From the NCBI GenBank assembly GCA_031257295.1, contig JAIROX010000005.1, forward strand, positions 1 to 64,000: DNA of 64,000 nucleotides, given 5' to 3'. This stretch comes from Candidatus Nomurabacteria bacterium (lineage in GTDB: Bacteria; Patescibacteriota; Saccharimonadia; Saccharimonadales; Saccharimonadaceae). The translations under genes and the position numbers were made by a program. Positions 1-64,000 of this stretch are shown here, one piece after another. Below the pieces are notes generated by a model. That model was not told where the DNA came from. It did not search any database and saw nothing but the letters and a program-made list of their open reading frames with translations. Each line of letters starts with the position of its first letter. Position 1 is the first letter of the stretch.

Positions 1-10
1 GTTGGTTTTT

Positions 11-34
11 AGTTCGTGGCAATTGACACGAACT
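11..34. repeat. 8-bp inverted repeat at window edge
   Basis: AGTTCGTG at 11-18 is mirrored by CACGAACT at 27-34 around an 8-nt centre. No T-run follows, so it is not an obvious terminator. A related GTTCGTGCCAATT string recurs at 91-103. It could be an operator or part of a recombination site next to the recombinase cassette. No gene is visible between 1 and 113. Confidence 0.4.
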
Positions 35-59
35 GCGGGGGCGCTTCTCAATCGCAACT

Positions 60-88
60 TTGTTTTCAATCACTTTTTGTGGTAAAAT
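60..88 (+). promoter_or_regulatory. Promoter pointing into left repeat arm
   Basis: TTGTTT at 60-65 and TAAAAT at 83-88 are separated by 17 nt, a good sigma-70-type promoter. Transcription would start near 95 and meet the terminator hairpin inside the left 105-bp repeat arm at about 141-172, giving a short RNA of 70 to 80 nt with no ORF. It may be a small RNA or the remnant promoter of a gene displaced by the recombinase cassette. Confidence 0.5.
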
Positions 89-113
89 AGGTTCGTGCCA
101 ATTCAAAGAGGCA

Positions 114-218
114 CTCCAAGAATTGACAAAAATTTTTCTGACCGCCATTTTGGCGGTATTTTTTATTGGTTTCGCGCAGCGAAAGCCAAATGTGATTCAG
201 GGGGGAATTTGATTTACC
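114..218 (+). repeat. Left arm of 105-bp inverted repeat
   Basis: This 105-nt block is repeated in inverted orientation at 1829-1933 with a single mismatch seen by eye. It contains a rho-independent terminator (ACCGCC-ATTTT-GGCGGT followed by T6), a short palindrome (TTTCGCGCAGCGAAA) and a G6 run. Its inner edge GATTTACC is followed by a perfect 7-bp hairpin with a TTC loop (218-234). Together the arms bracket the serine recombinase gene. Confidence 0.9.
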
Positions 219-261
219 CATTGCTTCGCAATGGACATTTTAGTCGGCTTTGCCGATATTA

Positions 262-270
262 TGCTACAAT
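262..270 (+). promoter_or_regulatory. Extended -10 promoter of the recombinase
   Basis: TGCTACAAT is an extended -10 box. Transcription would start near 277, exactly where an imperfect inverted repeat (276-299 with 340-360, 21 pairs and one 3-nt bulge) begins. The leader therefore folds into a long hairpin ending about 37 nt before the recombinase start, which could limit expression. Confidence 0.5.
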
Positions 271-275
271 ATAAG

Positions 276-360
276 TGGAATACAAATTATTAGCAGAACA
301 AACTATTTGACAACTCAAATAGCCGTTTCGCACAGATTAGTTCTGCTAATTTGTATTCCA
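276..360 (+). repeat. Inverted repeat in recombinase leader
   Basis: TGGAATACAAATT at 276-288 with the rest of the arm to 299 is mirrored at 340-360, with one 3-nt insertion in the left arm. The 40-nt centre holds no ORF. It is either a leader hairpin or a binding or crossover site for the neighbouring recombinase. Confidence 0.6.
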
Positions 361-397
361 GCGAAGCGGCTTTTTGAGTGGTTGGAAAGGTGGGAAA

Positions 398-1999
398 ATG
401 AGCAAATACAGATATTTTATCTATGCGCGCAAAAGCACAGATACGGAAGACAAACAAGTGCTGTCTATTGAATCGCAATTGTCGGAAGATCACGCACTTG
501 CGAAACGTGAAGATTTAAGCATTGCGGGCGTATTTATCGAAAAACGCTCCGCCAAACGACCTGGTCGGCCGGTTTTTAACGATATAATGCGCAGAATCGC
601 CGCGGGCGAAGCGGACGGCATTATTTCGTGGATGCCGGATCGTTTATCGCGCAACTCGATCGACAGCGGACAAATTTTGTATGACTTGGACGAAAACACC
701 TTAAAGGATTTAAAATTCCCGCGTTTTTGGTTCGAGAACACCCCGCAAGGCAAATATATGCTGTCGTTGGAGTTTAGCCAAAGTAAGCATTTTGTGGATA
801 ATTTGAGCGAAACAACCAAGCGCGGTATGCGCACCAAGGTGGAGCGTGGCGAGTTCCCCGGACTTGCGCCGTTTGGCTATATCAACGATATACGCACCAA
901 AACAATTATTTTAGATAAGCGCCACGCACCACTGGCGCGCCAAATTTTTGAGCGATATTCTCACGGTGACCAGACTATCAAAGATATATCGGCGTTTTTG
1001 TTGGCGCACGGAGCAGTTGGGCGCAACGGCAAACCGATGAATTGGGAGAAAATCATTGGTATTTTACGCAACCCGTTTTATTACGGGCAGTTTGTTTATT
1101 GGGGTGAATTACACGACGGCCGCCACGAACCGCTTATTTCTAAATCTCTTTGGGATAAAGTTCAAAAAGTTATCGAGCAGCGTTCGCACAAAATGTCGCC
1201 GGAGAGTTCACCTGCTGTTTTTTGTGGGTTACTCAAATGTCCGTGTGGTATGTCGATAACTGCGACAACCAAGACGCGCACGCAGATTAACGGTAATTTT
1301 CACTCTTGGACGTATTATCACTGCTCGCATAAAAGTAAGGTTGTGCGATGCGTCGAAAGGCCAGTTCGTGAATTTTTACTGTTGCCACAGATTTCGGCGT
1401 TGTTGGCGGAGTTTTCTTTGCCAACAGAGGCGGTTTCGTGGCTTTCGGATAAAATTACAAGTGTCGAAAATACCGAGATTGGCAAAAATTCGTCAGTTAG
1501 TGAAAATTTGCGCGGGCAAATTAGCGAACTGGCGAAGCGGCAGAGTGTGCTCTTGGATAGTTTTCTTGACCAAGATATTGACCGCGCCATTTTTGTGGCA
1601 AAGAAAAATGAGATAATGAGCGAAAAGCGCAATTTGGAGGAAAGTTTAGAGAATTTGGAGCGCGACCAAAACTGTTGGGTCGAACCGATGCGAAATTGGC
1701 TTACGCGAGTCGATTCTATCTGTTCGGCCATTAAGAATTGCGATTATGGCGAGCAAAAGCGACTTTTACTTGAAATTTTTGGGTCGAACCTGTTTTTGAA
1801 AAATAAAAATGTCGTCGCTGAAAGCGACGGTAAATCAAATTCCCCCCTGAATCACATTTGGTTTTCGCTGCGCGAAACCAATAAAAAATACCGCCAAAAT
1901 GGCGGTCAGAAAAATTTTTGTCAATTCTTGGAGCCGCCTTTCGGATTCGAACCGAAGACCTACGGTTTACAAAACCGTCGCTCTAACCAACTGAGCTAA
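398..1999 (+). CDS. Large serine recombinase
   Basis: Site-specific DNA recombinase of the large serine (resolvase/invertase) class, which cuts and rejoins DNA through a serine nucleophile. The N-terminal catalytic domain has the YARKSTD motif with the likely nucleophile Ser13 (numbered from this start). It is followed by a Recombinase domain (GLAPFGY, then the NPFYYGQFVY region), a Cys/His zinc-ribbon segment near residues 275-320 and a C-terminal coiled coil. ATG 398 is preferred over TTG 374 because an AAAGGTGGG ribosome site precedes it. The last roughly 57 codons are supplied by the right repeat arm and by the antisense strand of tRNA-Thr, so the C-terminus depends on what lies next to the element. 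Mobile or invertible element; a function in integration or inversion is inferred. Confidence 0.85.
   Translation: MSKYRYFIYARKSTDTEDKQVLSIESQLSEDHALAKREDLSIAGVFIEKRSAKRPGRPVFNDIMRRIAAGEADGIISWMPDRLSRNSIDSGQILYDLDENTLKDLKFPRFWFENTPQGKYMLSLEFSQSKHFVDNLSETTKRGMRTKVERGEFPGLAPFGYINDIRTKTIILDKRHAPLARQIFERYSHGDQTIKDISAFLLAHGAVGRNGKPMNWEKIIGILRNPFYYGQFVYWGELHDGRHEPLISKSLWDKVQKVIEQRSHKMSPESSPAVFCGLLKCPCGMSITATTKTRTQINGNFHSWTYYHCSHKSKVVRCVERPVREFLLLPQISALLAEFSLPTEAVSWLSDKITSVENTEIGKNSSVSENLRGQISELAKRQSVLLDSFLDQDIDRAIFVAKKNEIMSEKRNLEESLENLERDQNCWVEPMRNWLTRVDSICSAIKNCDYGEQKRLLLEIFGSNLFLKNKNVVAESDGKSNSPLNHIWFSLRETNKKYRQNGGQKNFCQFLEPPFGFEPKTYGLQNRRSNQLS
1829..1933 (-). repeat. Right arm of 105-bp inverted repeat
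   Basis: Inverted copy of 114-218. Its outer end coincides with the 3' end of the tRNA-Thr gene, so the terminator hairpin in this arm is the natural terminator of that tRNA. The arm is also read as the C-terminal part of the recombinase. Just inside it, GTCGCT-TTC-AGCGAC forms a hairpin of the same design as the one beside the left arm, but with a different sequence. Confidence 0.9.
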
Positions 2000-2005
2000 G
2001 GCGGC
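1933..2005 (-). tRNA. tRNA-Thr(TGT)
   Basis: A 73-nt cloverleaf with a perfect 7-bp acceptor GCCGCCT/AGGCGGC, D stem GCTC/GAGC, anticodon stem ACGGT/ACCGT and T arm TTCGG-TTCGAAT-CCGAA. The anticodon loop TTTGTAA gives anticodon TGT, reading ACA. CCA is not encoded. The gene's downstream flank is the right arm of the recombinase-associated repeat, which makes it a plausible attachment site. Confidence 0.97.
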
Positions 2006-2014
2006 ACTTGTAAA

Positions 2015-2043
2015 ATTATAACCTAACACCACACCGGCGGCAA
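2015..2043 (-). promoter_or_regulatory. tRNA-Thr promoter
   Basis: On the minus strand TTGCCG (2043-2038) and TATAAT (2020-2015) are spaced by 17 nt. Transcription would begin a few bases before the tRNA 5' end at 2005. Confidence 0.8.
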
Positions 2044-2052
2044 GGTTTGGGG

Positions 2053-2730
2053 CTACATTATGACCTTTTTCTTAGTGACGGCTCTTTTACCAAAGCGAGC
2101 TTTCTTCAATGTTGCAGCAGCGCTTTGTTCGGTGGCCTTCTCTATTTTTTTGTTCACTTTGGCAGCGTTTTCTTCATCACCAGCTACCTCATACAAGTGG
2201 GCTAGTTGTCGATAAACCTGGATTGACTTAATGGACTCCAGGGCAGTTTCTAGTGCGGATATTGCTTTTTTATACTCACCCATACCCTCTAGTGCCTTAG
2301 CATAAGCAATGTAGCGAGTTGGCAGATTATCCTCAAGTGACAACGCTTGCTCAAAAGCCATGGCGGCTTTTTCGTGCTCACCTGTCTCGAGGTAGATTAA
2401 CCCAGCATTATGCAGGCTGCTAGCATTACTATCTAGACTTTGAGCAATTTCAAAACATTCTATAGCCTCTTTGTATTGCTGTTGACGGGCGTACAAAATA
2501 CCTAGTCTGTTGTAGGCCGTAGCGTTAGTCTCGTCGAAGCGCAAGATTGTCAGCAGCGCCTTTTCGGCGCGAAGAAACTTTTTCTCAGATAAGGCTTTTT
2601 GGGCTATGTCCCACATCTTATCCAGCTGCTCGGACAGTTTGGAAGGCAGCTTGTCCTCGTCATCTTTGCTTTTTGTGCTATAAAAAATGACCAATAAGGC
2701 TAGGGCTAAAATAAGTATAATTCCAGTCAT
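2053..2730 (-). CDS. Membrane-anchored TPR protein
   Basis: 225-residue protein with an N-terminal hydrophobic helix (about residues 2-17) followed by a charged linker and four to five tetratricopeptide-type helical repeats (about 45-190), for example the A-YNRLG-LY and NAGLIYLETGEHEKAAMAFEQ units. The basic C-terminus is Lys/Arg rich. TPR arrays are protein-interaction scaffolds, here facing the side of the membrane given by the single anchor. It is the last gene of the trpS-rluD-holB operon, 15 nt after holB. The partner is unknown. Confidence 0.75.
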   Translation of the reverse strand: MTGIILILALALLVIFYSTKSKDDEDKLPSKLSEQLDKMWDIAQKALSEKKFLRAEKALLTILRFDETNATAYNRLGILYARQQQYKEAIECFEIAQSLDSNASSLHNAGLIYLETGEHEKAAMAFEQALSLEDNLPTRYIAYAKALEGMGEYKKAISALETALESIKSIQVYRQLAHLYEVAGDEENAAKVNKKIEKATEQSAAATLKKARFGKRAVTKKKVIM

Positions 2731-2745
2731 ATACTGGCTATTATA

Positions 2746-3543
2746 TCATACCAACAGATTACCTACTAAGCCTAAGCGTATATTCCCGTTGGCGGCTATT
2801 TGGCCATAGGCCTGCTCAAGTTCGCTTAGCTTACCTACTAAGCTAGGGTTTTTGCGTAATGCCTCTTTGGCTATAGTGATAGCTAAGTCGAGCACCTGCA
2901 AGGCCTGGGCGCGGTCATCTTTTAGGCCGTAGGCTACTTTGACCACCTCAAGGTCCCTATCAGTTAATAGCGTTTTTGCTAAGCCGACCAGCTTAATCTG
3001 ATTGCTCATATATGTCTGGTCTGTTGCGAGTTTTCTTATCTCTCCTGGTAACCCGGCAGCTAGAAACATGGTCTGCTGGAGTGCTTGAGCGCTGATATCC
3101 GGTAGCAACTCCTTTGCCAAAGCCTGGGAGGCAGCTTTACTGATTTTCCTTATATGATAAACCTGCCCGCGTGACAGTACAGTGTCTAGCAGGTTGGAGG
3201 CGTCTTCGGTTACGAATGAAAAATGGATATTGCTACCTGGTTCTTCGAGAAGCTTGAGGAACTTATTCTGTGCCTGCTCACCCATCTTCTCGGTGCCAAC
3301 AACCACTATACCCAGGCGATTTTGTTGTTTAGTACGCGTAATGCGCTCTAGCTCAAGAATGTCATCTACGTTAACTGTAGCGGTTTTTTGCTGGTTGTGC
3401 ACTTTGGGTTCAATAAAAACAGTGTTTTTACTAGCTAGTGCAGCGCGAGCTTCACTTAAGCCGTACTTCTTAGGTAAGACAAATATGGCAAAATGGGTGT
3501 TAGTAGCCACACCTTTCAGATCGCTCAGACTATCCAAGTTCAC
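2746..3543 (-). CDS. holB: DNA polymerase III delta-prime-like clamp-loader subunit
   Basis: 265 residues. The diagnostic stretch is AQNKFLKLLEEPGSN followed by LLDTVLSRGQV, corresponding to the sensor region of delta-prime and tau subunits of the replicative clamp loader. No Walker A motif and no zinc-binding cysteines are visible, and the Cys of the usual SRC motif is Gly, so this is a non-ATP-binding delta-prime-type subunit. It is short compared with typical delta-prime (about 330 residues). It overlaps rluD by 4 nt, indicating translational coupling. Expected role: loading of the sliding clamp at the replisome. Confidence 0.75.
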   Translation of the reverse strand: MNLDSLSDLKGVATNTHFAIFVLPKKYGLSEARAALASKNTVFIEPKVHNQQKTATVNVDDILELERITRTKQQNRLGIVVVGTEKMGEQAQNKFLKLLEEPGSNIHFSFVTEDASNLLDTVLSRGQVYHIRKISKAASQALAKELLPDISAQALQQTMFLAAGLPGEIRKLATDQTYMSNQIKLVGLAKTLLTDRDLEVVKVAYGLKDDRAQALQVLDLAITIAKEALRKNPSLVGKLSELEQAYGQIAANGNIRLGLVGNLLV

Positions 3544-4457
3544 CGAGCTAACTCCTTAAACTCTTTAGGTAACGGGCTTTTGAATACTTTTCGTTCACCA
3601 TTCGGCAATGTGATTTCAAGCTCGGCAGCGTGCAAGTATAATCTGTCGGCCTCGTGGCCGTAAACGCGGTCGCCCACAATCGGGCGGCCAAGATGTGCGA
3701 GGTGTACGCGCAGTTGGTGGGTGCGGCCAGTCTGCGGTTTTAGTTCCACCAGCGTGTATTTGTTATTAAACTCTTTAACTTGATACTTGGTGACGGCTTC
3801 GCGGCCGCCAGCCTCTACCAAAAACGCGGTTGGACGCTTAGCGTTGCGGCGAATTGGCAGGTCGATAATCGCCTGGTCGTTTTTCAGGTGGCCTTCAACC
3901 ACAGCGTAGTAGGTCTTTTTGGCTTTGCGCTGGCTAAACTGAGCTTGCAGCTTGGCGCGAGCTTTCTCGTTTTTAGCTCCGATCATTACACCGCTGGTGT
4001 CGCGGTCAAGCCTATGTACTATTCCCGTCCTGTTAGTTTCGGGCTGATCTTGATTGAGCGGGCGCAAGTAGTCAGCCACGGTGGACTCGTCGCAACTATC
4101 ACCCTTAGTGTGGCTTAGCACGCCGGCCGGCTTGTTTACCACCACCACATCGTCGTCTTCATAGATCACGGGAAGCTCCCTAGGTTCAGCCTCATGAACT
4201 TTGGGCAGCTCTACGTCTAGCGTGTCGTCAGGACTCACTAGCAGGCTGGCTCTGTCCGCTGCCACACCGTTAACGTGCACCTTGCCACTCTTAACTAACT
4301 TTTGTGCCCTAGAGCGATTTACAGCCTCAAACTGCTCCGAGATTGCTACATCTAGGCGTTTTTTGATGCTTTTGGGCATTTCTGGAGCCTCTGGTGGTAC
4401 GATATCGCCATTAATCACCCTGGAATGGTCTGGTTTGCTAAACTTTTTGCTCGTCAT
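3540..4457 (-). CDS. rluD: RluD-family 23S rRNA pseudouridine synthase
   Basis: 305 residues. An N-terminal S4 RNA-binding domain (about 31-90) is followed by a pseudouridine synthase domain. The catalytic motif HRLDRDTSG is at 148-156 with the nucleophilic Asp at 151, and QTGRTHQLRVHLAHLG supplies the later motif. Family members isomerise uridines in 23S rRNA (RluD, RluC) or other RNAs; the exact target cannot be fixed from sequence. The start overlaps the trpS stop by 1 nt. Confidence 0.9.
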   Translation of the reverse strand: MTSKKFSKPDHSRVINGDIVPPEAPEMPKSIKKRLDVAISEQFEAVNRSRAQKLVKSGKVHVNGVAADRASLLVSPDDTLDVELPKVHEAEPRELPVIYEDDDVVVVNKPAGVLSHTKGDSCDESTVADYLRPLNQDQPETNRTGIVHRLDRDTSGVMIGAKNEKARAKLQAQFSQRKAKKTYYAVVEGHLKNDQAIIDLPIRRNAKRPTAFLVEAGGREAVTKYQVKEFNNKYTLVELKPQTGRTHQLRVHLAHLGRPIVGDRVYGHEADRLYLHAAELEITLPNGERKVFKSPLPKEFKELAR

Positions 4458-5485
4458 TAACGCAACCCGACGACTTTTTGCACCTCAAGCAGCTTAGCCT
4501 GGGCGATTTTCGACACCTCGGCTTCAGACTCTTCTAGTATGTCGAGTACTTCGCGGTCGCTGATTTCGGCTACGCGTGCCTGAAAATCGGCCAAAAATGC
4601 CTTAACTTCTTCGGCAACTGCAGCCTTGAACTCACCGTACTGCGTAACACCAGCCCACTCAGCTGTCACTGTCGCTAAGGGAATTCCTTGGAGTAGAGAC
4701 AAAATCTGCAGCAGATTGCTAATACCTGGCTGGTTAGACATATCAAACTGTACTTTGTTCACGCTGTCGGTGGTGGCGCTCATGACCTTTTTAGCAGCTG
4801 CCTCAGGGGTATCGCTTAGCATGATCTTACTATTCTCGGCGGCGGCTGATTTACTCATCTTTCTCTCGGGGTTTTGCAAGTCACGAATGCGGATGCCGTC
4901 GTTTGCACCCATAAACTTGGCCTGTTCGGCTGTAGGGGCTGGCAAAACGAAAACTTCGCGGCCAGCACGGTGGTTGAACCGCTCTGCTAGATCTCGCGTC
5001 AGTTCCAGGTGTTGGAACTGGTCTTCGCCGACAGGCACATAGCGAGCATCGTATAGCAGTATGTCAGCAGCCATCAGCACGGGGTAGTCAAAAATCCCCA
5101 CGTTGGTGCTGTCTTTGCCCTCACCCTTTTCTTTGTATTGGATCATGCGCGACACTTCGCCCATGGTGGCAAAACAGTTTAGAATCCAGGCTAGCTCGCT
5201 GTGCGCCGGTATGTAGCTTTGGCGATAAATATGCACGTTTTGGTTCAGTTTCAGCCCTGCTGCAAGGTAGTATTTAATGCTTTTGATCAAATTGGCCTGC
5301 AGCGTACCGTCAATATCGGAAATAATGGTGTGCAAGTCGGGCACAAAAATGTTGATGTTTGAGTTAACCGAATGCTTGTTGGCCAAGCGCACCATAGGAA
5401 GCAGTGCGCCCAGATGGTTACCTAGCGTCATCTCGCCGTTGACACGTATACCGGTTAAAATAGTCTGTTTTGTGTTTGTCACCAC
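4457..5485 (-). CDS. trpS: Tryptophanyl-tRNA synthetase
   Basis: 342 residues, the normal length for bacterial TrpRS, which charges tRNA-Trp. The class I signature HIGH appears as LGNHLGA at 21-27 and the KMSKS loop as KMSKSAA near 209. Conserved pieces between them include LNCFATMGEVSRM, MAADILLYDA and VPVGEDQFQHLELTRDLAERFN. The start is GTG (GTGGTG) 4 nt after an AAGGA-type site. It is the first gene of a four-gene operon with its own strong promoter. Confidence 0.97.
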   Translation of the reverse strand: MVTNTKQTILTGIRVNGEMTLGNHLGALLPMVRLANKHSVNSNINIFVPDLHTIISDIDGTLQANLIKSIKYYLAAGLKLNQNVHIYRQSYIPAHSELAWILNCFATMGEVSRMIQYKEKGEGKDSTNVGIFDYPVLMAADILLYDARYVPVGEDQFQHLELTRDLAERFNHRAGREVFVLPAPTAEQAKFMGANDGIRIRDLQNPERKMSKSAAAENSKIMLSDTPEAAAKKVMSATTDSVNKVQFDMSNQPGISNLLQILSLLQGIPLATVTAEWAGVTQYGEFKAAVAEEVKAFLADFQARVAEISDREVLDILEESEAEVSKIAQAKLLEVQKVVGLR

Positions 5486-5496
5486 CTTATCCTTTC

Positions 5497-5525
5497 ATTA
5501 TATCACAGATTAGTTCAAAAGTCAA
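5497..5525 (-). promoter_or_regulatory. trpS operon promoter
   Basis: TTGACT (5525-5520) and a perfect TATAAT (5502-5497) with a 17-nt spacer. The -35 box lies only 4 nt beyond the CCA end of tRNA-Ala, so no terminator separates the two units. Confidence 0.88.
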
Positions 5526-5529
5526 TACT

Positions 5530-5606
5530 TGGTGGAGTATCGGGGATTTGAACCCCGGACCTCTTGATTGCGAACCAAGCGCTCTAGCCAACTGAGCTAA
5601 TACCCC
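5530..5606 (-). tRNA. tRNA-Ala(CGC)
   Basis: Acceptor GGGGTAT/ATACTCC carries the G3-U70 wobble pair that identifies alanine tRNAs. D stem GCTC/GAGC, anticodon stem CTTGG/TCAAG with loop TTCGCAA (anticodon CGC, codon GCG), T arm CGGGG-TTCAAAT-CCCCG. The 3' CCA is encoded (5530-5532). It is transcribed with the tRNA-like leader at 5611-5701. Confidence 0.97.
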
Positions 5607-5610
5607 CTAC

Positions 5611-5701
5611 GGGCGCATTGCACAGTTGCCTCGAGCGCTAGCGCAAGCAAACATCTGCTCGCAACAAGTTGCTCAAACAGGCCAAGCTGAGCTAATGCCC
5701 C
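5611..5701 (-). other. Degenerate tRNA-like segment upstream of tRNA-Ala
   Basis: The minus strand begins GGGGCATTAGCTCAG, which nearly matches the first 22 nt of the adjacent tRNA-Ala, and a late AATGCGCCC can pair with the start through one bulge. No intact T arm and no convincing anticodon arm are present, so it is not a functional tRNA. The extended -10 at 5711-5719 would make it the 5' leader of the tRNA-Ala precursor. Likely a decayed partial duplication. Confidence 0.5.
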
Positions 5702-5710
5702 GTCTTTATT

Positions 5711-5719
5711 AGTATACCA
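5711..5719 (-). promoter_or_regulatory. Promoter for tRNA-Ala transcript
   Basis: TGGTATACT on the minus strand is an extended -10 element. No good -35 box is visible at 17 nt. It abuts the end of queH, which stops at 5720. Confidence 0.6.
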
Positions 5720-6292
5720 TCATTTTGTAGCATTGCGTGCCTCTGCCTCTAGCTTAGAATACTTGCAGCCGCAATAGTTTTGACGATATAAACTAAGTTC
5801 TTTGGATAATTCTAGGCTGCGCTTGTAACCGTCATGCTTTTTAAAATCTTCGTCAAGATAGTCCACTTGGTACTCGGTAGCCAGTTTCTGGCCAATTTCG
5901 TGTATCCAGGCAGCCTTTTTATGCGGGCTAACACTAAGTGTAGTTGTAAAGCAGTCATAGCCATGGGCACTAGCATATTCGGCTGCGCGGCGTAAGCGCA
6001 GCTCGTAGCACTGATAGCAGCGCTGGCTGCCCTCGCCTAACCCTTCTAGACCTTTCACGGCCGCGTCGTATTCAACTGGCTGGTATTCTTCAGCTACGAC
6101 ATTAAAATCAATGCCTAGCCTGTGTAGCTTATCAAGTTCTTCTCTGCGCCTCATAAACTCTAGCGGAGTGTCAATATTCGGGTTGTAGTAGTAGATCGTG
6201 ATGGCAAACTGGCCGTCCAGCCGCTCCAAAACTGCGCTGCTACAAGGCGCGCAACAACTATGAAGTAAAGGCTTTGATAGTTTAGCCATCAT
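5720..6292 (-). CDS. queH: Epoxyqueuosine reductase QueH
   Basis: 190 residues of the QueH (former DUF208) family, which performs the last step of queuosine tRNA-modification synthesis, reducing epoxyqueuosine at tRNA position 34. Cysteines expected to bind iron are at 13, 14 and 17 (HSCCAPC), 92 and 95 (CYQC), and 174 and 176 (CGC). YYYNPNI, TTTLSVSPHKK and YCGCKYS are family motifs. The -10 box TACAAT (6299-6304) lies 6 nt before ATG 6292, so the mRNA is probably leaderless. A palindrome TTGTACA-N5-TGTACAA (6300-6318) overlaps that promoter and may be an operator. Confidence 0.93.
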   Translation of the reverse strand: MMAKLSKPLLHSCCAPCSSAVLERLDGQFAITIYYYNPNIDTPLEFMRRREELDKLHRLGIDFNVVAEEYQPVEYDAAVKGLEGLGEGSQRCYQCYELRLRRAAEYASAHGYDCFTTTLSVSPHKKAAWIHEIGQKLATEYQVDYLDEDFKKHDGYKRSLELSKELSLYRQNYCGCKYSKLEAEARNATK

Positions 6293-6314
6293 GCATATAT
6301 TGTACAGAAAGTGT

Positions 6315-6347
6315 ACAAAAAATACCTCATTTTACAGAGGTATTTTT
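6315..6347 (-). terminator. Terminator after rpsI
   Basis: Stem AATACCTC/GAGGTATT (6321-6344) with an 8-nt loop, followed on the minus strand by six T. It ends the large r-protein superoperon. The hairpin and its flanks (palindrome GGTTATATAACC, then GTACACTTTC) recur almost unchanged after fusA at 26791-26852. Confidence 0.88.
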
Positions 6348-6365
6348 CATTTTTGGTTATATAAC

Positions 6366-6764
6366 CTAACGCTTGCTGAACTGCTCTCTCTTACGAGCAC
6401 TACGTAAACCATACTTCTTGCGTTCTTTTTCGCGCGGGTCGCGTTTTAGGAACCCGGCCTTCTTGAGAACTGGGCGTAAGTCTATAGCATCGGTAGTAAT
6501 AGCCTTGCTGATAGCTAGCTTAATAGCGTCAACTTGGCCGCTTAGGCCGCCGCCGCTAACCTTGATTGAGATATCAAGGTCTTTTTGCTTGCCAACCAGT
6601 GCTAGCGGGTCGGTAATCTCTGCCATCAGTGCCTTGTTACCACTAAAATATTCCTCGACACTTTTGCCGTTGATGGTGATTCCACCTTTGCCCTTGAACA
6701 ACCTAGCGCGAGCCGTAGCGCTTTTGCGTCGGCCTAGGCCATATGTGTATTTCGCTGTAGCCAT
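6366..6764 (-). CDS. rpsI: 30S ribosomal protein S9
   Basis: 132 residues ending in the basic KREQFSKR tail that reaches the ribosomal P site. N-terminal YGLGRRKSATARARL is the S9 signature. It shares one base with the rplM stop and is the last gene before the terminator at 6315-6347. Confidence 0.98.
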   Translation of the reverse strand: MATAKYTYGLGRRKSATARARLFKGKGGITINGKSVEEYFSGNKALMAEITDPLALVGKQKDLDISIKVSGGGLSGQVDAIKLAISKAITTDAIDLRPVLKKAGFLKRDPREKERKKYGLRSARKREQFSKR

Positions 6765-7207
6765 TATTTAACTCCGATCTTTTCTGGTTTTTGAGCCGTA
6801 TGAGCATGCTCAGCACCTGGGAAAACTTTTAGCCGTTTCAACCTATCAGCTTGCAATTTGTTTTTCGGTAACATGCCAGCAACGGCCGCAATGATGATCT
6901 GCTCTGGCTTTTCTGCACGCATCTTACCTAGCGCGGTCTCTGTTATGCCGCCCATGTAGCCGCTATGGCGGTAGTATTTTTTCTTCTCATCCTTGCCTCC
7001 GGTCACCTTTGTCTCAGCGGCATTGACCACCACTACGAAATCGCCGTTATCGACGTGCGGAGTGAAGGTTGGTTTACGCTTGCCACTCAGCTTTTCGGCA
7101 ATCAACACTGCCGTACGGCCCAGTGGTGCCTCGCTAGCGTCAACTAAGAACCACTTACGATCTACGTCGGCTGGCTTCTGTGAGAATGTTTTGAACATCT
7201 TTACCAT
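6764..7207 (-). CDS. rplM: 50S ribosomal protein L13
   Basis: 147 residues with the L13 core (WFLVDASEAPLGR, GDFVVVVNA, YYRHSGYMGG). The start codon overlaps the rplQ stop as TAATG, and the ribosome site is the GGAGG encoded in the rplQ C-terminus. An alternative start three codons later would give MFKTFSQ. Confidence 0.97.
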   Translation of the reverse strand: MVKMFKTFSQKPADVDRKWFLVDASEAPLGRTAVLIAEKLSGKRKPTFTPHVDNGDFVVVVNAAETKVTGGKDEKKKYYRHSGYMGGITETALGKMRAEKPEQIIIAAVAGMLPKNKLQADRLKRLKVFPGAEHAHTAQKPEKIGVK

Positions 7208-7638
7208 TACTTATCCTCCTTCTTGGCTGGAGCAGCTTTTTTAGTGGGTTCGGCCGGTTTTTCGGCTTTCACGGTAGCTTTAATCTCATCCACAAAGCTT
7301 ATCTTAGCCATCTCAGTGTTGTCACCCTTGCGAAGCCCTGCACGCTCAATGCGTAAGTACCCGCTGCTACGCTTGACCTGTGGCGCCACTACGTCTACCA
7401 GCTGATTACCGAGCTTGATGTTGTCGAGTCGAGCAATCACCAAGCGGCGATTAGCCAGCCCGCCCTTTTTAGCCAATGTGACTAGTTTTTCCATCGGTCG
7501 GCGCATCTCTTTCGCCTTAGCCATAGTTGTGGTTATTGAAGTGTGTTCAACCAATGAGCACATTAAGCCCCGCATCAATGCGTTTCGTTGGTCCTTTTCC
7601 CGCCCGAATTTTCTTCCTTTATATCCGTGTCGGTGCAT
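7207..7638 (-). CDS. rplQ: 50S ribosomal protein L17
   Basis: 143 residues. MHRHGYKGRKFGR and the AKEMRRPMEKLVTLAK region are typical of L17. The C-terminal tail is Lys/Ala/Pro rich and ends KKEDK; these last codons double as the Shine-Dalgarno sequence of rplM. It lies next to rpoA as in most bacteria. Confidence 0.97.
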   Translation of the reverse strand: MHRHGYKGRKFGREKDQRNALMRGLMCSLVEHTSITTTMAKAKEMRRPMEKLVTLAKKGGLANRRLVIARLDNIKLGNQLVDVVAPQVKRSSGYLRIERAGLRKGDNTEMAKISFVDEIKATVKAEKPAEPTKKAAPAKKEDK

Positions 7639-7639
7639 A

Positions 7640-8563
7640 TTAAATATCTAACTCCGCTAGTTTATCTCTTACTTCGTCGAAGGCCTTGCTACCAAAACCT
7701 TTCAGCTCTTTCAGCTCTTGCTCACTGATAGTTACCAAGTCACGCACCGTCTTGATGTTATTGTTCAAAAGTGCGTTAGCCGTGCGGGCTGTCAGATTGA
7801 GGTCTTCAATCGGTGTAGCTAGGTAGCTGTCTGAATCGTCTTCTTCTGTACCGAGTGCTGGTGCTGCTTCTACGCGCGTTTCGCCAGCCAGGGCTGAGTA
7901 TTGGTTGATCAAAATAGCAGCAGCTTCTTCAAACGCATCACGCGGGCTAACTGTGCCGTCAGTGTCGACTGTTAGCTCAAGTTGTTGCAGGTTGGTATCT
8001 TGGCCAACGCGAGTATTTGACACCTTGTAACGCACACGTAGCACTGGGCTGAACATAGCGTCGATAGCAATATAGTCACCATGCACCCTAGACTCGCTAC
8101 TGTCTTCAATAGTTAGGTAACCGCGGCCGCTGTCAATCACGATATCCATCGTCAAAGAAGCCTTCGGGTCATCTATCGTAGCAATAATTTGATATGGGTT
8201 AGCGATCTCAACGTCGCCAGACAACTTAATATCTTTAGCCGTAACCACACCAGCGCCTTTTTTCTCAAGACGTAGCTCAACTGGCTCATCAGAATGTGAC
8301 TGTACGTGGATATTCTTAAGATTCAGCATTATGTCGATAACGTCTTCTTTAACACCCGGTACGGTGGTAAACTCATGCGTCACACCATCAACCTTAAAGG
8401 CCACAATAGCCGCACCGCGAATAGACGACAATAACACGCGTCGCAAACTGTTACCGAGAGTATTGCCATAGCCGTAGTGCAACGGTTTGATTGTAAAAGT
8501 TGCACTAGTAGCGCTCAGGTCATCAATCTTTTCTAATGCCGGATTGTGAATAACTTTTGTCAT
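7640..8563 (-). CDS. rpoA: RNA polymerase alpha subunit
   Basis: 307 residues. The N-terminal domain (about 1-230) contains GYGNTLGNSLRRVLLSS, the assembly and dimerisation core. The C-terminal domain (about 245-305) with PIEDLNLTARTANALLNNNI and LKGFGSKAFDEV binds UP-element DNA and regulators. Placed between rpsD and rplQ in the standard alpha operon order. Confidence 0.98.
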   Translation of the reverse strand: MTKVIHNPALEKIDDLSATSATFTIKPLHYGYGNTLGNSLRRVLLSSIRGAAIVAFKVDGVTHEFTTVPGVKEDVIDIMLNLKNIHVQSHSDEPVELRLEKKGAGVVTAKDIKLSGDVEIANPYQIIATIDDPKASLTMDIVIDSGRGYLTIEDSSESRVHGDYIAIDAMFSPVLRVRYKVSNTRVGQDTNLQQLELTVDTDGTVSPRDAFEEAAAILINQYSALAGETRVEAAPALGTEEDDSDSYLATPIEDLNLTARTANALLNNNIKTVRDLVTISEQELKELKGFGSKAFDEVRDKLAELDI

Positions 8564-8575
8564 TTGTTCTCCTTT

Positions 8576-9187
8576 TTAGCGTGAGTAATACTCAACAATT
8601 AATTGCTCATCAATTCCCACCTCGGCTTCTTCACGCTTTGGCAAGCTCGTAATATCAATAGTAAGCTTTTTGGGGTCGCTCTTAAGCCAGCTAACTGGCT
8701 GCACACCACCCACGACATCTGCGATATTCGCAAAGTACTCATTTTTCTGCGCTTTAGGGCGCACAACTAGCTTATCGCCAGCTTTCAAGCGAATTGACGG
8801 AATATCAACACGGCGGTCATTTAGCATAAAATGGCCGTGGCTAACTAGTTGGCGCGCAGCGCGACGGCTAGTTGCAAAGCCTGCTCGATACACGGCGTTA
8901 TCTAGGCGCTGTTCTAGGAATATCAGAAGGTTTTCGCCAGTTGAGCCTTCCTTACGGCTGGCTTCTTTAACTAGGTTTGCAAATTGCTTCTCGAGCAAGC
9001 CATAAATGCGGCGAACTTTTTGCTTTTCGCGGAGCTGAATTGCGTAGGTGCTTGGCTTGCCTTGGCGCCCCCGGCCGTGTTGGCCAGGAATCGTGCTCTT
9101 GCGAGCCAGAATCTTATGAGCTTTAGGATGCAGGGCGTAACCCTCGCGGCGGCTCTGTTTGACGATTGGTGAAGTATCTTTAGCCAT
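8576..9187 (-). CDS. rpsD: 30S ribosomal protein S4 (Cys-less)
   Basis: 203 residues. The S4 domain lies at about 95-155 (RLDNAVYRAGFATSRRAARQ). The N-terminus SPIVKQSRREG lacks the cysteines that bind zinc in the metal-containing form. S4 nucleates 30S assembly and in many bacteria represses the alpha operon. It shares one base with rpsK. Confidence 0.97.
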   Translation of the reverse strand: MAKDTSPIVKQSRREGYALHPKAHKILARKSTIPGQHGRGRQGKPSTYAIQLREKQKVRRIYGLLEKQFANLVKEASRKEGSTGENLLIFLEQRLDNAVYRAGFATSRRAARQLVSHGHFMLNDRRVDIPSIRLKAGDKLVVRPKAQKNEYFANIADVVGGVQPVSWLKSDPKKLTIDITSLPKREEAEVGIDEQLIVEYYSR

Positions 9188-9564
9188 TATGGTTTCCTCG
9201 CTCTCTTAGGCCTCACACCACCGTGAGGTACCTTTGTCACATCTTTAATACTGTTTATTGCCATTCCGGCGCCAGCAATAGCGCGTACAGCTGCATCACG
9301 GCCGAGACCGATACCCTTAACATACACATCAACTGACCCCATGCCGAAATCACCCTTGGCAATGCCAGCGGCTTTTTCTGTAGCTACCTGAGCCGCATAA
9401 GCGGTACCTTTTTTACTACCACGGAAGCCACAAGCTCCAGCGCTGCAAGCGGCTAAAGAGTTGCCCTTTTTGTCGCTAAAAGTAATGATGGTGTTATTAA
9501 ACGTTGCCTGAATATGCGCTTGACCAGCTGGAACGGATTTTTTCTTGGTTTTCTTATCTGCCAT
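9187..9564 (-). CDS. rpsK: 30S ribosomal protein S11
   Basis: 125 residues. [17 protein letters not shown] and [11 protein letters not shown] are S11 signatures, and the tail ends [14 protein letters not shown] platform protein of the 30S subunit. Separated by 12 nt from rpsM. Confidence 0.98.
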
Positions 9565-9576
9565 TTTTCATCCTTC

Positions 9577-9963
9577 CTATGTCTTACTCGCTGCTTTAGG
9601 TTGAGCGCCACCCACGGCAATTGCCCTACCCTTACGAGTACGAGCGTTAGTGCGTGTGCGTTGTCCTCTAGTTGGTAAACCCGCCTTGTGACGCAAACCT
9701 CTATAGGCGCCTACATCTTTAAGACGTTTTATGTTACCTGTTACCACCCGTTGCAAATTACCCTCAACCAAGTACTTGGCTGAGACGATTTCATTTATCT
9801 TCTGCTCTTCGGCGGCGGTCAAATCTTTAACCCTTGTAATTGGGCTAATTTTGGCCTCTTCCAAAATCAATTGAGCAGTTTTAGGGCCAATGCCGTAAAC
9901 ATATGTCAAAGCTACTTCGACTTGCTTTTCTGCTGGAATAACCACCTGTGCTACACGTGTCAT
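9577..9963 (-). CDS. rpsM: 30S ribosomal protein S13
   Basis: 128 residues with the helix-hairpin-helix YGIGPKTAQLILEEA and the basic tail GLPTRGQRTRTNARTRKG, which contacts the intersubunit bridge and P-site tRNA. Starts 3 nt after the rpmJ stop. Confidence 0.98.
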   Translation of the reverse strand: MTRVAQVVIPAEKQVEVALTYVYGIGPKTAQLILEEAKISPITRVKDLTAAEEQKINEIVSAKYLVEGNLQRVVTGNIKRLKDVGAYRGLRHKAGLPTRGQRTRTNARTRKGRAIAVGGAQPKAASKT

Positions 9964-9966
9964 ATA

Positions 9967-10083
9967 TTATCCTTGCCTCTGCTTATTTCGTGGTTTTTTC
10001 TTGTTAATGATTCGTAGTCTGCCCTTGCGGCGGACTGGGATATCATCAGGACTGATTGGTTTAACGCTTGCGCGTACTTTCAT
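9967..10083 (-). CDS. rpmJ: 50S ribosomal protein L36, zinc-free form
   Basis: 38 residues, begins [11 protein letters not shown] and ends NKQRQG, the standard L36 length and ends. The four zinc ligands of the usual form are replaced (the CEKCK region reads SPDDIP), so this is a Cys-less paralog of the kind bacteria use when zinc is scarce. The start has a GGAGC ribosome site. Lies between infA and rpsM, the usual location. Confidence 0.95.
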
Positions 10084-10111
10084 ACTAAAGCTCCCTACAC
10101 CCGTATTAAAT

Positions 10112-10336
10112 TTAATCTTTTAAGCGGAAGCTGATTCTACCCTTCGTAAGATCGTATGGGGTTAACTCAACTTCTACTTTATCGCCCGGTACTAGCCTGA
10201 TGTAGTTTTTACGCATCTTGCCAGAAATATGGGCGAGTATTGTATGACCATTTTGAAGCTCAACTTTAAACTGGGTGTTAGGCAATGCCTCGACAACCTT
10301 ACCAGCGAGTTTGATCACTTCTTTCTGCTTGGCCAT
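10112..10336 (-). CDS. infA: Translation initiation factor IF-1
   Basis: 74 residues from [10 protein letters not shown], the normal length, with the OB-fold motifs [18 protein letters not shown] and [18 protein letters not shown]. The longer reading frame starting at GTG 10363 would begin inside the -10 box of the promoter, so ATG 10336 is chosen. The mRNA leader is only about 8 nt. First gene of the infA-rpmJ-rpsM-rpsK-rpsD-rpoA-rplQ-rplM-rpsI unit. Confidence 0.97.
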
Positions 10337-10351
10337 AAATATTAATTGTAA

Positions 10352-10380
10352 ATTATACAGCACTCGTATCTGATTGTAAA
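10352..10380 (-). promoter_or_regulatory. infA operon promoter
   Basis: TTTACA (10380-10375) and TATAAT (10357-10352) with a 17-nt spacer. The start site would be near 10345, leaving about 8 nt before the infA ATG. It gives the alpha-operon genes a promoter independent of the upstream spc genes. Confidence 0.85.
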
Positions 10381-10471
10381 GAGTAAAGACGGATTTTATA
10401 TAAAGAGATCTAAAAAGTTATCCACACGCTATATATAGCGTATTCTACATATACATACACCAGATATAGCG
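10381..10471. other. AT-rich gap with 14-nt palindrome
   Basis: Between the sortase stop and the infA promoter. It contains CGCTATATATAGCG (10427-10440), a perfect palindrome, preceded by TTATCCACA (10418-10426), which matches the DnaA-box consensus once. No T-run terminator is evident after the sortase gene. The palindrome may be an operator or a weak transcript end. Confidence 0.4.
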
Positions 10472-11146
10472 TCACTCACGTACGGCGCGAATAGTAACGC
10501 GCTTATCATAAGTCCCGTTAGCGTTATTCCACGTGCCGGTACAGGTTATTAGGCTGAGGCCTTCTTTGCCTGGCTCTACCGACTGTAAAAGCGTAGACAT
10601 ATAACTGTCTGTTTCAGCCACGCTCAAGATCTGCTTTTCAGCAACTAGGTAGTTAAACTTTTGACCATCACCACGCTCAATGGTTAGTATGGCTCCCTCT
10701 TTCAGCGAGCCAAGACGCTTAAACACACCGTCTAATGTCGGCCCACCGTTGTGACCATCAATTAAGACAGCGCCGCTACCACTGCCAGGTAAGGCGCTAG
10801 CATTGTACCAAGCTGTATCAAAAATATTAACTGGTGTGCCAAGCCGACCATCCTTTAGTATGCCAACCTCGCGCACAATAGCATTTTTAACACCCAGTGA
10901 CGGGATAGATAAGTAGCGTGGCTTATTTGGTGCCACAGTATATTCGGCAACTTGCTTTTCGGTTGGTATGGTTTCATCAACATCCGGATTAGCCTTGCTG
11001 ACAGGCTCTTTTCTGGGCGGACGGTTATTGGCCATTTGATGTTCGTTATAAACTACAATGGCTATGCAGATCAAGAATAGTGCTAAAACCGCTACACCAG
11101 TGCATTTAAGTACGCGTCTAAGCCTACGGTTAACTTTTAGCCCCAT
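10472..11146 (-). CDS. Sortase (class E/F-like transpeptidase)
   Basis: 224-residue sortase: an N-terminal signal-anchor helix at about 17-33, a linker, then the beta-barrel domain. Catalytic triad visible as His132 (LIDGHNG), Cys202 (LITCTGTW) and Arg216 (KRVTIRA). Sortases cleave a C-terminal sorting signal of exported proteins and attach them to the envelope or polymerise pilins. It occupies the place between secY and infA where adk and map usually sit. It starts 4 nt after the secY stop, so it is co-expressed with the translocon. No LPXTG-type substrate was noticed in this window. Confidence 0.92.
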   Translation of the reverse strand: MGLKVNRRLRRVLKCTGVAVLALFLICIAIVVYNEHQMANNRPPRKEPVSKANPDVDETIPTEKQVAEYTVAPNKPRYLSIPSLGVKNAIVREVGILKDGRLGTPVNIFDTAWYNASALPGSGSGAVLIDGHNGGPTLDGVFKRLGSLKEGAILTIERGDGQKFNYLVAEKQILSVAETDSYMSTLLQSVEPGKEGLSLITCTGTWNNANGTYDKRVTIRAVRE

Positions 11147-11150
11147 CGTG

Positions 11151-12557
11151 CTACTCGTATTCGTCGTAGGTTACCATCAATGCGCGCGAGTTAAGCTGCC
11201 TTAAGCTTTCGAGAGCTACTGTTACCACGATAAGTAGCCCGGTACCGCTAATTGAAAGGTTGCTATTTTGCACGCCAGCAAAGGTGTACAAGAGAAAATC
11301 TGCTATAAATGGCAGCATAGCTATCAAACCGAGTGATATTGAGCCAAATAGGTTGAGGCGATTAACCGTCTTGTTTAGGTAAACTTCCGTGGCCTTGCCT
11401 GGGCGTACGCCCTCTATGAACCCGCCCTGTTTTTGCAGGTTCTCAGAAATTTCCTTAGAGTTGAATATAATGCTAGTGTAAAAGTATGTAAAACCAACTA
11501 CGAGCAAAAAGTAAGTGACAGGATAAATAAAGGCCTGCCAGGTTTCACCCGTAAACGTGCCTGAATTCGGCGCCTGAAACCAAGTCGTAAGGTTGTTAGC
11601 CAACTCTGGAGCAGTGTGAGCGCTCTTTAAAATTTGACCAACAAAAGCTGGCAAACTAAGAAATGCGATGGCGAAAATAACCGGTATAACACCAGCCGCA
11701 ATCAGCTTCATGGGCAGAATACTTTTGACACCACCGTAAGAGCTATTTCCGCGCACACGTTTTGCGTAATTTATAGTGACAATACGCTGGCCTTCATTAA
11801 TCTTGACGAGCAAGAATAGGACAATAACACCGCCCACTATCATGCCGGCACTAACGGCAAGCACCACGGGGTTAACCGGAATATCAAACCAACCAAACAC
11901 GTTTAATTTACCACCAGATGTATCAACCAGTGATTGGCCAAGAGTTGAGACTGTTTGCGGCAATTGGCTGATAATGCTAGCGAAAATCAGCATAGATATA
12001 CCATTGCCTATACCCTGCTCGGTGATAAGTTCACCTAACCACATCAAAACAACCGAACCAGCCGACATGGCCGTAACTGCCACCACCCAAGACATTGTTG
12101 AGGCGTCTGGCAAAGCTGCCGCATTACCAGCAAGAACAGTTTGCCGCAGAATAAAAATATAGGCTATAGACTGTAATATCGCCAGCGGTACGGTTATCAT
12201 GCGCGTCCATTGATTTATCTTGCGACGGCCTGATTCACCATCGTTATGCAGCTCCTCAAGCCTCGGAATAGCCTTGGTCAGCAGTTGTGTGATAATAGAT
12301 GCCGTGATATACGGGCTAAGGCCTACTAAAATAATAGAGAAGCTAGTTAGCGCACCACCGGAGATTAGGTTCATGAAGCCGCCGAAGTTGGTACTATTTA
12401 TAACGTTTTCAACTATCTCTTTAAACTTAGTCGGTTCAGCCAGGGGCACAGGTATATGTGCTAAAAATCGATAGATTGCAATAATACCAACTATAATAAG
12501 CAGGCGTTTTTGCATATCGCGATTCTTAAAGGATTTAAATATCGTCTTCCAGTTCAT
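11151..12557 (-). CDS. secY: Preprotein translocase subunit SecY
   Basis: 468 residues, ten hydrophobic helices, slightly longer than average because of an extended loop around residues 180-240. Signatures include the first helix LLIIVGIIAIYRFLAHIPVP, the plug region GGALTSFSIILVGLSPYITASI and the cytoplasmic GNSSYGGVKSILPMKLI loop. It forms the protein-conducting channel in the cytoplasmic membrane. Follows rplO as in the spc operon. Confidence 0.98.
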   Translation of the reverse strand: MNWKTIFKSFKNRDMQKRLLIIVGIIAIYRFLAHIPVPLAEPTKFKEIVENVINSTNFGGFMNLISGGALTSFSIILVGLSPYITASIITQLLTKAIPRLEELHNDGESGRRKINQWTRMITVPLAILQSIAYIFILRQTVLAGNAAALPDASTMSWVVAVTAMSAGSVVLMWLGELITEQGIGNGISMLIFASIISQLPQTVSTLGQSLVDTSGGKLNVFGWFDIPVNPVVLAVSAGMIVGGVIVLFLLVKINEGQRIVTINYAKRVRGNSSYGGVKSILPMKLIAAGVIPVIFAIAFLSLPAFVGQILKSAHTAPELANNLTTWFQAPNSGTFTGETWQAFIYPVTYFLLVVGFTYFYTSIIFNSKEISENLQKQGGFIEGVRPGKATEVYLNKTVNRLNLFGSISLGLIAMLPFIADFLLYTFAGVQNSNLSISGTGLLIVVTVALESLRQLNSRALMVTYDEYE

Positions 12558-12584
12558 ATAGCTTTCCCAATTATAAGCTATCAG

Positions 12585-13046
12585 CTACTTTGATTCAACT
12601 TTAGCGCGCTGAGGCACAGCAACTTTTTCAAATTTGCCGCCATTTTTTTCGATAGCAGCAATGGCCGCTTTTGACGCACCCTGAGTTCTTAGATTAACAG
12701 CACCCTTAAGCTCACCACGTACCACCACCTTAACCTTTACGTAAGGCGAGCTAATGTAATCATTCTCATACAGGTAGAAGTTATCTACATCGCCTTTCAT
12801 ATCATTTAAGTGATCAAGATATACGACCTCTGCTTTAGGACGAATAGTTTTGAAACCTTTGAGCTTTGGAATGGCCTGCACTAGAGACTTTTGACCACCA
12901 GCGAAGGTTGGGCGTAGTTTTTTACCAGTGCGGGCTTTTTGGCCCTTGGTACCACGTCCAGCGGTTTTACCGCCACCGGCGCTAATACCACGGCCCACGC
13001 GCTTACGATCTTTGTTAGCAGGTACGTTCAGTTCATTGTATTTCAT
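12585..13046 (-). CDS. rplO: 50S ribosomal protein L15
   Basis: 153 residues with [22 protein letters not shown], the L15 glycine-rich N-terminus. It directly follows rpsE with no base between stop and next codon frame, so rpmD (L30), normally between them, is absent. L30 loss is a general trait of the Candidate Phyla Radiation. Confidence 0.97.
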
Positions 13047-13616
13047 CTATTTATCCTCCTTCTTGGCGGACTTTTTTGGCGCGTTCTTGGTAGTCACCCA
13101 TTCGCTACGTGGCACCAAGCTCTTCAAAGCGTCGATCGTCGCATAGGCAATATTTACTTTGTTGGTCGAGCCGAGTGATTTAGAAATCAAGTTCGTAACA
13201 CCAGCCAGTTCTACAACACTACGCACTACGCCACCGGCGATAATACCAGTACCAGGAGCAGCCGGTTTGAGCAGCACGCGTGCGCCAGTGTGCTTAACTT
13301 CAACTTCGTGCGGAATAGTTGTATTGGCCAGCGGCACCTTAACGATATGCTTACGAGCGACTTCGCCAGCTTTGGTGATAGCGGTTGTAACATCTTGGCC
13401 TTTGGCTACGCCCACGCCGATTTGGCCTTTTTTGTCGCCGACTACTACGAGTGCTTTAAACCTAAAGCGGCGGCCGCCTTTAACGACGCGAGCAACGCGG
13501 TCGATATTGACAGTCAGCTCTTCGAAGCCATCAGTTTTGACTTCTTGCTGGGGCCTGCGCTCACGGCGTTCACGCGGGGCGCGAGCAGGCTGTTTTGCAG
13601 TTGTTTCTTCTGCCAT
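13047..13616 (-). CDS. rpsE: 30S ribosomal protein S5
   Basis: 189 residues from MAEETTAKQP; a start 11 codons upstream would run into rplR. The dsRBD-like N domain (ELTVNIDRVARVVKGGRRF) and the C domain (GTGIIAGGVVRSVVELAGV) are clear. The C-terminus ends KKEDK, encoding the ribosome site of rplO. S5 lies near the mRNA entry and contributes to fidelity. Confidence 0.96.
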   Translation of the reverse strand: MAEETTAKQPARAPRERRERRPQQEVKTDGFEELTVNIDRVARVVKGGRRFRFKALVVVGDKKGQIGVGVAKGQDVTTAITKAGEVARKHIVKVPLANTTIPHEVEVKHTGARVLLKPAAPGTGIIAGGVVRSVVELAGVTNLISKSLGSTNKVNIAYATIDALKSLVPRSEWVTTKNAPKKSAKKEDK

Positions 13617-13617
13617 T

Positions 13618-13971
13618 TTAGAACTCCAATCCTTCTTTACGTGCAGCATCTGCCAGTGCAGCTAAGCGGCCAGCATATTTACGGCTACCGCGGTCTAGAA
13701 CCACAGTTTTAACCTTAGCCTTTTTAGCGGCTACAGCGATTTCTTTACCAATCACAGCGGCTTTTTCAGCCTTCGTGCCAGTTAGCTTTTTACCAACTGT
13801 TGTTGCAGAAGCCAAGGTGTGGTGCTTGGTGTCATCAATAATCTGTGCGCCAACATGCAGGTTGCTAATCTTAACACTTAAACGCGGACGCTCAGCAGTC
13901 CCAGACACCTTAGCGCGTACACGGTTCTTACGCTGGGCTTTACCGTGAACTTTTCTAGTCAATTCACTCAT
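13618..13971 (-). CDS. rplR: 50S ribosomal protein L18
   Basis: 117 residues with the basic N-terminus KVHGKAQRKNRVRAKVSGT and the C-terminal YAGRLAALADAARKEGLEF. Binds 5S rRNA together with L5. Shares one base with rplF and leaves 1 nt before rpsE. Confidence 0.97.
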   Translation of the reverse strand: MSELTRKVHGKAQRKNRVRAKVSGTAERPRLSVKISNLHVGAQIIDDTKHHTLASATTVGKKLTGTKAEKAAVIGKEIAVAAKKAKVKTVVLDRGSRKYAGRLAALADAARKEGLEF

Positions 13972-14501
13972 TACTTACCTGCCTTTCCTGCCTTACGCAA
14001 TATCACTTCATCAGCATATTTAATACCTTTGCCTTTGTATGGCTCTGGCTTCTTTAGGCTGCGGATTTCGGCCGCAACTTGGCCAACTGCCTGCTTATCA
14101 ATCCCACTCACTGTTAGCTCCATCTTGTTGGTCGTTAAAGTTATACCGGCCGGAGCTTTATATTTAACAGGATGACTAAAGCCCAAACTCATTTCGATTT
14201 CTTGTGGGCCACCGCTCAAGCGAAAACCGACACCGTTAATCTCGAGTTTTTTCTCAAAGCCCTTCGTGACACCTACCACGGCGTTGTTTAGCAACGCGCG
14301 CTGTAGGCCGTGATTAGCCCTTGATACTTGCTCGTCATCCTTGCGGGTGACGAGCAGTTGGTCACCGTCTTGTTTGACAGTCACATTCACCAGGCATGGC
14401 ACTTTTAGTTCACCCTTTGGCCCAACGACAGTTACTTCGTCGCCGACCGTGATTGTCACACCAGCTGGAATCGCTATTGGTAGTTTTCCGATTCGACTCA
14501 T
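13971..14501 (-). CDS. rplF: 50S ribosomal protein L6
   Basis: 176 residues, two L6 domains. MSRIGKLPIAIPAGVTI opens the protein and the C-terminal signature PEPYKGKGIKY is present. Sits near the sarcin-ricin loop of the large subunit. Seven nt after rpsH. Confidence 0.98.
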   Translation of the reverse strand: MSRIGKLPIAIPAGVTITVGDEVTVVGPKGELKVPCLVNVTVKQDGDQLLVTRKDDEQVSRANHGLQRALLNNAVVGVTKGFEKKLEINGVGFRLSGGPQEIEMSLGFSHPVKYKAPAGITLTTNKMELTVSGIDKQAVGQVAAEIRSLKKPEPYKGKGIKYADEVILRKAGKAGK

Positions 14502-14508
14502 ACTTCTC

Positions 14509-14910
14509 CTAATAAACTTTAACTAATAATTCGCCACCTAGGCGTTGCTTTTTAGCTTCTTGACCGGTGATTACACCCTTAGAGGTGCTAATCAGCACAG
14601 TGCCGCGGCCTGACTTAACCTTAGGGATCTCGTCAGCGCTAACGTAAACACGGCGACCGGGAGTTGAAACTTTGGCAATTTCGGTAATCACGCTCTTTTC
14701 GCCAGGCTTGTTGATGGTGACGTACAAAATGTCACGTGGCTTAGCCGCCTCAACTTTAACATCGGCGATATAACCAGCTTTCTTAAGCTGTTCCAAAACA
14801 GCAGCCTTGAGCTTGCTGTGCGGAGCACGGATTTCATTTTTGCCAACCATAATAGCATTACGAATACGCGTAATTATATCGGCAACTGCATCTGTAGATT
14901 GTAATGACAT
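14509..14910 (-). CDS. rpsH: 30S ribosomal protein S8
   Basis: 133 residues with DIITRIRNAIMVGKNEI and the C-terminal GTVLISTSKGVITGQEA signature. S8 binds the central domain of 16S rRNA and is the classic translational repressor of spc operons; no S8-like target was identified here. Confidence 0.98.
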   Translation of the reverse strand: MSLQSTDAVADIITRIRNAIMVGKNEIRAPHSKLKAAVLEQLKKAGYIADVKVEAAKPRDILYVTINKPGEKSVITEIAKVSTPGRRVYVSADEIPKVKSGRGTVLISTSKGVITGQEAKKQRLGGELLVKVY

Positions 14911-14925
14911 ATTCTCTCCTTCCTC

Positions 14926-15195
14926 CTACCAACTACTCTTTGTTACACCAGGGATTTCACCCTTGCTTGCTTTTTCGCGGAAATTAATGCGATCCAGGCC
15001 AAAACGACGCATATAAGAGCGTGGACGGCCGGTTAGGCTGTCCCTGTTCTTAAGGCGCGTTGGGCTAGAATTACGCGGCAATTTTTGTAAGCCATCTTGA
15101 TCGCCCACCTGCTTCAACTCTGTGCGCCTAGCGGCGTACTTATCAAACATTTCTTTGCGTTTTTTATCACGTGCGACTGCAGACTTCTTAGCCAT
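14926..15195 (-). CDS. rpsN: 30S ribosomal protein S14, zinc-free form
   Basis: 89 residues, the long Cys-less S14 type. The C-terminal region [23 protein letters not shown] is typical, and no CXXC pairs are present. Located between rplE and rpsH in the usual spc order. Confidence 0.97.
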
Positions 15196-15777
15196 CTACT
15201 TATCCCCCTTCCGTTCAAACGGCATACCAAATTTGCTGAGGAGCAGCTTGCTGCCTTCAGCTGAGCCATTCTTAATCACGAATGTCACCTCTAGACCGTG
15301 CAACACTTGTGTGTCTTCGAAGCTTAACTCAGCAAAAATTGACTGCTCTTTAACACCCAAGTTATAATTGCCGCTCTTGTCGAAGCTCTTTTCTGGAACA
15401 CCGTGGAAATCACGTACGCGTGGCAAAGCAACATTAACTAGCCTGTCCAAAAATTCGTACATTTTAGCGCCGCGCAATGTTACCATCACCCCAATCGGCG
15501 CGCCCATACCTTTACGAATCTTAAAGGTTGCCACCGAACGTTTTGCCAAGCGGTCGATCGGCTGTTGACCAGTTGTCTTAGTAACAGTGTTAACTACAGT
15601 TTCGTGATAGTGCTTATCGTCTTTCTTTTTACCAACACCTGAGCTTACAACTATCTTCGTGAGCTTCGGTACTTGGTTCACATTCGCTACGCCCAGCTCC
15701 TTTTCTAGCTCAGGTACGATCTTACTGTCATACAGAGCCTTCAGGCGAGGTTGCGTAGCTGTCGTTTTAGTAGCCAT
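15196..15777 (-). CDS. rplE: 50S ribosomal protein L5
   Basis: 193 residues. MGAPIGVMVTLRGAKMYEFLDRLV and LPRVRDFHGV are L5 signatures. Contacts 5S rRNA and P-site tRNA. It has a short N-terminal extension before the LKALYDSKIVPEL start of the usual protein. Shares one base with rplX. Confidence 0.98.
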   Translation of the reverse strand: MATKTTATQPRLKALYDSKIVPELEKELGVANVNQVPKLTKIVVSSGVGKKKDDKHYHETVVNTVTKTTGQQPIDRLAKRSVATFKIRKGMGAPIGVMVTLRGAKMYEFLDRLVNVALPRVRDFHGVPEKSFDKSGNYNLGVKEQSIFAELSFEDTQVLHGLEVTFVIKNGSAEGSKLLLSKFGMPFERKGDK

Positions 15778-16100
15778 TATTTGACCTCCCTGTTATTTAA
15801 TTTACGTGCCAAGCGGACGGTTTTACCATCGGCGTTTTTGGCGTAGCCTACGCGGCTGGTTTTGCCAATCTTTTCGTCTACCACTAATGCCAGTTTACTA
15901 AGCGATACCGGCACATGAATTTGCTTCTTGCCGCCCTTCGGGTTCAATCGGGTAGGTTTAACATGGCGCTCTTTCAAACCAATGCCTTCGACCAACGCAG
16001 CATCTTTGGCTGGCAATACACGCAGAACCTTGCCAGTTGTACCGCTATTGTTGCCACTGATAATTTTGACCATGTCGCCAGTTTTAATTCGTGCAGTCAT
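15777..16100 (-). CDS. rplX: 50S ribosomal protein L24
   Basis: 107 residues with a KOW motif (KTGDMVKIISGNNSGTTGKV at the N-terminus). An assembly initiator of the 50S subunit. Overlaps rplN by one base and rplE by one base. Confidence 0.97.
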   Translation of the reverse strand: MTARIKTGDMVKIISGNNSGTTGKVLRVLPAKDAALVEGIGLKERHVKPTRLNPKGGKKQIHVPVSLSKLALVVDEKIGKTSRVGYAKNADGKTVRLARKLNNREVK

Positions 16101-16468
16101 TACAGTACCTCCGGCGCAAGGCTGATTATCTTGCTATAGCCCAGTTCGCGCAACTCACGGGGCACCGGGCCAAACACACGAGTGGCTTTGGGCGTCTTAT
16201 CGTCGTTGATTATCACCGCAGCGTTATCGTCAAAACAGATTGTGCTACCGTCTTTACGGCGAATCTTGTCTACGGTCCGCACCACTACAGCCCTAACAAC
16301 CGACTTTTTCTTGACGTTCCCAGTTGGACTAGCATCTTTAACGGTTGCCACGATCACATCACCCACACGGGCATAGCGACGGCGAGTGCCGCCCAACACG
16401 CGGATACACAAAATCTCTTTGGCACCGCTGTTATCGGTCACTTTTAGCCTACTTTCTTGAGTAATCAC
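16100..16468 (-). CDS. rplN: 50S ribosomal protein L14
   Basis: 122 residues. [19 protein letters not shown] and the C-terminal [23 protein letters not shown] are L14 hallmarks. Located at the subunit interface. Overlaps rpsQ by 4 nt. Confidence 0.98.
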
Positions 16469-16812
16469 TTTGATTCCTCCTCGGCATCTTCGGCCTTCTT
16501 CGCGTTGTTGGCCTTGACTTCTTTCTCTGGAACTTCAACCTCTAGAGCGCCATCCTTCAGATCCACTACACCGCGAGCCTTTTCTACAATCTTCTCCAAC
16601 TTCCACGTTTTAGTCTTAGAAATTGGACGTGACTCAGCTATCAAAACCTTGTCGCCTCGCTTAGCCTCGTTACTCTCGTCATGAGCTGTATATTTGCGAG
16701 TAACCGTGAACTGCTTGCGATAAAGCGGATGAGTCTCACGGCTAATAACGCTGACAGTGATTGTCTTGTCGCGCTTGTCAGATGTTACTACACCTGTCAA
16801 TGAATTACTCAT
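16465..16812 (-). CDS. rpsQ: 30S ribosomal protein S17
   Basis: 115 residues: an OB-fold core ([40 protein letters not shown]) plus a roughly 30-residue acidic C-terminal tail rich in Glu and Lys that standard S17 (about 85 residues) lacks. Overlaps rpmC by 8 nt. Confidence 0.96.
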
Positions 16813-17017
16813 CTTTCGCCTCCTTTTTAGCGTTGGTTTTAGTTAAAATACGTGCAATATCCTTACGAGTTTTACCTATAGCACGTGGGTTTTGTAGTTC
16901 GCCAGCCGCATGGCCGCGCTTGATTTCTACTAGTTCTTTGCGCTTTTCGGCCAGCTGTTCACTTAAAGACAGCTCAGTGTTTTTCGTGGTTACTTTTGTA
17001 ACTTTTTTATCCGCCAC
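16805..17017 (-). CDS. rpmC: 50S ribosomal protein L29
   Basis: 70 residues, all-helical. [18 protein letters not shown] and [17 protein letters not shown] match L29, which lies at the polypeptide exit tunnel where trigger factor and SRP dock. One nt separates it from rplP. Confidence 0.94.
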
Positions 17018-17018
17018 C

Positions 17019-17438
17019 TTAAACCTCCTCTGCCTTTATAAACTTAGTCCGAACAGGTAGTTTGTGACCAGCCAAACGCATAGCTTCCTTAGCGACTTCT
17101 TCACCTACGCCAGACATTTCAAACATTACCGTGCCAGCCTTAACTTTTGCGGCAAAAAACTGTGGATCTCCCTTACCGCCACCCATCTTAACATCCTGCG
17201 GCTTACGGGTAATAGGCGTATGCGGGAAAATCCGAATCCATATCTTGCCACCACGCTTAACATAACGTGTCATTGCCTGGCGGGCTGATTCGATTTGGCG
17301 GCTAGTAACGTCTTTGTTGTCAACGCTCATTAGGCCGAAATCGCCAAAAGCTACCGTGTTACCACGCGTTGCCTTGCCATCGTTCTTACCCTTCATCGTC
17401 TTGCGATACTTGGTTTTCTTAGGTAGTAGTACTACCAT
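17019..17438 (-). CDS. rplP: 50S ribosomal protein L16
   Basis: 139 residues. LLPKKTKYRKTMKGKNDG, the IWIRIFPHTPITRKP stretch and MGGGKGDPQFFAAKVKAGTV region are diagnostic. Contacts A-site tRNA. Two nt after rpsC. Confidence 0.98.
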   Translation of the reverse strand: MVVLLPKKTKYRKTMKGKNDGKATRGNTVAFGDFGLMSVDNKDVTSRQIESARQAMTRYVKRGGKIWIRIFPHTPITRKPQDVKMGGGKGDPQFFAAKVKAGTVMFEMSGVGEEVAKEAMRLAGHKLPVRTKFIKAEEV

Positions 17439-17440
17439 GA

Positions 17441-18070
17441 TTAGCCCCTTTCTCCTTTATAGATCCAAACTTTCACACCGATAATACCAGCCTGCGTGTG
17501 TGAACGCGCTGTATTAAAGTCAACGTCGGCGCGCAGCGTATGCAATGGCACTGAGCCTTCAATAAACTTCTCACGGCGACTCATTTCGGCGCCATTCAGA
17601 CGACCAGCCACCTCAATACGCACGCCCTTGGCGCCAGCCTGCATGGTGCTAGCTAGTGCCATCTTGACAGCGCGACGGAAATTCATGCGCTTTTCCAGTT
17701 GGTGAGCGATGTTTTCGCCAACTAGTTTGGCCGAAAGTTCAGGTTTTTTAACCTCATCAATATTAATGCGCACTGGTTGATTAGTGATCTTCTCGATCAA
17801 GGCTTTCATTTCGTTAATACCAGCACCACCCTTACCGATTACAGCACCAGCTTTGGCGGTGCGGATATTGATCGTCACCAAGTTTGGCGAACGCTCAATC
17901 TGAATAGTATCGATTGTTGGGCGAGCCTTGAAACGCTCTTCAATCAATTCGCGAATTTTGATGTCTTCGATCAACCACTTGCGGTAGTCAGCCTTCCTGG
18001 CAAACCAGTTAGAGCGCCAGTTTTTGTTAATCTGAAGACGATAACTGATTGGGTTTACTTTTTGTCCCAT
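17441..18070 (-). CDS. rpsC: 30S ribosomal protein S3
   Basis: 209 residues. MGQKVNPISYRLQINKNW starts the protein. The KH domain (about 60-110) holds the GxxG loop in GAVIGKGGAGINEMK, followed by the C-terminal S3 domain. Forms the mRNA entry site. The start overlaps the rplV stop as TAATG and sits just downstream of a structured RNA element (18089-18172) that also precedes rpoB. Confidence 0.98.
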   Translation of the reverse strand: MGQKVNPISYRLQINKNWRSNWFARKADYRKWLIEDIKIRELIEERFKARPTIDTIQIERSPNLVTINIRTAKAGAVIGKGGAGINEMKALIEKITNQPVRINIDEVKKPELSAKLVGENIAHQLEKRMNFRRAVKMALASTMQAGAKGVRIEVAGRLNGAEMSRREKFIEGSVPLHTLRADVDFNTARSHTQAGIIGVKVWIYKGERG

Positions 18071-18549
18071 TACTTATCCTCCTTTTTAGCGCTTCGCTTT
18101 TGAGACAAACCTGCGGTTTTTCTCAACGTGCCGGCCGCCGGCGAAGCCGTCGTGTCGGACTGCTCTTTTCCCTTAAGCTCCTGAGCAACTGGCGTTTTCT
18201 TAAGTTTTTCTTCACCAGATACCACAACTAAAATGTTGCTTGACTTTTTTTCAAACGGTAAAGCACGACCACGGCTAGCTGGTTTGTAGCGACGCATACG
18301 CGAGCCAGTCGTGACTGAAATCGTCTTGATCTGAATAGTCTTAACATCGATACTAGCGGTATCAAGCAGATTAGCTTTGGCGCTTTCAATCGCTTTTTTG
18401 ACAGCCAAAGCGGCGCGGCGCGGCGTATGATCTAAAATAACTAATGCGTCAGCCACCGAACGGCCTCGCACCAGGCTCGCTACCACCGAAACCTTACGTG
18501 GCGCCAGGTCAATGCCTTTGATATATGCGCGTTTTTCCACGGTAGCCAT
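18070..18549 (-). CDS. rplV: 50S ribosomal protein L22 with C-terminal extension
   Basis: 159 residues. The L22 core (RKVSVVASLVRGRSVADAL through ITVTTGSRMRRYKPASRGRA-like region) spans about 1-110. The remaining 45 residues are an unusual basic, Ser/Ala/Thr-rich tail. The tail is encoded by the structured element shared with the rpoB leader and ends in the KKEDK codons that serve as the rpsC ribosome site. L22 lines the exit tunnel. Confidence 0.96.
   Translation of the reverse strand: MATVEKRAYIKGIDLAPRKVSVVASLVRGRSVADALVILDHTPRRAALAVKKAIESAKANLLDTASIDVKTIQIKTISVTTGSRMRRYKPASRGRALPFEKKSSNILVVVSGEEKLKKTPVAQELKGKEQSDTTASPAAGTLRKTAGLSQKRSAKKEDK
18089..18172 (-). promoter_or_regulatory. Structured RNA element, copy 1 (upstream of rpsC)
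   Basis: On the minus strand an AAAAGAGCAGTC box is followed by hairpin CGGC-TTC-GCCG, then GGCACG, then a hairpin with arms TTGAGA(AAAACC) and (GGTTTG)TCTCAA, ending just before the rpsC ribosome site. About three quarters of positions match the rpoB-leader copy at 38779-38873. Two pairs covary: TGGC/GCCA there is CGGC/GCCG here, and ATGAGA/TCTCAT there is TTGAGA/TCTCAA here. This supports a conserved RNA fold, here inside the rplV coding end. Confidence 0.7.
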
Positions 18550-18815
18550 TACTTCTTGTCCTTTCCACCGTGCTTGCGGAATTTACGGGTTGGGCTAAAC
18601 TCGCCGAGCTTATGACCAACCATGTTTTCCGAAACATAAACCGGCACATGCAAGCGGCCATTATGCACGGCAATGGTTTTACCAACCATTTCTGGCGTAA
18701 TCGTGCTGCTTCTAGCCCAAGTTTTGATCACGGTGCGATCTTCTGGCCCGAGCGCCGCCACTTTTTTGGCAAGTTTGGCGTCGACAAAAGGACCTTTCTT
18801 AAGTGACCTACTCAT
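18549..18815 (-). CDS. rpsS: 30S ribosomal protein S19
   Basis: 88 residues beginning [19 protein letters not shown] with the C-terminal signature [17 protein letters not shown]. Located in the 30S head next to S13. Shares one base with rplV. Confidence 0.98.
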
Positions 18816-18817
18816 CT

Positions 18818-19657
18818 TTACCTTCTCCTCTTAGCCTGATGACGGCTTCTTACAATTAGTTTGCCCGAACTCTTATTGCGTCGAGTTCTGTAGCCAAGTG
18901 TCAATTGCCCCCACGGTGTACGTGGCGCTTTGCCTGTGCCATGGCGACCACCATCACCACCACCATGTGGGTGATCAGCAGCGTTCATAACTACACCGCG
19001 CACTGTTGGGCGAATACCCTTGCGGCGCTTACGACCGGCTGAACCAGTCTTAACATTCTGATGCTGGACATTACCAACAGTACCAATCGAAGCTTTGGCT
19101 TCTAGGCGGATCTTACGGACTTCGCCAGATGGCAGGCGCACCTGGGCATAGTCGCTCTCCTTAGCCATCAGCTGAGCACCAGTACCGGCTGAGCGCACAA
19201 TCTGTGCGCCACGGCCAGGTGTAAGTTCGATTGCATAGATGTAAGTACCAACTGGGATATCAGCCAAGGCCAAGCGGTTACTGACTTCAATGGCGGAATC
19301 TTTACCAATCGTAAAAGTTTTACCCTTGGTCATCGATGTATCGGCAATTACATAATAGTATGCACCGGCTTCGTCCTTAACACGAGCAATACGCGCCGAA
19401 CGATTTGGATCATACTCAATCTCTTCAACCGTTAGCTTCAAGCCTTCTGGCAGATTGTGGCTCACCAAGCGATGGTGCCTTTTTACGCCACCACCACGGT
19501 GTCGCACTGTGATGCGGCCAGCGTTATTGCGGCCAGCGTTTTGCTTTTTGCTCTTCAGCAAGCTCTTCAGCGGTTTCTTGGTAGTGATCTCACTGTAATC
19601 TTCGCTAGTCATACCGCGACGAGCTGGGGTTGTGGGGTTGTATTTCTGGATAGCCAT
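18818..19657 (-). CDS. rplB: 50S ribosomal protein L2
   Basis: 279 residues. [19 protein letters not shown] in the RNA-binding half and [20 protein letters not shown] in the C-terminal half (with the His important for peptidyl transferase activity) are diagnostic. Two nt before rpsS and one base shared with rplW. Confidence 0.98.
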
Positions 19658-20085
19658 TACTTATCTCCTCGGTTGCCAGTGCGTCGGCGGGTTAGCAGTG
19701 AAACTTTTTTAGTCTCGGCCTTCACACGGGTCACATTCTCTTGCTCTTTTGAAGCCTCTTTAGTCTCATCTGGCTGAGCAGCGTCAATCTGTTCCTCGTC
19801 AAATACCTTAATTTTGTCGCCGTCTTTCAGTGTTACGTAAGCTTTTTTAAAGTCTACGCGAGTAGTTTCACCCGGGCGAGCCCGACGGCCACGCGAAAAG
19901 CGAATGGCCTTACCGCTCTGCACCAGAGTTTTTACCCTCAGCACAGTTACGCCAAATTGTTCGGCCACATTCTCGGCAATCAGCTGCTTGCTGGCGTCCA
20001 TAGGCACCTTAAAGATATAGGTGTTTTTTAGCATAGAGCCATAAGCCTTCTCTGTGGTTAGTGGGATGATACTAATTAGTTTCAT
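19657..20085 (-). CDS. rplW: 50S ribosomal protein L23 with C-terminal extension
   Basis: 142 residues. The L23 fold (PLTTEKAYGSMLKNTYIFKV through RFSRGRRARPGETTRVDFKKAYVTLK) covers about 1-95. A Glu/Lys-rich tail of roughly 45 residues is additional. L23 forms the docking site at the tunnel exit. Overlaps rplD by 4 nt. Confidence 0.96.
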   Translation of the reverse strand: MKLISIIPLTTEKAYGSMLKNTYIFKVPMDASKQLIAENVAEQFGVTVLRVKTLVQSGKAIRFSRGRRARPGETTRVDFKKAYVTLKDGDKIKVFDEEQIDAAQPDETKEASKEQENVTRVKAETKKVSLLTRRRTGNRGDK

Positions 20086-20705
20086 TTTTCACCTCCTACC
20101 AGCCATTCGTCAATCATTGGGAGTGACCTTTGGCTAATCAGAACCTTATCGGCATTCAATATATCGAACACATTCAAATAGTTTGGGCGAACCACACGCA
20201 AATTTGGCACATTACGTGTAGCGCGTAACACTAGATCGTCTTTTACGCTTACTACCAAAAGTACGCGGTTATTTTCGGTTACGTCATACTTTTCGAACAA
20301 CGCCATAGTTTCTTTGACTTTGCCCTTCGGGCAAGCAAAAGTGTCAATCACGGCGATCTTCTTACCCTTGTTAGCCATACTCAGCGCTTGCTTCACGGCC
20401 ACCTTTTTCATAGTCTTACTCAAGTTTTTAGTGTAGTTTTCGTTACCACGTGGGCCAAACACCACACCACCGCCACGCCAAATTGGGTTGCGGCTCGAGC
20501 CAAAGCGAGCCCGACCGGTGCCTTTTTGGCGCCAAGGCTTTTTACCACCACCGCGCACTTCGCCGCGCTCTAAAGTGGTAGCGTTAGCACCACGCGAATT
20601 TGCCAAATAGGCGTCGTAAGCTAGCTTCAACAGCTCATGATTTTTAACTTCGACGTTGAACACGTCTTTGTTCAACTTAGGAGTTGCAGTTTTAGTTTCA
20701 GCCAT
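20082..20705 (-). CDS. rplD: 50S ribosomal protein L4
   Basis: 207 residues. ANSRGANATTLERGEVRGGGKKPWRQKG, divided over the tunnel-reaching loop, and GTGRARFGSSRNPIWRGGG are L4 signatures. In proteobacteria L4 represses its own operon through the S10 leader; a hairpin-bearing leader precedes rplC here. One nt after rplC. Confidence 0.97.
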   Translation of the reverse strand: MAETKTATPKLNKDVFNVEVKNHELLKLAYDAYLANSRGANATTLERGEVRGGGKKPWRQKGTGRARFGSSRNPIWRGGGVVFGPRGNENYTKNLSKTMKKVAVKQALSMANKGKKIAVIDTFACPKGKVKETMALFEKYDVTENNRVLLVVSVKDDLVLRATRNVPNLRVVRPNYLNVFDILNADKVLISQRSLPMIDEWLVGGEK

Positions 20706-20706
20706 T

Positions 20707-21324
20707 TTACTTCTCCTCCCCTTCGATTATCACCAACCCTTTGCGTGGCCCAGGCACAGCGCCTCTTAGCCCAACTAGGTTGTTTTCAGTGTCGATGAAA
20801 GACACCACCAGATTCTTAACAGTCACGCGGTCGCCGCCCATACGGCCTGGCATCTTGCGGCCTTTGTAAACCTTTTGTGGGTACATTGAGCCGATAGAAC
20901 CGACCTTACGCACATCACCCTTACCACCGTGAGTCTTAGGCTGGCGGTGGAAATTGTGGCGCTTAATCGTGCCAGCAAAGCCTTTACCTTTACTAGTGCC
21001 TGTTACTTGGGCCTTTTCGCCAAGTACAAAGTTAGCGACGGTAAATGCGTCGCCTACTTTAATATCTGTTGGTAACTCGTCAAAACGAAACTCACGCATC
21101 GCCTTAGGGGTTACACCGGCTGGTTTAACATGGCCAGCCACGGCCTTGCTCAGGTTCTTACCCTCACCATATGCCACCTGGACTGCGTTATAACCGTCTG
21201 ATTCGACAGTTTTAACCTGAGTCACAGTCACTGGGCCAGCTTGGACAAGCGTAACAGGGGTTACAATGCCGTCTTCGCCGATGATCTGGGTCATACCAAT
21301 TTTGGTACCGAGAAGTGCTTTCAT
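20707..21324 (-). CDS. rplC: 50S ribosomal protein L3
   Basis: 205 residues from MKALLGTKIGMTQIIGEDG. ATG 21324 is chosen because AAGGAG lies 8 nt upstream; the frame could open 15 codons earlier but would then start inside a leader hairpin. The GMGDVRKVG-type region reads GGKGDVRKVGSIGSMYPQKV, followed by KMPGRMGGDRVTVKNL. First gene of the long r-protein unit after its promoter at 21466-21494. Confidence 0.97.
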   Translation of the reverse strand: MKALLGTKIGMTQIIGEDGIVTPVTLVQAGPVTVTQVKTVESDGYNAVQVAYGEGKNLSKAVAGHVKPAGVTPKAMREFRFDELPTDIKVGDAFTVANFVLGEKAQVTGTSKGKGFAGTIKRHNFHRQPKTHGGKGDVRKVGSIGSMYPQKVYKGRKMPGRMGGDRVTVKNLVVSFIDTENNLVGLRGAVPGPRKGLVIIEGEEK

Positions 21325-21356
21325 CACCTTACTCCTTAAATTTGTATTATTTTCCA

Positions 21357-21374
21357 TGCTTGTGCCCAAGCATA
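21357..21374 (-). promoter_or_regulatory. Hairpin in rplC leader
   Basis: ATGCTTG-GGCA-CAAGCAT forms a 7-bp stem with a 4-nt loop 33 nt before the rplC start. A second long-range pairing TTGGTA/TACCAA (about 21427 and 21383) encloses the upstream leader. The roughly 135-nt leader resembles r-protein autoregulatory leaders, but no specific ligand site can be recognised. Confidence 0.5.
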
Positions 21375-21465
21375 TTTAAATCTTGGTATCGTGCGGTTTC
21401 TCTGTTGCCAAAGACCTGCAAGCTTACCAAGTTTTAACTTCTAAAATTTTATAAGTTACTCGCAT

Positions 21466-21494
21466 ATTTTATCACAGGCAGTTACACCGGTCAA
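21466..21494 (-). promoter_or_regulatory. rplC operon promoter
   Basis: TTGACC (21494-21489) and TAAAAT (21471-21466) spaced by 17 nt. This separate promoter makes rplC, rather than rpsJ, the head of the operon. Confidence 0.87.
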
Positions 21495-21509
21495 CAGTTT
21501 CGTACCACT

Positions 21510-21968
21510 TCACAGCCCGTTCTCAAGAAACTCTTCGTCCGATATTACTTCTACACCATTGTCGGCCAGGCATCTCGAGGTCACACCGTCGCCAGGCACT
21601 TTTTTGCCAGTAAATGTTCCGTCGTAAACCATTCCAGCGCCACAGGATGGGCTGTGCGCTTTAAGCACTGCCTTCCCAATCTTATGCTTTTGACAAACTT
21701 TCAAGGCTATTTCCGCACCTCTCGCGAAAACATCCGTGTAGTCTTTCCCGTTCCTGTCAACAACTCTGATGCCGTCTTCACCCGTGATAGCTTCACAGGA
21801 TAATCTCGGAGTGGGCAGGCCCGCCCAAACCTCTGGGCATATCGGTACCACTTTATATTCACTCAGCGCATCTGTGAGACCGTTCTTCGCTGGTTCGCCA
21901 TCATACCGACAGGATACGCCCAAAAGGCAGGCGCTCACCGCGATAGTCTCTTTCTCAGCGTCGTTCAT
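21510..21968 (-). CDS. TudS-like DUF523 protein
   Basis: 152 residues of the DUF523/TudS family. Characterised TudS proteins are [4Fe-4S] thiouracil desulfurases that remove sulfur from 2-thiouracil. The three conserved cysteine regions are present: ACLLGVSCRYDG (Cys14, Cys20), PICPEVWAGLPTPR and KAHSPSCGAG. ATG 21968 is preferred over the upstream extension because the -10 box lies exactly 6 nt before it, which predicts a leaderless mRNA. It is inserted between rpsJ and rplC, which are adjacent in most bacteria. Confidence 0.85.
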   Translation of the reverse strand: MNDAEKETIAVSACLLGVSCRYDGEPAKNGLTDALSEYKVVPICPEVWAGLPTPRLSCEAITGEDGIRVVDRNGKDYTDVFARGAEIALKVCQKHKIGKAVLKAHSPSCGAGMVYDGTFTGKKVPGDGVTSRCLADNGVEVISDEEFLENGL

Positions 21969-21974
21969 ACAAAT

Positions 21975-21983
21975 ATTATACCA
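21975..21983 (-). promoter_or_regulatory. Leaderless promoter of the TudS-like gene
   Basis: TGGTATAAT, an extended -10 element, ends 6 nt before the ATG, so transcription should begin at the start codon itself. Confidence 0.75.
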
Positions 21984-22060
21984 TATTTCGTACACAACTC
22001 TACATTCTGCGTCAAAAACGAACAAGCACGACCACCCCGTGTGGCACGAATAGCACATAC

Positions 22061-22415
22061 GAAAATACCCGGGCTACAATAGCTCGGGTATTCAAATATA
22101 TGTACAACGGGCTGGTGCCCGTATTATCTTCGACAGCTGCAGTTGAGTCATAGTACAGAGGGCTTCGGGTCAGTAAAGCCATAAACTCTCATCAACAACA
22201 TTAAGCAGCTGCTCCTGGCCAAGGATTTTTGTTTATTCCCCATTCTTAATACCTACCTTGGCATGGATTGGTGCACTAACACCTTCCGCGTGTTCGTGCC
22301 GTCCTGCTCGGACTGTAGTCAACACCCAACGTCTAGTTAGGCTCCTACACGCACGCAACAATTGCGCGACAGACCTTGCGACACACGCAGAGATTCGATA
22401 AACTCCAGTTTATCT
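22061..22415 (-). ncRNA. Unassigned structured RNA, about 355 nt
   Basis: The interval has no credible ORF but has a strong promoter (22422-22450) and ends in a 13-bp hairpin (22063-22092, AATACCCG arm) followed by TTTT. Internal hairpins on the minus strand include GATAAAC-TGGA-GTTTATC, CGCAA-TTG-TTGCG, GTCC-GAGCA-GGAC and GCAC-G-AACAC/GTGTT-A-GTGC around a GCGGAAG loop, plus a GCCAAGG/CCTTGGC closing pair. RNase P RNA, tmRNA, SRP RNA and 6S RNA were considered; none of their conserved cores was found. Probably a new or highly divergent RNA. Confidence 0.6.
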
Positions 22416-22421
22416 GCCTTG

Positions 22422-22450
22422 ATTATACAACAACTCAAGTTAAATCACAA
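22422..22450 (-). promoter_or_regulatory. Promoter of the unassigned RNA
   Basis: TTGTGA (22450-22445) and TATAAT (22427-22422) with a 17-nt spacer. The -35 box lies just upstream of the end of the preceding membrane-protein gene. Confidence 0.8.
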
Positions 22451-22775
22451 TCCCACTTGGCAAAAAGTAGCTGATAATGCCCACCATCACAATCACGGCG
22501 TAAAAGGTCCGCCGATTATAAGGACGTTTTTCAATAAGATGGATCAATATCAGGCCAACCAATAGGCCAACTGGAACACCTGCCACTGGTACGCCATTAA
22601 ATAAAAACGGTAAATTCATCTTAACCCAAAACGACCCGAGCAGCACTACAACCACCAGTTTTAAAATAAACACACCATCAGCCTCGGGGTTCTTTTCAAA
22701 ACCCCGACGACTTAGCTGTGTTCGGTTCCGAGCGTAAGTGCGCGCTCGCGACTTTTTATCTAACTGCTGCCCCAC
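22440..22775 (-). CDS. Small three-helix membrane protein
   Basis: 111 residues, GTG start, 17 nt after rpsJ and so probably co-transcribed with it. A basic N-terminus (Lys/Arg rich, about 1-30) precedes three hydrophobic segments near residues 36-54, 62-84 and 91-111. No recognised family. It could be an assembly or insertase accessory protein, but that is only a guess from the neighbourhood. Confidence 0.6.
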   Translation of the reverse strand: MGQQLDKKSRARTYARNRTQLSRRGFEKNPEADGVFILKLVVVVLLGSFWVKMNLPFLFNGVPVAGVPVGLLVGLILIHLIEKRPYNRRTFYAVIVMVGIISYFLPSGIVI

Positions 22776-22792
22776 CAGTTTGCAGCCCTAGG

Positions 22793-23122
22793 TTACATCT
22801 TAATTTCGGCGTCAACACCGCTTGACAGGCTGAGGTTTTGCAAGCTGTCGATAGTTTTAGGTGTAGCGTTAGTAATGTCGATCAGGCGCTTATGGACTTT
22901 CATCTCAAAAGCTTCACCGCCAGTCTTGTAGACATGTGGGCTCTTAACCACCGTAAAACTACTGCGGCGAGTAGGCAAAGGTACTGGGCCGCTCACCTTA
23001 GCGCCAGTGCGCAGGGCGGTGTCGATGATCTGCTTAGCCGACTGATCAATCACACGGTGATCATACGCCTTCAGGCGAATGCGGATACGCAAACCTTCAT
23101 CTTTAGTTGTTGTTTCTGCCAT
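22793..23122 (-). CDS. rpsJ: 30S ribosomal protein S10
   Basis: 109 residues from [16 protein letters not shown] lies 7 nt before this ATG, so the upstream extension is rejected. [19 protein letters not shown] and [20 protein letters not shown] are S10 signatures. S10 also acts with NusB in transcription antitermination. It is separated from rplC by the TudS-like gene and the unassigned RNA. Confidence 0.97.
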
Positions 23123-23208
23123 TTTATTTCTCCTTGTGCTACCCCTGTAACCTTGAATACCCGTAGGTGTTAACAAGTTATCAGGAGTGATTAATATTAC
23201 TCTCTAGG

Positions 23209-23237
23209 AGTATAGCACACCAAGCGCAAAAAGTCAA
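23209..23237 (-). promoter_or_regulatory. rpsJ promoter
   Basis: TTGACT (23237-23232) and TATACT (23214-23209), 17-nt spacer ending in GTGTGC. The same -35 hexamer and spacer end occur in the promoters at 30038-30066 (rpsL) and 58447-58475 (HD protein). An 80- to 90-nt leader follows. Confidence 0.88.
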
Positions 23238-23262
23238 GTTTTACATAGACCACCAAGTAACT

Positions 23263-23290
23263 AAAAAGAGCCCCCTACGAGGCTCCTTTT
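23263..23290 (-). terminator. tuf terminator
   Basis: AAAAGGAGCC/GGGCTCTTTTT hairpin followed by a T-run on the minus strand, directly after the tuf stop and before the rpsJ promoter. Confidence 0.88.
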
Positions 23291-23306
23291 AGTATCAGAT
23301 GCTAAA

Positions 23307-24491
23307 TTACTTAACAATCTTGGTAATAACACCCGAACCAACGGTGCGGCCACCTTCGCGGATAGCGAAACGGTCGCTGTCGTTCATAGCGATTGGTGCA
23401 AGCAGTTTAACCTTGAAGCTGACGGTGTCGCCAGGCATGACAATCTCTTTGTCAGCTGGTAGCTCAACTTCACCAGTTACATCCGTGGTGCGGAAGTAGA
23501 ACTGTGGCTTGTAGCCCTTGCTAAATGGAGTGTGACGGCCACCTTCTTCTTTCTTCAAGATGTAAACTTCGGCCTCGAACTCGGTGTGTGGAGTGATTGA
23601 ACCAGGTTTGGCAATCACCTGACCGCGCTCAATTTGATCGCGTTCAATACCACGAAGCAGCAAACCAGCGTTGTCGCCGGCACGGCCTTCGTCCAAAGTC
23701 TTTTTGAAAGCCTCGATACCAGTCACAACTGATTTTTGGGTGTCTTTAATACCAACAATCTCAACTTCGTCGTTCAGCTTGATGATGCCCTGCTCGATAC
23801 GACCAGTAGCAACTGTACCACGGCCTTTAATCGAGAAAACGTCTTCGATAGGCATCAAGAATGGCTTGTCTAGGTCGCGGACTGGCTCTTCAACGAAATC
23901 ATCCAAAGCCTTAACCAGCTCCATAACAGCGTCTTCGTTAGCAGCGTCGCCCTCAAGAGCCTTAGTTGCCGAACCCTTGATGATTGGGGCGTTGTCGCCA
24001 TCGTAGCCATATTTGTTTAGCAGTTCGCGAACGTCCATTTCAACTAGCTCGACCAATTCTGGGTCAGCTAGGTCCATCTTGTTCAAGAACACTACGATCT
24101 TAGGTACGTTCACCTGGTGTGCAAGTAGCACGTGCTCACGGGTTTGCGGCAGCGGGCCATCGTTGGCAGCAACCACTAAGATAGCACCGTCAATTTGAGC
24201 AGCGCCAGTAATCATGTTCTTAATGTAGTCGGCGTGACCAGGCATATCCACGTGGGCATAGTGCCTTTTTTCGCTTTCGTATTCGTTGTGAGAAGTTGCA
24301 ATCGTGATACCACGAGCTTTCTCTTCTGGGGCGTTGTCGATCTGATCGTACGCTACAGGTTTGTTGACTTCGCTAGGAAGCTTTTTCGCCAAAACGGCGG
24401 TGATAGCAGCCGTAAGAGTGGTTTTACCGTGGTCGACGTGACCCATAGTACCAACATTTACGTGTGGCTTGCTTCGATCAAAGTTTGCCAT
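23307..24491 (-). CDS. tuf: Elongation factor Tu
   Basis: 394 residues. G1 [10 protein letters not shown] at 17-26, the effector segment [11 protein letters not shown]3 DMPGHADY, G4 NKMD and the domain II/III signatures are all present. It delivers aminoacyl-tRNA to the ribosome. The start has an AAGGAG site, and its promoter overlaps head to head with that of alkD. Confidence 0.99.
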
Positions 24492-24571
24492 GTGTATGGT
24501 CTCCTTTATTAGTTATATTATCTCGTGTGGAAAGTTAGCATACGCAAAATACCCCACAACGCTTAAGTGTA

Positions 24572-24600
24572 ATTATACTAAACTGATGCTACAATTGCAA
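24572..24600 (-). promoter_or_regulatory. tuf promoter
   Basis: TTGCAA (24600-24595) and TATAAT (24577-24572) with 17 nt between. The -35 box overlaps the -10 region of the divergent alkD promoter, so the two promoters probably compete for polymerase. Confidence 0.82.
24587..24595 (+). promoter_or_regulatory. Leaderless alkD promoter
   Basis: TGCTACAAT, an extended -10, ends 6 nt before ATG 24602, predicting a leaderless mRNA. Confidence 0.7.
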
Positions 24601-24601
24601 C

Positions 24602-25330
24602 ATGCAACTAGACAACCTGCGCCAAGAGCTACGAGGGCACATCAACCACGAAAAAGCCGAGTTTTTGCCGTATTTCTTTAAGACTGGGCCCGGGCAGTAC
24701 GGCGAAGGCGACAGGTTCTTAGGCGTTGTGGTGCCCGACATCCGCAAAACCGCCCGCGCTTTCCAAGGAATCCCCTTGGAAGAAGTGGTGGAGTTGTTGC
24801 GCAGCCAGTGGCACGAAGAGCGCATGTGCGCGCTGTTGATTTTAGCTGACAAATATAAGCAAGCAACCAATAATGATAACGGGCACGAGGACGAAAGGCG
24901 CATCTTTGATCTTTACCTTTCCAATACTGAATATATCAACAACTGGGATCTGGTGGACTTAACCGCGCCGGATATCGTGGGGCGCTACGTATACGAGCAC
25001 CCAGCCGAGCAAAAAACGCTGTTTAAGCTTGCTAAAAGTGTACACTTATTTGAACGCCGCATATCTGTTATTTCGACATTTTGGTTTGTAAAGCTCGGTG
25101 AGCCCGAACCAACGTTAACAATCGTGGAGTCTCTGCTTGGCGACAAAGAGGACCTGATGCACAAAGCTACCGGCTGGATGCTGCGCGAGGTCTACAAACG
25201 AGTCGACGAGGGCGTAGTTGAACAGTTTTTGCGCACTCACTACGCCCGCCTGCCTCGCACCGCCTTGCGTTACGCCATAGAAAAAATGCCCGAGCCCAAG
25301 CGCCAGGCATTTCTTCGTGGTGAGTTTTAG
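24602..25330 (+). CDS. alkD: AlkD-like DNA alkylation repair protein
   Basis: 242 residues of the HEAT-like-repeat DNA glycosylase family, which excises N3- and N7-alkylated purines without base flipping. Family features: GVVVPDIRKTAR near the N-terminus, NTEYINNWDLVDLTAPDIVG with the catalytic Trp/Asp region, FERRISVISTFWFVK, and HKATGWMLREV followed by RTALRYAIEKMP. All-helical throughout. It overlaps the end of the convergent gene at 25327. Confidence 0.9.
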   Translation: MQLDNLRQELRGHINHEKAEFLPYFFKTGPGQYGEGDRFLGVVVPDIRKTARAFQGIPLEEVVELLRSQWHEERMCALLILADKYKQATNNDNGHEDERRIFDLYLSNTEYINNWDLVDLTAPDIVGRYVYEHPAEQKTLFKLAKSVHLFERRISVISTFWFVKLGEPEPTLTIVESLLGDKEDLMHKATGWMLREVYKRVDEGVVEQFLRTHYARLPRTALRYAIEKMPEPKRQAFLRGEF

Positions 25331-26010
25331 TTTTTCTCTATAGTTTCGGCCATCTTTGCTAATGTCGATGCTAATTCGACCTGCTTTGCATAGGTCGACT
25401 CATCCGATCCGCACCCATTTTGAGGGCCTCCGTATGTGTAATAGTATCCGTTTATCAAACCAAGGTTCTTCGCACCAGGTTCTTGACCCGGGTCGCTTTT
25501 ATACCTATATAAGCTAACTGGCCCAAAGGCGGTGCAGCCAGAAAGTCCGCTAAACCACTCCGTAGACAACTCGAGTGTGCCGCTATATCCAGAATCTTTG
25601 TGGTATTGAGACATGGCAGTTTGATTACTAATTTGATACTTAACACCAGTCATCCCTTCAGGTATCTTAAGCTTCACGCCCCACTCTTTAACCACTAAGT
25701 AGCCTTTGCTAGTATCAGCTCCGGTCGTAGCATCACTAGGGCTTTCAGGGCTTTTATTTTCTAGCTCAGCGACTTTATTACCTAGCTCTTTAATAGTTTT
25801 GGCGTTATCATCGTTCTTCTTTTTAACGTCAGCTAGCTCATTCGACGAGCTGTTAGACTTTAGTAAGAAAAACACCCCGCCGCCAGCAGCCGCCAGAAAC
25901 AGCACCATAAATACAATCGCCACTATCTTCCACTTATTTTTCGGTTTACGATTATCGATTTTTACGACTGTCTGGTTTGGGTTGAACCGCGACTCTTGTT
26001 GATCATCCAT
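25327..26010 (-). CDS. Membrane-anchored paralog A (unknown function)
   Basis: 227 residues: a basic cytoplasmic N-terminus, one transmembrane helix (about 28-50), a short coiled coil (LADVKKKNDDNAKTIKELG), an acidic Ser/Asp linker and an extracytoplasmic domain starting GYLVVKEWGVKLKIPEG. The domain has a pair of cysteines (SGCTAF and NGCGSD) that could form a disulfide. It is paralogous to the next gene upstream. A similar EWG-K-K-PEG start occurs in both. Its own promoter has a normal fixed spacer. Confidence 0.7.
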   Translation of the reverse strand: MDDQQESRFNPNQTVVKIDNRKPKNKWKIVAIVFMVLFLAAAGGGVFFLLKSNSSSNELADVKKKNDDNAKTIKELGNKVAELENKSPESPSDATTGADTSKGYLVVKEWGVKLKIPEGMTGVKYQISNQTAMSQYHKDSGYSGTLELSTEWFSGLSGCTAFGPVSLYRYKSDPGQEPGAKNLGLINGYYYTYGGPQNGCGSDESTYAKQVELASTLAKMAETIEKN

Positions 26011-26041
26011 ACTTAAATACTCCTATTTAGCTTATGGCTAA

Positions 26042-26070
26042 ATGATATCAGAATTAGGACATTCGAGCAA
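26042..26070 (-). promoter_or_regulatory. Promoter of paralog A
   Basis: TTGCTC (26070-26065) and TATCAT (26047-26042), 17-nt spacer without any homopolymer. A small hairpin TTTAGC-CATAA-GCTAAA and an AGGAG site follow. Confidence 0.7.
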
Positions 26071-26089
26071 CCTAGTTCAGCGACAAGCG

Positions 26090-26731
26090 TTATTTAATTG
26101 GCTCGACTGCCTTAACCATGTTCTTAATCAACTGCACTTTTTCTGCTCCAACGTTTATATCTGTCTGACTATTACCGCATGCATATTGTGGGCTAACCCA
26201 GAAAAAGTATAGACCATTAACAGCTGATGCGCTCAACCGCGAGCCATAAGTACCTGTTGGGCTATCTGCTGGCGTTTTTACTACGGAGCTAGATGATGCG
26301 CTAAGACTCCCGAGATCACCAGCTGCTCCACACCCGGTTTTACTTATCTCATCTAGCGCAAAGACCAAGCCAAATTGATCACTAAAGCTATACTTCAAGC
26401 CCGCAAGCCCTTCTGGTAGCTTAAACTTAATTCCCCACTCACTTACCACTAGGTAGCCCTTGTTAGCATCTGTTGCAGTCTCAGATTTAATAGTGTCGCC
26501 ATTGGCGGTTTCACCCTTCTCTAAGTTAGCTAGCTTGTCTTTAATATCCTTGATGGTCTTCACATTGCCATCATTCTTTTTGTTGGCGTTAGCTAGCTCA
26601 CCACCCTGCTTGGTGAACAAAAAAGTCCCGATACCCACTAGCAGTACAGTGACAGCAATAAAAACTATCGCAGCAACCCTCCATTTGTTTCCGTCTTGCT
26701 TTTGACTTGCTATTGGCTGTTGGTTGTCCAT
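26090..26731 (-). CDS. Membrane-anchored paralog B (unknown function), G9 promoter
   Basis: 213 residues from MDNQQPIASQ. Three Met codons are in tandem, and the third has the best spacing from AAGGA. Same plan as paralog A: a transmembrane helix at about 21-41, a coiled-coil-like stretch (NANKKNDGNVKTIKDIKDK), a linker and an outer domain beginning GYLVVSEWGIKFKLPEG with two cysteines (KTGCGAA and QYACGNS). Function unknown; likely surface exposed. Its promoter carries a G9 tract in the spacer, unlike that of paralog A. Confidence 0.7.
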   Translation of the reverse strand: MDNQQPIASQKQDGNKWRVAAIVFIAVTVLLVGIGTFLFTKQGGELANANKKNDGNVKTIKDIKDKLANLEKGETANGDTIKSETATDANKGYLVVSEWGIKFKLPEGLAGLKYSFSDQFGLVFALDEISKTGCGAAGDLGSLSASSSSVVKTPADSPTGTYGSRLSASAVNGLYFFWVSPQYACGNSQTDINVGAEKVQLIKNMVKAVEPIK

Positions 26732-26763
26732 CATCATGATCCTTTTTATGGTTACTTTACAAC

Positions 26764-26791
26764 ACTATAACATACCCCCCCCCGGAGGCAA
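26764..26791 (-). promoter_or_regulatory. Poly-G promoter 1 (paralog B)
   Basis: Minus strand: TTGCCT (26791-26786), then CC, G9 (26783-26775) and TATGT, then TATAGT (26769-26764). The spacer is 16 nt. Adding one G would give the optimal 17. Transcription would start about 26 nt before the third ATG of paralog B. Confidence 0.8.
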
Positions 26792-26802
26792 GAAAGTGTA
26801 CA

Positions 26803-26832
26803 AAAAATACCCCGTTTTACAGGGGCATTTTC
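26803..26832 (-). terminator. fusA operon terminator
   Basis: Hairpin AATGCCCC-TGTAAAAC-GGGGTATT followed by T-rich sequence on the minus strand. The whole block from about 26791 to 26852 is a near copy of 6305-6367 after rpsI, including the palindrome GGTTATATAACC. Confidence 0.87.
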
Positions 26833-26853
26833 CGTTTTTGGTTATATAACCAG

Positions 26854-28941
26854 CTATTTGGTGTTGCGCTTCGAGATAATCTCCTCAGCCACGTTCGGCG
26901 GGACTTCCTCGTATTGCGCCAGCTCCATGGTGCTAGCTGCGCGGCCCTGGCTCATCGAGCGCAGGTCGCTCGTGTAGCCAAACATGTTAGCTAGCGGCAC
27001 GAAAGCGCGAATCAGCTTAGCGCCACCATTGAGGTCTTCCATAGCGTCAATGCGGCCACGGCGGCTATTTAAGTCGCCAATCACATCACCCATGAACTCT
27101 TCTGGAGTTGTAGCCTCTACCTTCATAACAGGCTCTAGCAGCACCGGGCGAGCTTTTTTAACGCCCTCACGGGTAGCTAAAGCGCCAGCCAGCTTAAAGG
27201 CCAGCTCACTCGAGTCAACATCGTGATACGAACCGTCATACAGGGTAGCCTTAACGTCTACCACTGGGTAGCCGGCAATCACGCCGCTATCCAAAGTTTC
27301 GCGGATACCTTGTTCAACTGGCTTGCGGTACTCTTGCGGCACCACACCACCTTTAATTTCGTCGACAAACTCAAAGCCTTTGCCGGCTTCGTTCGGCTCA
27401 AATCGCACCCAAACGTCACCATACTGACCACGGCCACCAGATTGCTTGATGTGCTTGCCCTGAGCTTCGGCCACAGCACGAATTGTTTCGCGGAAGGCCA
27501 CCTGTGGCTCACCCACGTTAGCTTCCACCTTAAACTCGCGCTTCATACGGTCTACCAAAATCTCTAGGTGCAGCTCACCCATACCAGAGATAATCGTCTG
27601 GCCAGTTTCGTCATCGGTGTGCACGCGGAAAGTTGGGTCTTCTTCGGCCAACTTGTTAAGTGCAATACCCATTTTCTCTTGGTCGCTCTTGGTCTTTGGC
27701 TCAATCGCAATCGACACTGGCGGATCTGGGAAGTCGATAGACTCTAGAATAATCGGGTGCGCCACGTCGCACAGCGTCGTACCAGTAGTAGTATCTTTTA
27801 AACCAACTACAGCAGCAATATCGCCGGCGCCGATCTCGCTAATCTCCTCGCGCTTGTCGGCAAACATACGCACCAGGCGGCCCACACGCTCTTTATTACC
27901 AGTGGTAGCATTCAAAATGTAGCTACCAGCTGATACCTTACCGCTATAAACACGCACGAAGATCAACTTACCCACAAACGGGTCGGTCGCAATCTTAAAT
28001 GCCAAAGCAGCCAACGGCTCCTTATCGTCGGGCTTGCGCTCAACTTCGTCGCCAGTTTTGGTGTTTTTGCCCCAGATTGAGCCAATATCCAGCGGGCTAG
28101 GCAGGTATTCGGTCACCAGGTCGAGCACTTTCTCGACAATCACACCGCGGCCATCACCTCCTGTCACTAGGTAGAAATCACCAGCAATCAAGCGCTTGCG
28201 CAGAGCCACTTTTAGCTCATCTTCAGTAATAGATTCTTCGCCCTTCTCAAGGAAGCGCTCAAATAGCTCATCGTCGGCTGTCACAGCTTCTTCGACTAGC
28301 ATACTGCGAGCATGCTTGGCCTTATCTAGCATATCGGCTGGGATTTCGCCCTTGGTTAGCTCGTGGTCGGTAAACTCTTTGTAGGTGTAAGCCTTCATGT
28401 CTACCAAGTCGACCACACCGTTGATTTCTTTTTCAAAACCGATAGGCAAGTGAATCGGTAAAGCGTTTTTGCTGAGGCGCTTATGAATCGACTCGAGCGA
28501 CTTATAAAAATCGCCACCAATTTGGTTAATCTTGTTGATAAAACAGACACGCGGCACGTTGTATTTGTTGGCCTGGCGCCACACGGTTTCACTCTGGGCT
28601 TCTACACCCATTTTGCCGTCAAACACCACCACGGCGCCATCTAGCACGCGCAGGCTGCGCTCCACCTCGGCCGTAAAGTCGATATGGCCTGGCGTGTCGA
28701 TGATGTTGATCTTGTGATCCTTCCAAAAAGCCGTCACGGCTGCGCTGGTAATTGTGATACCACGCTCGCGCTCTTGCTCCATCCAGTCGGTAGTGGTTTC
28801 ACCTTCGTGCACCTCACCGATTTTGTGCTTCAACCCCGTGCGATACAAGATCGCCTCGGTGGTCGTGGTTTTGCCCGCATCAATATGAGCAATAATGCCC
28901 AAGTTACGAAATTTTTCTAAGCTGTAAGTTTTTTCTGCCAT
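26854..28941 (-). CDS. fusA: Elongation factor G
   Basis: 695 residues, full length. G1 AHIDAGKTT at 18-26, RGITITSAA effector loop, [19 protein letters not shown], and domain IV/V motifs ([20 protein letters not shown]). Catalyses ribosomal translocation and, with RRF, recycling. Third gene of rpsL-rpsG-fusA; tuf is not in this unit. Confidence 0.99.
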
Positions 28942-28952
28942 TATCCCCTCCC

Positions 28953-29432
28953 TTAATTCCTAGCAAAGTGAGCAAAGGCGCGGTTGGCCTCGGCCATCTT
29001 ATGTGTGTCTTCTTTTTTCTTGAATGCAGCGCCGGTTTCGTTGTAAGCGTCGACAATTTCGGCGCTTAGGCGTGCCGCATATGGCATACCCTGGCGAGCG
29101 CGAGCGCTCTGTACCAGCCAGCTAAAGGCAAAATGTAGTTGTCTGTGGCCGCTGATTGGGAACGGGATCTGGTAGTTAGCACCACCAACGCGGCGGCTTT
29201 TAACCTCGAAATTAGGGCTAACGTTACCCAAGGCTTTCTCAAATACCGCTAGTGGGTCTTCGCTCTTCAATTTTTTGGCGGCTGATTCTAGCGCCGTATA
29301 AACTGCGCGTTCAGCCAAAGCTTTTTTACCGTCCAAAATCGACTTGTTAATCAAGCGTTGCACCAAAATACTTTGGTACTTGCGGTCTGGGTTTAGTTGT
29401 CGTTGCAATGATTTGGTTACTTTACGAGGCAT
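28953..29432 (-). CDS. rpsG: 30S ribosomal protein S7
   Basis: 159 residues with [14 protein letters not shown] and [21 protein letters not shown] typical of S7, the assembly initiator of the 30S head. Slightly longer at the C-terminus than average. Two nt after rpsL; the ribosome site lies in the rpsL KKEDK codons. Confidence 0.98.
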
Positions 29433-29434
29433 GA

Positions 29435-29848
29435 TTACTTGTCCTCCTTCTTGGCGCCGTATTTGCTACGCCCACGCTTGCGACCGCTAACACCTTGCAG
29501 GTCGAGTGTGCCACGCACAATATGGTAGCGCACACCCGGAAGATCCGGCACACGACCACCGCGCACTAGCACTACAGCGTGCTCTTGCAAGTTGTGGCCT
29601 TCGCCGCCAATATAAGCCCAAACTTCTTGGCCGTTGGTTAGGCGCACGCGAGCAACCTTACGCAAGGCTGAGTTAGGCTTTTTAGGTGTTTTGGTAGTTA
29701 CTTTAATACAAACACCACGCTTAAATGGCGCGTTCTGCTTGTAGATACGGGTTTTAAGCGTATTTTGGATGGTGCCGAGGGCCGGCGCTTTGCTTTTTTT
29801 AGCAGCTTTAGCGCGAGGCTTGCGCACCAATTGATTAATTGTTGGCAC
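29435..29848 (-). CDS. rpsL: 30S ribosomal protein S12
   Basis: 137 residues, GTG start. The functional core [18 protein letters not shown] and [17 protein letters not shown] surrounds the decoding centre and determines streptomycin response. Lys is present at the classical position of KTPKKPNSA. Preceded by a long leader with two promoters, an intrinsic-terminator-like hairpin and a 12-codon ORF. Confidence 0.98.
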
Positions 29849-29898
29849 GGGAAATACTCCTTTAAATTAGGTTTCGCCACTTTTCTGGTCAGCATTCC

Positions 29899-29937
29899 TT
29901 ACTTCGTGGCCTTCTTTTTGGCCGTAGCTTTGGGCAC
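29899..29937 (-). CDS. Possible 12-residue leader peptide upstream of rpsL
   Basis: GTG-started frame MPKATAKKKATK with GGAG six nt upstream, ending 51 nt before rpsL. Half of the residues are Lys. The composition would make its translation sensitive to lysyl-tRNA or to ribosome status, as in attenuation peptides. Short enough to be chance. Confidence 0.3.
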   Translation of the reverse strand: MPKATAKKKATK

Positions 29938-29975
29938 ACACTCCAAAACAACTCCAAAAAGGGAAACTCCTAGCT

Positions 29976-30004
29976 ATGATAACAAAAAAGCTTGCCATAT
30001 GCAA
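29976..30004 (-). promoter_or_regulatory. Second rpsL promoter (P2)
   Basis: TTGCAT (30004-29999) and TATCAT (29981-29976) with 17 nt between. It overlaps the terminator-like hairpin at 29984-30008, so P2 may restart transcription when P1 transcripts end. Confidence 0.55.
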
Positions 30005-30008
30005 GCCA
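29984..30008 (-). terminator. Terminator-like hairpin in rpsL leader
   Basis: GGCTTGC-ATAT-GGCAAGC followed by T6 on the minus strand, about 28 nt downstream of P1. Good intrinsic terminator geometry, placed as an attenuator before rpsL. Confidence 0.65.
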
Positions 30009-30037
30009 ACCAGGTGTTTTTATCACCTTATGTCTAC

Positions 30038-30066
30038 ATATTAGCACACTTCGTTAAAAAAGTCAA
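30038..30066 (-). promoter_or_regulatory. rpsL operon promoter (P1)
   Basis: TTGACT (30066-30061) and TAATAT (30043-30038), 17-nt spacer ending GTGTGC. The -35 box lies in the last codons of the upstream CmpB-like gene. Confidence 0.83.
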
Positions 30067-30803
30067 ACTCTTGCGTGTGCCTTGGCGTTTTTAATAGCCT
30101 TTTTCAGGGCAATATCAGCCCGGAGTAAGTGGCTAAGCTCGGTTTTACCACCGGTTTCTGGAGTTTTAAGCTGCGGGAAGGCCTTAATAAGGCGGCGCTC
30201 AGTAGCACGCAGCCGGCTCCTGTGCCGCGAATCTTCTAGAAGTTTTACGTAAGACTCCACCGTAGACTCTATACCGGTGCGAGCCTTGGCCATAAAGCTA
30301 CGGAACTGAGCAAGACGAGTGATTGTGAATATCGCATCTGTCGTCATCACAGCAACCAAGCCTAGGGCTAGCCAAACACCAAACAAAGCATACGCTTGCA
30401 GGGCCAGCACTCTGATCTGCGGCTCTAGTATGTAAATAAAAAACAGCGCCAGCGCGCCCCACATCAATGTAGCTTTCAGGCAAACCCTACCTTCTATATT
30501 CAGGTGTTCGCTTCTGTAATTCCACAGCTGAACCTTAAGTAACCTGTCAAGGATAATCGAGGTAGTATATTCGATTGCGGTGGCAAAAACCATGGCGACA
30601 ACCACTAGATAAACTGGGTTTGCCTTAAGTTCCACCAAAGGCAAGAATAACAATGCGCCAAAACCATATATAGGGCAGTACGGACCCGCCAGAAGGCCCC
30701 TGTATAGAAAGTGCCCTGCCTTAGCTGAGCAGTAAATAGTCTCCCATATCCAGCCTATAACCGATCCTATGAAAAATACCAGAACGATGAATGTAAACGT
30801 CAT
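30063..30803 (-). CDS. CmpB-like membrane protein (putative ABC permease family)
   Basis: 246 residues, five or six hydrophobic helices in the first 165 residues, then a cytoplasmic helical tail. RGLLAGPYCPIYGFGALLF matches the conserved loop of the PF06541 family, annotated as putative ABC-transporter type IV (CmpB); real transport function is unproven. VRVCLKATLMWGALALFFIY-like and EYTTSIILDRLL segments fit too. It follows the pseudopilin by 9 nt, so it may be under the same poly-G promoter. Confidence 0.75.
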   Translation of the reverse strand: MTFTFIVLVFFIGSVIGWIWETIYCSAKAGHFLYRGLLAGPYCPIYGFGALLFLPLVELKANPVYLVVVAMVFATAIEYTTSIILDRLLKVQLWNYRSEHLNIEGRVCLKATLMWGALALFFIYILEPQIRVLALQAYALFGVWLALGLVAVMTTDAIFTITRLAQFRSFMAKARTGIESTVESYVKLLEDSRHRSRLRATERRLIKAFPQLKTPETGGKTELSHLLRADIALKKAIKNAKAHARV

Positions 30804-30812
30804 ATAACTATT

Positions 30813-31367
30813 TTATACGTCGACACAGAAAAAACCACCCTTTTCAAGGATAACAATAACCGACACGTGGTTGGGCGGGGCGCTAGGTAGTTGGACCCAC
30901 CCTTGCACAGTAAAATCAGTGGCAGGGCAAGACCGCCCAACAGTTACCGTAACATGGCCCGCGGTGTCATTCTCACCCACCATATACCTATCGCCCGACG
31001 AGCTATTGTCGTACACGCCTATTGATGTAACATATGGCGATATCTGGTCGTTTAGCAATGGGCGCAGCTGCCAAGAATCTGGTAGGTTGCCCCAGTTACC
31101 TAGGCTGGTTTTATTGCCGTCCGAATCTTCGTAGAACTCTTCATGGGTGTTGCCACTATCTAAAACGTCCGTAGATTTTAGGCGTGCACCCCTGTTATTA
31201 GACCTCCATGTATTGATGGCCGCGGCAATCTTTTGCACATCTTGCTTACGAGCGTTGTCACGTTGAGCCATCTGCAAAGCCGGCAGCGCAATAAATATCA
31301 TTAAGAAAATCAGCCCAGCTATAGCCAGGACCAAAACGACCTCAATAATTGTAAAGCCTTTCTTCAT
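30813..31367 (-). CDS. Type IV pilin-like (pseudopilin) protein
   Basis: 184 residues from MKKGFTIIEVV. The prepilin leader MKKG^FTIIE with Glu at mature position 5 and the hydrophobic helix to about residue 28 are classic. The C-terminal globular domain has CPATDF and a terminal FFCVDV, likely a disulfide pair. ATG 31367 is the real start: the longer frame from 31394 runs through the G9 tract and would spoil the prepilin signal. Expected to be exported, cleaved by a prepilin peptidase and assembled into a pilus-like fibre. The promoter has a G9 spacer. Confidence 0.88.
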   Translation of the reverse strand: MKKGFTIIEVVLVLAIAGLIFLMIFIALPALQMAQRDNARKQDVQKIAAAINTWRSNNRGARLKSTDVLDSGNTHEEFYEDSDGNKTSLGNWGNLPDSWQLRPLLNDQISPYVTSIGVYDNSSSGDRYMVGENDTAGHVTVTVGRSCPATDFTVQGWVQLPSAPPNHVSVIVILEKGGFFCVDV

Positions 31368-31377
31368 GCTTATGCTA

Positions 31378-31407
31378 ATAATACCCCCCCCCATAGGCTT
31401 TTGGCAA
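31378..31407 (-). promoter_or_regulatory. Poly-G promoter 2 (pseudopilin)
   Basis: TTGCCA (31407-31402), spacer AAAGCCTAT plus G9 (31392-31384), then TATTAT (31383-31378). The spacer is 18 nt; losing one G gives 17. The start site would lie near 31371, only a few bases before the prepilin ATG at 31367. Confidence 0.8.
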
Positions 31408-31411
31408 GGCC

Positions 31412-31446
31412 TAAAGCAAAGTACGGCACCTCGGCCGTACCTCGCT
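31412..31446 (-). terminator. rpoC terminator
   Basis: GTACGGC-CGAGGT-GCCGTAC hairpin flanked by AAGC/GCTT, followed by TTTGCTTT on the minus strand after the rpoC stop. Moderate quality. Confidence 0.6.
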
Positions 31447-31463
31447 TAAAGCTTTTGAGCGCC

Positions 31464-34400
31464 TTAGACCTCGTCGAACTCTGACTCGTCAATAACAATA
31501 TCTTCGGAGTCTACTGCAGTATCGTCTTCAGCTAGGTCGGCATCAACCGACTCGATATCGTCAGCATCTGGCACACTATACTCAAAGCTCTCCTCTGGCT
31601 CGTCATCAAGCTCGATCTGGTTTACACCGGTACCAACCGGAATCTTGCGGCCGATGATGACGTTTTCCTTCAGACCGTTCAGGTGATCAACGCGACCAGA
31701 TATAGCAGCGTTAATCAACACGCGTGTCGTGTCCTGGAACGAAGCAGCACTGAGGAAGCTATCACTAAAGATAGAAACTTTCGTGATACCGAGCAGTAGT
31801 TGTGTATACTGCACCGGTTTTTTACCGTCTTCTTCCAGCCGCTCATTGGCCTCAACCACAGCCGTTTTGCTAACGATATCGCCAGCCACAAATGTGCTGT
31901 CGCCAGAGTCTTCGATCTGGACACGGCTAAACATTTGCTTGACGATGATCTCCAGGTGCTTATCAGCCACATCCTGGCCCTGAGCAGCATAGATACGCAA
32001 GACCTCGTTGATAATGTAGCGTTGAGTCGCTTCAACGCCCTTGTAGCGCATTAGGTCCTGCAGATTCAAGGAGCCACCAGTTAGCCTGTCGCCCGCTTCA
32101 ACTTGGTCACCAGATTTGACTTCTAGCTGATAGTTGCCGGGTACCTCAAAGCGAACTGGAGCCGAGAGCTTGCCAGTGATCAGTATCTCGTCATCTAGCA
32201 CCTCTGCGATGCCTTCGACTGGAGCAATCAACGGACTCTTCTTGTCCTTGTTTTCAGCAACAACATCGCCTTCTTTGACGTTTGCGCCATCCTTAACGGT
32301 AGCTTTGCGGCCTTCCAGCTTCAACTTAACTACTTCACCAGTCTCTGGGGTTACCTGTACAACATACTTCTTGCCATCTTCCCAGGTTTCAACTAGGCCA
32401 GATGCAGTCGCCATGTAAGCTTGACCTTTTGGCTGGCGCGCTTCGAACAACTCTTCAACACGCGGCAAACCTTGGGTAATATCCGTACCAGCTACACCAG
32501 AGGCGTGGAATGTACGCAGCGTCAACTGTGTGCCTGGCTCACCAACTGATTGAGCAGCGATCACACCGACCGGTTGGTCAGCCTCCACTAGCTCGTTAGT
32601 TGCCATGTCGATACCATAACTCTTGCGCGGTATGCCGTTGACGCACTTGGTCGACAATACGCTTTGGATTTTAACACCCTGGACCTCTTCGTCATCTGAA
32701 ATAGCATCAGCTATTTGGCGGGTGATTAGTTCACCAGCCTTCACGTAGCCGGCCAGATCCTCGGCAGCATAGCGGCCATTTAGGCGGTTGGCAAAACTGA
32801 TCATTGTGAGCTCTGTTTCGCCCCTGAATACCTCGAAACCAGCATTGTCTTCGTCTGCCTCATCAACCGTAAAGACATCTTGCGACACATCCACTAGGCG
32901 GCGAGTTAAGTAACCAGAATCGGCAGTTTTAAGAGCGGTGTCAATCAGACCTTTACGCGCACCACGGGTAGCGATAAAAGACTCGAGCGAAGTTAGGCCA
33001 GCCTTAAAGCTGGAGCGAATCGGCAGCTCAATCTCGCGGTTGCTGGCATCCACCATGATACCCACCATGGCACTAGCTAGCTTAATATGCGAAATATCAC
33101 CACGAGCACCAGAGTTGACCATCACAGCAATGCTTGTGTCATCACCAGCCAAATGGCCTTGCAAGAACTCAGTGATCTTATTGTCAACATTACGCCAGTT
33201 ACCGACCGTTAGGTTGTAGCGCTCTTCTTCGCTAATCAAGCCGTCGTCGTATTGTTCAGATATTAACGCACTCTTACCATCGCCCTCAGCCACAAACTCC
33301 GGAATTTCATGGATGGTTGGGAAATCTTCCTTACCGATCGACACTGCGGCCACCGTAGCATATTTGAAGGCCAAGCCTTTCATGCCGTCAACGGTCTTAA
33401 CTGTCATATCTGCGCCGTATTTGTCAAAAATACCAGCCAGTACTTTTTTAATCTGCTTCTTTGACTGCACCGAGTTGTCGTACGGATGGTCCTCTGGCAA
33501 CAACTCGTTAAACAAGATGCGGCCAAAGGTCGTATTACGGACTTCGCCCTTTACAAACACGCGAATTGGTGTCTGTAGCTTAATGGCGCCATTGTCGTAA
33601 GCCATTTCGGCTTCATAAATTGAGCTAAGGGCGTGCGGCTTATCTGTTTGGGCAGATGGTTTTTCGTAAGTTAAGTAGTAACTACCAAGCACGATATCCT
33701 GCGCGATATTTAGCACCGGTGAACCATCAGCTGGCTTGAGTAAGTTGCGGCTGGCGCTCATTAGTTCACGAGCTTCAGCTTGGGCAGCCTTAGATAGCGG
33801 CAAGTGCACAGCCATCTGGTCACCGTCATAGTCAGCGTTAAAACCGTTAGCCACTAGTGGATGCAACTGGATAGCTTTACCATCAATCAGCTTGGGCTGG
33901 AAAGCCTGAATAGACAAACGGTGCAAGCTAGGTGCGCGGTTTAGCAGCACGTACTTACCTTCAATCACCTCGTCGAGAGCATCCCACACCATGTCTTCAC
34001 CAGATTCAATCAAGCGAGTTGCCGAACGAATATTACTGGCATACTCGTTGCGGATCAACCAGCTAATTACAAACGGTTTGAATAACTCTAGGGCCATCTT
34101 CTTTGGCAAACCACACTGATGGATTTCTAGCTCTGGGCCAACCACAATCACTGAGCGACCAGAATAGTCAACGCGCTTACCAAGCAAGTTTTGACGGAAT
34201 CGCCCCTGCTTACCCTTCAGCATGTCACTGAGGCTCTTTAGCCTGCGGCGGTTGTTGGTAGTGTTAGCACTGCGGCCGCCACGAGCCGAAGAGTTGTCAA
34301 TCAATGAGTCAACAGCTTCTTGCAGCATGCGCATTTCGTTACGACAGATTACTTCTGGCGCATTAAGGTCAATCAGCTTCTTCAGGCGATTATTGCGGTT

Positions 34401-35387
34401 GATTACGCGACGATACAGGTCGTTAAGGTCGCTCGTAGCGAAACGTCCGCCAGCCAAGCTCACCATTGGCCTAAGGTCTGGAGGTATAACTGGTATAACA
34501 GTTAATACCAAGTCGGTTGGCTTAATACCAGCCGCTTGCATGCCCTCAAGCACCTTGAGGCGCTTAATTAGCTTCTTTTCGCGCTGGCCCTTGGCACCTT
34601 CAGCTTCCTCGGCTAGCTCTTCGATTAACTTATCTAGATTAATCTCATCGAGCAGCTTCTTAATAGCCGAAGCACCCATGCTAACTTCTACAAGCTCTTC
34701 GTACTCTTCGGGCAAGTTGCGATAGTCAACTTCGCTGATCAAAGCACCCTTGTTCAGGCCGTCCAGAGTGCCCTTCTTGCCCACGTAGTCGGCTTCAAGC
34801 TCTTCAATCTCTTTACTTTGCTCTTCAGCCAGTTTTTTAATATCAGCGCCCTTTTCTTCAGCAGCTTTTTCGTAGCGTACTCGGATCGCCTCGCGCGCAG
34901 CCTCGGTTTGCACCTCTAAGTCCATGCGCTTTTGGTCAACCTTTTCTTGATCTACACCAGTGATAATGTAGCTAGCAAAGTAGACTACTTTTTCCACATT
35001 TTTAGTGGTAGTACCAAGCAGCAAGCTCATCGTATAAGGTGTGTTGTGTATGAACCAAATGTGAGCCACTGGCGCAGCTAGGGAAATATGCCCCATGCGC
35101 TCACGCCTAGCAATGCTTTTAGTCACCAAATTTCCGTTCTTATCAACAGCGGCCTCACGGCTACGCACACCCTTTAGCTTGTTGTCGTGCGGGTTGATAT
35201 CTTTAACTGGGCCAAAGATACGCTCGCAGAACAAGCCGTCACGTTCCGGCTTCTGCGTACGATAGTTAATGGTCTCTGGCTTCAAAACTTCGCCATAACT
35301 CCAGTTTAGTATGTCATCTGCACTTGCGACGCTCAAACGAATTGCATCGAAGTCGGCTACGCCTGTTGGTTCCATAATCCTCGCCAT
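31464..35387 (-). CDS. rpoC: RNA polymerase beta-prime subunit, both zinc sites degenerate
   Basis: 1307 residues. The catalytic Mg motif NADYDGDQ is near residue 515, and the bridge-helix and trigger-loop regions ([21 protein letters not shown]) are intact. The N-terminal zinc ribbon is lost: after [13 protein letters not shown] come INPHDNK and [12 protein letters not shown] where two Cys pairs normally stand. The second site near residue 910 reads [12 protein letters not shown], keeping one Cys only. The tail is acidic (last 60 residues). Co-transcribed with rpoB, 1 nt apart. Confidence 0.98.
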   Translation of the reverse strand: [1307 protein letters not shown]

Positions 35388-35388
35388 T

Positions 35389-38300
35389 TTACGCCTCCTC
35401 TCCTAAGCCATTCATTTCTTCTATATCCGTAATCTCCATATTTTCAAGATCTTCTGTGTCTTCGCCACTTTCTAGCTCTAACTCGGTTTCTTCTTGCTGC
35501 TCAGCTATTGCATCACTTACGTCTGCACTAATGACCGCCTCGCTATCAACAGCACGAACCTGCCGCTCAATGATCTCTTCAGCTTCAGCCACCACGCCAG
35601 ATTCATCTAGCAAGTCGATACGCAGACCCAAGCCTTGTAGCTCCTTAACCAACACGTTAAAGCCTTCTGGCAACTTCGGACCAACAATCGTCTCGTCTTT
35701 GATAATCGCCTCGTAAGCTTTAGCACGGCCATAGACATCGTCTGACTTAATCGTCAACATTTCTTGCAAAGTGTTGGCGGCACCGTAAGCTTCAAGTGCC
35801 CAGACTTCCATTTCACCGAAACGCTGACCACCATTTTGAGCTTTACCGCCCAACGGCTGTTGCGTCACCATCGTGTAAGGGCCGGTCGAGCGGGCATGAA
35901 TCTTATCGCTCACCATGTGGTGCAGCTTGATCATATGCATTACGCCAACTGTAGTACGTTCTTCAAACGGTTCACCAGTTAAGCCATCAAACAGCTGCAC
36001 TTTACCGTCACGAGGTATACCAGCTTTCTCTAGTTCGGCGCTAATCTGTTCGTCTGTCACACCATCAAATGACGGAGTGGCCACCTTGTAGCCCAAAGCA
36101 CGAGCCGCCATACCCAGGTGTGTTTCAAATAACTGTCCGATGTTCATACGACTCGGCACACCCAGTGGGTTAAGCACTACATCAACTGGCGTACCGTCTT
36201 CCATAAATGGCATGTCTTCAACCGGCAACACCTTAGCGATTACGCCCTTGTTACCGTGACGGCCGGCCAACTTATCGCCCACACCAACTTTGCGCAGCTC
36301 AGCTACGTAAATCTTAATTTGCATCAGCACACCAGCTTTTAGCTCATGGCCTTGCTCGCGCGTGAATACTTTCACGCCAACGACTTTACCACCGCCGGCG
36401 TTATCCATGCGTTGTGATGTGTCGCGCACATCTTTAGCCTTTTCACCAAAGATAGCTCGCAGCAAGCGCTCTTCTGAGCTTAGCTCTTGCTCACCCTTTG
36501 GCGTGATTTTACCAACTAGCACATCGCCAGCTTTTACCTCAGAGCCAATCTGTACAATGCCATCCTCGCCCAAGTGGCGCAGCGATAACTCCGAAACATT
36601 CGGGATATCGCGCGTTACTTGCTCAGGCCCGAGCTTAGTTTCACGTACTTCTACGTCATAATCTTTGATATTGATGCTAGTTAGTGTGTCATCTTCAACC
36701 AAGTGGTTACTGAGCACAATAGCATCATCCATATTGTAGCCACGCCAAGGCATGAAGGCCACGCGCAGGTCACGGCCCAAGGCTAGCTCACCGTCGGCTA
36801 CACTGGCACCTTCAATCAAGATATCGCCTTTTTTCACCTTTTGGCCGCGTGATACACGGGCCTTTTGATTAATACAGCGATCATCATTACTCTTCGTGAA
36901 GTGGATCAGGTCGTAAACTTTCACGCCGTCCTTATACTTAACCTCCACAGCGTCAGCATCAGCCCGGATCACCTCACCGATACCCTCAGCTTGGATCAAC
37001 TGGCTAGTGTTTTTGGCCACATCGGCCTCAATACCCGTTCCCACAGTTGGCGATTCAGGTTGCAAAAGTGGCACAGCTTGCTTCTGCATGGCTGAACCAG
37101 TTAGAGCGCGGTCCACGCGGTCTTTCTCGACAAATGGAATCATCGCGGCGCTCACGCCTAGAATCTGGCGGTTTGCTGCATCTATGTAGTCAACATTAGC
37201 GACTTCTGTTTGGCCAGGCATTAAGTGGATGCGAGCGCTCACACGTTCGTTGACAAATTTACCGTTAGCGTCCAGTTTGGCGCTAGCATCAGCAATAGTA
37301 TGACGTGCTTCTTCGGCAGCATCCATATATTCAACTTCACCAGTCACTTTACCCTTAGTTACTTTCACATACGGCGTTTCAATGAAACCATACTCGTTTA
37401 TGCGAGCGTAAGTTGCAAAGTTGAGCACTAGGCCGATATTGGCACCTTCTGGTGTCTCGACCGAACAGATACGACCATAATGCGTAGGGTGCGTGTCGCG
37501 CACGTCGAAGCCAGCGCGTTCGCGCGTCAAGCCGCCAGGACCCATTGAACTGATACGGCGCTTGTGGCTTAGCTCGGCAAACGGGTTAGTCTCATCCATC
37601 AACTGGCTGAGTTGTGAGCTGGCAAAGAACTCTTTAACAGCTGCCACCACCGGGCGAGCGTTTATCAGCTGATTCGGTACAACTGTTTCAATATCACTCA
37701 CGCTCATACGGTCCATAGTGTTACGCTGCATACGCAGCAAGCCCACGCGGAAACGTGAAGTGATCAGCTCACCAACCAGCTTGACGCGGCGGTTACTCAG
37801 GCTGTCGATATCATCAGGTGACTCTTGAGTATTATTCAGGCGAATCATCTCGGCAATGATTGCAATCAAGTCTTTCATTTGCAGCGTGCGGTTTTCAGTT
37901 GTATTTGGCGTGTCAAAACCTAAGCGCTGGTTGATTTTATATCGACCCACTCGGCTGTAGTCGAAGCGCTTGAAGTCGAAGAACGTGCGCTCAATCATGC
38001 TTTTGGCGTTGTCTACGGCAGCCAAGTCGCCAGGGCGCAGGCGACGATAAAGCTCAATCAGCGCGTCGTTCGTGCCCTTAGTGGTGTCTTTTTCTAGTGT
38101 AGCGTCAATGTAGTTGACCTCTCCAGTATCTACATCTTTAAATAGCTCTTTAATATCAGCGTTCTTTGGGTAGCCTAAAGCGCGTAGCAGTGCAGTGATT
38201 GGCAATTTGCGCTTGCGGTCAATCTTGACATAAATCGCACCATTTGGAGCTGTTTCGAACTCCATCCAAGCACCACGGCCAGGGATCAGCTTAGCATTAT

Positions 38301-38760
38301 AGCGATTTTGCCCGCCAGATTGGTCGGCCGTAAAGAAAACGCCAGGTGAACGAATCAACTGGCTAACAACAACACGCTCGGTGCCGTTAATGATAAAGCT
38401 GGCGCGATCAGTCATCCATGGGTAATCACCCAAGTAGAGCTCCTGCTCCTTGATTTCGCCCGTCACTTTGTTAGTCAATTCAACATTGACATGCAGCGGG
38501 GCCGTATAGGTAGTAAGGTTCTCTTTAGCCTCACGCTCACCCATTTTGGGCTCTTTAAAATGATACTCTTTGAACTTTAACGATAATTTCTGACCCGTAT
38601 AATCGTCAATCGGGTTTATCTCTGCAAAAACCTCACTCAAACCATTCTCGACAAGATCTTGCCAAGATTGCTTTTGATGAATTGTGAGATCTGGAATTGG
38701 CAGAGTGTCGTCGCTTGTAGTAAAGTACACGCGACCATCTTTGGTGACACTTTTGACCAC
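35389..38760 (-). CDS. rpoB: RNA polymerase beta subunit
   Basis: 1123 residues, GTG start with GAGG 7 nt upstream. Rifampicin-region text FFASSQLSQLMDETNPFAELSHKRRISSMGPGGLTRERAGF is split over about 370-415. The C-terminal clamp motif GGKAQNGGQRFGEMEVWALEAYGAA is present, followed by an acidic Glu-rich tail of about 80 residues. Preceded by a leader of about 236 nt containing a structured element shared with rplV/rpsC. Confidence 0.98.
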   Translation of the reverse strand: MVKSVTKDGRVYFTTSDDTLPIPDLTIHQKQSWQDLVENGLSEVFAEINPIDDYTGQKLSLKFKEYHFKEPKMGEREAKENLTTYTAPLHVNVELTNKVTGEIKEQELYLGDYPWMTDRASFIINGTERVVVSQLIRSPGVFFTADQSGGQNRYNAKLIPGRGAWMEFETAPNGAIYVKIDRKRKLPITALLRALGYPKNADIKELFKDVDTGEVNYIDATLEKDTTKGTNDALIELYRRLRPGDLAAVDNAKSMIERTFFDFKRFDYSRVGRYKINQRLGFDTPNTTENRTLQMKDLIAIIAEMIRLNNTQESPDDIDSLSNRRVKLVGELITSRFRVGLLRMQRNTMDRMSVSDIETVVPNQLINARPVVAAVKEFFASSQLSQLMDETNPFAELSHKRRISSMGPGGLTRERAGFDVRDTHPTHYGRICSVETPEGANIGLVLNFATYARINEYGFIETPYVKVTKGKVTGEVEYMDAAEEARHTIADASAKLDANGKFVNERVSARIHLMPGQTEVANVDYIDAANRQILGVSAAMIPFVEKDRVDRALTGSAMQKQAVPLLQPESPTVGTGIEADVAKNTSQLIQAEGIGEVIRADADAVEVKYKDGVKVYDLIHFTKSNDDRCINQKARVSRGQKVKKGDILIEGASVADGELALGRDLRVAFMPWRGYNMDDAIVLSNHLVEDDTLTSINIKDYDVEVRETKLGPEQVTRDIPNVSELSLRHLGEDGIVQIGSEVKAGDVLVGKITPKGEQELSSEERLLRAIFGEKAKDVRDTSQRMDNAGGGKVVGVKVFTREQGHELKAGVLMQIKIYVAELRKVGVGDKLAGRHGNKGVIAKVLPVEDMPFMEDGTPVDVVLNPLGVPSRMNIGQLFETHLGMAARALGYKVATPSFDGVTDEQISAELEKAGIPRDGKVQLFDGLTGEPFEERTTVGVMHMIKLHHMVSDKIHARSTGPYTMVTQQPLGGKAQNGGQRFGEMEVWALEAYGAANTLQEMLTIKSDDVYGRAKAYEAIIKDETIVGPKLPEGFNVLVKELQGLGLRIDLLDESGVVAEAEEIIERQVRAVDSEAVISADVSDAIAEQQEETELELESGEDTEDLENMEITDIEEMNGLGEEA

Positions 38761-38778
38761 TGTTTTCCTCTCGTATTA

Positions 38779-38873
38779 CGCTACGCTTATGAGACAAAAC
38801 CCAATGGTTTTTTCTCATCGTGCGGGGCACTGGCAAAGCCAGCTGCTCCGACTGCTCTTTTTCCTTACGATAA
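38779..38873 (-). promoter_or_regulatory. Structured RNA element, copy 2 (rpoB leader)
   Basis: Minus strand: AAAAGAGCAGTCGGA, hairpin CTGGC-TTT-GCCAG, GTGC-CCC-GCAC, then a hairpin with ATGAGA and AACC arms closed by GGTT and TCTCAT, ending 18 nt before the rpoB GTG. It is homologous to 18089-18172, with compensatory changes in two stems. Position immediately before the ribosome site suggests control of rpoB translation or leader processing. Confidence 0.75.
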
Positions 38874-39002
38874 GAGTGAGTTACGCTTAGCTTACTTTAT
38901 TATTTGGAATCGGCGCCGAAGATTCCTAACCGTTGGTTTTAGGTTAAAAATTGCCGGATATTTAACCATGATAAACCAAAGCTACACTACTTCTTGTTGT
39001 TT

Positions 39003-39031
39003 AGTTTACAGCATTTACGGTGAGCGCGCAA
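39003..39031 (-). promoter_or_regulatory. rpoB promoter
   Basis: TTGCGC (39031-39026) and TAAACT (39008-39003) with 17 nt between. The start site would be near 38996. Between the start and the structured element the leader shows no ORF. Confidence 0.7.
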
Positions 39032-39054
39032 GAGTTTTTGGCAAAAACGCAAAT

Positions 39055-39093
39055 AGGGCGGCTTGAGGCTGTAAAAACAGCCTTAGCCGCCCT
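39055..39093 (-). terminator. Terminator after the 39115-39477 gene
   Basis: A long near-perfect stem (AGGGCGGCT arm, AGGCTG, loop TTTTTA, CAGCCT, AGCCGCCCT) followed on the minus strand by ATTTGCGTTTTTG. It separates the orphan gene from the rpoB promoter. Confidence 0.8.
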
Positions 39094-39114
39094 GGTGGTG
39101 CTGGTGATTTAAGA

Positions 39115-39477
39115 CTACATGGACGCCGCTGCCGCAGCAGCGCGGCGGTCTGACATACACAGTGTGTCAGACCTGAATCTTGGCGAAGGAACGGTGGGAG
39201 CCGCTTTGTGGCCACCCACATCGATAAACCAGTTGTTTATCGTATTTATGACAGCCATCCCCTTATGTGTGTCTTTATTACAAATGACACCCACGTGTAG
39301 GTACAGTCCACCTCCGACGTTCTTTCTGTAGCAGAAGCGCCAACCCTCATTTTCAACAGGCTGAGAACCAGTGCGTCGATACTCGACCTTGATTGCACAA
39401 TCGAGGTCGGTCATGTACAGATACCCCTCTAGAGCCGTCTGTATCGCTTCAGCATCTTCACCGTTAAACTTAAACAT
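39115..39477 (-). CDS. Orphan 120-residue protein behind a switch-like leader
   Basis: No recognised family. A small mixed alpha/beta protein with aromatic and glycine-rich stretches (GWRFCYRKNVGGGLYLHVGVICNKD) and an Ala-run near the C-terminus (RRAAAAAASM). No signal peptide or membrane helix is visible. ATG 39477 has GGAGG 10 nt upstream. It is expressed from the strongest of the G9 promoters through a leader of about 215 nt, so it is under both phase-variable and attenuation-type control. Function unknown. Confidence 0.6.
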   Translation of the reverse strand: MFKFNGEDAEAIQTALEGYLYMTDLDCAIKVEYRRTGSQPVENEGWRFCYRKNVGGGLYLHVGVICNKDTHKGMAVINTINNWFIDVGGHKAAPTVPSPRFRSDTLCMSDRRAAAAAASM

Positions 39478-39693
39478 CTACTCTACTTCCTCCTTATCAT
39501 AAAATAAAAAATTTTGAACATAGAAAAGTCCAGCCTTAAAAAAAGTCTTAAGACCAGACTAATCTATGTTTAACCAATCATGTTTATCAAATAAATTCGG
39601 AAGTCAGCACCTCTAAAGGTCTAGGGGCGGGTACCCCTGCGGCGATACATATTTACAGGTGCTGCCCACAGCACCCACGTTTTCAGTATCGCA
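39478..39693 (-). promoter_or_regulatory. Riboswitch-like structured leader
   Basis: The transcript first forms GCGATAC/GTATCGC enclosing the hairpin GGTGCTG-TGGG-CAGCACC, then AGGGG/CCCCT, then a second GGTGCTG (near 39605) that could steal the CAGCACC strand. Further on, AGTCT-GGTCTTA-AGACT followed by T7 (about 39535-39560) is a terminator-like hairpin, and AACATAGA/TCTATGTT (39567-39517) forms an alternative outer stem. The mutually exclusive pairings are what an expression platform would show. The aptamer class is not recognised. Confidence 0.5.
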
Positions 39694-39699
39694 GTAAGC

Positions 39700-39729
39700 A
39701 TTATAAGTTACCCCCCCCCATATTGTCAA
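39700..39729 (-). promoter_or_regulatory. Poly-G promoter 3 (orphan 39115 gene)
   Basis: Consensus TTGACA (39729-39724), spacer ATAT plus G9 (39719-39711) plus TAACT, consensus TATAAT (39705-39700). The 18-nt spacer is one G longer than optimal. It begins 12 nt after the clpP stop. Confidence 0.88.
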
Positions 39730-39740
39730 GGAGTGGCCAG

Positions 39741-40331
39741 CTACTTAATAACGATTTCGTCTATAAGGCCGTAATCACGAGCTTCTTCGGCGCTCATCCA
39801 AAAGTCACGCTCAACGTCTTTTTCAACTTTTACGAGCTTTTGACCGGTGTTTTTAGCCAAGATTTCATTCAGCCGTTTTTTAAGCTTTTGGCTCTCACGC
39901 AGGCCAATCTCCATATCTGTAATCGTGCCAGAAGTACCATAGTTTGGCTGATGAATCATGATGCGGCTATTAGGTAACGCCATGCGCTTGCCCTTGGTAC
40001 CGCTTGAGAGCAGAAATGCCCCCATGCTAGCTTGCAGGCCGATGCCAATCGTCTGCACATCAGGCTGGATGTATTGAATCGTGTCATAAATCGCCAGGCC
40101 GTCATAAACACTGCCGCCAGGGCTGTTAATATACAACTTAATATCCTTTTTGGAGTCTTCATAAGCCAAGTGCAGCAACTGCGCCACGATAATATTAGCC
40201 GTGTGTGAGTTGATCTCGTCGCCCGCAAAAACCACCCGCTCGCTGAGCAAGCGTGAGTAGATATCATAAGCCCGCTCACCACGGTTAGTTTCTTCAACTA
40301 CGGTTGGCACAAGATAGTTTTTCGTCTTCAT
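39741..40331 (-). CDS. clpP: ATP-dependent Clp protease proteolytic subunit
   Basis: 196 residues. Catalytic triad Ser102 ([11 protein letters not shown]), His127 (RIMIHQPN) and Asp176 (ERDFWMS). Forms the tetradecameric peptidase chamber used by ClpC (60512-62980) or ClpX. No long propeptide. The ATG lies 6 nt after the -10 box TAAACT, so the mRNA is probably leaderless, and a CIRCE operator lies immediately upstream. Confidence 0.98.
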
Positions 40332-40337
40332 ATCACC

Positions 40338-40378
40338 AGTTTAACGCAAAACTAGCACTCACGTCAAATGAGTGCTAG
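40338..40378 (-). promoter_or_regulatory. clpP promoter with CIRCE operator
   Basis: CIRCE inverted repeat CTAGCACTC-N9-GAGTGCTAG at 40352-40378, differing from the consensus only at the outermost pair. On the minus strand TTGACG (40367-40362) lies in its centre, and TAAACT (40343-40338) follows 18 nt later. HrcA bound to CIRCE would block clpP, giving heat-shock induction. Confidence 0.9.
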
Positions 40379-40399
40379 TATCCTATTTTCCAAGGAAGC

Positions 40400-41683
40400 C
40401 TAATTTCCGGTAACTTCTAGCAACTTAGTGACAGTCTTGTCTGTTAATAGGCTATTGCGGATGTCTATACGGGTCTGCTCAGTGCCAAGCTGCGCCAAAA
40501 CTTTCTCGTCTTTCTGGTATTGCTGCTTAAACTGCTCCAGGCGCTCGTCAATCTCGCTGTCCGTCACATCAATCTTCAGCTCTTTACTCAACTCGGCCAG
40601 CACTAGGCCCGCTTTAACGCGCTGTTCGGCTGCTTGCTGCACATCAGTTTTCAGCCATTCTTCTTCGGTTTTGCCAGTTTGCGCCAAGTAGTCATCGAGC
40701 TTCATACCGCGGTAAGCCAAGTTCTGCTCCATATCAAAGCGGATTTGCTTAGCTTGATCTTCTACCAGCACCTCTGGCACCGGCACCTTGCTAGTCTTTA
40801 CCAGCTCGCTAACTAGGTCATCTTTTAGCTTATCAACGGCTTGGTTCTCCTTTTGCACGGTAAGATTATTCTTAACATCGCTCTTCAAAGCCTCCAAAGT
40901 TTTGAATGGACCACATTTGGCGGCTAGCTTGTCGTCAATATCAGGCACAGTGCGTGCGTTAACTTGTTTCAAAAGCACCTCAAATACCACCTTGGCACCA
41001 GCCAGCTCCTTGTTGTGGTAATCTTTCGGGAATGTCAGTGGAATGTCGAACTTGTCGCCAGCTTCGTGGCCAACAATAGCGTCTTCAAAGCCCGGGATAA
41101 ACGAGTTACTGCCCAGCTCAAGCTTATGGTCTTTGGCCTTGCCGCCATCAAACTCCACGCCATCTTTTTTGCCAGTAAAGTCAATTTGCACCTCATCGCC
41201 CAGTTTGGCAGCCCGCTTGACCACGCTAACCTCAGCAAAGCTGTTTTGGATGTTCTTTAAGACATCGTCGACTTTGGCGTCTGCTACGGTCACTTTCTCG
41301 CGCTTAGCTTTGAGCTTTTTATAATCGCCCAGTTTAACCTCTGGGAATATATCAGCCGTAGCCTTAAACTCCAGCTCTTGCTCAGGTACATATTTGACCA
41401 GCTCAATCTGTGGTTGGCTAATCGGGCGGATATTTTCACTCATAAACGCCTCGGCAGCAGCTTTATTGACAGCCATATTGGCAGTTTGCTCGGCTACCAG
41501 GTTAGGGTCGGCGTGTTTCTTAGCCACATCTACCGGCACTTTGCCCTTGCGAAAACCTGGCACCTTAAGGTCACTGGCAATGCGCCTCAATGCCACCAGC
41601 TTAGCGTCATCTAGAGCTTTCTTGTCAACTTTTACAGTCAACTCAACTTTAGTATCTGTTAGTTTCTTCACACTTGTCTTCAT
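40400..41683 (-). CDS. tig: Trigger factor
   Basis: 427 residues with all three domains: ribosome-binding N-domain with VPGFRKGKVPVDVAKKH (signature GFRxGxxP), FKBP-type PPIase domain (GDEVQIDFTGKKDGVEFDGG through FPKDYHNKELAG), and a C-terminal helical chaperone domain. Co-translational folding factor at the tunnel exit near L23/L29. Near clpP as in many bacteria, although each has its own promoter. Confidence 0.97.
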   Translation of the reverse strand: MKTSVKKLTDTKVELTVKVDKKALDDAKLVALRRIASDLKVPGFRKGKVPVDVAKKHADPNLVAEQTANMAVNKAAAEAFMSENIRPISQPQIELVKYVPEQELEFKATADIFPEVKLGDYKKLKAKREKVTVADAKVDDVLKNIQNSFAEVSVVKRAAKLGDEVQIDFTGKKDGVEFDGGKAKDHKLELGSNSFIPGFEDAIVGHEAGDKFDIPLTFPKDYHNKELAGAKVVFEVLLKQVNARTVPDIDDKLAAKCGPFKTLEALKSDVKNNLTVQKENQAVDKLKDDLVSELVKTSKVPVPEVLVEDQAKQIRFDMEQNLAYRGMKLDDYLAQTGKTEEEWLKTDVQQAAEQRVKAGLVLAELSKELKIDVTDSEIDERLEQFKQQYQKDEKVLAQLGTEQTRIDIRNSLLTDKTVTKLLEVTGN

Positions 41684-41689
41684 GGTTAT

Positions 41690-42235
41690 CTATTGTAACA
41701 CGTGTTGCTGCACGTAGGCATACATCGTGATACCGCTAGCCACACCAACGTTGATACTGCGCGTAGAGCCGAACTGTTCAATCGCCACCACTTGACTGGC
41801 CGCTTCGATCCCCTCGGTGCTCACGCCGTCGCTTTCGTTGCCGTAAAGGAACATGGCTTTTTCGGGGAATTTGATACTGTGTAGTTTCACCGCACCCGGC
41901 ACGTTGTCAATAGCAAATAGTCCAAGCCCTTCGCGAGCACAAAATTGCACGAAATCGGCCATCGTGGGGTGGTAGTACATGTGCATGTACTTATCTGTCA
42001 CCATGGCACCGCGACGATTGTAATGCCTGCGGCCTATGATATGCACACCAGCCAGGTTGAAAGCGTTGGAGTTGCGAATCACTGTGCCGATGTTAAAATC
42101 ATTTGCAAAGTTTTCGATGGCCACATGCAGGCCCGCGCGCGACTTATCCAGGTCGGCTACAATCTGTTCGTTTGGCAGGCCTTTATACCTATCGACCACA
42201 TTACGGGTGTCGGCTTCAGGCACTGGCTTTATCAA
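41690..42235 (-). CDS. SpoU/TrmH-family RNA 2'-O-methyltransferase
   Basis: 181 residues, TTG start with AGAGG upstream, overlapping the previous gene by 20 nt. The three SPOUT motifs are clear: NDFNIGTVIRNSNAF, FLYGNESDGVS and IEQFGSTRSINVGVASGI, the last two forming the knotted SAM site. No N-terminal substrate-binding domain. The target nucleotide (tRNA Gm18 or an rRNA site) cannot be decided from sequence. Confidence 0.9.
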   Translation of the reverse strand: MIKPVPEADTRNVVDRYKGLPNEQIVADLDKSRAGLHVAIENFANDFNIGTVIRNSNAFNLAGVHIIGRRHYNRRGAMVTDKYMHMYYHPTMADFVQFCAREGLGLFAIDNVPGAVKLHSIKFPEKAMFLYGNESDGVSTEGIEAASQVVAIEQFGSTRSINVGVASGITMYAYVQQHVLQ

Positions 42236-42479
42236 GGTCGACCTCTAGAATGCCAGAAATCGTGTCAAAGTAGCGCTCGTGGCGGTCAACTTGTGCGCCC
42301 AAGGCCTCTACGTCGGAAACTTTGTCATCGGTATACTTCAGGTTCGCCTCTAAAGCCCCTTCTATACGATTGAAGCGCTCGTTAAATCTGTCCTCAATAT
42401 CATTAGTGATATCTCGTCGTAAACGAACTTCCATCTTATCTAGGTAGCTAAATATTTTCTTGAAGTCTTCGTCTTTCAT
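42216..42479 (-). CDS. Small coiled-coil protein
   Basis: 87 residues, almost wholly helical with heptad-like charge patterning (FSYLDKMEVRLRRDITNDIED). No family recognised. It starts MKDEDFKKIF 15 nt after the FAD oxidase stop, and its end is overlapped by the methyltransferase. Short helical proteins of this look are common in these genomes; function unknown. Confidence 0.6.
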   Translation of the reverse strand: MKDEDFKKIFSYLDKMEVRLRRDITNDIEDRFNERFNRIEGALEANLKYTDDKVSDVEALGAQVDRHERYFDTISGILEVDLDKASA

Positions 42480-42494
42480 ACCACCAGTATACCA

Positions 42495-44105
42495 CTACTC
42501 TTTGATAATGCCCTCGCCGTATTCGGTGCGCAGGTGCGCGATTAGCCACTTGATATCAACCTCGGTCTTCACGCCAGGGTTAAGCACACCTTTAGGGTCA
42601 AAAATCTCTTTAACGTGTTTGTATAGATCGAGTAACCCATCATCGGTGGACGGCCGGGTCACGACCGACTTTAGCCGCCCTTCAGCGCCATCGCCTGCCA
42701 TGTTGCCGTCTAGCCCGTCGATAATACCAGCGTATTCTTTGAGCAGCTTAAAGGCTAGTTGGCGATGCGTCATCACAGCTAGGTTCAAACTTGGGCGGAT
42801 GCTGTACACACCGTCCAGCACCGAGCCGTAAACCGGCAGGTCCATACCCAGGCGCTTCTCAAGTGCCTTAACGGCGGCTAGGTATTCACCCAGCAAGTTT
42901 AGCGGCACAAACGCGCCGTCAACCAGTGGCAGCTTAGTTCCCTTACCAGCTAAGTTTAAGTATGTGTCAAGCACGTTAAACACCGACTTCACCTCGTCGT
43001 AGTTGTCGTCGCTAGCTATCGTGACCTTAGCACCAGCCCTAGCAGCCAAGTCTGTCACCTTTTTGATATTGCGGTTGCGAGCCCTGGTGTTTATATCGTC
43101 AAACATGACAGTCAGCACAACACCGGCGTGCTGCTTTTTATCATCTGATACCTTGATGGGATAGTGCTTACCAGCACCGACCGCCTCTGCAAAAATGCCT
43201 TCACTATAAAAGCCCAGCTCCGCCGGGTCAAGCGGCAGAATAGCATCCACTAGGTCGCGTGCCGCATCAGTACTTTCTACTTCTAGCACAGCCAAAGCTT
43301 GAGGACTCAGATATTCCGCTCGCACTATCATCTCCGAAACCACACCTAGCGTACCTTGCGACGCAAAGAATAGCGGCCGCAGGTCAAAAGAGCCGTCTTT
43401 ACGCTTAACTTTGCTGATCATTTCATATCCAGCGTTGTCGATGTCGTCGTCGGCCAGAAACTCATCAATAACCTTTTGCCGATCGTCGATTAGGCTATCC
43501 AGGCGACGGAAAATCTCACCTTCTAGCGCCTGTTCGCCCTTTTTGCGGTTGACCTCGCGCTTGCCAATCCGGCTAGTCTGCAAGACATCGCCGTTGCTCA
43601 GCACCACCTCTATCTCGTTGATATATTCCATGAATCGGCCGTATTTACCAGTACTAACGCCAGACAGGTTATTGGCGATTAGCCCACCGAGGCTATGGCC
43701 ACCGTGTCGCGGTGCTACTGGCACAACCAAACCGTGAGTGGCCAACGCGAGATTCAGTTCTTCAATAGTAATGCCCGGCTGCACTCGTACCAAGCGCTGC
43801 TTAACGTCGATATCTAAAATCTTGTTCATATCACCGGTCAGCATGATAATGCCGTCACCAATGGCCGCACCAGTCTTGTCGTTGCCCTTGCCGCGCACTG
43901 TTACGCTAAGCTTAATACCCTTTTCAGCCAGCTGGCTAGTAAAGCGCATGGTTTTGCGCATGTCCTGGGTGTTTTTAGGCACCACCACCACCTGTGGGCG
44001 AATCTTTAAGATGCTTTTATCAGTTGAATATGTTTCGAGGTCAACTTCACTTGCGTAAGCATCACCCAGAATGTGTTGGTTAAGATATTTAGCGATTTTA
44101 CTCAT
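42495..44105 (-). CDS. FAD-linked oxidase (GlcD / D-lactate dehydrogenase type)
   Basis: 536 residues from MSKIAKYLNQ. The N-terminal PCMH-type FAD-binding domain (about 35-215) has KLSVTVRGKGNDKTGAAIG and APRHGGHSLGGLIANNLSG, the pyrophosphate- and flavin-contacting segments. The C-terminal cap and FAD-oxidase C domain (RPSLNLAVMTHRQ, then FDPKGVLNPGVK) follow. Family members oxidise D-lactate, glycolate or other 2-hydroxyacids; the substrate is not fixed. No Fe-S domain is attached. A palindromic operator candidate lies upstream. Confidence 0.85.
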   Translation of the reverse strand: MSKIAKYLNQHILGDAYASEVDLETYSTDKSILKIRPQVVVVPKNTQDMRKTMRFTSQLAEKGIKLSVTVRGKGNDKTGAAIGDGIIMLTGDMNKILDIDVKQRLVRVQPGITIEELNLALATHGLVVPVAPRHGGHSLGGLIANNLSGVSTGKYGRFMEYINEIEVVLSNGDVLQTSRIGKREVNRKKGEQALEGEIFRRLDSLIDDRQKVIDEFLADDDIDNAGYEMISKVKRKDGSFDLRPLFFASQGTLGVVSEMIVRAEYLSPQALAVLEVESTDAARDLVDAILPLDPAELGFYSEGIFAEAVGAGKHYPIKVSDDKKQHAGVVLTVMFDDINTRARNRNIKKVTDLAARAGAKVTIASDDNYDEVKSVFNVLDTYLNLAGKGTKLPLVDGAFVPLNLLGEYLAAVKALEKRLGMDLPVYGSVLDGVYSIRPSLNLAVMTHRQLAFKLLKEYAGIIDGLDGNMAGDGAEGRLKSVVTRPSTDDGLLDLYKHVKEIFDPKGVLNPGVKTEVDIKWLIAHLRTEYGEGIIKE

Positions 44106-44127
44106 ACTTACATCTATCATAACATAA

Positions 44128-44149
44128 GCGTATAGTACGCACTATACGC
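44128..44149. promoter_or_regulatory. Palindrome upstream of FAD oxidase
   Basis: GCGTATAG-TACGCA-CTATACGC, a perfect 8-bp inverted repeat 23 nt before the gene. It contains CTATAC on both strands and overlaps the expected promoter, so it is a candidate repressor site. Confidence 0.5.
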
Positions 44150-44187
44150 TACACGTGATGGATTTAACGACCCGTGGTTAAAATGCG

Positions 44188-44212
44188 AAAAAGGGCTACT
44201 ATGAGCCCCTTT
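44188..44212 (-). terminator. Terminator of the 44217 gene
   Basis: AAAGGGGCT-CATAGT-AGCCCTTTTT on the minus strand: a GC-rich stem followed by five T, directly after the stop codon of the small membrane protein. Confidence 0.88.
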
Positions 44213-44216
44213 CTTG

Positions 44217-44456
44217 TTACTGGTTCAGTGGACACCGCGTTAGGTATGTTTGCCCAGGATGCAGTGAAATATCTGCACCACCCACTATTTTATTGCATTC
44301 ATATTTCAACCACCTTGCATTCCACATTTTATGTGGGCAGCTGTCGCAAGACGGCAGTTGTCGCTTTTTGCTGCAGACTATCACGAATATCGCGATAATT
44401 GCGAGTAATATCCCCGCACAACCCATGAAAAAACTAACCCAAGATACAATACCCAT
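44217..44456 (-). CDS. Small Cys-containing membrane protein, G9 promoter
   Basis: 79 residues: one transmembrane helix (about 5-28) then a short exposed domain with PSCDSCPHK, YECNK and TRCPL, a CXXC-type pattern that may bind a metal or form disulfides. AGGAGG lies 7 nt before the ATG. Unknown family. Monocistronic, with its own terminator and a poly-G spacer promoter. Confidence 0.65.
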   Translation of the reverse strand: MGIVSWVSFFMGCAGILLAIIAIFVIVCSKKRQLPSCDSCPHKMWNARWLKYECNKIVGGADISLHPGQTYLTRCPLNQ

Positions 44457-44513
44457 CTTTACACCTCCTAAAGAAAAGAACCAACTGGCAAAGTGCTTTA
44501 AAGAACACCACCT

Positions 44514-44543
44514 ATACTACCCCCCCCCACAACATCTTGTCAA
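44514..44543 (-). promoter_or_regulatory. Poly-G promoter 4 (small membrane protein)
   Basis: TTGACA (44543-44538), spacer AGATGTTGT plus G9 (44528-44520), then TAGTAT (44519-44514). The 18-nt spacer matches promoters 2 and 3. The -10 hexamer is weaker than in the others. A leader of about 50 nt follows. Confidence 0.75.
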
Positions 44544-44609
44544 CAGTGTTGGCCATAACCATGCCATAACAGATAGAAAAACACCACTATTAGCAGTGTT
44601 TATACATCG

Positions 44610-44694
44610 TGGTGCGCGGTAAAGGACTTGAACCTTCACGCCTTGCGGCACTAGCTCCTAAGGCTAGCGTGTCTACCAATTCCACCAACCGCGC
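44610..44694 (-). tRNA. tRNA-Leu(TAG)
   Basis: A class II tRNA of 85 nt with a long variable arm (TGCCGCAAGGCG). Acceptor GCGCGGT/ACCGCGC, anticodon stem CTAGC/GCTAG with loop CTTAGGA (anticodon TAG, codon CTA), T arm with TTCAAGT. The 3' CCA is encoded. It lies just upstream, in minus orientation, of poly-G promoter 4. Confidence 0.97.
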
Positions 44695-44759
44695 TGATTT
44701 TGGTAACATCATTGTAGCATATCACCTCGGGTTAGAACAACCACTTCGCCGCACCAACC

Positions 44760-44788
44760 TTTACAAATCTATATATATGATGTAAAAT
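44760..44788 (+). promoter_or_regulatory. Promoter of the 44858 gene
   Basis: TTTACA (44760-44765) and TAAAAT (44783-44788) with a 17-nt spacer. A leader of about 60 nt follows, ending in AAAGGAG. Confidence 0.8.
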
Positions 44789-44857
44789 ATAAGTTAATCA
44801 GTTTGTGTCCAGAGATGCCGTTTTTTTGTTGACGGCCGATTTGAAAGGAGAATTCTC

Positions 44858-45913
44858 ATGGACGAAAAATACATTAAGTTTTTAAACGATGGGCCTGTGC
44901 CCGTGTCGGAGGCTGCGCTAAGCTATTACTTGGAAAAGCATGGCGACAACACCAGTTTCGACAGGCGTTACTACGCCTGGATAAACAGGCGGCAACCGGA
45001 AACGCCAGAAGGCTATTTCAGGCTGATAATACGAGATCTTATCCGTCAGGATTTTGATCTCAAAAATCAGATGAAAAAATGGGCCGTGTTTTCGTACGAT
45101 AACCTAGGTCGCTTCCTCCACATAGGAGGAGGTAAAAAAGAGGACCAGTTCAGGTATCAGCTAGAAAACCGTCCTGAGCTCTATGATGAGTTCATGAGTG
45201 AGTTCCTGCACGCTTGCAACACAGGCGCAATAAGCCTGTGTAGCACTAGCAGCTACAGGTTTGAACAGGCCTACTACCCTAATGACACTGTCAGGCTGTT
45301 TGAGCTGCTGCTACGAATAGCAGACCCGGTCGATGCTGAAAAACTCGGCAAGGCGTTTATTGCCCTGTCTGAGCTTGAAAATCCAGACATGCACCGCGCC
45401 GTGATCGTAGGCATGGCCCTTTTAGAAAAAGACTTGCCGAGGGGGGTCATGAACAGGGCTAAAAAGGCCCTTCTCGCAAACCTGGAGACCGAAGTAATAG
45501 CTCTTATGAATAAGGAGATCGTATGTAACTGCGAAACAGATCGTAAGCCGGAATGGTGTCAGACTATTGAAAATTGGCTGATTGGCGCAGAAAGCAAGGA
45601 GATAAACCTTATCACGTTGAAGGCGATCGATCGTATGATCGTAAAACATGGGTGTAGCTGCTACATCCATGCCGAAAATACGCTAAAAAACCTGCTAGTT
45701 GCGGTGCTCCTGAGGGGAGATGTACAACTGGCAAAAAGTATCGCACGAAATAATGTGGCCAGTTTTGGCCGCAGCGTCTGCGCAAGCGGCCTTAGTGAAG
45801 GGGATATAACAACATACTTTTTGGTGCGAGGGCTTCTCGATGAAGATCCACCAGCCGAAGGGTTCAAACGGTGGACGCAGTCCTTTATGAGATCTATGGA
45901 ATACTGCAAGTAG
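44858..45913 (+). CDS. Orphan 351-residue protein
   Basis: No recognised family. Soluble, mostly helical, no signal peptide. The N-terminal third is rich in Tyr and charged residues (YYAWINRRQPETPEGYFRL). The centre looks like alpha-solenoid helices, and a Cys/His-rich stretch (IVCNCETDRKPEWC, then HGCSCYIH) might bind metal. AAAGGAG lies 8 nt before the ATG. It is one of few plus-strand genes and stands alone, which suggests an accessory gene. Confidence 0.6.
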   Translation: MDEKYIKFLNDGPVPVSEAALSYYLEKHGDNTSFDRRYYAWINRRQPETPEGYFRLIIRDLIRQDFDLKNQMKKWAVFSYDNLGRFLHIGGGKKEDQFRYQLENRPELYDEFMSEFLHACNTGAISLCSTSSYRFEQAYYPNDTVRLFELLLRIADPVDAEKLGKAFIALSELENPDMHRAVIVGMALLEKDLPRGVMNRAKKALLANLETEVIALMNKEIVCNCETDRKPEWCQTIENWLIGAESKEINLITLKAIDRMIVKHGCSCYIHAENTLKNLLVAVLLRGDVQLAKSIARNNVASFGRSVCASGLSEGDITTYFLVRGLLDEDPPAEGFKRWTQSFMRSMEYCK

Positions 45914-45921
45914 AAACCAAG

Positions 45922-45942
45922 TAGGCCGCCTAGCGCGGCCTA
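45922..45942. terminator. Hairpin between convergent genes
   Basis: TAGGCCGC-CTAGC-GCGGCCTA, an 8-bp stem between the orphan gene and the converging rsmD stop at 45943. There is no T-run, so termination would be weak, but it can serve both directions. Confidence 0.5.
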
Positions 45943-46503
45943 TTAAATTGGCTCAAAATACGCGATCACAGCATCAGAATATTCACGACGATCAATAAGG
46001 CGTAGGCCAGCTAGCTCGGGCGTATCTAGCGCCTTGGCGTGAGACAGTACCAATACACCGCTTGGCGCTAGCAGCTGCACCAGCCTCTCCACCAGCCTAA
46101 ACTGCGGGTCCCAATAGGGCGGATCGGCGAAAATAATATCAAATCGCGGCAGGTCCTTTTTATCATGTTCAGCCAAAGTTGACCTTAGCCAACCGTTTAC
46201 GCTAGCCCGCACCAGCTTAGCTTTCTGCTCGACATTCAGGGCCTCGATATTATCTGCGATGACTTTTTGCGCCTTGCGGTCCTTCTCAACCAGAGTAACC
46301 TCTTTAGCACCACGGCTCAAAGCCTCCAGCCCTAACGCGCCGGTGCCAGCAAAAGCGTCCAGCACTACCGCGCCACTCAGGTAGCCCACTAGTTTATTAA
46401 ACACTGCCCCGCGAATTCGCTCACCCATCGGGTGAGTTTGGCGCGAACCCGGGCTTTTTATAACCCTGCGTTTGAACTCTCCAGCGATTATCCTCAAGTT
46501 CAC
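45943..46503 (-). CDS. rsmD: 16S rRNA (guanine966-N2)-methyltransferase
   Basis: 186 residues from a GTG that overlaps the upstream stop by 4 nt (GTGA); the longer frame is unlikely. LRIIAGEFKRRVI, RIRGAVFNKL, the SAM-binding VLDAFAGTGALGLEALSRGA and catalytic FADPPY are all present. Modifies 16S rRNA during 30S assembly. Confidence 0.93.
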   Translation of the reverse strand: MNLRIIAGEFKRRVIKSPGSRQTHPMGERIRGAVFNKLVGYLSGAVVLDAFAGTGALGLEALSRGAKEVTLVEKDRKAQKVIADNIEALNVEQKAKLVRASVNGWLRSTLAEHDKKDLPRFDIIFADPPYWDPQFRLVERLVQLLAPSGVLVLSHAKALDTPELAGLRLIDRREYSDAVIAYFEPI

Positions 46504-47312
46504 TTTTCGCCCCCATAAACACCAGCTAACCAACCTAGCGAGATCATCTTGATCATTTCTGGTATCATGACTTTTTTGACATCACGCGCAAGCTCCTCAG
46601 TCCAGCCCTTCTTTTCGTAGCGCTCAAACATTTGGTAGCTATCAACTCTCTTTACGCTATCCTTATACATGCTCATATACTCGCCGCTCTTGACACGACT
46701 CACGTCAGCCACACTCAGCTCAACCGCAGCCTGCTTGGGCCGAAATGGGATCATTATAAACTCTACACCCAGCTCAAACATGATATGGTTGGTGCCAACC
46801 CCGCCAGGACCCATGCGCTTCCAGTTAAGCTTAAGAAAATCCTTAATGCCGGTGCCAGGCGTAATCATACGCGACAGGCGGCTCCTTAACTCCTCAATAT
46901 TACGGCTATCAAGTTCTTTTAGCTGCTCCCTAAACGGCTGATGGTGGGATGGACTCAGGCCGTCCACGATCATATGCGCCATCCAGGCGGCCTCAAAACT
47001 CATGCGCGTGCGGTTTTGTTTCACAGTAGCTGCGTGTAAGTTATGAATATGGTTTTCTATGTGTCGAAGCAAGCGATCGTCACTAAAATTCGGCGGCAGA
47101 AAGTGCCACGGCTCATCATTTAAGCTACTCTTTTTAGACGACAAGCCGTCTGGTCCGTTTTTGCCCTCAAAGTGAATTATCTCCTTGGCAGTCGGAAAGT
47201 GGCAGTCTTTTGGCAGGTGACTGGCCACTTGCAGCCTGGCAGCACGATCAAATTGCTGGTGTGCGGAGGCCTTTTCGGTTTTTCTATATGGTAGCGGATA
47301 TCTTGAAAACAT
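46500..47312 (-). CDS. His-rich helical protein, possible zinc hydrolase
   Basis: 270 residues, no signal peptide. The block HIENHIHNLHAAT, then AAWMAHMIVDGLSPSHHQP resembles the helix with metal-binding His and Asp of zinc-dependent phospholipase C and S1/P1 nucleases, but overall similarity is not obvious. The C-terminal half is charged and helical. It is coupled to rsmD by a 4-nt overlap and follows recG by 1 nt. Treat the enzymatic call as a hypothesis. Confidence 0.5.
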   Translation of the reverse strand: MFSRYPLPYRKTEKASAHQQFDRAARLQVASHLPKDCHFPTAKEIIHFEGKNGPDGLSSKKSSLNDEPWHFLPPNFSDDRLLRHIENHIHNLHAATVKQNRTRMSFEAAWMAHMIVDGLSPSHHQPFREQLKELDSRNIEELRSRLSRMITPGTGIKDFLKLNWKRMGPGGVGTNHIMFELGVEFIMIPFRPKQAAVELSVADVSRVKSGEYMSMYKDSVKRVDSYQMFERYEKKGWTEELARDVKKVMIPEMIKMISLGWLAGVYGGEK

Positions 47313-47313
47313 A

Positions 47314-49341
47314 TTAGTTTAGTGTGGTGATTTTTTGATATTTTTGAACATCGCCCACCAGTTCTTTGTATTCTAGCAGATCTTGGCCGGAAGCCAAAAA
47401 TGCCCTGGCGGCTCGGCTAGCCTGGGCTATCAATCGCGTATCGCTGAGCTTAGCTACTTGCAGGTCAAGCTCACCGTGCTGCACTTTACCATAAATCTCA
47501 CCCGGGCCACGCAGTTCTAAGTCTTTTTCAGCCAGATAGAATCCGTCAGTTGACTTTTCAATCTCCAGCAAACGCCGCGTTGGCTTAGCGCTAGTGCTGG
47601 TCACCAAGTAGCAGTAGCTTTGCTGCTCACCGCGCCCCACCCTGCCACGCAGTTGATGCAGCTGCGCCAGACCAAATCGATCAGCGTCACGCACCACTAT
47701 GGCCGTAGCATTCGGCACATCCATGCCCACTTCCACCACCGTCGTCGCCACTAGTAAGTCGGTTTTTTTGTACAAAAAATCTCGCATAGTTTTGACTTTC
47801 TCATCTGTTTTCATGCGCCCGTGGAGCAAACCGGTTGTATAACCGGCAAAGCGCTTTTTCAGCTTTTGGTACTCTTTTTGGACATTCTTGATATCGTCGC
47901 TACCGTTTTCATCCACCTGCGCACAGATGTAGTAAACCTGTCGACCGGCCGCCAGTTCAGCATCAAGTTTTTTAAACACCTGTTCCTCAGAATTGGGTGA
48001 CACGATCTTGGTGATGACCGGTTTTCTACCAGTTGGCGTTTGATTGAGTGTAGAAATATCCAGATCACCAAACACCGTTAGCTGCAACGAACGCGGAATC
48101 GGCGTTGCCGTCATGCTAAGCAAGTGCGGCATAAGCCGGCCCTTGGTTAGCAGCTCTTGCCGCTGCTTCACACCAAAACGATGCTGTTCATCAATCACCA
48201 CTAAGCCCAGCTTGTGATATTGCACTTTTTTAGTAATCAAGGCGTGCGTACCAACAACCACCTGTGCCGTGCCGTCTGCTATGGCTTTATAAACCAACTC
48301 GCGGTTTTTACCCTTTACAGAGCCGGTCAAAAGTGTACAATTTACGCCAAAACTTGTGAGCAGTTTACTGAGAGTATCAGCATGCTGAGCAGCTAGAACT
48401 TCGGTTGGTGCCATAAATGCCGTTTGGAACCCAGCTCGCGCCGCCAAACACGCCACTAGTCCAGCCACCACCGTTTTACCGGAACCAACATCACCCTGCA
48501 ACAGTCGGTTCATGGGCGCTGGCTCTTCCAGGTTTTTTATAATGTCCCAAGCCGCCAAACGCTGCGAATCTGTCAGCTTGAAAGGTAAGCTGGCCACAAA
48601 ACTCCTAACTGCAGCAACGTCAAACGGTATCGGTGTAGATTTAAGCCTCGAGTTCTCCTGTCGGTTTAGCTCGCTAGCCAGTAGCAGTTCAAACAACTCA
48701 TCAAACGCTAAGCGGCGGCGGGCCCGGGCAGCTTCGGCCTCTGACTTAGGAAAGTGGATCATCCTGAGGGCGTCGGCCCGTGACACTAGCTTTTCGCCCG
48801 CCACAACCGAGGCCGGCAACAACTCTTCAACCAGTGGAATATACAACTCTAGCTTACCGAGCAAAACCCGCACTTGCCTTGGTTTTAAGTCGTAGCTTGA
48901 ACGATAGATCGGCACAATCTCGTCACTGCGTTCATCGTATTCACTAGCTAACTCCGCGCTCGGATTCATCAGTTGATACCGGCCATAAGAAAACTCAAAT
49001 TCGCCCGAAAAATAGTACTCTTTGCCATCCACAAACTGCGTTCGCCGATACGGCTGATTAAACCAAACTGCCCGCAGCTTACCGGTAGTATCACTCAAAG
49101 TGGCCTCAGTGATAGTTAGCCCGCGACGCTTGCGGCTGAGCTTTACACCACTCACCGTAGCTTTAATAATAACTCTGCCAGGGCGTATACCTGCGATATC
49201 TTGAACCCTGGAGAAATCTTCATAGCCACGTGGCAGGTAGTATAGCAAGTCACGCACCGTGAAGAGCCCGGCCTTAGTTAACTTTTCGGCTGTCTTTTCA
49301 CCCACACCCTTTACGCTTGCTAGCGGGGCTGATAGGTCCAT
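47314..49341 (-). CDS. recG: ATP-dependent DNA helicase RecG
   Basis: 675 residues. The N-terminal wedge/OB domain (about 60-150), Walker A GDVGSGKT near 284, DEQH box VIDEQHRFGV, SMTATPIPRSL (motif III), helicase C-terminal motifs GMDVPNATAIVV and QLHQLRGRVGRG, and the RecG-specific tail. Remodels stalled replication forks and branched DNA. Confidence 0.97.
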   Translation of the reverse strand: MDLSAPLASVKGVGEKTAEKLTKAGLFTVRDLLYYLPRGYEDFSRVQDIAGIRPGRVIIKATVSGVKLSRKRRGLTITEATLSDTTGKLRAVWFNQPYRRTQFVDGKEYYFSGEFEFSYGRYQLMNPSAELASEYDERSDEIVPIYRSSYDLKPRQVRVLLGKLELYIPLVEELLPASVVAGEKLVSRADALRMIHFPKSEAEAARARRRLAFDELFELLLASELNRQENSRLKSTPIPFDVAAVRSFVASLPFKLTDSQRLAAWDIIKNLEEPAPMNRLLQGDVGSGKTVVAGLVACLAARAGFQTAFMAPTEVLAAQHADTLSKLLTSFGVNCTLLTGSVKGKNRELVYKAIADGTAQVVVGTHALITKKVQYHKLGLVVIDEQHRFGVKQRQELLTKGRLMPHLLSMTATPIPRSLQLTVFGDLDISTLNQTPTGRKPVITKIVSPNSEEQVFKKLDAELAAGRQVYYICAQVDENGSDDIKNVQKEYQKLKKRFAGYTTGLLHGRMKTDEKVKTMRDFLYKKTDLLVATTVVEVGMDVPNATAIVVRDADRFGLAQLHQLRGRVGRGEQQSYCYLVTSTSAKPTRRLLEIEKSTDGFYLAEKDLELRGPGEIYGKVQHGELDLQVAKLSDTRLIAQASRAARAFLASGQDLLEYKELVGDVQKYQKITTLN

Positions 49342-49344
49342 GCT

Positions 49345-49914
49345 TTACTTTTCGAAAGCCTTAGCTACTTGAGCATCAAGCTCAGCCTTAGGGTCTTTTC
49401 TCGGGCGCTGGATAAGGTAGGCCACCACAAAGCATATCAGTGCCACAACTAGGCCGAAGCCGCAGATCACATAAGTTTGCAGCATGTAGGCCGGCTCGGC
49501 AGCTACCAAAAGGGCCGCTGCCAACATATACAATACACAGCTCATAGCCAGCTCAACCCTAGGCACGCTGGTCTTACCAACCGTGGCGATAAACTCTATG
49601 GCTACACGTGTCACTTTGTTTATCCAGTAGAACATGTAGGCCAAAAAACCGACCGTTAATAGTATCCCAACGATAGCAACGAAAACCGCAGCGGCCACCG
49701 GTAGGCTGCTACTAGAAGCCCCACCAGTTGGTTGAAAAACCGAGCCGCTGCTACTGATCGTCATAAACGACACTATAAATCCTAGCGTTAAAGTAGCCAG
49801 GCCGAAGAAACAGAAAATCCGGCCAATCGATTCAAATATGTTAGCTGGCCTTAAAGCTATTTTAACCTTAGCCTTCAGGCCTTCCTTGCTTGTTTTCTCA
49901 TTTTTTTTGCCCAT
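49345..49914 (-). CDS. Four-helix membrane protein
   Basis: 189 residues with a basic N-terminus and four hydrophobic segments near 31-53, 70-96, 118-136 and 143-168, plus a short cytoplasmic tail. A Ser/Gly-rich loop lies between the first two helices. No family recognised. Between tyrS and recG, 4 nt after tyrS, so co-transcribed. Confidence 0.6.
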   Translation of the reverse strand: MGKKNEKTSKEGLKAKVKIALRPANIFESIGRIFCFFGLATLTLGFIVSFMTISSSGSVFQPTGGASSSSLPVAAAVFVAIVGILLTVGFLAYMFYWINKVTRVAIEFIATVGKTSVPRVELAMSCVLYMLAAALLVAAEPAYMLQTYVICGFGLVVALICFVVAYLIQRPRKDPKAELDAQVAKAFEK

Positions 49915-49918
49915 ACAC

Positions 49919-51133
49919 TTACCTCACTAATATAAACGTATTTTTACCCTTTTTAACCAAACTTTTTTCAAAAAACACTTGGTCTTCGGTCACTTTTACA
50001 CCATTAACACTAATCGCTCCTGAAGCCACCAGCCGGCGCGCCTCGCCATTGCTTTTGGCCACACCAACATCGAGCAAGATACCTACCAGGCTACCACCAG
50101 TTTGAGCCACTGGGATCTCGCCTGCCAGCAAGTCGACTTCAATATCATCAAGCTTGGTAAAGTCCTCACCACCAAACAGTACGCCCGTAATCCTAACAAC
50201 CTCGTCCGTTTTATCTTTACCGTGCACCAACTTAGTGACCTCGTAAGCCAACGTCTTCTGAGCCAACCGTGCGCCTGGATCAGCCCGCATAACAGACTCC
50301 AGCTCGTCGACCTGCGGCTTATCAAGTAAAGTGTATAACTTCAGGTAGTCAACTGCCGCTTCATCACCCACATTAAGCCAAAACTGATAAAACTTATACG
50401 GTGAAGTCTTGTCTGGCGACAACCACACCCCTTCGCCGGCTTCGCTCTTGCCAAACTTGCGGCCAGTCGTCTTGTCGATCACTAGCGGTGCAGTCATGCC
50501 GTCAACCCGTACATCTTCTTTCTTACGAATGAGGTCCACACCAGATAATATATTACCCCACTGGTCGCTGCCGCCAATTTGCAGGTTAACGCCAAGGTTC
50601 CTGTGCAGATACCAGAAATCATAACCTTGCATCAAGGTGTACGCAAACTCGGCAAAGCTCATACCCGGCTTACCTTTGCCTACACGAGCTTTGAAGTGCT
50701 CGCGGTCGACTAGCTGCCCCATCGAGAAGTGTTTACCCGTATCACGCAGAAAATCCAACAAGCGCACATCTTGTAGCCAGTCTAAGTTATTAACAGCTTT
50801 AAAATCCTGCCCACCAAATAGCTGCTTAACCTGCGCCGCCAATGATTCAGCATTCTGGTTAATAACATCAAGAGGAATAAGCTCACGCTCCTCGCTGTCG
50901 CGCGGGTCGCCCACCTGGCCAGTGCCGCCGCCGATCAACAACGTCACCTTGTGCCCGTGGTCTAAAAACCGTCGCACCATCATATAGACCGCTAGGTGGC
51001 CAATATGCAGCGAATCACCACTTGGATCAGTGCCTAAGTACAGGCTAAACTGTTTGCTATCGAGCTCTTTGATATCGTCAAAAGTAGTCTGATTTAAATA
51101 ACCACGCCACTTCAATTCTTCAGACAATTTCAT
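49919..51133 (-). CDS. tyrS: Tyrosyl-tRNA synthetase
   Basis: 404 residues, TyrZ-like length. HIGH motif at 43-46 (SLHIGHLAV), KMSKS variant KFGKSEAG near 227, and a C-terminal S4 domain (AKSNGEARRLVASGAISVNG). YTLMQGYDFWYLHRN and LQIGGSDQWGNI contact tyrosine. Charges tRNA-Tyr. Confidence 0.97.
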   Translation of the reverse strand: MKLSEELKWRGYLNQTTFDDIKELDSKQFSLYLGTDPSGDSLHIGHLAVYMMVRRFLDHGHKVTLLIGGGTGQVGDPRDSEERELIPLDVINQNAESLAAQVKQLFGGQDFKAVNNLDWLQDVRLLDFLRDTGKHFSMGQLVDREHFKARVGKGKPGMSFAEFAYTLMQGYDFWYLHRNLGVNLQIGGSDQWGNILSGVDLIRKKEDVRVDGMTAPLVIDKTTGRKFGKSEAGEGVWLSPDKTSPYKFYQFWLNVGDEAAVDYLKLYTLLDKPQVDELESVMRADPGARLAQKTLAYEVTKLVHGKDKTDEVVRITGVLFGGEDFTKLDDIEVDLLAGEIPVAQTGGSLVGILLDVGVAKSNGEARRLVASGAISVNGVKVTEDQVFFEKSLVKKGKNTFILVR

Positions 51134-51171
51134 ACTGCTTATTGTAGCACATAAAGGCTAAAGCCAGGGTT

Positions 51172-51717
51172 TTAACCCTGGCCAAAGTTAACTTTGATGA
51201 CCTTACCGTTTCCATAGTTCTCGTCACATAAATCTATGCGAAAGAACACAACGGCACCGTCACGCGGTACTTCTACCGCACCGACGATATAGTCACCTGG
51301 TTTCGAGCTCAAAACGAGCTCCCTGAGTCTAGTCAATAACCTTTCGACAACTGGTTCACCGCCAGGCTTAAACTTATCAATAGATTCAGGTGACACTCGA
51401 CCATCACCTCTAAATAATGCAAACGAGTAATCAGCATCACTAACAGCGAGGTCTTCTGGAACGCTGTCTGCCAAATCACCCACCATAGTCATTGCCATGA
51501 GTAGCGAATTATCAATATCACCAGGGTAGACTGGTATCAACGAATGGTCAAAACCATAATAGAACTTGTCTTTTAGCCTAATACCAAATAGCTTTTCTAC
51601 TTGGCTTAAGTTGATATCATATTCGACAGATCTCTCTGCATGCTCTCTTGCGTCCAACGCGTCGATCCCGAGGCTTTTCAGAAACGCATAGTTTTCATCA
51701 AACAACGTAGTGCCCAT
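51172..51717 (-). CDS. Orphan 181-residue protein with attenuator leader
   Basis: Soluble, acidic, mixed alpha/beta, no recognised family. Text such as FYYGFDHSLIPVYPGDIDNS and DYIVGAVEVPRDGAVVFFRIDL suggests a compact domain. GGAGGAG precedes the ATG. A hairpin (CCAGGGT/ACCCTGG) is built around its stop codon. Its leader contains two hairpins, the second terminator-like. Confidence 0.6.
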   Translation of the reverse strand: MGTTLFDENYAFLKSLGIDALDAREHAERSVEYDINLSQVEKLFGIRLKDKFYYGFDHSLIPVYPGDIDNSLLMAMTMVGDLADSVPEDLAVSDADYSFALFRGDGRVSPESIDKFKPGGEPVVERLLTRLRELVLSSKPGDYIVGAVEVPRDGAVVFFRIDLCDENYGNGKVIKVNFGQG

Positions 51718-51737
51718 AACCTTCTCCTCCTAAAGTA

Positions 51738-51763
51738 CAAAAAGCGTGGGCCTTGCCCCACGC
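51738..51763 (-). terminator. Terminator-like hairpin in the leader of the 51172 gene
   Basis: GCGTGGG/CCCACGC stem followed on the minus strand by TTTTTG, located directly before the GGAGG site. With the upstream hairpin AGGACT-CGAAAA-AGTCCT (51783-51800) it forms a leader of about 80 nt able to attenuate transcription. No known riboswitch class is recognised. Confidence 0.65.
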
Positions 51764-51805
51764 CAACCAACAACTTTAAATTAGGACTTTTTCGAGTCCT
51801 ATTTT

Positions 51806-51834
51806 AATATAATCCACCTGTGCCAATATGTAAA
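51806..51834 (-). promoter_or_regulatory. Promoter of the 51172 gene
   Basis: TTTACA (51834-51829) and TATATT (51811-51806) spaced by 17 nt, transcribing through the leader hairpins. Divergent from the penicillin-binding protein promoter. Confidence 0.75.
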
Positions 51835-51838
51835 TCCA

Positions 51839-51847
51839 TGCTACAAT
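51839..51847 (+). promoter_or_regulatory. Promoter of the penicillin-binding protein gene
   Basis: TGCTACAAT, the same extended -10 sequence seen before alkD and the recombinase. The start would be near 51854, leaving a leader of about 23 nt with GGAG. Confidence 0.6.
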
Positions 51848-51876
51848 ATTAAGCACAAGTTTACATGGAGTTATAG

Positions 51877-54513
51877 GTGGTTAAGAGAAAGTCTACTAAG
51901 AAATCTAATAATTTAAGTACGTATGCTAATTTAGCGCATCGTTATAAGACGAAGAAGGACGCTAAGGCGCGCGAAAAGGCCGAGTATCTGGCAAAGTTGC
52001 CTAAAGACCCGGTTAAGCGCTTCTTCTACCGCTTGCACCCTAAGCGAGTCGCTAAATACTGGTTTTCTAAGCGCGGTTTAAAGACTGCTCTAAAGATTGT
52101 TGGCGTATTTATAGCCATAGTCGTTCTATTTATAGGTGGTCTGTTCCTGTATTACCGTAAAGACCTCGACGCTATCCGCCCAGGTGAGCTAGCCAAAAAA
52201 GTTAAGTCCACCGTCAACCGCTACGAAGACCGTAACGGTGTTCTGCTCTGGGAAGATAAGGGCAACGGCAATTACAAGTTGGTCGTAGAAGGCAGCGAAA
52301 TCAATAAGTACATGCGCCAGGCCACAGTGGCCATCGAGGATAAAAGCTTCTACAGCCACCACGGCGTCAGCTTGACTGGCGTGGCTAGAGCATTCTTCAA
52401 CAACCTTGGCGGTGGTAACGTCCAGGGCGGCAGCACGTTAACTCAGCAGCTCATTAAGCAAGTATACTTCTCCGATGAGGCCAGCAAACGCAATGCCAGC
52501 GGCATTCCGCGTAAAGTCAAGGAAATGATCTTAGCTATAGAAGTTGAACGCATGTACGACAAAGAGCAAATTATCACGCTTTATCTTAACGAATCACCGT
52601 ACGGTGGCCGCCGTAACGGCGTAGAATCAGGCGCCAGGACCTACTTCGGTAAGTCAGCCAAAGACTTAGACTTAGCCGAATCGGCACTTTTAGCCGCAAT
52701 TCCGAACAACCCAGCCGTTCTTGACCCTTACAACACCTACGGCAACGACCTACTTGTCAAGCGTCAACATACCACTTTGGACAATATGGTTGAACTAGGC
52801 TATATAACCAAAGCCGAAGCCAAAAAGGCCAAAGAGGTGCCCATTTTAGACCGCGTCAAGCCCGAATCCAACCAATACGAGAACATCAAGGCGCCGCATT
52901 TCGTGCTAGAAGTTAAAAAACAGCTCGAAAGTGAGCTGGGTGTTAAAACCGTCCGCAGCGGCGGGCTAACAATTAAGACAACTCTAGACTTAAAAGCTCA
53001 AGAAATCGCTGAGCAAGCCGTTAAAGACGGCCAAGAATACCTTTACTTATCCAAGTCGGACAATATTGCGCTGTCGTCAGTAGACACCACCACTGGACAA
53101 GTTATCGCCATGGTCGGCAGTGTCGACTACTACAAAGAAGGCTACGGCCAAACCAACGCGGCTACGTCACCGCTCGAGCCTGGTTCGTCCATAAAGCCAA
53201 TTGTCGACTATGCGCCACTATTCAAACAGCGCTCAGGCACCAACTTCGGCCCAGGATCAGTGCTACGTGACGAAAATATCGATAGCATCTACTGTGCTGG
53301 TGCGGCTGGCGGCTGCCATGTTGGCAACTTCACCGGTCGCTTCTACGGTGATGTCACCATACGTCAAGCACTGTCTAACTCGCTTAATATCCCAGCTATT
53401 AAAGCCATGTATATCAATGGCACCGAAGATAGTATTAAAACCGCCCACGACCTTGGCGACAAAAACTATTGCGCCGACAACAATAACGCCGGCCTATCAT
53501 CCGCCATCGGTGGTGGCTGCACCGTTATCCCAGTCGAGCACGCCAATGCTTACGCTAGCTTTGCTCGCGGTGGTAGCTACAAGCCATTAGCTTACACTCT
53601 GGAAGTCAAAAACTTCTCTGGCGATGTCATCAAGAAATGGGAAGACCCTAAGGGCAAACAAGCCGTTGATCCGCAAGTTGCCTATATGATAAGCGACGTC
53701 TTACACGACCCTAACGCTCGTGCTAGCCTGGTCTGGGGCTCGGCGTCTTACGGTTACGGCTTCGTAGTGCCAGGCGTTTGGACAGCCACCAAAACCGGTA
53801 CCACCGAAAACGGTTTCGGTAAGTCTAAAGACCTCTGGGTAGCATCATACTCTTCGGCCATTGCCACCACCGTTTGGAATGGCAATCACGACGGCTCGCC
53901 AATGATGGGCAATGACAGCAATCACGTACTCGGTCGTCATGTGGTAAACGATTATATGGAACGCGTCCACAAAGAGGTCTACGCCCCACAAGGCAAGTGG
54001 AAGTCCGGCGATCAACCCGCCAAACCAGACGGAATCAAAACCTTAACTATCAATGGTAAAACCGACATTTGGCCATCATGGTTTGATGCTAAGTATAGTG
54101 GCGTCAAAAAATCTAAGATGACCTTCGACACCATCAGCCGTAAAAAGGCCACCAGCTGTACACCAGATAGCACCAAAATAGAGGTTGAAGTGTCTATCAT
54201 TACCGACCCCGTCACCAAAAAAGATCGCACCATGGCGGATGGCTATGACACCGAGCACGAGGACGACGTTCATAAGTGCACCGACCGAAAACCAAGCGCC
54301 TCAATAACCGTCAACGGCACAGATATAGACATAACTTTCGTGCCTGGTAGCTTCACCATCAAGAGCTATACGCTCTATATCGATGGCGCTCAGGTTAGTA
54401 GCGGTGCCGTTAGCGGCAGCAGCCTGTCCTTCCCTTATCCGTCGTATACCAACCAGCCGATCAGCCTACGCCTAGTTGACGAAGGCGGCTACGAAGCTAC
54501 TGTAAAAAGATAG
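51877..54513 (+). CDS. Class A penicillin-binding protein (bifunctional)
   Basis: 878 residues, GTG start. A basic cytoplasmic N-terminus, membrane anchor at about 71-92, a GT51 glycosyltransferase domain with VAIEDKSFYSHHG (about 151-163) and GGSTLTQQLIKQ (about 185-196), then the transpeptidase domain with SxxK in PGSSIKP (about 435-441), SxN in LSNSLN (about 497-502) and KTGT near 640. The C-terminal 180 residues form a linker plus a beta-rich Ig-like domain. Polymerises and crosslinks peptidoglycan outside the membrane. Confidence 0.96.
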   Translation: MVKRKSTKKSNNLSTYANLAHRYKTKKDAKAREKAEYLAKLPKDPVKRFFYRLHPKRVAKYWFSKRGLKTALKIVGVFIAIVVLFIGGLFLYYRKDLDAIRPGELAKKVKSTVNRYEDRNGVLLWEDKGNGNYKLVVEGSEINKYMRQATVAIEDKSFYSHHGVSLTGVARAFFNNLGGGNVQGGSTLTQQLIKQVYFSDEASKRNASGIPRKVKEMILAIEVERMYDKEQIITLYLNESPYGGRRNGVESGARTYFGKSAKDLDLAESALLAAIPNNPAVLDPYNTYGNDLLVKRQHTTLDNMVELGYITKAEAKKAKEVPILDRVKPESNQYENIKAPHFVLEVKKQLESELGVKTVRSGGLTIKTTLDLKAQEIAEQAVKDGQEYLYLSKSDNIALSSVDTTTGQVIAMVGSVDYYKEGYGQTNAATSPLEPGSSIKPIVDYAPLFKQRSGTNFGPGSVLRDENIDSIYCAGAAGGCHVGNFTGRFYGDVTIRQALSNSLNIPAIKAMYINGTEDSIKTAHDLGDKNYCADNNNAGLSSAIGGGCTVIPVEHANAYASFARGGSYKPLAYTLEVKNFSGDVIKKWEDPKGKQAVDPQVAYMISDVLHDPNARASLVWGSASYGYGFVVPGVWTATKTGTTENGFGKSKDLWVASYSSAIATTVWNGNHDGSPMMGNDSNHVLGRHVVNDYMERVHKEVYAPQGKWKSGDQPAKPDGIKTLTINGKTDIWPSWFDAKYSGVKKSKMTFDTISRKKATSCTPDSTKIEVEVSIITDPVTKKDRTMADGYDTEHEDDVHKCTDRKPSASITVNGTDIDITFVPGSFTIKSYTLYIDGAQVSSGAVSGSSLSFPYPSYTNQPISLRLVDEGGYEATVKR

Positions 54514-54526
54514 CTCCAGTTAATAC

Positions 54527-54555
54527 TTGACAAATGTTGCCATGTGTGATAAAAT
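54527..54555 (+). promoter_or_regulatory. Promoter of the 54605 gene
   Basis: Consensus TTGACA (54527-54532) and TAAAAT (54550-54555), 17-nt spacer. It begins 14 nt after the penicillin-binding protein stop; no terminator was seen between them. Confidence 0.85.
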
Positions 54556-54604
54556 GGTGGTATATTAGGAGTTTTGTACCTTGAAAAAGAAAGGGTGGTA
54601 TATT

Positions 54605-55045
54605 ATGGCCAAGAACAATAGGGGCCTGCCCGGGTTCGAGCTGGACAGGATGGGTTTAGAGCAGGAGAAGGCGGCGCGGTGCACCATGGGTAGAGATGCC
54701 AGGTTGGCCCGCGACAAAAGCCGCGTCTGCCGGACGGCCATTCGCGCCGGCTACAGCCGGGAAAGAGCAAATCTCTTGAGTAATTTACTCAGCGATGAGC
54801 TCAAAGTTAACGTGCTATATGCACTGATTGACGCCCGGCTGAGTTTCCGCGTCGCGATGGAGCTTCGCGACAAGTTCCATGAGCTAACGTCAAAGCAGCT
54901 CGAATCGGCCATCAAGGAGTCACAAGTGCTCGGCATCGGCACATGCGACGAAGTGGCAATCGAGTTCCTGCACGACCTGCTCGGTCCTGCACTCCAGCTC
55001 AAACGCGAAAGAAAAAAGCTCCGCGGCAACAAGCGCTCAGGTTAA
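54605..55045 (+). CDS. Orphan basic helical protein
   Basis: 146 residues from MAKNNRGLPG, preceded by AAGGGTGG. The TTG start eight codons upstream is less likely. Arg/Lys rich and helical (AGYSRERANLLSNLLSDELK) with a basic tail RERKKLRGNKR. No family recognised; a nucleic-acid-binding role is possible but unproven. It converges on the PIN-TRAM gene with a 4-nt overlap. Confidence 0.55.
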   Translation: MAKNNRGLPGFELDRMGLEQEKAARCTMGRDARLARDKSRVCRTAIRAGYSRERANLLSNLLSDELKVNVLYALIDARLSFRVAMELRDKFHELTSKQLESAIKESQVLGIGTCDEVAIEFLHDLLGPALQLKRERKKLRGNKRSG

Positions 55046-55959
55046 TTCCTGGGCGCCTTTTTTTCGCCAGAATTAGCCAGCCGCACCAGGCGTTCTTCGC
55101 CGGTTTCTTTACGGCGCGGGCGACGCGCAGTCTTTGGTTTTGGTTGACTATTTTCAGTACTCTTTTTATCTTGGCCATCGCCTCGATTCCCTCTTTGGCC
55201 TTGGCGCTTGCGTTCACCTTCCTGGCGCTGCCTAGGTACCGATGTGGCCTGCCTAGGCTTGGCAGCCTGCTTACCATGCAGCTTAGCGAACATCATTTTA
55301 CCAGCCGAAGTCTGCAGGTAGCGAATAAACTCTACCTCAACAGTCTGGCCAACACTACTAGCCGCATCTTCAACCACTACCATTGTGCCATCGCCCAGGT
55401 AGCCAACCGCCTGGCCAGCCTCAGAGCCTTTTTGCTTTAATTCCAGCTTGAGCGTTTCACCTGGCAAAACTTCCGAGCGCAGTCCGCGGGCCAAGTCGTT
55501 GATGTTTAACACCGTGATACCCTCTACTACAGCAACCTTATTCAAGTTAAAGTCGTTGGTCATGATTAAGCCACCATACTTCTTGGCAAGCGTGATAAGG
55601 CGGTTATCCACGCCCTCAGACACAAACGGGTCGTCACGCATGATAGTCACCGTCAGACCACTCACCTTTTGCAGCTCGGCTACCACATCTAACCCAAAGC
55701 GCGCCCTGGAGCGCTTGTCGCTGTCCGAGCCATCGGCCAGCAGCTGCAACTCAGACAGCACACTCTTCGGCACTACCAATTCATCGCCAATATAGCCAGT
55801 TTGCGCCACGGCCAAAACTCGCCCGTCGATCAAGCTCGAAGTGTCAACAAACACTTTGCGCTTACCGCCACGGCCAATCGTTCGGCCGGTGTTTTTTAAT
55901 ACTAATATCGTGGTTTCAATAAATATCACCACTAAAATAATTCCAATATAAAATTCCAT
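55042..55959 (-). CDS. Membrane-anchored PIN-TRAM domain protein (YacL-like)
   Basis: 305 residues: one N-terminal helix (about 3-22), a PIN nuclease fold starting VFVDTSSLIDGR with Asp39 and Asp45, further acidic residues in TNDFNLNKVA, then a TRAM domain (about 170-235, LKLELKQKGSEAGQAVGYLGDG region) that binds RNA, and a long Arg/Lys/Gln-rich disordered tail. Homologous proteins sit next to radA in many Gram-positives, as here. Likely an RNase or RNA-binding factor at the membrane. Confidence 0.85.
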   Translation of the reverse strand: MEFYIGIILVVIFIETTILVLKNTGRTIGRGGKRKVFVDTSSLIDGRVLAVAQTGYIGDELVVPKSVLSELQLLADGSDSDKRSRARFGLDVVAELQKVSGLTVTIMRDDPFVSEGVDNRLITLAKKYGGLIMTNDFNLNKVAVVEGITVLNINDLARGLRSEVLPGETLKLELKQKGSEAGQAVGYLGDGTMVVVEDAASSVGQTVEVEFIRYLQTSAGKMMFAKLHGKQAAKPRQATSVPRQRQEGERKRQGQRGNRGDGQDKKSTENSQPKPKTARRPRRKETGEERLVRLANSGEKKAPRN

Positions 55960-55993
55960 AAATTCTCCTCTACGGTCGTTATATCCGTAACAG

Positions 55994-56121
55994 TCTTTTT
56001 CTAAATCATGTTGGTCTGCGCGTAAAGGCCAATGGAGCTAACCAAGAGACAGGGCCCCCGCGTAGCATGGGGATGTCTCTTGGATTAGATCGCTTGGTCT
56101 AGCCAGAGATTTAGAAAAAGA
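55994..56121 (-). ncRNA. Structured intergenic element, 128 nt
   Basis: A 14-bp outer stem (TCTTTTTCTAAATC with GATTTAGAAAAAGA) encloses a strong inner hairpin: CCAAGAGACA with TGTCTCTTGG (56042-56051 and 56074-56083) topped by CCCC/GGGG, plus flanking CTAA/TTAG pairs. No T-run follows on either strand, so it is not a simple terminator. It lies between radA and the PIN-TRAM gene and could be the leader RNA of the latter, an independent small RNA or a MITE-like repeat with terminal inverted repeats. Confidence 0.6.
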
Positions 56122-56141
56122 GCTGTAAGGATAGGTCCAAC

Positions 56142-57503
56142 CTATTTGTTAATGTATTTAATGAGTGCTTGGCGCAGGTCGGTGGCCGGTAAGACAAACT
56201 TGCTGCTCCCCTTAGCCGCCGACTTTGGAGCGATAGCAGCCGTAAAGCCTAACTTTTTAGCTTCGGCAATGCGCTTATCAGCACCATAAGCCGAACGAAT
56301 CTCGCCACCCAAGCCCACTTCTCCAAACACCACAAGCTCTTCGTTTAGCTTGCGAGCTCCAGCTGCCGACGCCACCGCCATGCAAACCGCCAGGTCGGCT
56401 GCCGGGTCGTTTAGCTTCATACCACCTACCACATTTAGATAAATATCTTTGTCACTAAGCCTAAGCTTGGTGCGTTGCTCCAAAACCGCCACTAGTAAGT
56501 TTAGCCTATTTAGGTCAAAACCGCTAGCCGTACGCTTCGGATAGCCAAAACTCGTGGTATTTACCAGCGCCTGAATCTCGACCAAAATCGGCCGCGCACC
56601 TTCAATGGTAGCCAGCACAATTGAGCCATCGGTGTTCTGTCGCTCGGACAGTAGCGCCGCCGATGGGTTGGCAACCGGCTTTAATCCGCTCGAGTCCATC
56701 TCAAAAATTGCTAATTCGTTGGTTGATCCAAAACGGTTTTTGACCGCTCTAAGAGTTTTGAACCCGCCATACCTATCGCCTTCGAAGTTCAATACCACAT
56801 CTACTAGGTGTTCCAAGATCTTGGGCCCGGCCAGTGTACCCTCTTTGGTGACATGCCCGACAATCACCACGGCAGTGTTACTGGCTTTGGCCGCCCGGAT
56901 GATCACGTTACCGCTATTTGTCACCTGGCTAACCGTCCCTGGCGCCGAACTAACCTCGGCCAAATTGAGGGTTTGAATAGAGTCAACCACCACCAAACCA
57001 TACTTGCCACTACGCACCGTGGCCGCAATGTCGTCAGCGCTGGTACTGCTGGCGAAACTGAGGTCCTCATGGTGTTTTTTGGCAATCCGTTCAGCCCGGA
57101 GCTTCACCTGGTGCGCCGACTCTTCACCAGATATATACAATACCGGCACGCTAAGCGCGATGTTGCTACACACTTGGAGCAAAAGTGTGCTTTTACCAAT
57201 CCCCGGCTGACCAGCCAGGAGCGTCACACTTGCTGGCAAGATACCACCGCCCAGCACGTCGTCTAGGTCGCCAAAGCCAGTCTTTAGCCGCGCTTTTTCG
57301 TCACCAGCGTCGATAGAGTTTACTGACTGCACGCTCAACACCTTACCACTGCTGGCGCTACGGCTAACCGCCGACTTACCAGTATCTTCAACAGCCTGCT
57401 CCAACAGCGTATTCCACTCGCCGCACTGCTCGCACTTGCCCGACCATTTAGAATAGCTAGCACCACAGTTCTGGCAGACAAACTTCACCTTTAACTTAAC
57501 CAT
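56142..57503 (-). CDS. radA: DNA repair protein RadA
   Basis: 453 residues. Zinc finger Cys10, Cys13, Cys24, Cys27 (CQNCG and CEQCG), Walker A GQPGIGKST at 98-106, the RadA motif KNRFG near 257, and a C-terminal Lon-protease-like domain. A RecA-like helicase promoting branch migration in recombination. The -10 TAAAAT (57511-57516) is 7 nt from the ATG, so leaderless or nearly so. Confidence 0.97.
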   Translation of the reverse strand: MVKLKVKFVCQNCGASYSKWSGKCEQCGEWNTLLEQAVEDTGKSAVSRSASSGKVLSVQSVNSIDAGDEKARLKTGFGDLDDVLGGGILPASVTLLAGQPGIGKSTLLLQVCSNIALSVPVLYISGEESAHQVKLRAERIAKKHHEDLSFASSTSADDIAATVRSGKYGLVVVDSIQTLNLAEVSSAPGTVSQVTNSGNVIIRAAKASNTAVVIVGHVTKEGTLAGPKILEHLVDVVLNFEGDRYGGFKTLRAVKNRFGSTNELAIFEMDSSGLKPVANPSAALLSERQNTDGSIVLATIEGARPILVEIQALVNTTSFGYPKRTASGFDLNRLNLLVAVLEQRTKLRLSDKDIYLNVVGGMKLNDPAADLAVCMAVASAAGARKLNEELVVFGEVGLGGEIRSAYGADKRIAEAKKLGFTAAIAPKSAAKGSSKFVLPATDLRQALIKYINK

Positions 57504-57546
57504 CTCTACTATTTTAACACGGCTTGCCCTTAGCAGAGAATAAGGC

Positions 57547-57552
57547 TAAAAT
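57547..57552 (+). promoter_or_regulatory. Leaderless promoter of the HAD-like gene
   Basis: TAAAAT ends 6 nt before ATG 57559, again placing the start site at the initiation codon. Divergent from the radA promoter. Confidence 0.6.
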
Positions 57553-57558
57553 ACAACC

Positions 57559-58422
57559 ATGAACGATATTGAAATCAGCGCATTAGAAAGCAACAAACTC
57601 CATCTGTTAAAACTAGCCGATAACGGGCCCATGGTTTTCTTTTCGGGCGTTTCGAACGTGCTTGAAGACAAAGACGGCAAACTAATTAGCGAAGTTAAAG
57701 TTGCAGCCGAGGCAGCCATGAAGCGAGGGCACTTTGTAGTACCCGTCACCGGCAGACCAGACAAGGCGACCAAACGGCTAGCTTCCGAGCTAGGCACCAA
57801 CAACTGGGTAGCCAACGCTGGCAGCACAATTTGTGTTAACGGCAAAATAGTTGCCAGCAACACATTAGACGGTGACATTGTTAAAACAATATGCGAACTA
57901 GCTGGTAAAAATGGTCTGGACATCATGGGCGACGAGGACGAGCTAGTGACCTGCTCCAACCCACAAAATGTCTACGCCCGCTGGGAAGCGGCATTATTTG
58001 GCCAGGCTAGTGCCATAAAGCGGTTCAACGCATCAGCAGAGCATAAGAAAATGATCCTATTAGTACCAAACAACTTCCGCAAACAGCTAACCAGTCTACC
58101 AGAAATATTCCGCAGCGAGCTAAAACGTATACTCGGCTCTTCGTATTTCAAGCAAGTAGACAACCTAAGCATTCTGGTATCTCACGCCGGCCGATACGTA
58201 GAGATATATCCAGCCAGGAAATCTCACGCCATCAATATCGTGCGCGACCAGCTTGGTGTACTATTCGAGAACACCGTTGGGGTCGGCTACTCAGGAAGTG
58301 ACGCCGATATGTGGGGCGCCGTCTCTATACCCGTAGCTATGAAGTTTGCTCCATCAATATTTACAAAAGATGCCGCCTTCCAGGCTAAAACCATGGTAGA
58401 AGTGTTCGAAAAACTCGGCTAA
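57559..58422 (+). CDS. HAD-like protein lacking the catalytic aspartate
   Basis: 287 residues with the Cof-type haloacid-dehalogenase layout: motif I position FFSGVSNVLEDKDGKL (about 27-42), motif II VPVTGRPD (62-68), a cap domain, and motif IV-like VGYSGSDADMWGAV (about 258-271). In active enzymes motif I reads DxDGT; here the first Asp is Ser29 and the second is Ser32, so phosphatase activity by the usual mechanism is unlikely. It may bind a phosphorylated ligand or RNA. Leaderless. Confidence 0.75.
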   Translation: MNDIEISALESNKLHLLKLADNGPMVFFSGVSNVLEDKDGKLISEVKVAAEAAMKRGHFVVPVTGRPDKATKRLASELGTNNWVANAGSTICVNGKIVASNTLDGDIVKTICELAGKNGLDIMGDEDELVTCSNPQNVYARWEAALFGQASAIKRFNASAEHKKMILLVPNNFRKQLTSLPEIFRSELKRILGSSYFKQVDNLSILVSHAGRYVEIYPARKSHAINIVRDQLGVLFENTVGVGYSGSDADMWGAVSIPVAMKFAPSIFTKDAAFQAKTMVEVFEKLG

Positions 58423-58446
58423 ACTAGCCAAAAAGTGCCGCTACCA

Positions 58447-58475
58447 TTGACTTTTTTAACAAAGTGTGCTATACT
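58447..58475 (+). promoter_or_regulatory. Promoter of the HD-domain gene
   Basis: TTGACT (58447-58452), 17-nt spacer ending GTGTGC, TATACT (58470-58475). Nearly identical to the rpsL P1 promoter over the -35 and spacer, which suggests co-regulation with ribosomal genes. Confidence 0.88.
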
Positions 58476-58482
58476 GCTAGCA

Positions 58483-58630
58483 TATAGTTATTCTCAACAA
58501 GATAACTCGAACATTAAGAGATGTTGATTCGGAGTAGTATTCTGCCCGGGTTTGCTTGTTGAGGAATATCTTTTATTTTTGCCTACTTTGTAGGCTATTT
58601 GCTGAGTCGTAATGGCGACAGAAAGAGGTG
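58483..58630 (+). promoter_or_regulatory. Structured leader of the HD-domain gene
   Basis: CTCAACAAG (58493-58501) pairs with CTTGTTGAG (58555-58563), flanked by TATT/AATA, and encloses AACAT-TAAGAG-ATGTT and a G/C-rich segment. A second hairpin GCCTAC-TTT-GTAGGC (58580-58594) follows. The arrangement, about 150 nt without ORF, resembles a riboswitch or a protein-binding leader. Class unknown. Confidence 0.5.
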
Positions 58631-58634
58631 GAAA

Positions 58635-59501
58635 ATGGGAGACATATCCAATGGGGCTCTGGCTAGCATTTTTAACAAATGCTCCAGGTATGTTGATAGT
58701 CTCGTGCGTAGCTACATAGATGCGCACGAGGAAAATGCGGAGACTCGCCTGATGGCGACGCATTTTCCGGCAGTCTTAAAGGCCGCGAGAACGATAACCA
58801 ATCTGCGAGAGTTATCTAATACGGACAAAGCGATTGCTTACGTGATAGCGGCGTTGCACGACGCCGGACGCTTGTCGCAAGATAAGCTCGTCGGTAGGAA
58901 CGATGACGCAACGGGGCTACCTCATGCATTCCTGTCGTGCCTGAAGGCACAGGAGAAAATGCAGGAGCTACTGTCACCCATAAAGGTGACGGATCTTGAC
59001 GAGATTTGGACACTCGTCATGACCGCAGTGCTAAACCACACAAATATGAAAGGTGCTGTGCTGAACGAGGATAAGTTAACGGAACGGCAAAGGCTACACT
59101 TAGAGACCATTAAGGAAGCTGACGCTATGGCGAACCTGTCCGACAAGTTTCCAAACCCGAAGAACGCGGCCGACCTAATGGAGGTCAATGGCTGCACGTT
59201 GGAGGGCTTGATCAAGTCTGACTTCAGTCAGGATGTTTTGGATACGGTTTTAGCCCGTAAGGGTGTAAACTATGAGGAAATTCGTAAGGCTGGCAACACA
59301 CCAGCCAACTGGTACCTCGCGTGGATGGCACACGGATATAATATCGTGAACAAATTCACGGCACAGGCACTGCTTAACGGTGGCTATCTCGGCGCCATGG
59401 CTACAATCGTAGACTTCGAAAAGTCTGCGACATCAGCAGCAATGTTGCAAGCCGCTGAAGCCGTCAATAGCTACCTCGAAGAGATAGCGTACGGAGTTTA
59501 A
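58635..59501 (+). CDS. HD-domain protein
   Basis: 288 residues from MGDISNGALA with GAGGTGG upstream. HD-superfamily metal ligands are arranged as His43 (ATHFPAV), His75-Asp76 (ALHDAG), a later His in VLNHTN and Asp in KEADAMAN. HD proteins hydrolyse nucleotides or cyclic/alarmone nucleotides. The substrate is unknown, and no ppGpp-synthetase domain is attached. The strong r-protein-like promoter and long leader point to growth-linked control. Confidence 0.7.
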   Translation: MGDISNGALASIFNKCSRYVDSLVRSYIDAHEENAETRLMATHFPAVLKAARTITNLRELSNTDKAIAYVIAALHDAGRLSQDKLVGRNDDATGLPHAFLSCLKAQEKMQELLSPIKVTDLDEIWTLVMTAVLNHTNMKGAVLNEDKLTERQRLHLETIKEADAMANLSDKFPNPKNAADLMEVNGCTLEGLIKSDFSQDVLDTVLARKGVNYEEIRKAGNTPANWYLAWMAHGYNIVNKFTAQALLNGGYLGAMATIVDFEKSATSAAMLQAAEAVNSYLEEIAYGV

Positions 59502-59512
59502 AGCATCTCGCA

Positions 59513-59540
59513 AAAGACCCTCGATTATATCGAGGGTCTT
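59513..59540. terminator. Bidirectional terminator
   Basis: AAGACCCTCGAT/ATCGAGGGTCTT, a 12-bp stem with T-rich sequence after it on the plus strand and TTTTG on the minus strand. It serves the converging HD gene and the metallopeptidase gene. Confidence 0.85.
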
Positions 59541-59544
59541 ACTT

Positions 59545-60522
59545 TTACACCTTCGGGGCTGAATCAAGCTTACTATTAATGCTGTTGTTTAGTTCTTTAT
59601 TGCGAAGCTCTAGCTCTTGCAGCTCCCCCTGAATAGCCGTGTAGCGCTCAATCTTCTGGTTAATTTCCACCCTAAGAGCCTCCAACCTATCAGACTCAGT
59701 GACCAGCCCGGCTCGCTCAGCATCAAACTGAGCTTGAGAAGAAAAGTCGCCGCCGCTAGCCCGCGCATTAAAGCTAGAAATCCTGGCACTTAGCGCGCTA
59801 GTCGCGCTATTATAGCTAGTCGTTTGGTCCTCGACATCCTTGGCCAAAGCTTCAGCTTCTTTAACAAGTTGGTCGGCGCGGTCTTTAACTTCAACAAATT
59901 TCTGATGATAGCCATCATACAGCTTAAGCACTTTATCGCGGTTAAAATACTTGGCGTAGTGTTCTTCAAGCTCAGCTGGTAAGTCGCCCACTTCTGTACC
60001 AAGCACCGAGTGCAGCTCAGTATACTTATCTTCAGCCGGATAATTACTCATATACTTCTCAAGTTCTGGAGTTTTGTGCGCTGCATAGTAGGTGTCAATA
60101 GTAGCGTCTACCTTTTGGCGCTCACCGTCACTGAGCCGCTCGTACACAGCGTGCAAGGTCTCGTGCGCCAGCGTAACCTCTTTAATACCATCAAGCTCTT
60201 CGCTTTGCACATTATAAACATAAATCCGATTGTTGGTATAACAGCCCAGCACATTAACCTCAGACTGCACGGCTTCACAGTCTTTATTGAAGCTGCTAGA
60301 GCCTTCTATGCTGGGCTCAGAGCTGTATAGTCTAAATTTACCATCACCCGTAAAGCCAATTCGCTCCACCATGCGTTCAATCTCTGGCGTTGGTTTATAG
60401 GCCAAGTAAACTGCGTAATCGACAATAGACTGCTGGTAGTAAACAACCAGCCCAATCACAGCAATCAGCACAATTGAAGTGACTATACTAACTACGCGGC
60501 TGAGCGGCTTCTTACTCGTCAT
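59545..60522 (-). CDS. Membrane-anchored HExxH metallopeptidase-like protein
   Basis: 325 residues: an N-terminal transmembrane helix (about 8-29), an extracytoplasmic domain with the zinc-peptidase motif HETLH at 120-124 (TLAHETLHAVYERL), and a candidate third ligand in HSVLGTE. A long coiled coil (about 215-320) closes the protein. Two Cys (DCEAV and LGCYT) lie before the motif. Family unassigned. It overlaps clpC by 11 nt and so is probably co-expressed under CIRCE control, suggesting an envelope quality-control role. Confidence 0.7.
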   Translation of the reverse strand: MTSKKPLSRVVSIVTSIVLIAVIGLVVYYQQSIVDYAVYLAYKPTPEIERMVERIGFTGDGKFRLYSSEPSIEGSSSFNKDCEAVQSEVNVLGCYTNNRIYVYNVQSEELDGIKEVTLAHETLHAVYERLSDGERQKVDATIDTYYAAHKTPELEKYMSNYPAEDKYTELHSVLGTEVGDLPAELEEHYAKYFNRDKVLKLYDGYHQKFVEVKDRADQLVKEAEALAKDVEDQTTSYNSATSALSARISSFNARASGGDFSSQAQFDAERAGLVTESDRLEALRVEINQKIERYTAIQGELQELELRNKELNNSINSKLDSAPKV

Positions 60523-62980
60523 CTACAGACAATTTTAACAGGTTTTTACTGGCCGCAACAGTCACCACCGAGCCCTTAGGCAATTCATCTTTTAGCACCG
60601 CCTCCGCCACCAGGTGCTCTAGGCGATATTCAATAACGCGCCGCAGCGGCCGTGCGCCGTTTTTGGCATCAAAGCCTTCGCCTACCAGTAGCTTCTTAGC
60701 TGATGGCTTCACCACTAGCCCCAAGCCTTTAGCCACTAAGCGCTGCTTTAGGTCACCAACCAAGCCGTCAAAAATCTTGCCGATATCAGCTGACGTTAAT
60801 GCATTGAAGGTCACCACGCTATCAAAACGATTGACCAACTCTGGGCGCATATGCTTGGTTAACAGCCTGCGCGCCTCCCCGTCATTGCGTTTGTGTTCGG
60901 CCTGCAGCCGCTTGGCGTCGCTCTTGGTTTTAGCACCAAAGCCTAGCTCACTCTCGCGCAACATACCTTCAGCGCCGATATTGCTAGTTAAAATCACAAT
61001 CGTGTTATTAAACTTTATCTTGTTGCCCTGGCCATCAGTCAATACACCATCTTCCAAGATCTGCAGCAGAATACCAAATACTTCTGGGTGAGCCTTTTCA
61101 ATTTCATCAAACAGCACTACGCTGTATGGTCGGTGCCGAATCGCCTCTGTTAACTTACCGCCATCGTCGTAGCCTACGTAGCCAGCTGGCGCACCAACCA
61201 AGCGCGACACAGTGTGCTTTTCGCCAAATTCGCTCATGTCAATCTTAATCAGGCTATCGTCGCCGCCAAACACTTCGCGCGCCAGCACGCGCGCCAGTTC
61301 AGTTTTGCCCACACCAGTTGGCCCCATAAACACAAAGCTACCAATCGGCCTACCACTGTGCGCTATACCACTACGGCCGCGACGCACAGCCTTAGCAACT
61401 TGGCCGATGGCTTCATCTTGGCCGATGATATACTTCTTGAGGTGTTGTTCTAAGTTTACTAGCATCTTCTGTTCATCACCGTTAACCTTATTCACTGGGA
61501 TACCAGTGCGCAAGCTAATTGCCGAGGCCAGATCTTCGGTTTTTAGCTCTTTAGCCACCTTGGGTTTGGCAGCCTTGATCTTTTTTAGCTTTTCTTCGGT
61601 TTGCGCAATGCGAGTCTTGATAAGCGCAGCCTTCTCATAATTTTCATCACCTACTGCCTGGTCCATCTTGGTGCTCAGCCGCGCTAGCTCGTCAACGTAC
61701 TCCTTAGCCTTTTTGCTACCACCGCGGTTAGACCGCACCTGGTTAAGCGCTGCTGCTTCATCAAGCACATCAATCACCTTATCAGGCATAAACCTATCAT
61801 AGATATAGCGGTTGGCCATAGTTACAACCTCTTTTAGCACTTCGTCGCTAATTTTCACACCGTGGTGTTGCTCGTAGCGTTCACGCAGTCCTTTGAGGAT
61901 GGCTAGCGTCGTGTCTGCGCTCGGCTCATCAATCGTCACAGTCTGCAAGCGCCGCGCCAAAGCCTTGTCTTTCTCGATATACTTGCGATATTCATCAAAA
62001 GTCGTTGCACCAATTAAGCGGATCTTGCCCTTCGCCAAGCTTGGCTTCAAGATATTCGCCGCGTCCATACTGCCCTCAGCCGAACCAGCACCCGCCAGTA
62101 AGTGAATCTCATCTATAAATAGCACCGTATCTGGGTCTTCGGCCACTTCGCCAACTAGGCCCTTAAGCCGCTCTTCAAATTCACCACGAAATTTAGTACC
62201 TGCTATCATACCAGCTAGGTCAACTTGAATAATCTTCTTGTCAAGCAACGCCGTTGGCACGTTACCACTGGCAATTCGATCTACCAAGCCCTCCACGATG
62301 GCCGTTTTACCCACACCCGGCTCGCCAATCAGCACCGGGTTGCTCTTGGTGCGCCGCGCTAAGATAGTTACCACGCGTTCAATCTCTTTGCCCCGGCCAA
62401 TCACCGGGTCAAGCTCGCCCCTATGCGCCCTGTCTGTGATGTCTACACCATAAAGCCTAATAAAGCGATTGCTGGCCTTGCGGGATCTTTTCGTAGCTTC
62501 CTGGGGCACGCTGCCCACTTCACCCTGGCGGTCAAAAAACTTATCGAGCTCACCCGTAATTCTACCTACGTCAGCCTGCATATCACCCAGCAGTAGCTTA
62601 GCCCTTGAGCTACTCATAGAAAGTAGGCTATATAAAATGTGTTCTGTGCCAATATAGTCCTGGCTAAAATCTGCCGCGATGCTATCGCTCATCTTAAGCG
62701 CCAACATGGCCGACTCACTAAGGGTCTTAAACTGCGCGAAAGTTTGAATGTTCAGACGTGGCGTGAGGTTCAAAACCTGCTGGGCCCGCTCTAGAGTGAT
62801 ATTCTCGTCACCCAGAAACTTAGCGCCTAGCGAGCTTTCTTGAGCTAGCATGCCCAGTAAGATATGCTCGGTACCAATGTAGTCGCTGCCAAATTTGCGC
62901 GAAAACATATCAGCTTTTTGTAAGCTCATTCGAGCATTGTCAGTCATTTTGGCTATCAGTTCTGAAAAATCATCTGTCAT
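60512..62980 (-). CDS. clpC: ATP-dependent Clp protease ATP-binding subunit ClpC
   Basis: 822 residues: two N-terminal Clp repeats (about 5-150), AAA+ domain 1 with GEPGVGKT near 219, a middle coiled-coil (UVR-like) insertion around 420-460, and AAA+ domain 2 with GPTGVGKTE near 553. [14 protein letters not shown] and the D2-small domain complete it. Unfolds substrates for ClpP. ATG 62980 lies 7 nt after TATAAT (62988-62993), so near leaderless, with a perfect CIRCE upstream. Confidence 0.97.
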
Positions 62981-62987
62981 GCTAACA

Positions 62988-63025
62988 ATTATACACGTTT
63001 AGCACTCAGCTGGGAAGAGTGCTAA
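62988..63025 (-). promoter_or_regulatory. clpC promoter with CIRCE operator
   Basis: TTAGCACTC-N9-GAGTGCTAA at 62999-63025 is an exact CIRCE consensus, the HrcA target. TATAAT (62988-62993) lies just downstream on the minus strand, so HrcA would cover the -35 region. The operator's far half also contains the stop codon of gpmI (63022-63024). Confidence 0.95.
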
Positions 63026-64000
63026 TTCAACTCGATAACTGGCTCATCCCACTCCGGTAGCGGCTTCAAACCGTGCAATAACGCAACGGTTGCTGCTATA
63101 TTTGATAGCCCAAAGTCGCCCGACTTCTTGCTATACCTGTCACGGTTTTCGGTGTTATCATAAATCACAAACGGCACTGGGTTGGTCGTGTGGCTAGTCT
63201 TTGGCACTGGTTTACCGTCCTTTAGCATCGCCCCGCCACGGTGCCCTAGGTACACTTCTTCCTCCAAGTTGCCATGATCAGCCGTCACAAGCAACACGCC
63301 GCCTGCTTCGTCTACCGCAGCCATGGTTCGCCCAAGCGCTAAGTCAACCGCTTCCATAGCAATAATCGACGGCAGCATCTTAGCTTCATGCCCGACAATA
63401 TCACCATTAGGGTAATTCACTAAAATCGACTTGAACTTACCACCTTTTATCTTTTCTATCGATATATCAGTTAATTTATCACTATCCATCCACGGGAACT
63501 GCCACGGCTCACCCGTCTTATTGGGTATATCGACATACTCCTCAAGTTTATCGCTAAACCTGCCATTTTTATTACCATTGAAATAAAACGTCACATGGCC
63601 AAACTTGATACTTTCAGATGTGACAAACCGGCTAATACCCTCACTCACCAGGTATTCGGCTAGCACATGCTTTACCTGCACCGGTTCTACAAGCGTATGC
63701 GCTGGTATATGACGGTCGCGGTCATACTCGACCATCCCCGCATAGTAGACCCGCGGCACATGGCCGCGCTCAAATTTGTCAAAATCTTTCACAGTCATGG
63801 CTTCGCTGAACTCAATCGCCCTATCGGCGCGGAAGTCGTAATAAATCACCGTATCACCATCATCCATCTTCCCGACTGGAGCGCCATCATCACCAACTAT
63901 AGTGAATGGCGGCAAGTACTGGTCTTGAATGCTCGGCTGTTCTTGGCGAAAAGTTTCAATTGCAGCACGCGCACTCGTAAACGGCCGAGCGGTACCTAAA
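63022..64000 (-). CDS. gpmI: 2,3-bisphosphoglycerate-independent phosphoglycerate mutase (3' part)
   Basis: The gene runs off the right edge; the frame is open to 64000, and only about 325 C-terminal residues are visible. FRADRAIEFS, NYPNGDIVGHEAKM, TADHGNLEE and SHTTNPVPFVIYD are the iPGM substrate and manganese motifs. Interconverts 3- and 2-phosphoglycerate in glycolysis. The N-terminal catalytic Ser lies outside the window. Confidence 0.95.
   Translation of the reverse strand, partial: LGTARPFTSARAAIETFRQEQPSIQDQYLPPFTIVGDDGAPVGKMDDGDTVIYYDFRADRAIEFSEAMTVKDFDKFERGHVPRVYYAGMVEYDRDRHIPAHTLVEPVQVKHVLAEYLVSEGISRFVTSESIKFGHVTFYFNGNKNGRFSDKLEEYVDIPNKTGEPWQFPWMDSDKLTDISIEKIKGGKFKSILVNYPNGDIVGHEAKMLPSIIAMEAVDLALGRTMAAVDEAGGVLLVTADHGNLEEEVYLGHRGGAMLKDGKPVPKTSHTTNPVPFVIYDNTENRDRYSKKSGDFGLSNIAATVALLHGLKPLPEWDEPVIELN

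Follow-up and report, generated by a model that had tools for sequence, protein, structure and literature searches.

A genome-specific noncoding stretch in the variable interval between rpsJ and rplC of a Saccharibacteria genome, perhaps acquired together with tudS

Results

Gene order and features of the locus

The window analyzed here, a 64,000-nucleotide stretch of DNA, comes from a Saccharibacteria genome (G000) that is 97% complete and comprises 6 contigs with a total of 747,608 bases. The gene order on its minus strand is tuf, rpsJ, a gene encoding a membrane protein of ~105 aa, the candidate, a tudS gene (DUF523), a leader, and rplC, and among named relatives, the best matches to the membrane gene come mostly from genomes of Candidatus Saccharibacteria. 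The candidate, which an earlier note had described as an orphan structured RNA, is genuinely noncoding; a promoter-like site marks its 5' end and a strong hairpin its 3' end. The features of the window referred to below are as follows.

22440-22757, minus strand: membrane-protein gene, ~105 aa, family unknown, between rpsJ and rplC (BLAST; 26/41 regions)
22422-22450, minus strand: promoter-like site TTGTGA-17-TATAAT (10/12 matches; 4% of shuffles)
22061-22418, minus strand: candidate noncoding RNA or intergenic spacer (no ORF of >56 aa; no Rfam match)
22397-22414, minus strand: 5' hairpin GATAAAC-TGGA-GTTTATC (minimum free energy [MFE] structure)
22286-22392, minus strand: predicted multibranched central domain, containing CAGTCCGAGCAGGACGGCACG (z −1.06 alone)
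22107-22122, minus strand: hairpin ACGGGC-ACCA-GCCCGT (MFE structure; terminator-like on the plus strand in a terminator scan)
22063-22093, minus strand: 3' hairpin GAATACCCGAGCTATTGTAGCCCGGGTATTTTC, candidate weak terminator (z −3.7; absent from the terminator-scan list)
21510-21968, minus strand: tudS-like gene, Pfam 2-thiour_desulf, PF04463 (E 2.8e-42)
21501-22439, no strand: segment missing in the same-genus genome G001 (approximate extent; alignment and by-eye limit)
18100-18172 and 38789-38864, minus strand: copies of the rpsC/rpoB element

Across the order, the DNA between rpsJ and rplC forms a slot of variable length and content. Forty syntenic regions were taken from relatives, giving 41 with this one, and both genes were within reach in 33 intervals. 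The interval measures 513 to 7,388 nt in 31 of these 33 (this window included) and about 150 nt in the other two. The membrane gene is recognizable between rpsJ and rplC by BLAST in 26 of the 41 Saccharibacteria regions, and neither Pfam nor NCBIfam assigns its product to a family. The remaining content of the interval differs by genome: some carry small genes there, in either orientation, others large genes (e.g., pyrG), and others nothing. The proposal in the earlier note that the RNA splits an adjacent rpsJ-rplC pair does not survive this comparison, since the membrane gene and tudS also lie between the two genes, which are far apart in nearly all of the regions.

The leader of rplC (window 21382-21431, minus strand) contains CTTGGTAAGC..GCAGGTC..GAAACCGCACGATACCAAG, and a similar stem-closed element (CTTGGTGAAT..AGGTC..GGAAACC..CACCAAG) precedes rplC in nearly all relatives examined. 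This element has no match in Rfam and is likely to be a conserved ribosomal-protein leader.

An extra segment that holds the candidate and tudS

The single other genome of the genus at hand, G001, encodes an rpsJ that is 96% identical to the one described here. In G001, rplC begins 180 nt after the membrane gene, and between them there are just the rplC promoter and leader. The extra segment, which is ~0.94 kb long and missing in G001, contains little besides the candidate and tudS. Its left limit (~22440) was taken from the pairwise alignment, and its right limit (~21500) was set by eye at the shared AAACTGTTGACC in the rplC promoter. As tudS is present in only 3 of 101 relatives, acquisition is likely, and the native codon signal of tudS is weaker than that of the ribosomal genes. 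Judged from these sequence comparisons, the segment with tudS was likely acquired in this lineage; loss in G001 rather than gain here is possible, because the comparison rests on one same-genus genome.

The same slot is occupied by noncoding, strongly folding DNA in two other genomes, G031 (L042:834-1055; z −6.0; finishing in a hairpin with a clear T-run) and G003 (L043:2891-3640; z −5.6). Like the candidate, these stretches follow the membrane gene, contain no ORF, and have a promoter-like start, and they fold strongly, as does the candidate when taken whole, but their sequences resemble neither the candidate nor one another. It is conceivable, if distinctly unlikely, that in a subgroup of Saccharibacteria the slot after the membrane gene is a hypervariable locus whose structured noncoding RNAs are driven by promoters, evolve fast, and are unrelated to one another, with lengths of 358 nt here, ~220 nt in G031, and ~750 nt in G003.

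Coding potential and known RNA families

The longest ORF of the candidate is at most 56 aa, and its four short ORFs belong to no Pfam family, which bears out the earlier statement that it contains no credible ORF. Piecewise hexamer scores reached +0.27 and +0.38 in two frames of two pieces of the candidate. These scores, together with the fact that the slot often holds genes, would fit a remnant of a decayed protein gene brought by the insert, but the two frames disagree, the other pieces score negative, and the short ORFs match nothing in Pfam, so that we regard this explanation as improbable. As for pyrG in particular, a 19-nt identity to the pyrG start in two genomes (ATGGGGAATAAACAAAAAT) equals the chance expectation over 394 genomes, and a decayed pyrG was rejected.

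A search of Rfam, proposed in the earlier note as a check, returned zero matches to the candidate at gathering thresholds and thus no confident hit to a known family. Two sub-threshold matches appeared when the search was extended to an E value of 5, both at chance level and near or in the region: Thr_leader (RF00506; 19.9 bits versus a gathering score of 55; E 0.3; opposite strand) and STnc350 (RF02063; 18.6 bits versus a gathering score of 60; E 0.86). RNase P RNA (RF00010) and tmRNA (RF00023) are similar in length to the candidate but have no match there, and the real genes are found elsewhere in the genome, at G000:C4:38552-38891 and G000:C4:41656-42041, respectively. The candidate is therefore neither a missing RNase P RNA nor a missing tmRNA. 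SRP RNA and 6S RNA are likewise ruled out, with neither family matching at the candidate in Rfam at E values of up to 5; the earlier note had likewise recognized no conserved core of any of the four families. Across the whole genome, the small bacterial SRP RNA model (RF00169) and the 6S RNA model (RF00013) have no match, a result that could stem from limitations of the models or the assembly.

The rpsC/rpoB element

The rpsC/rpoB element is a palindromic repeat of ~73 nt that forms two hairpins and is not in Rfam. In addition to the two copies in the window, the genome contains copies at C1:3922-3987, C3:28509-28582, and C4:8237-8309, and with the rpoB leader as query, many copies were recovered from relatives. 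In an alignment of 28 copies, 16 of 22 consensus pairs display two-sided compensatory changes, and the element is a genuine family of covarying repeats. With the covariance model derived from these copies (R1), the copies in the window score 90.6 bits (rpoB) and 79.8 bits (rpsC). R1 has >100 matches in 28 of 61 genomes, with up to 22 per genome, and in a phylum-wide sample of 145 genomes, matches occur within the order only. Copies lie inside ORFs of, for example, truB, tilS, recJ, and the rplV tail (gene names were read by eye from the translations), as well as upstream of genes, in leaders (rpoB and rplK), and beside tRNAs. A frame of at least 100 codons covers 25 of the 41 fetched copies, although some of these frames are probably due to chance. 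The element resembles palindromic elements of Rickettsia that are inserted into protein-coding genes, which offers a lead.

The candidate is not a copy of this element. It shares the letters CAGTC..GCACG, which the earlier note had read as a faint echo of the element's core, but its GTCC-GGAC hairpin pairs them otherwise. With filters off, the best R1 score over 22000-22500 is 2.0 bits (E 0.63), versus ~80 to 91 bits for true copies, and the CAGTC..GGCACG segment itself scores −0.8, such that the likeness is attributable to chance.

Search for relatives of the candidate

A BLAST search of 394 family genomes with the candidate as the query found no homolog; there were short chance matches, and most of those examined lie inside coding genes. 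Neither plasmids nor phages gave a match, and a plasmid or phage origin was rejected on this basis. In the syntenic slots of relatives, BLAST and nhmmer found no homologous RNA, and a single-sequence covariance model of the central 107 nt of the candidate (R2) recovered itself and one match at E 0.8 in 49 loci and itself alone in 41 whole genomes. The same RNA, which the earlier note had suggested might be sought by synteny, is thus not seen in the relatives covered by these three methods, and the designation "orphan" is appropriate for the families, genomes, plasmids, and phages searched. No homologs, and hence no compensatory base changes, were found by BLAST or with R2. A search of the literature on small RNAs or palindromic elements of Saccharibacteria found nothing relevant.

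Folding

The fold of the whole candidate (358 nt) has a z score of −3.4 and is more stable than those of all 100 shuffles. Tiles of the same length along the minus strand of the window have a mean z of −0.97 (standard deviation, 1.5), and 6% of them reach a z of −3.4 or lower. Much of the fold signal of the candidate sits in its terminal hairpins: removal of the 3' hairpins leaves a z of −2.3, and removal of the 5' hairpin as well leaves a core with a z of −1.98, which is near background, within the spread of the window's own tiles. Three internal pieces folded alone gave z values of −1.06, −0.66, and −1.18. The opposite strand folds about as unusually as the candidate itself (z −3.6), as would be expected from simple inverted repeats. 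Internal hairpins, which the earlier note had called several and stable, are predicted, but the core folds near background, and the description as a structured RNA, although consistent with the fold of the whole stretch, is weakly supported given the core and the lack of conservation.

Elsewhere in the window, the tile with the strongest fold of all is that of a stable long hairpin at 55983-56140 on the minus strand (158 nt; −62.9 kcal/mol; z −6.8), between radA-like and PIN/TRAM-like genes. This hairpin is possibly a 6S-like RNA or a leader.

Promoter-like site and 3' hairpin

The sigma-70-like site upstream of the candidate agrees with the consensus at 10 of 12 positions, and 4% of shuffles of the region contain such a site. 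Its −35 half, TTGTGA, lies within the final codons (GIVI-stop) of the membrane gene, and the identical −35 sequence is found in G001, where the stretch is missing; its presence is therefore explained by the conserved coding end. What had been called a strong promoter is a promoter-like site at the right distance upstream, but one whose −35 box overlaps conserved codons. Similarly, the terminator-type hairpin at the 3' end is strong (z −3.7), but its U-tract is poor (UUUUC, partly within the stem), and it is absent from the output of the terminator scan.

These features bear on whether the candidate could be a small RNA gene specific to this lineage, with a transcript that starts from the site at 22450-22422, folds into a multibranched structure, ends at 22063-22093, and acts in trans or with a protein. 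The promoter-like site, the 3' hairpin, the lack of an ORF, and the z score of the whole stretch are consistent with such a gene, as are the unrelated strongly folding stretches in the slot of G031 and G003. However, no search found a homolog, the core folds near background, the U-tract is poor, and the −35 box is coding sequence. We consider a small RNA gene a possible but rather unlikely explanation.

A long regulatory leader (attenuator) of tudS, in which the 3' hairpin would terminate transcription unless an upstream structure senses a signal, would account for the order promoter, RNA, hairpin, and gene on one strand, with the tudS start ~95 nt past the hairpin. However, tudS has its own extended −10 sequence (TGG-TATAAT) directly before the start codon, and no Rfam leader or riboswitch matches the minus strand of this region even at an E value of 5, which makes this explanation very unlikely.

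Discussion

On balance, we favor, with limited confidence, the explanation that the candidate is intergenic DNA that was acquired by a variable slot and is under weak constraint; it may be transcribed, with its hairpin providing partial insulation. A DNA piece of ~0.94 kb and of no special kind would recently have been inserted together with tudS/DUF523, the candidate being its noncoding half, and the insertion would have occurred in a slot, bounded by the membrane gene that follows rpsJ and by the promoter of rplC, whose content appears to differ among Saccharibacteria. We infer that transcription of the candidate is probable, whether it arises by read-through from the tuf-rpsJ-membrane-gene unit or initiates at the 22450-22422 site, and that it probably declines or ends at the 22063-22093 hairpin, which would give tudS and rplC partial insulation. 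Both of these genes appear, from their upstream sequences, to have promoters of their own. The stretch is absent from G001, has no homologs in the genomes searched, lacks coding potential, and contains hairpins. Against the interpretation as an acquired spacer stand the fold of the whole candidate, which beats 100 of 100 shuffles, and the correct upstream spacing of the 10/12 promoter-like site.

As it stands, the candidate adds one more genome-specific piece of DNA to a variable slot in the ribosomal operon and is of little consequence. The check proved useful otherwise, as it showed the rpsC/rpoB element to be a covarying repeat family. If a stable RNA is made from the candidate, it would be an example of new RNA genes arising beside ribosomal genes in very small genomes.
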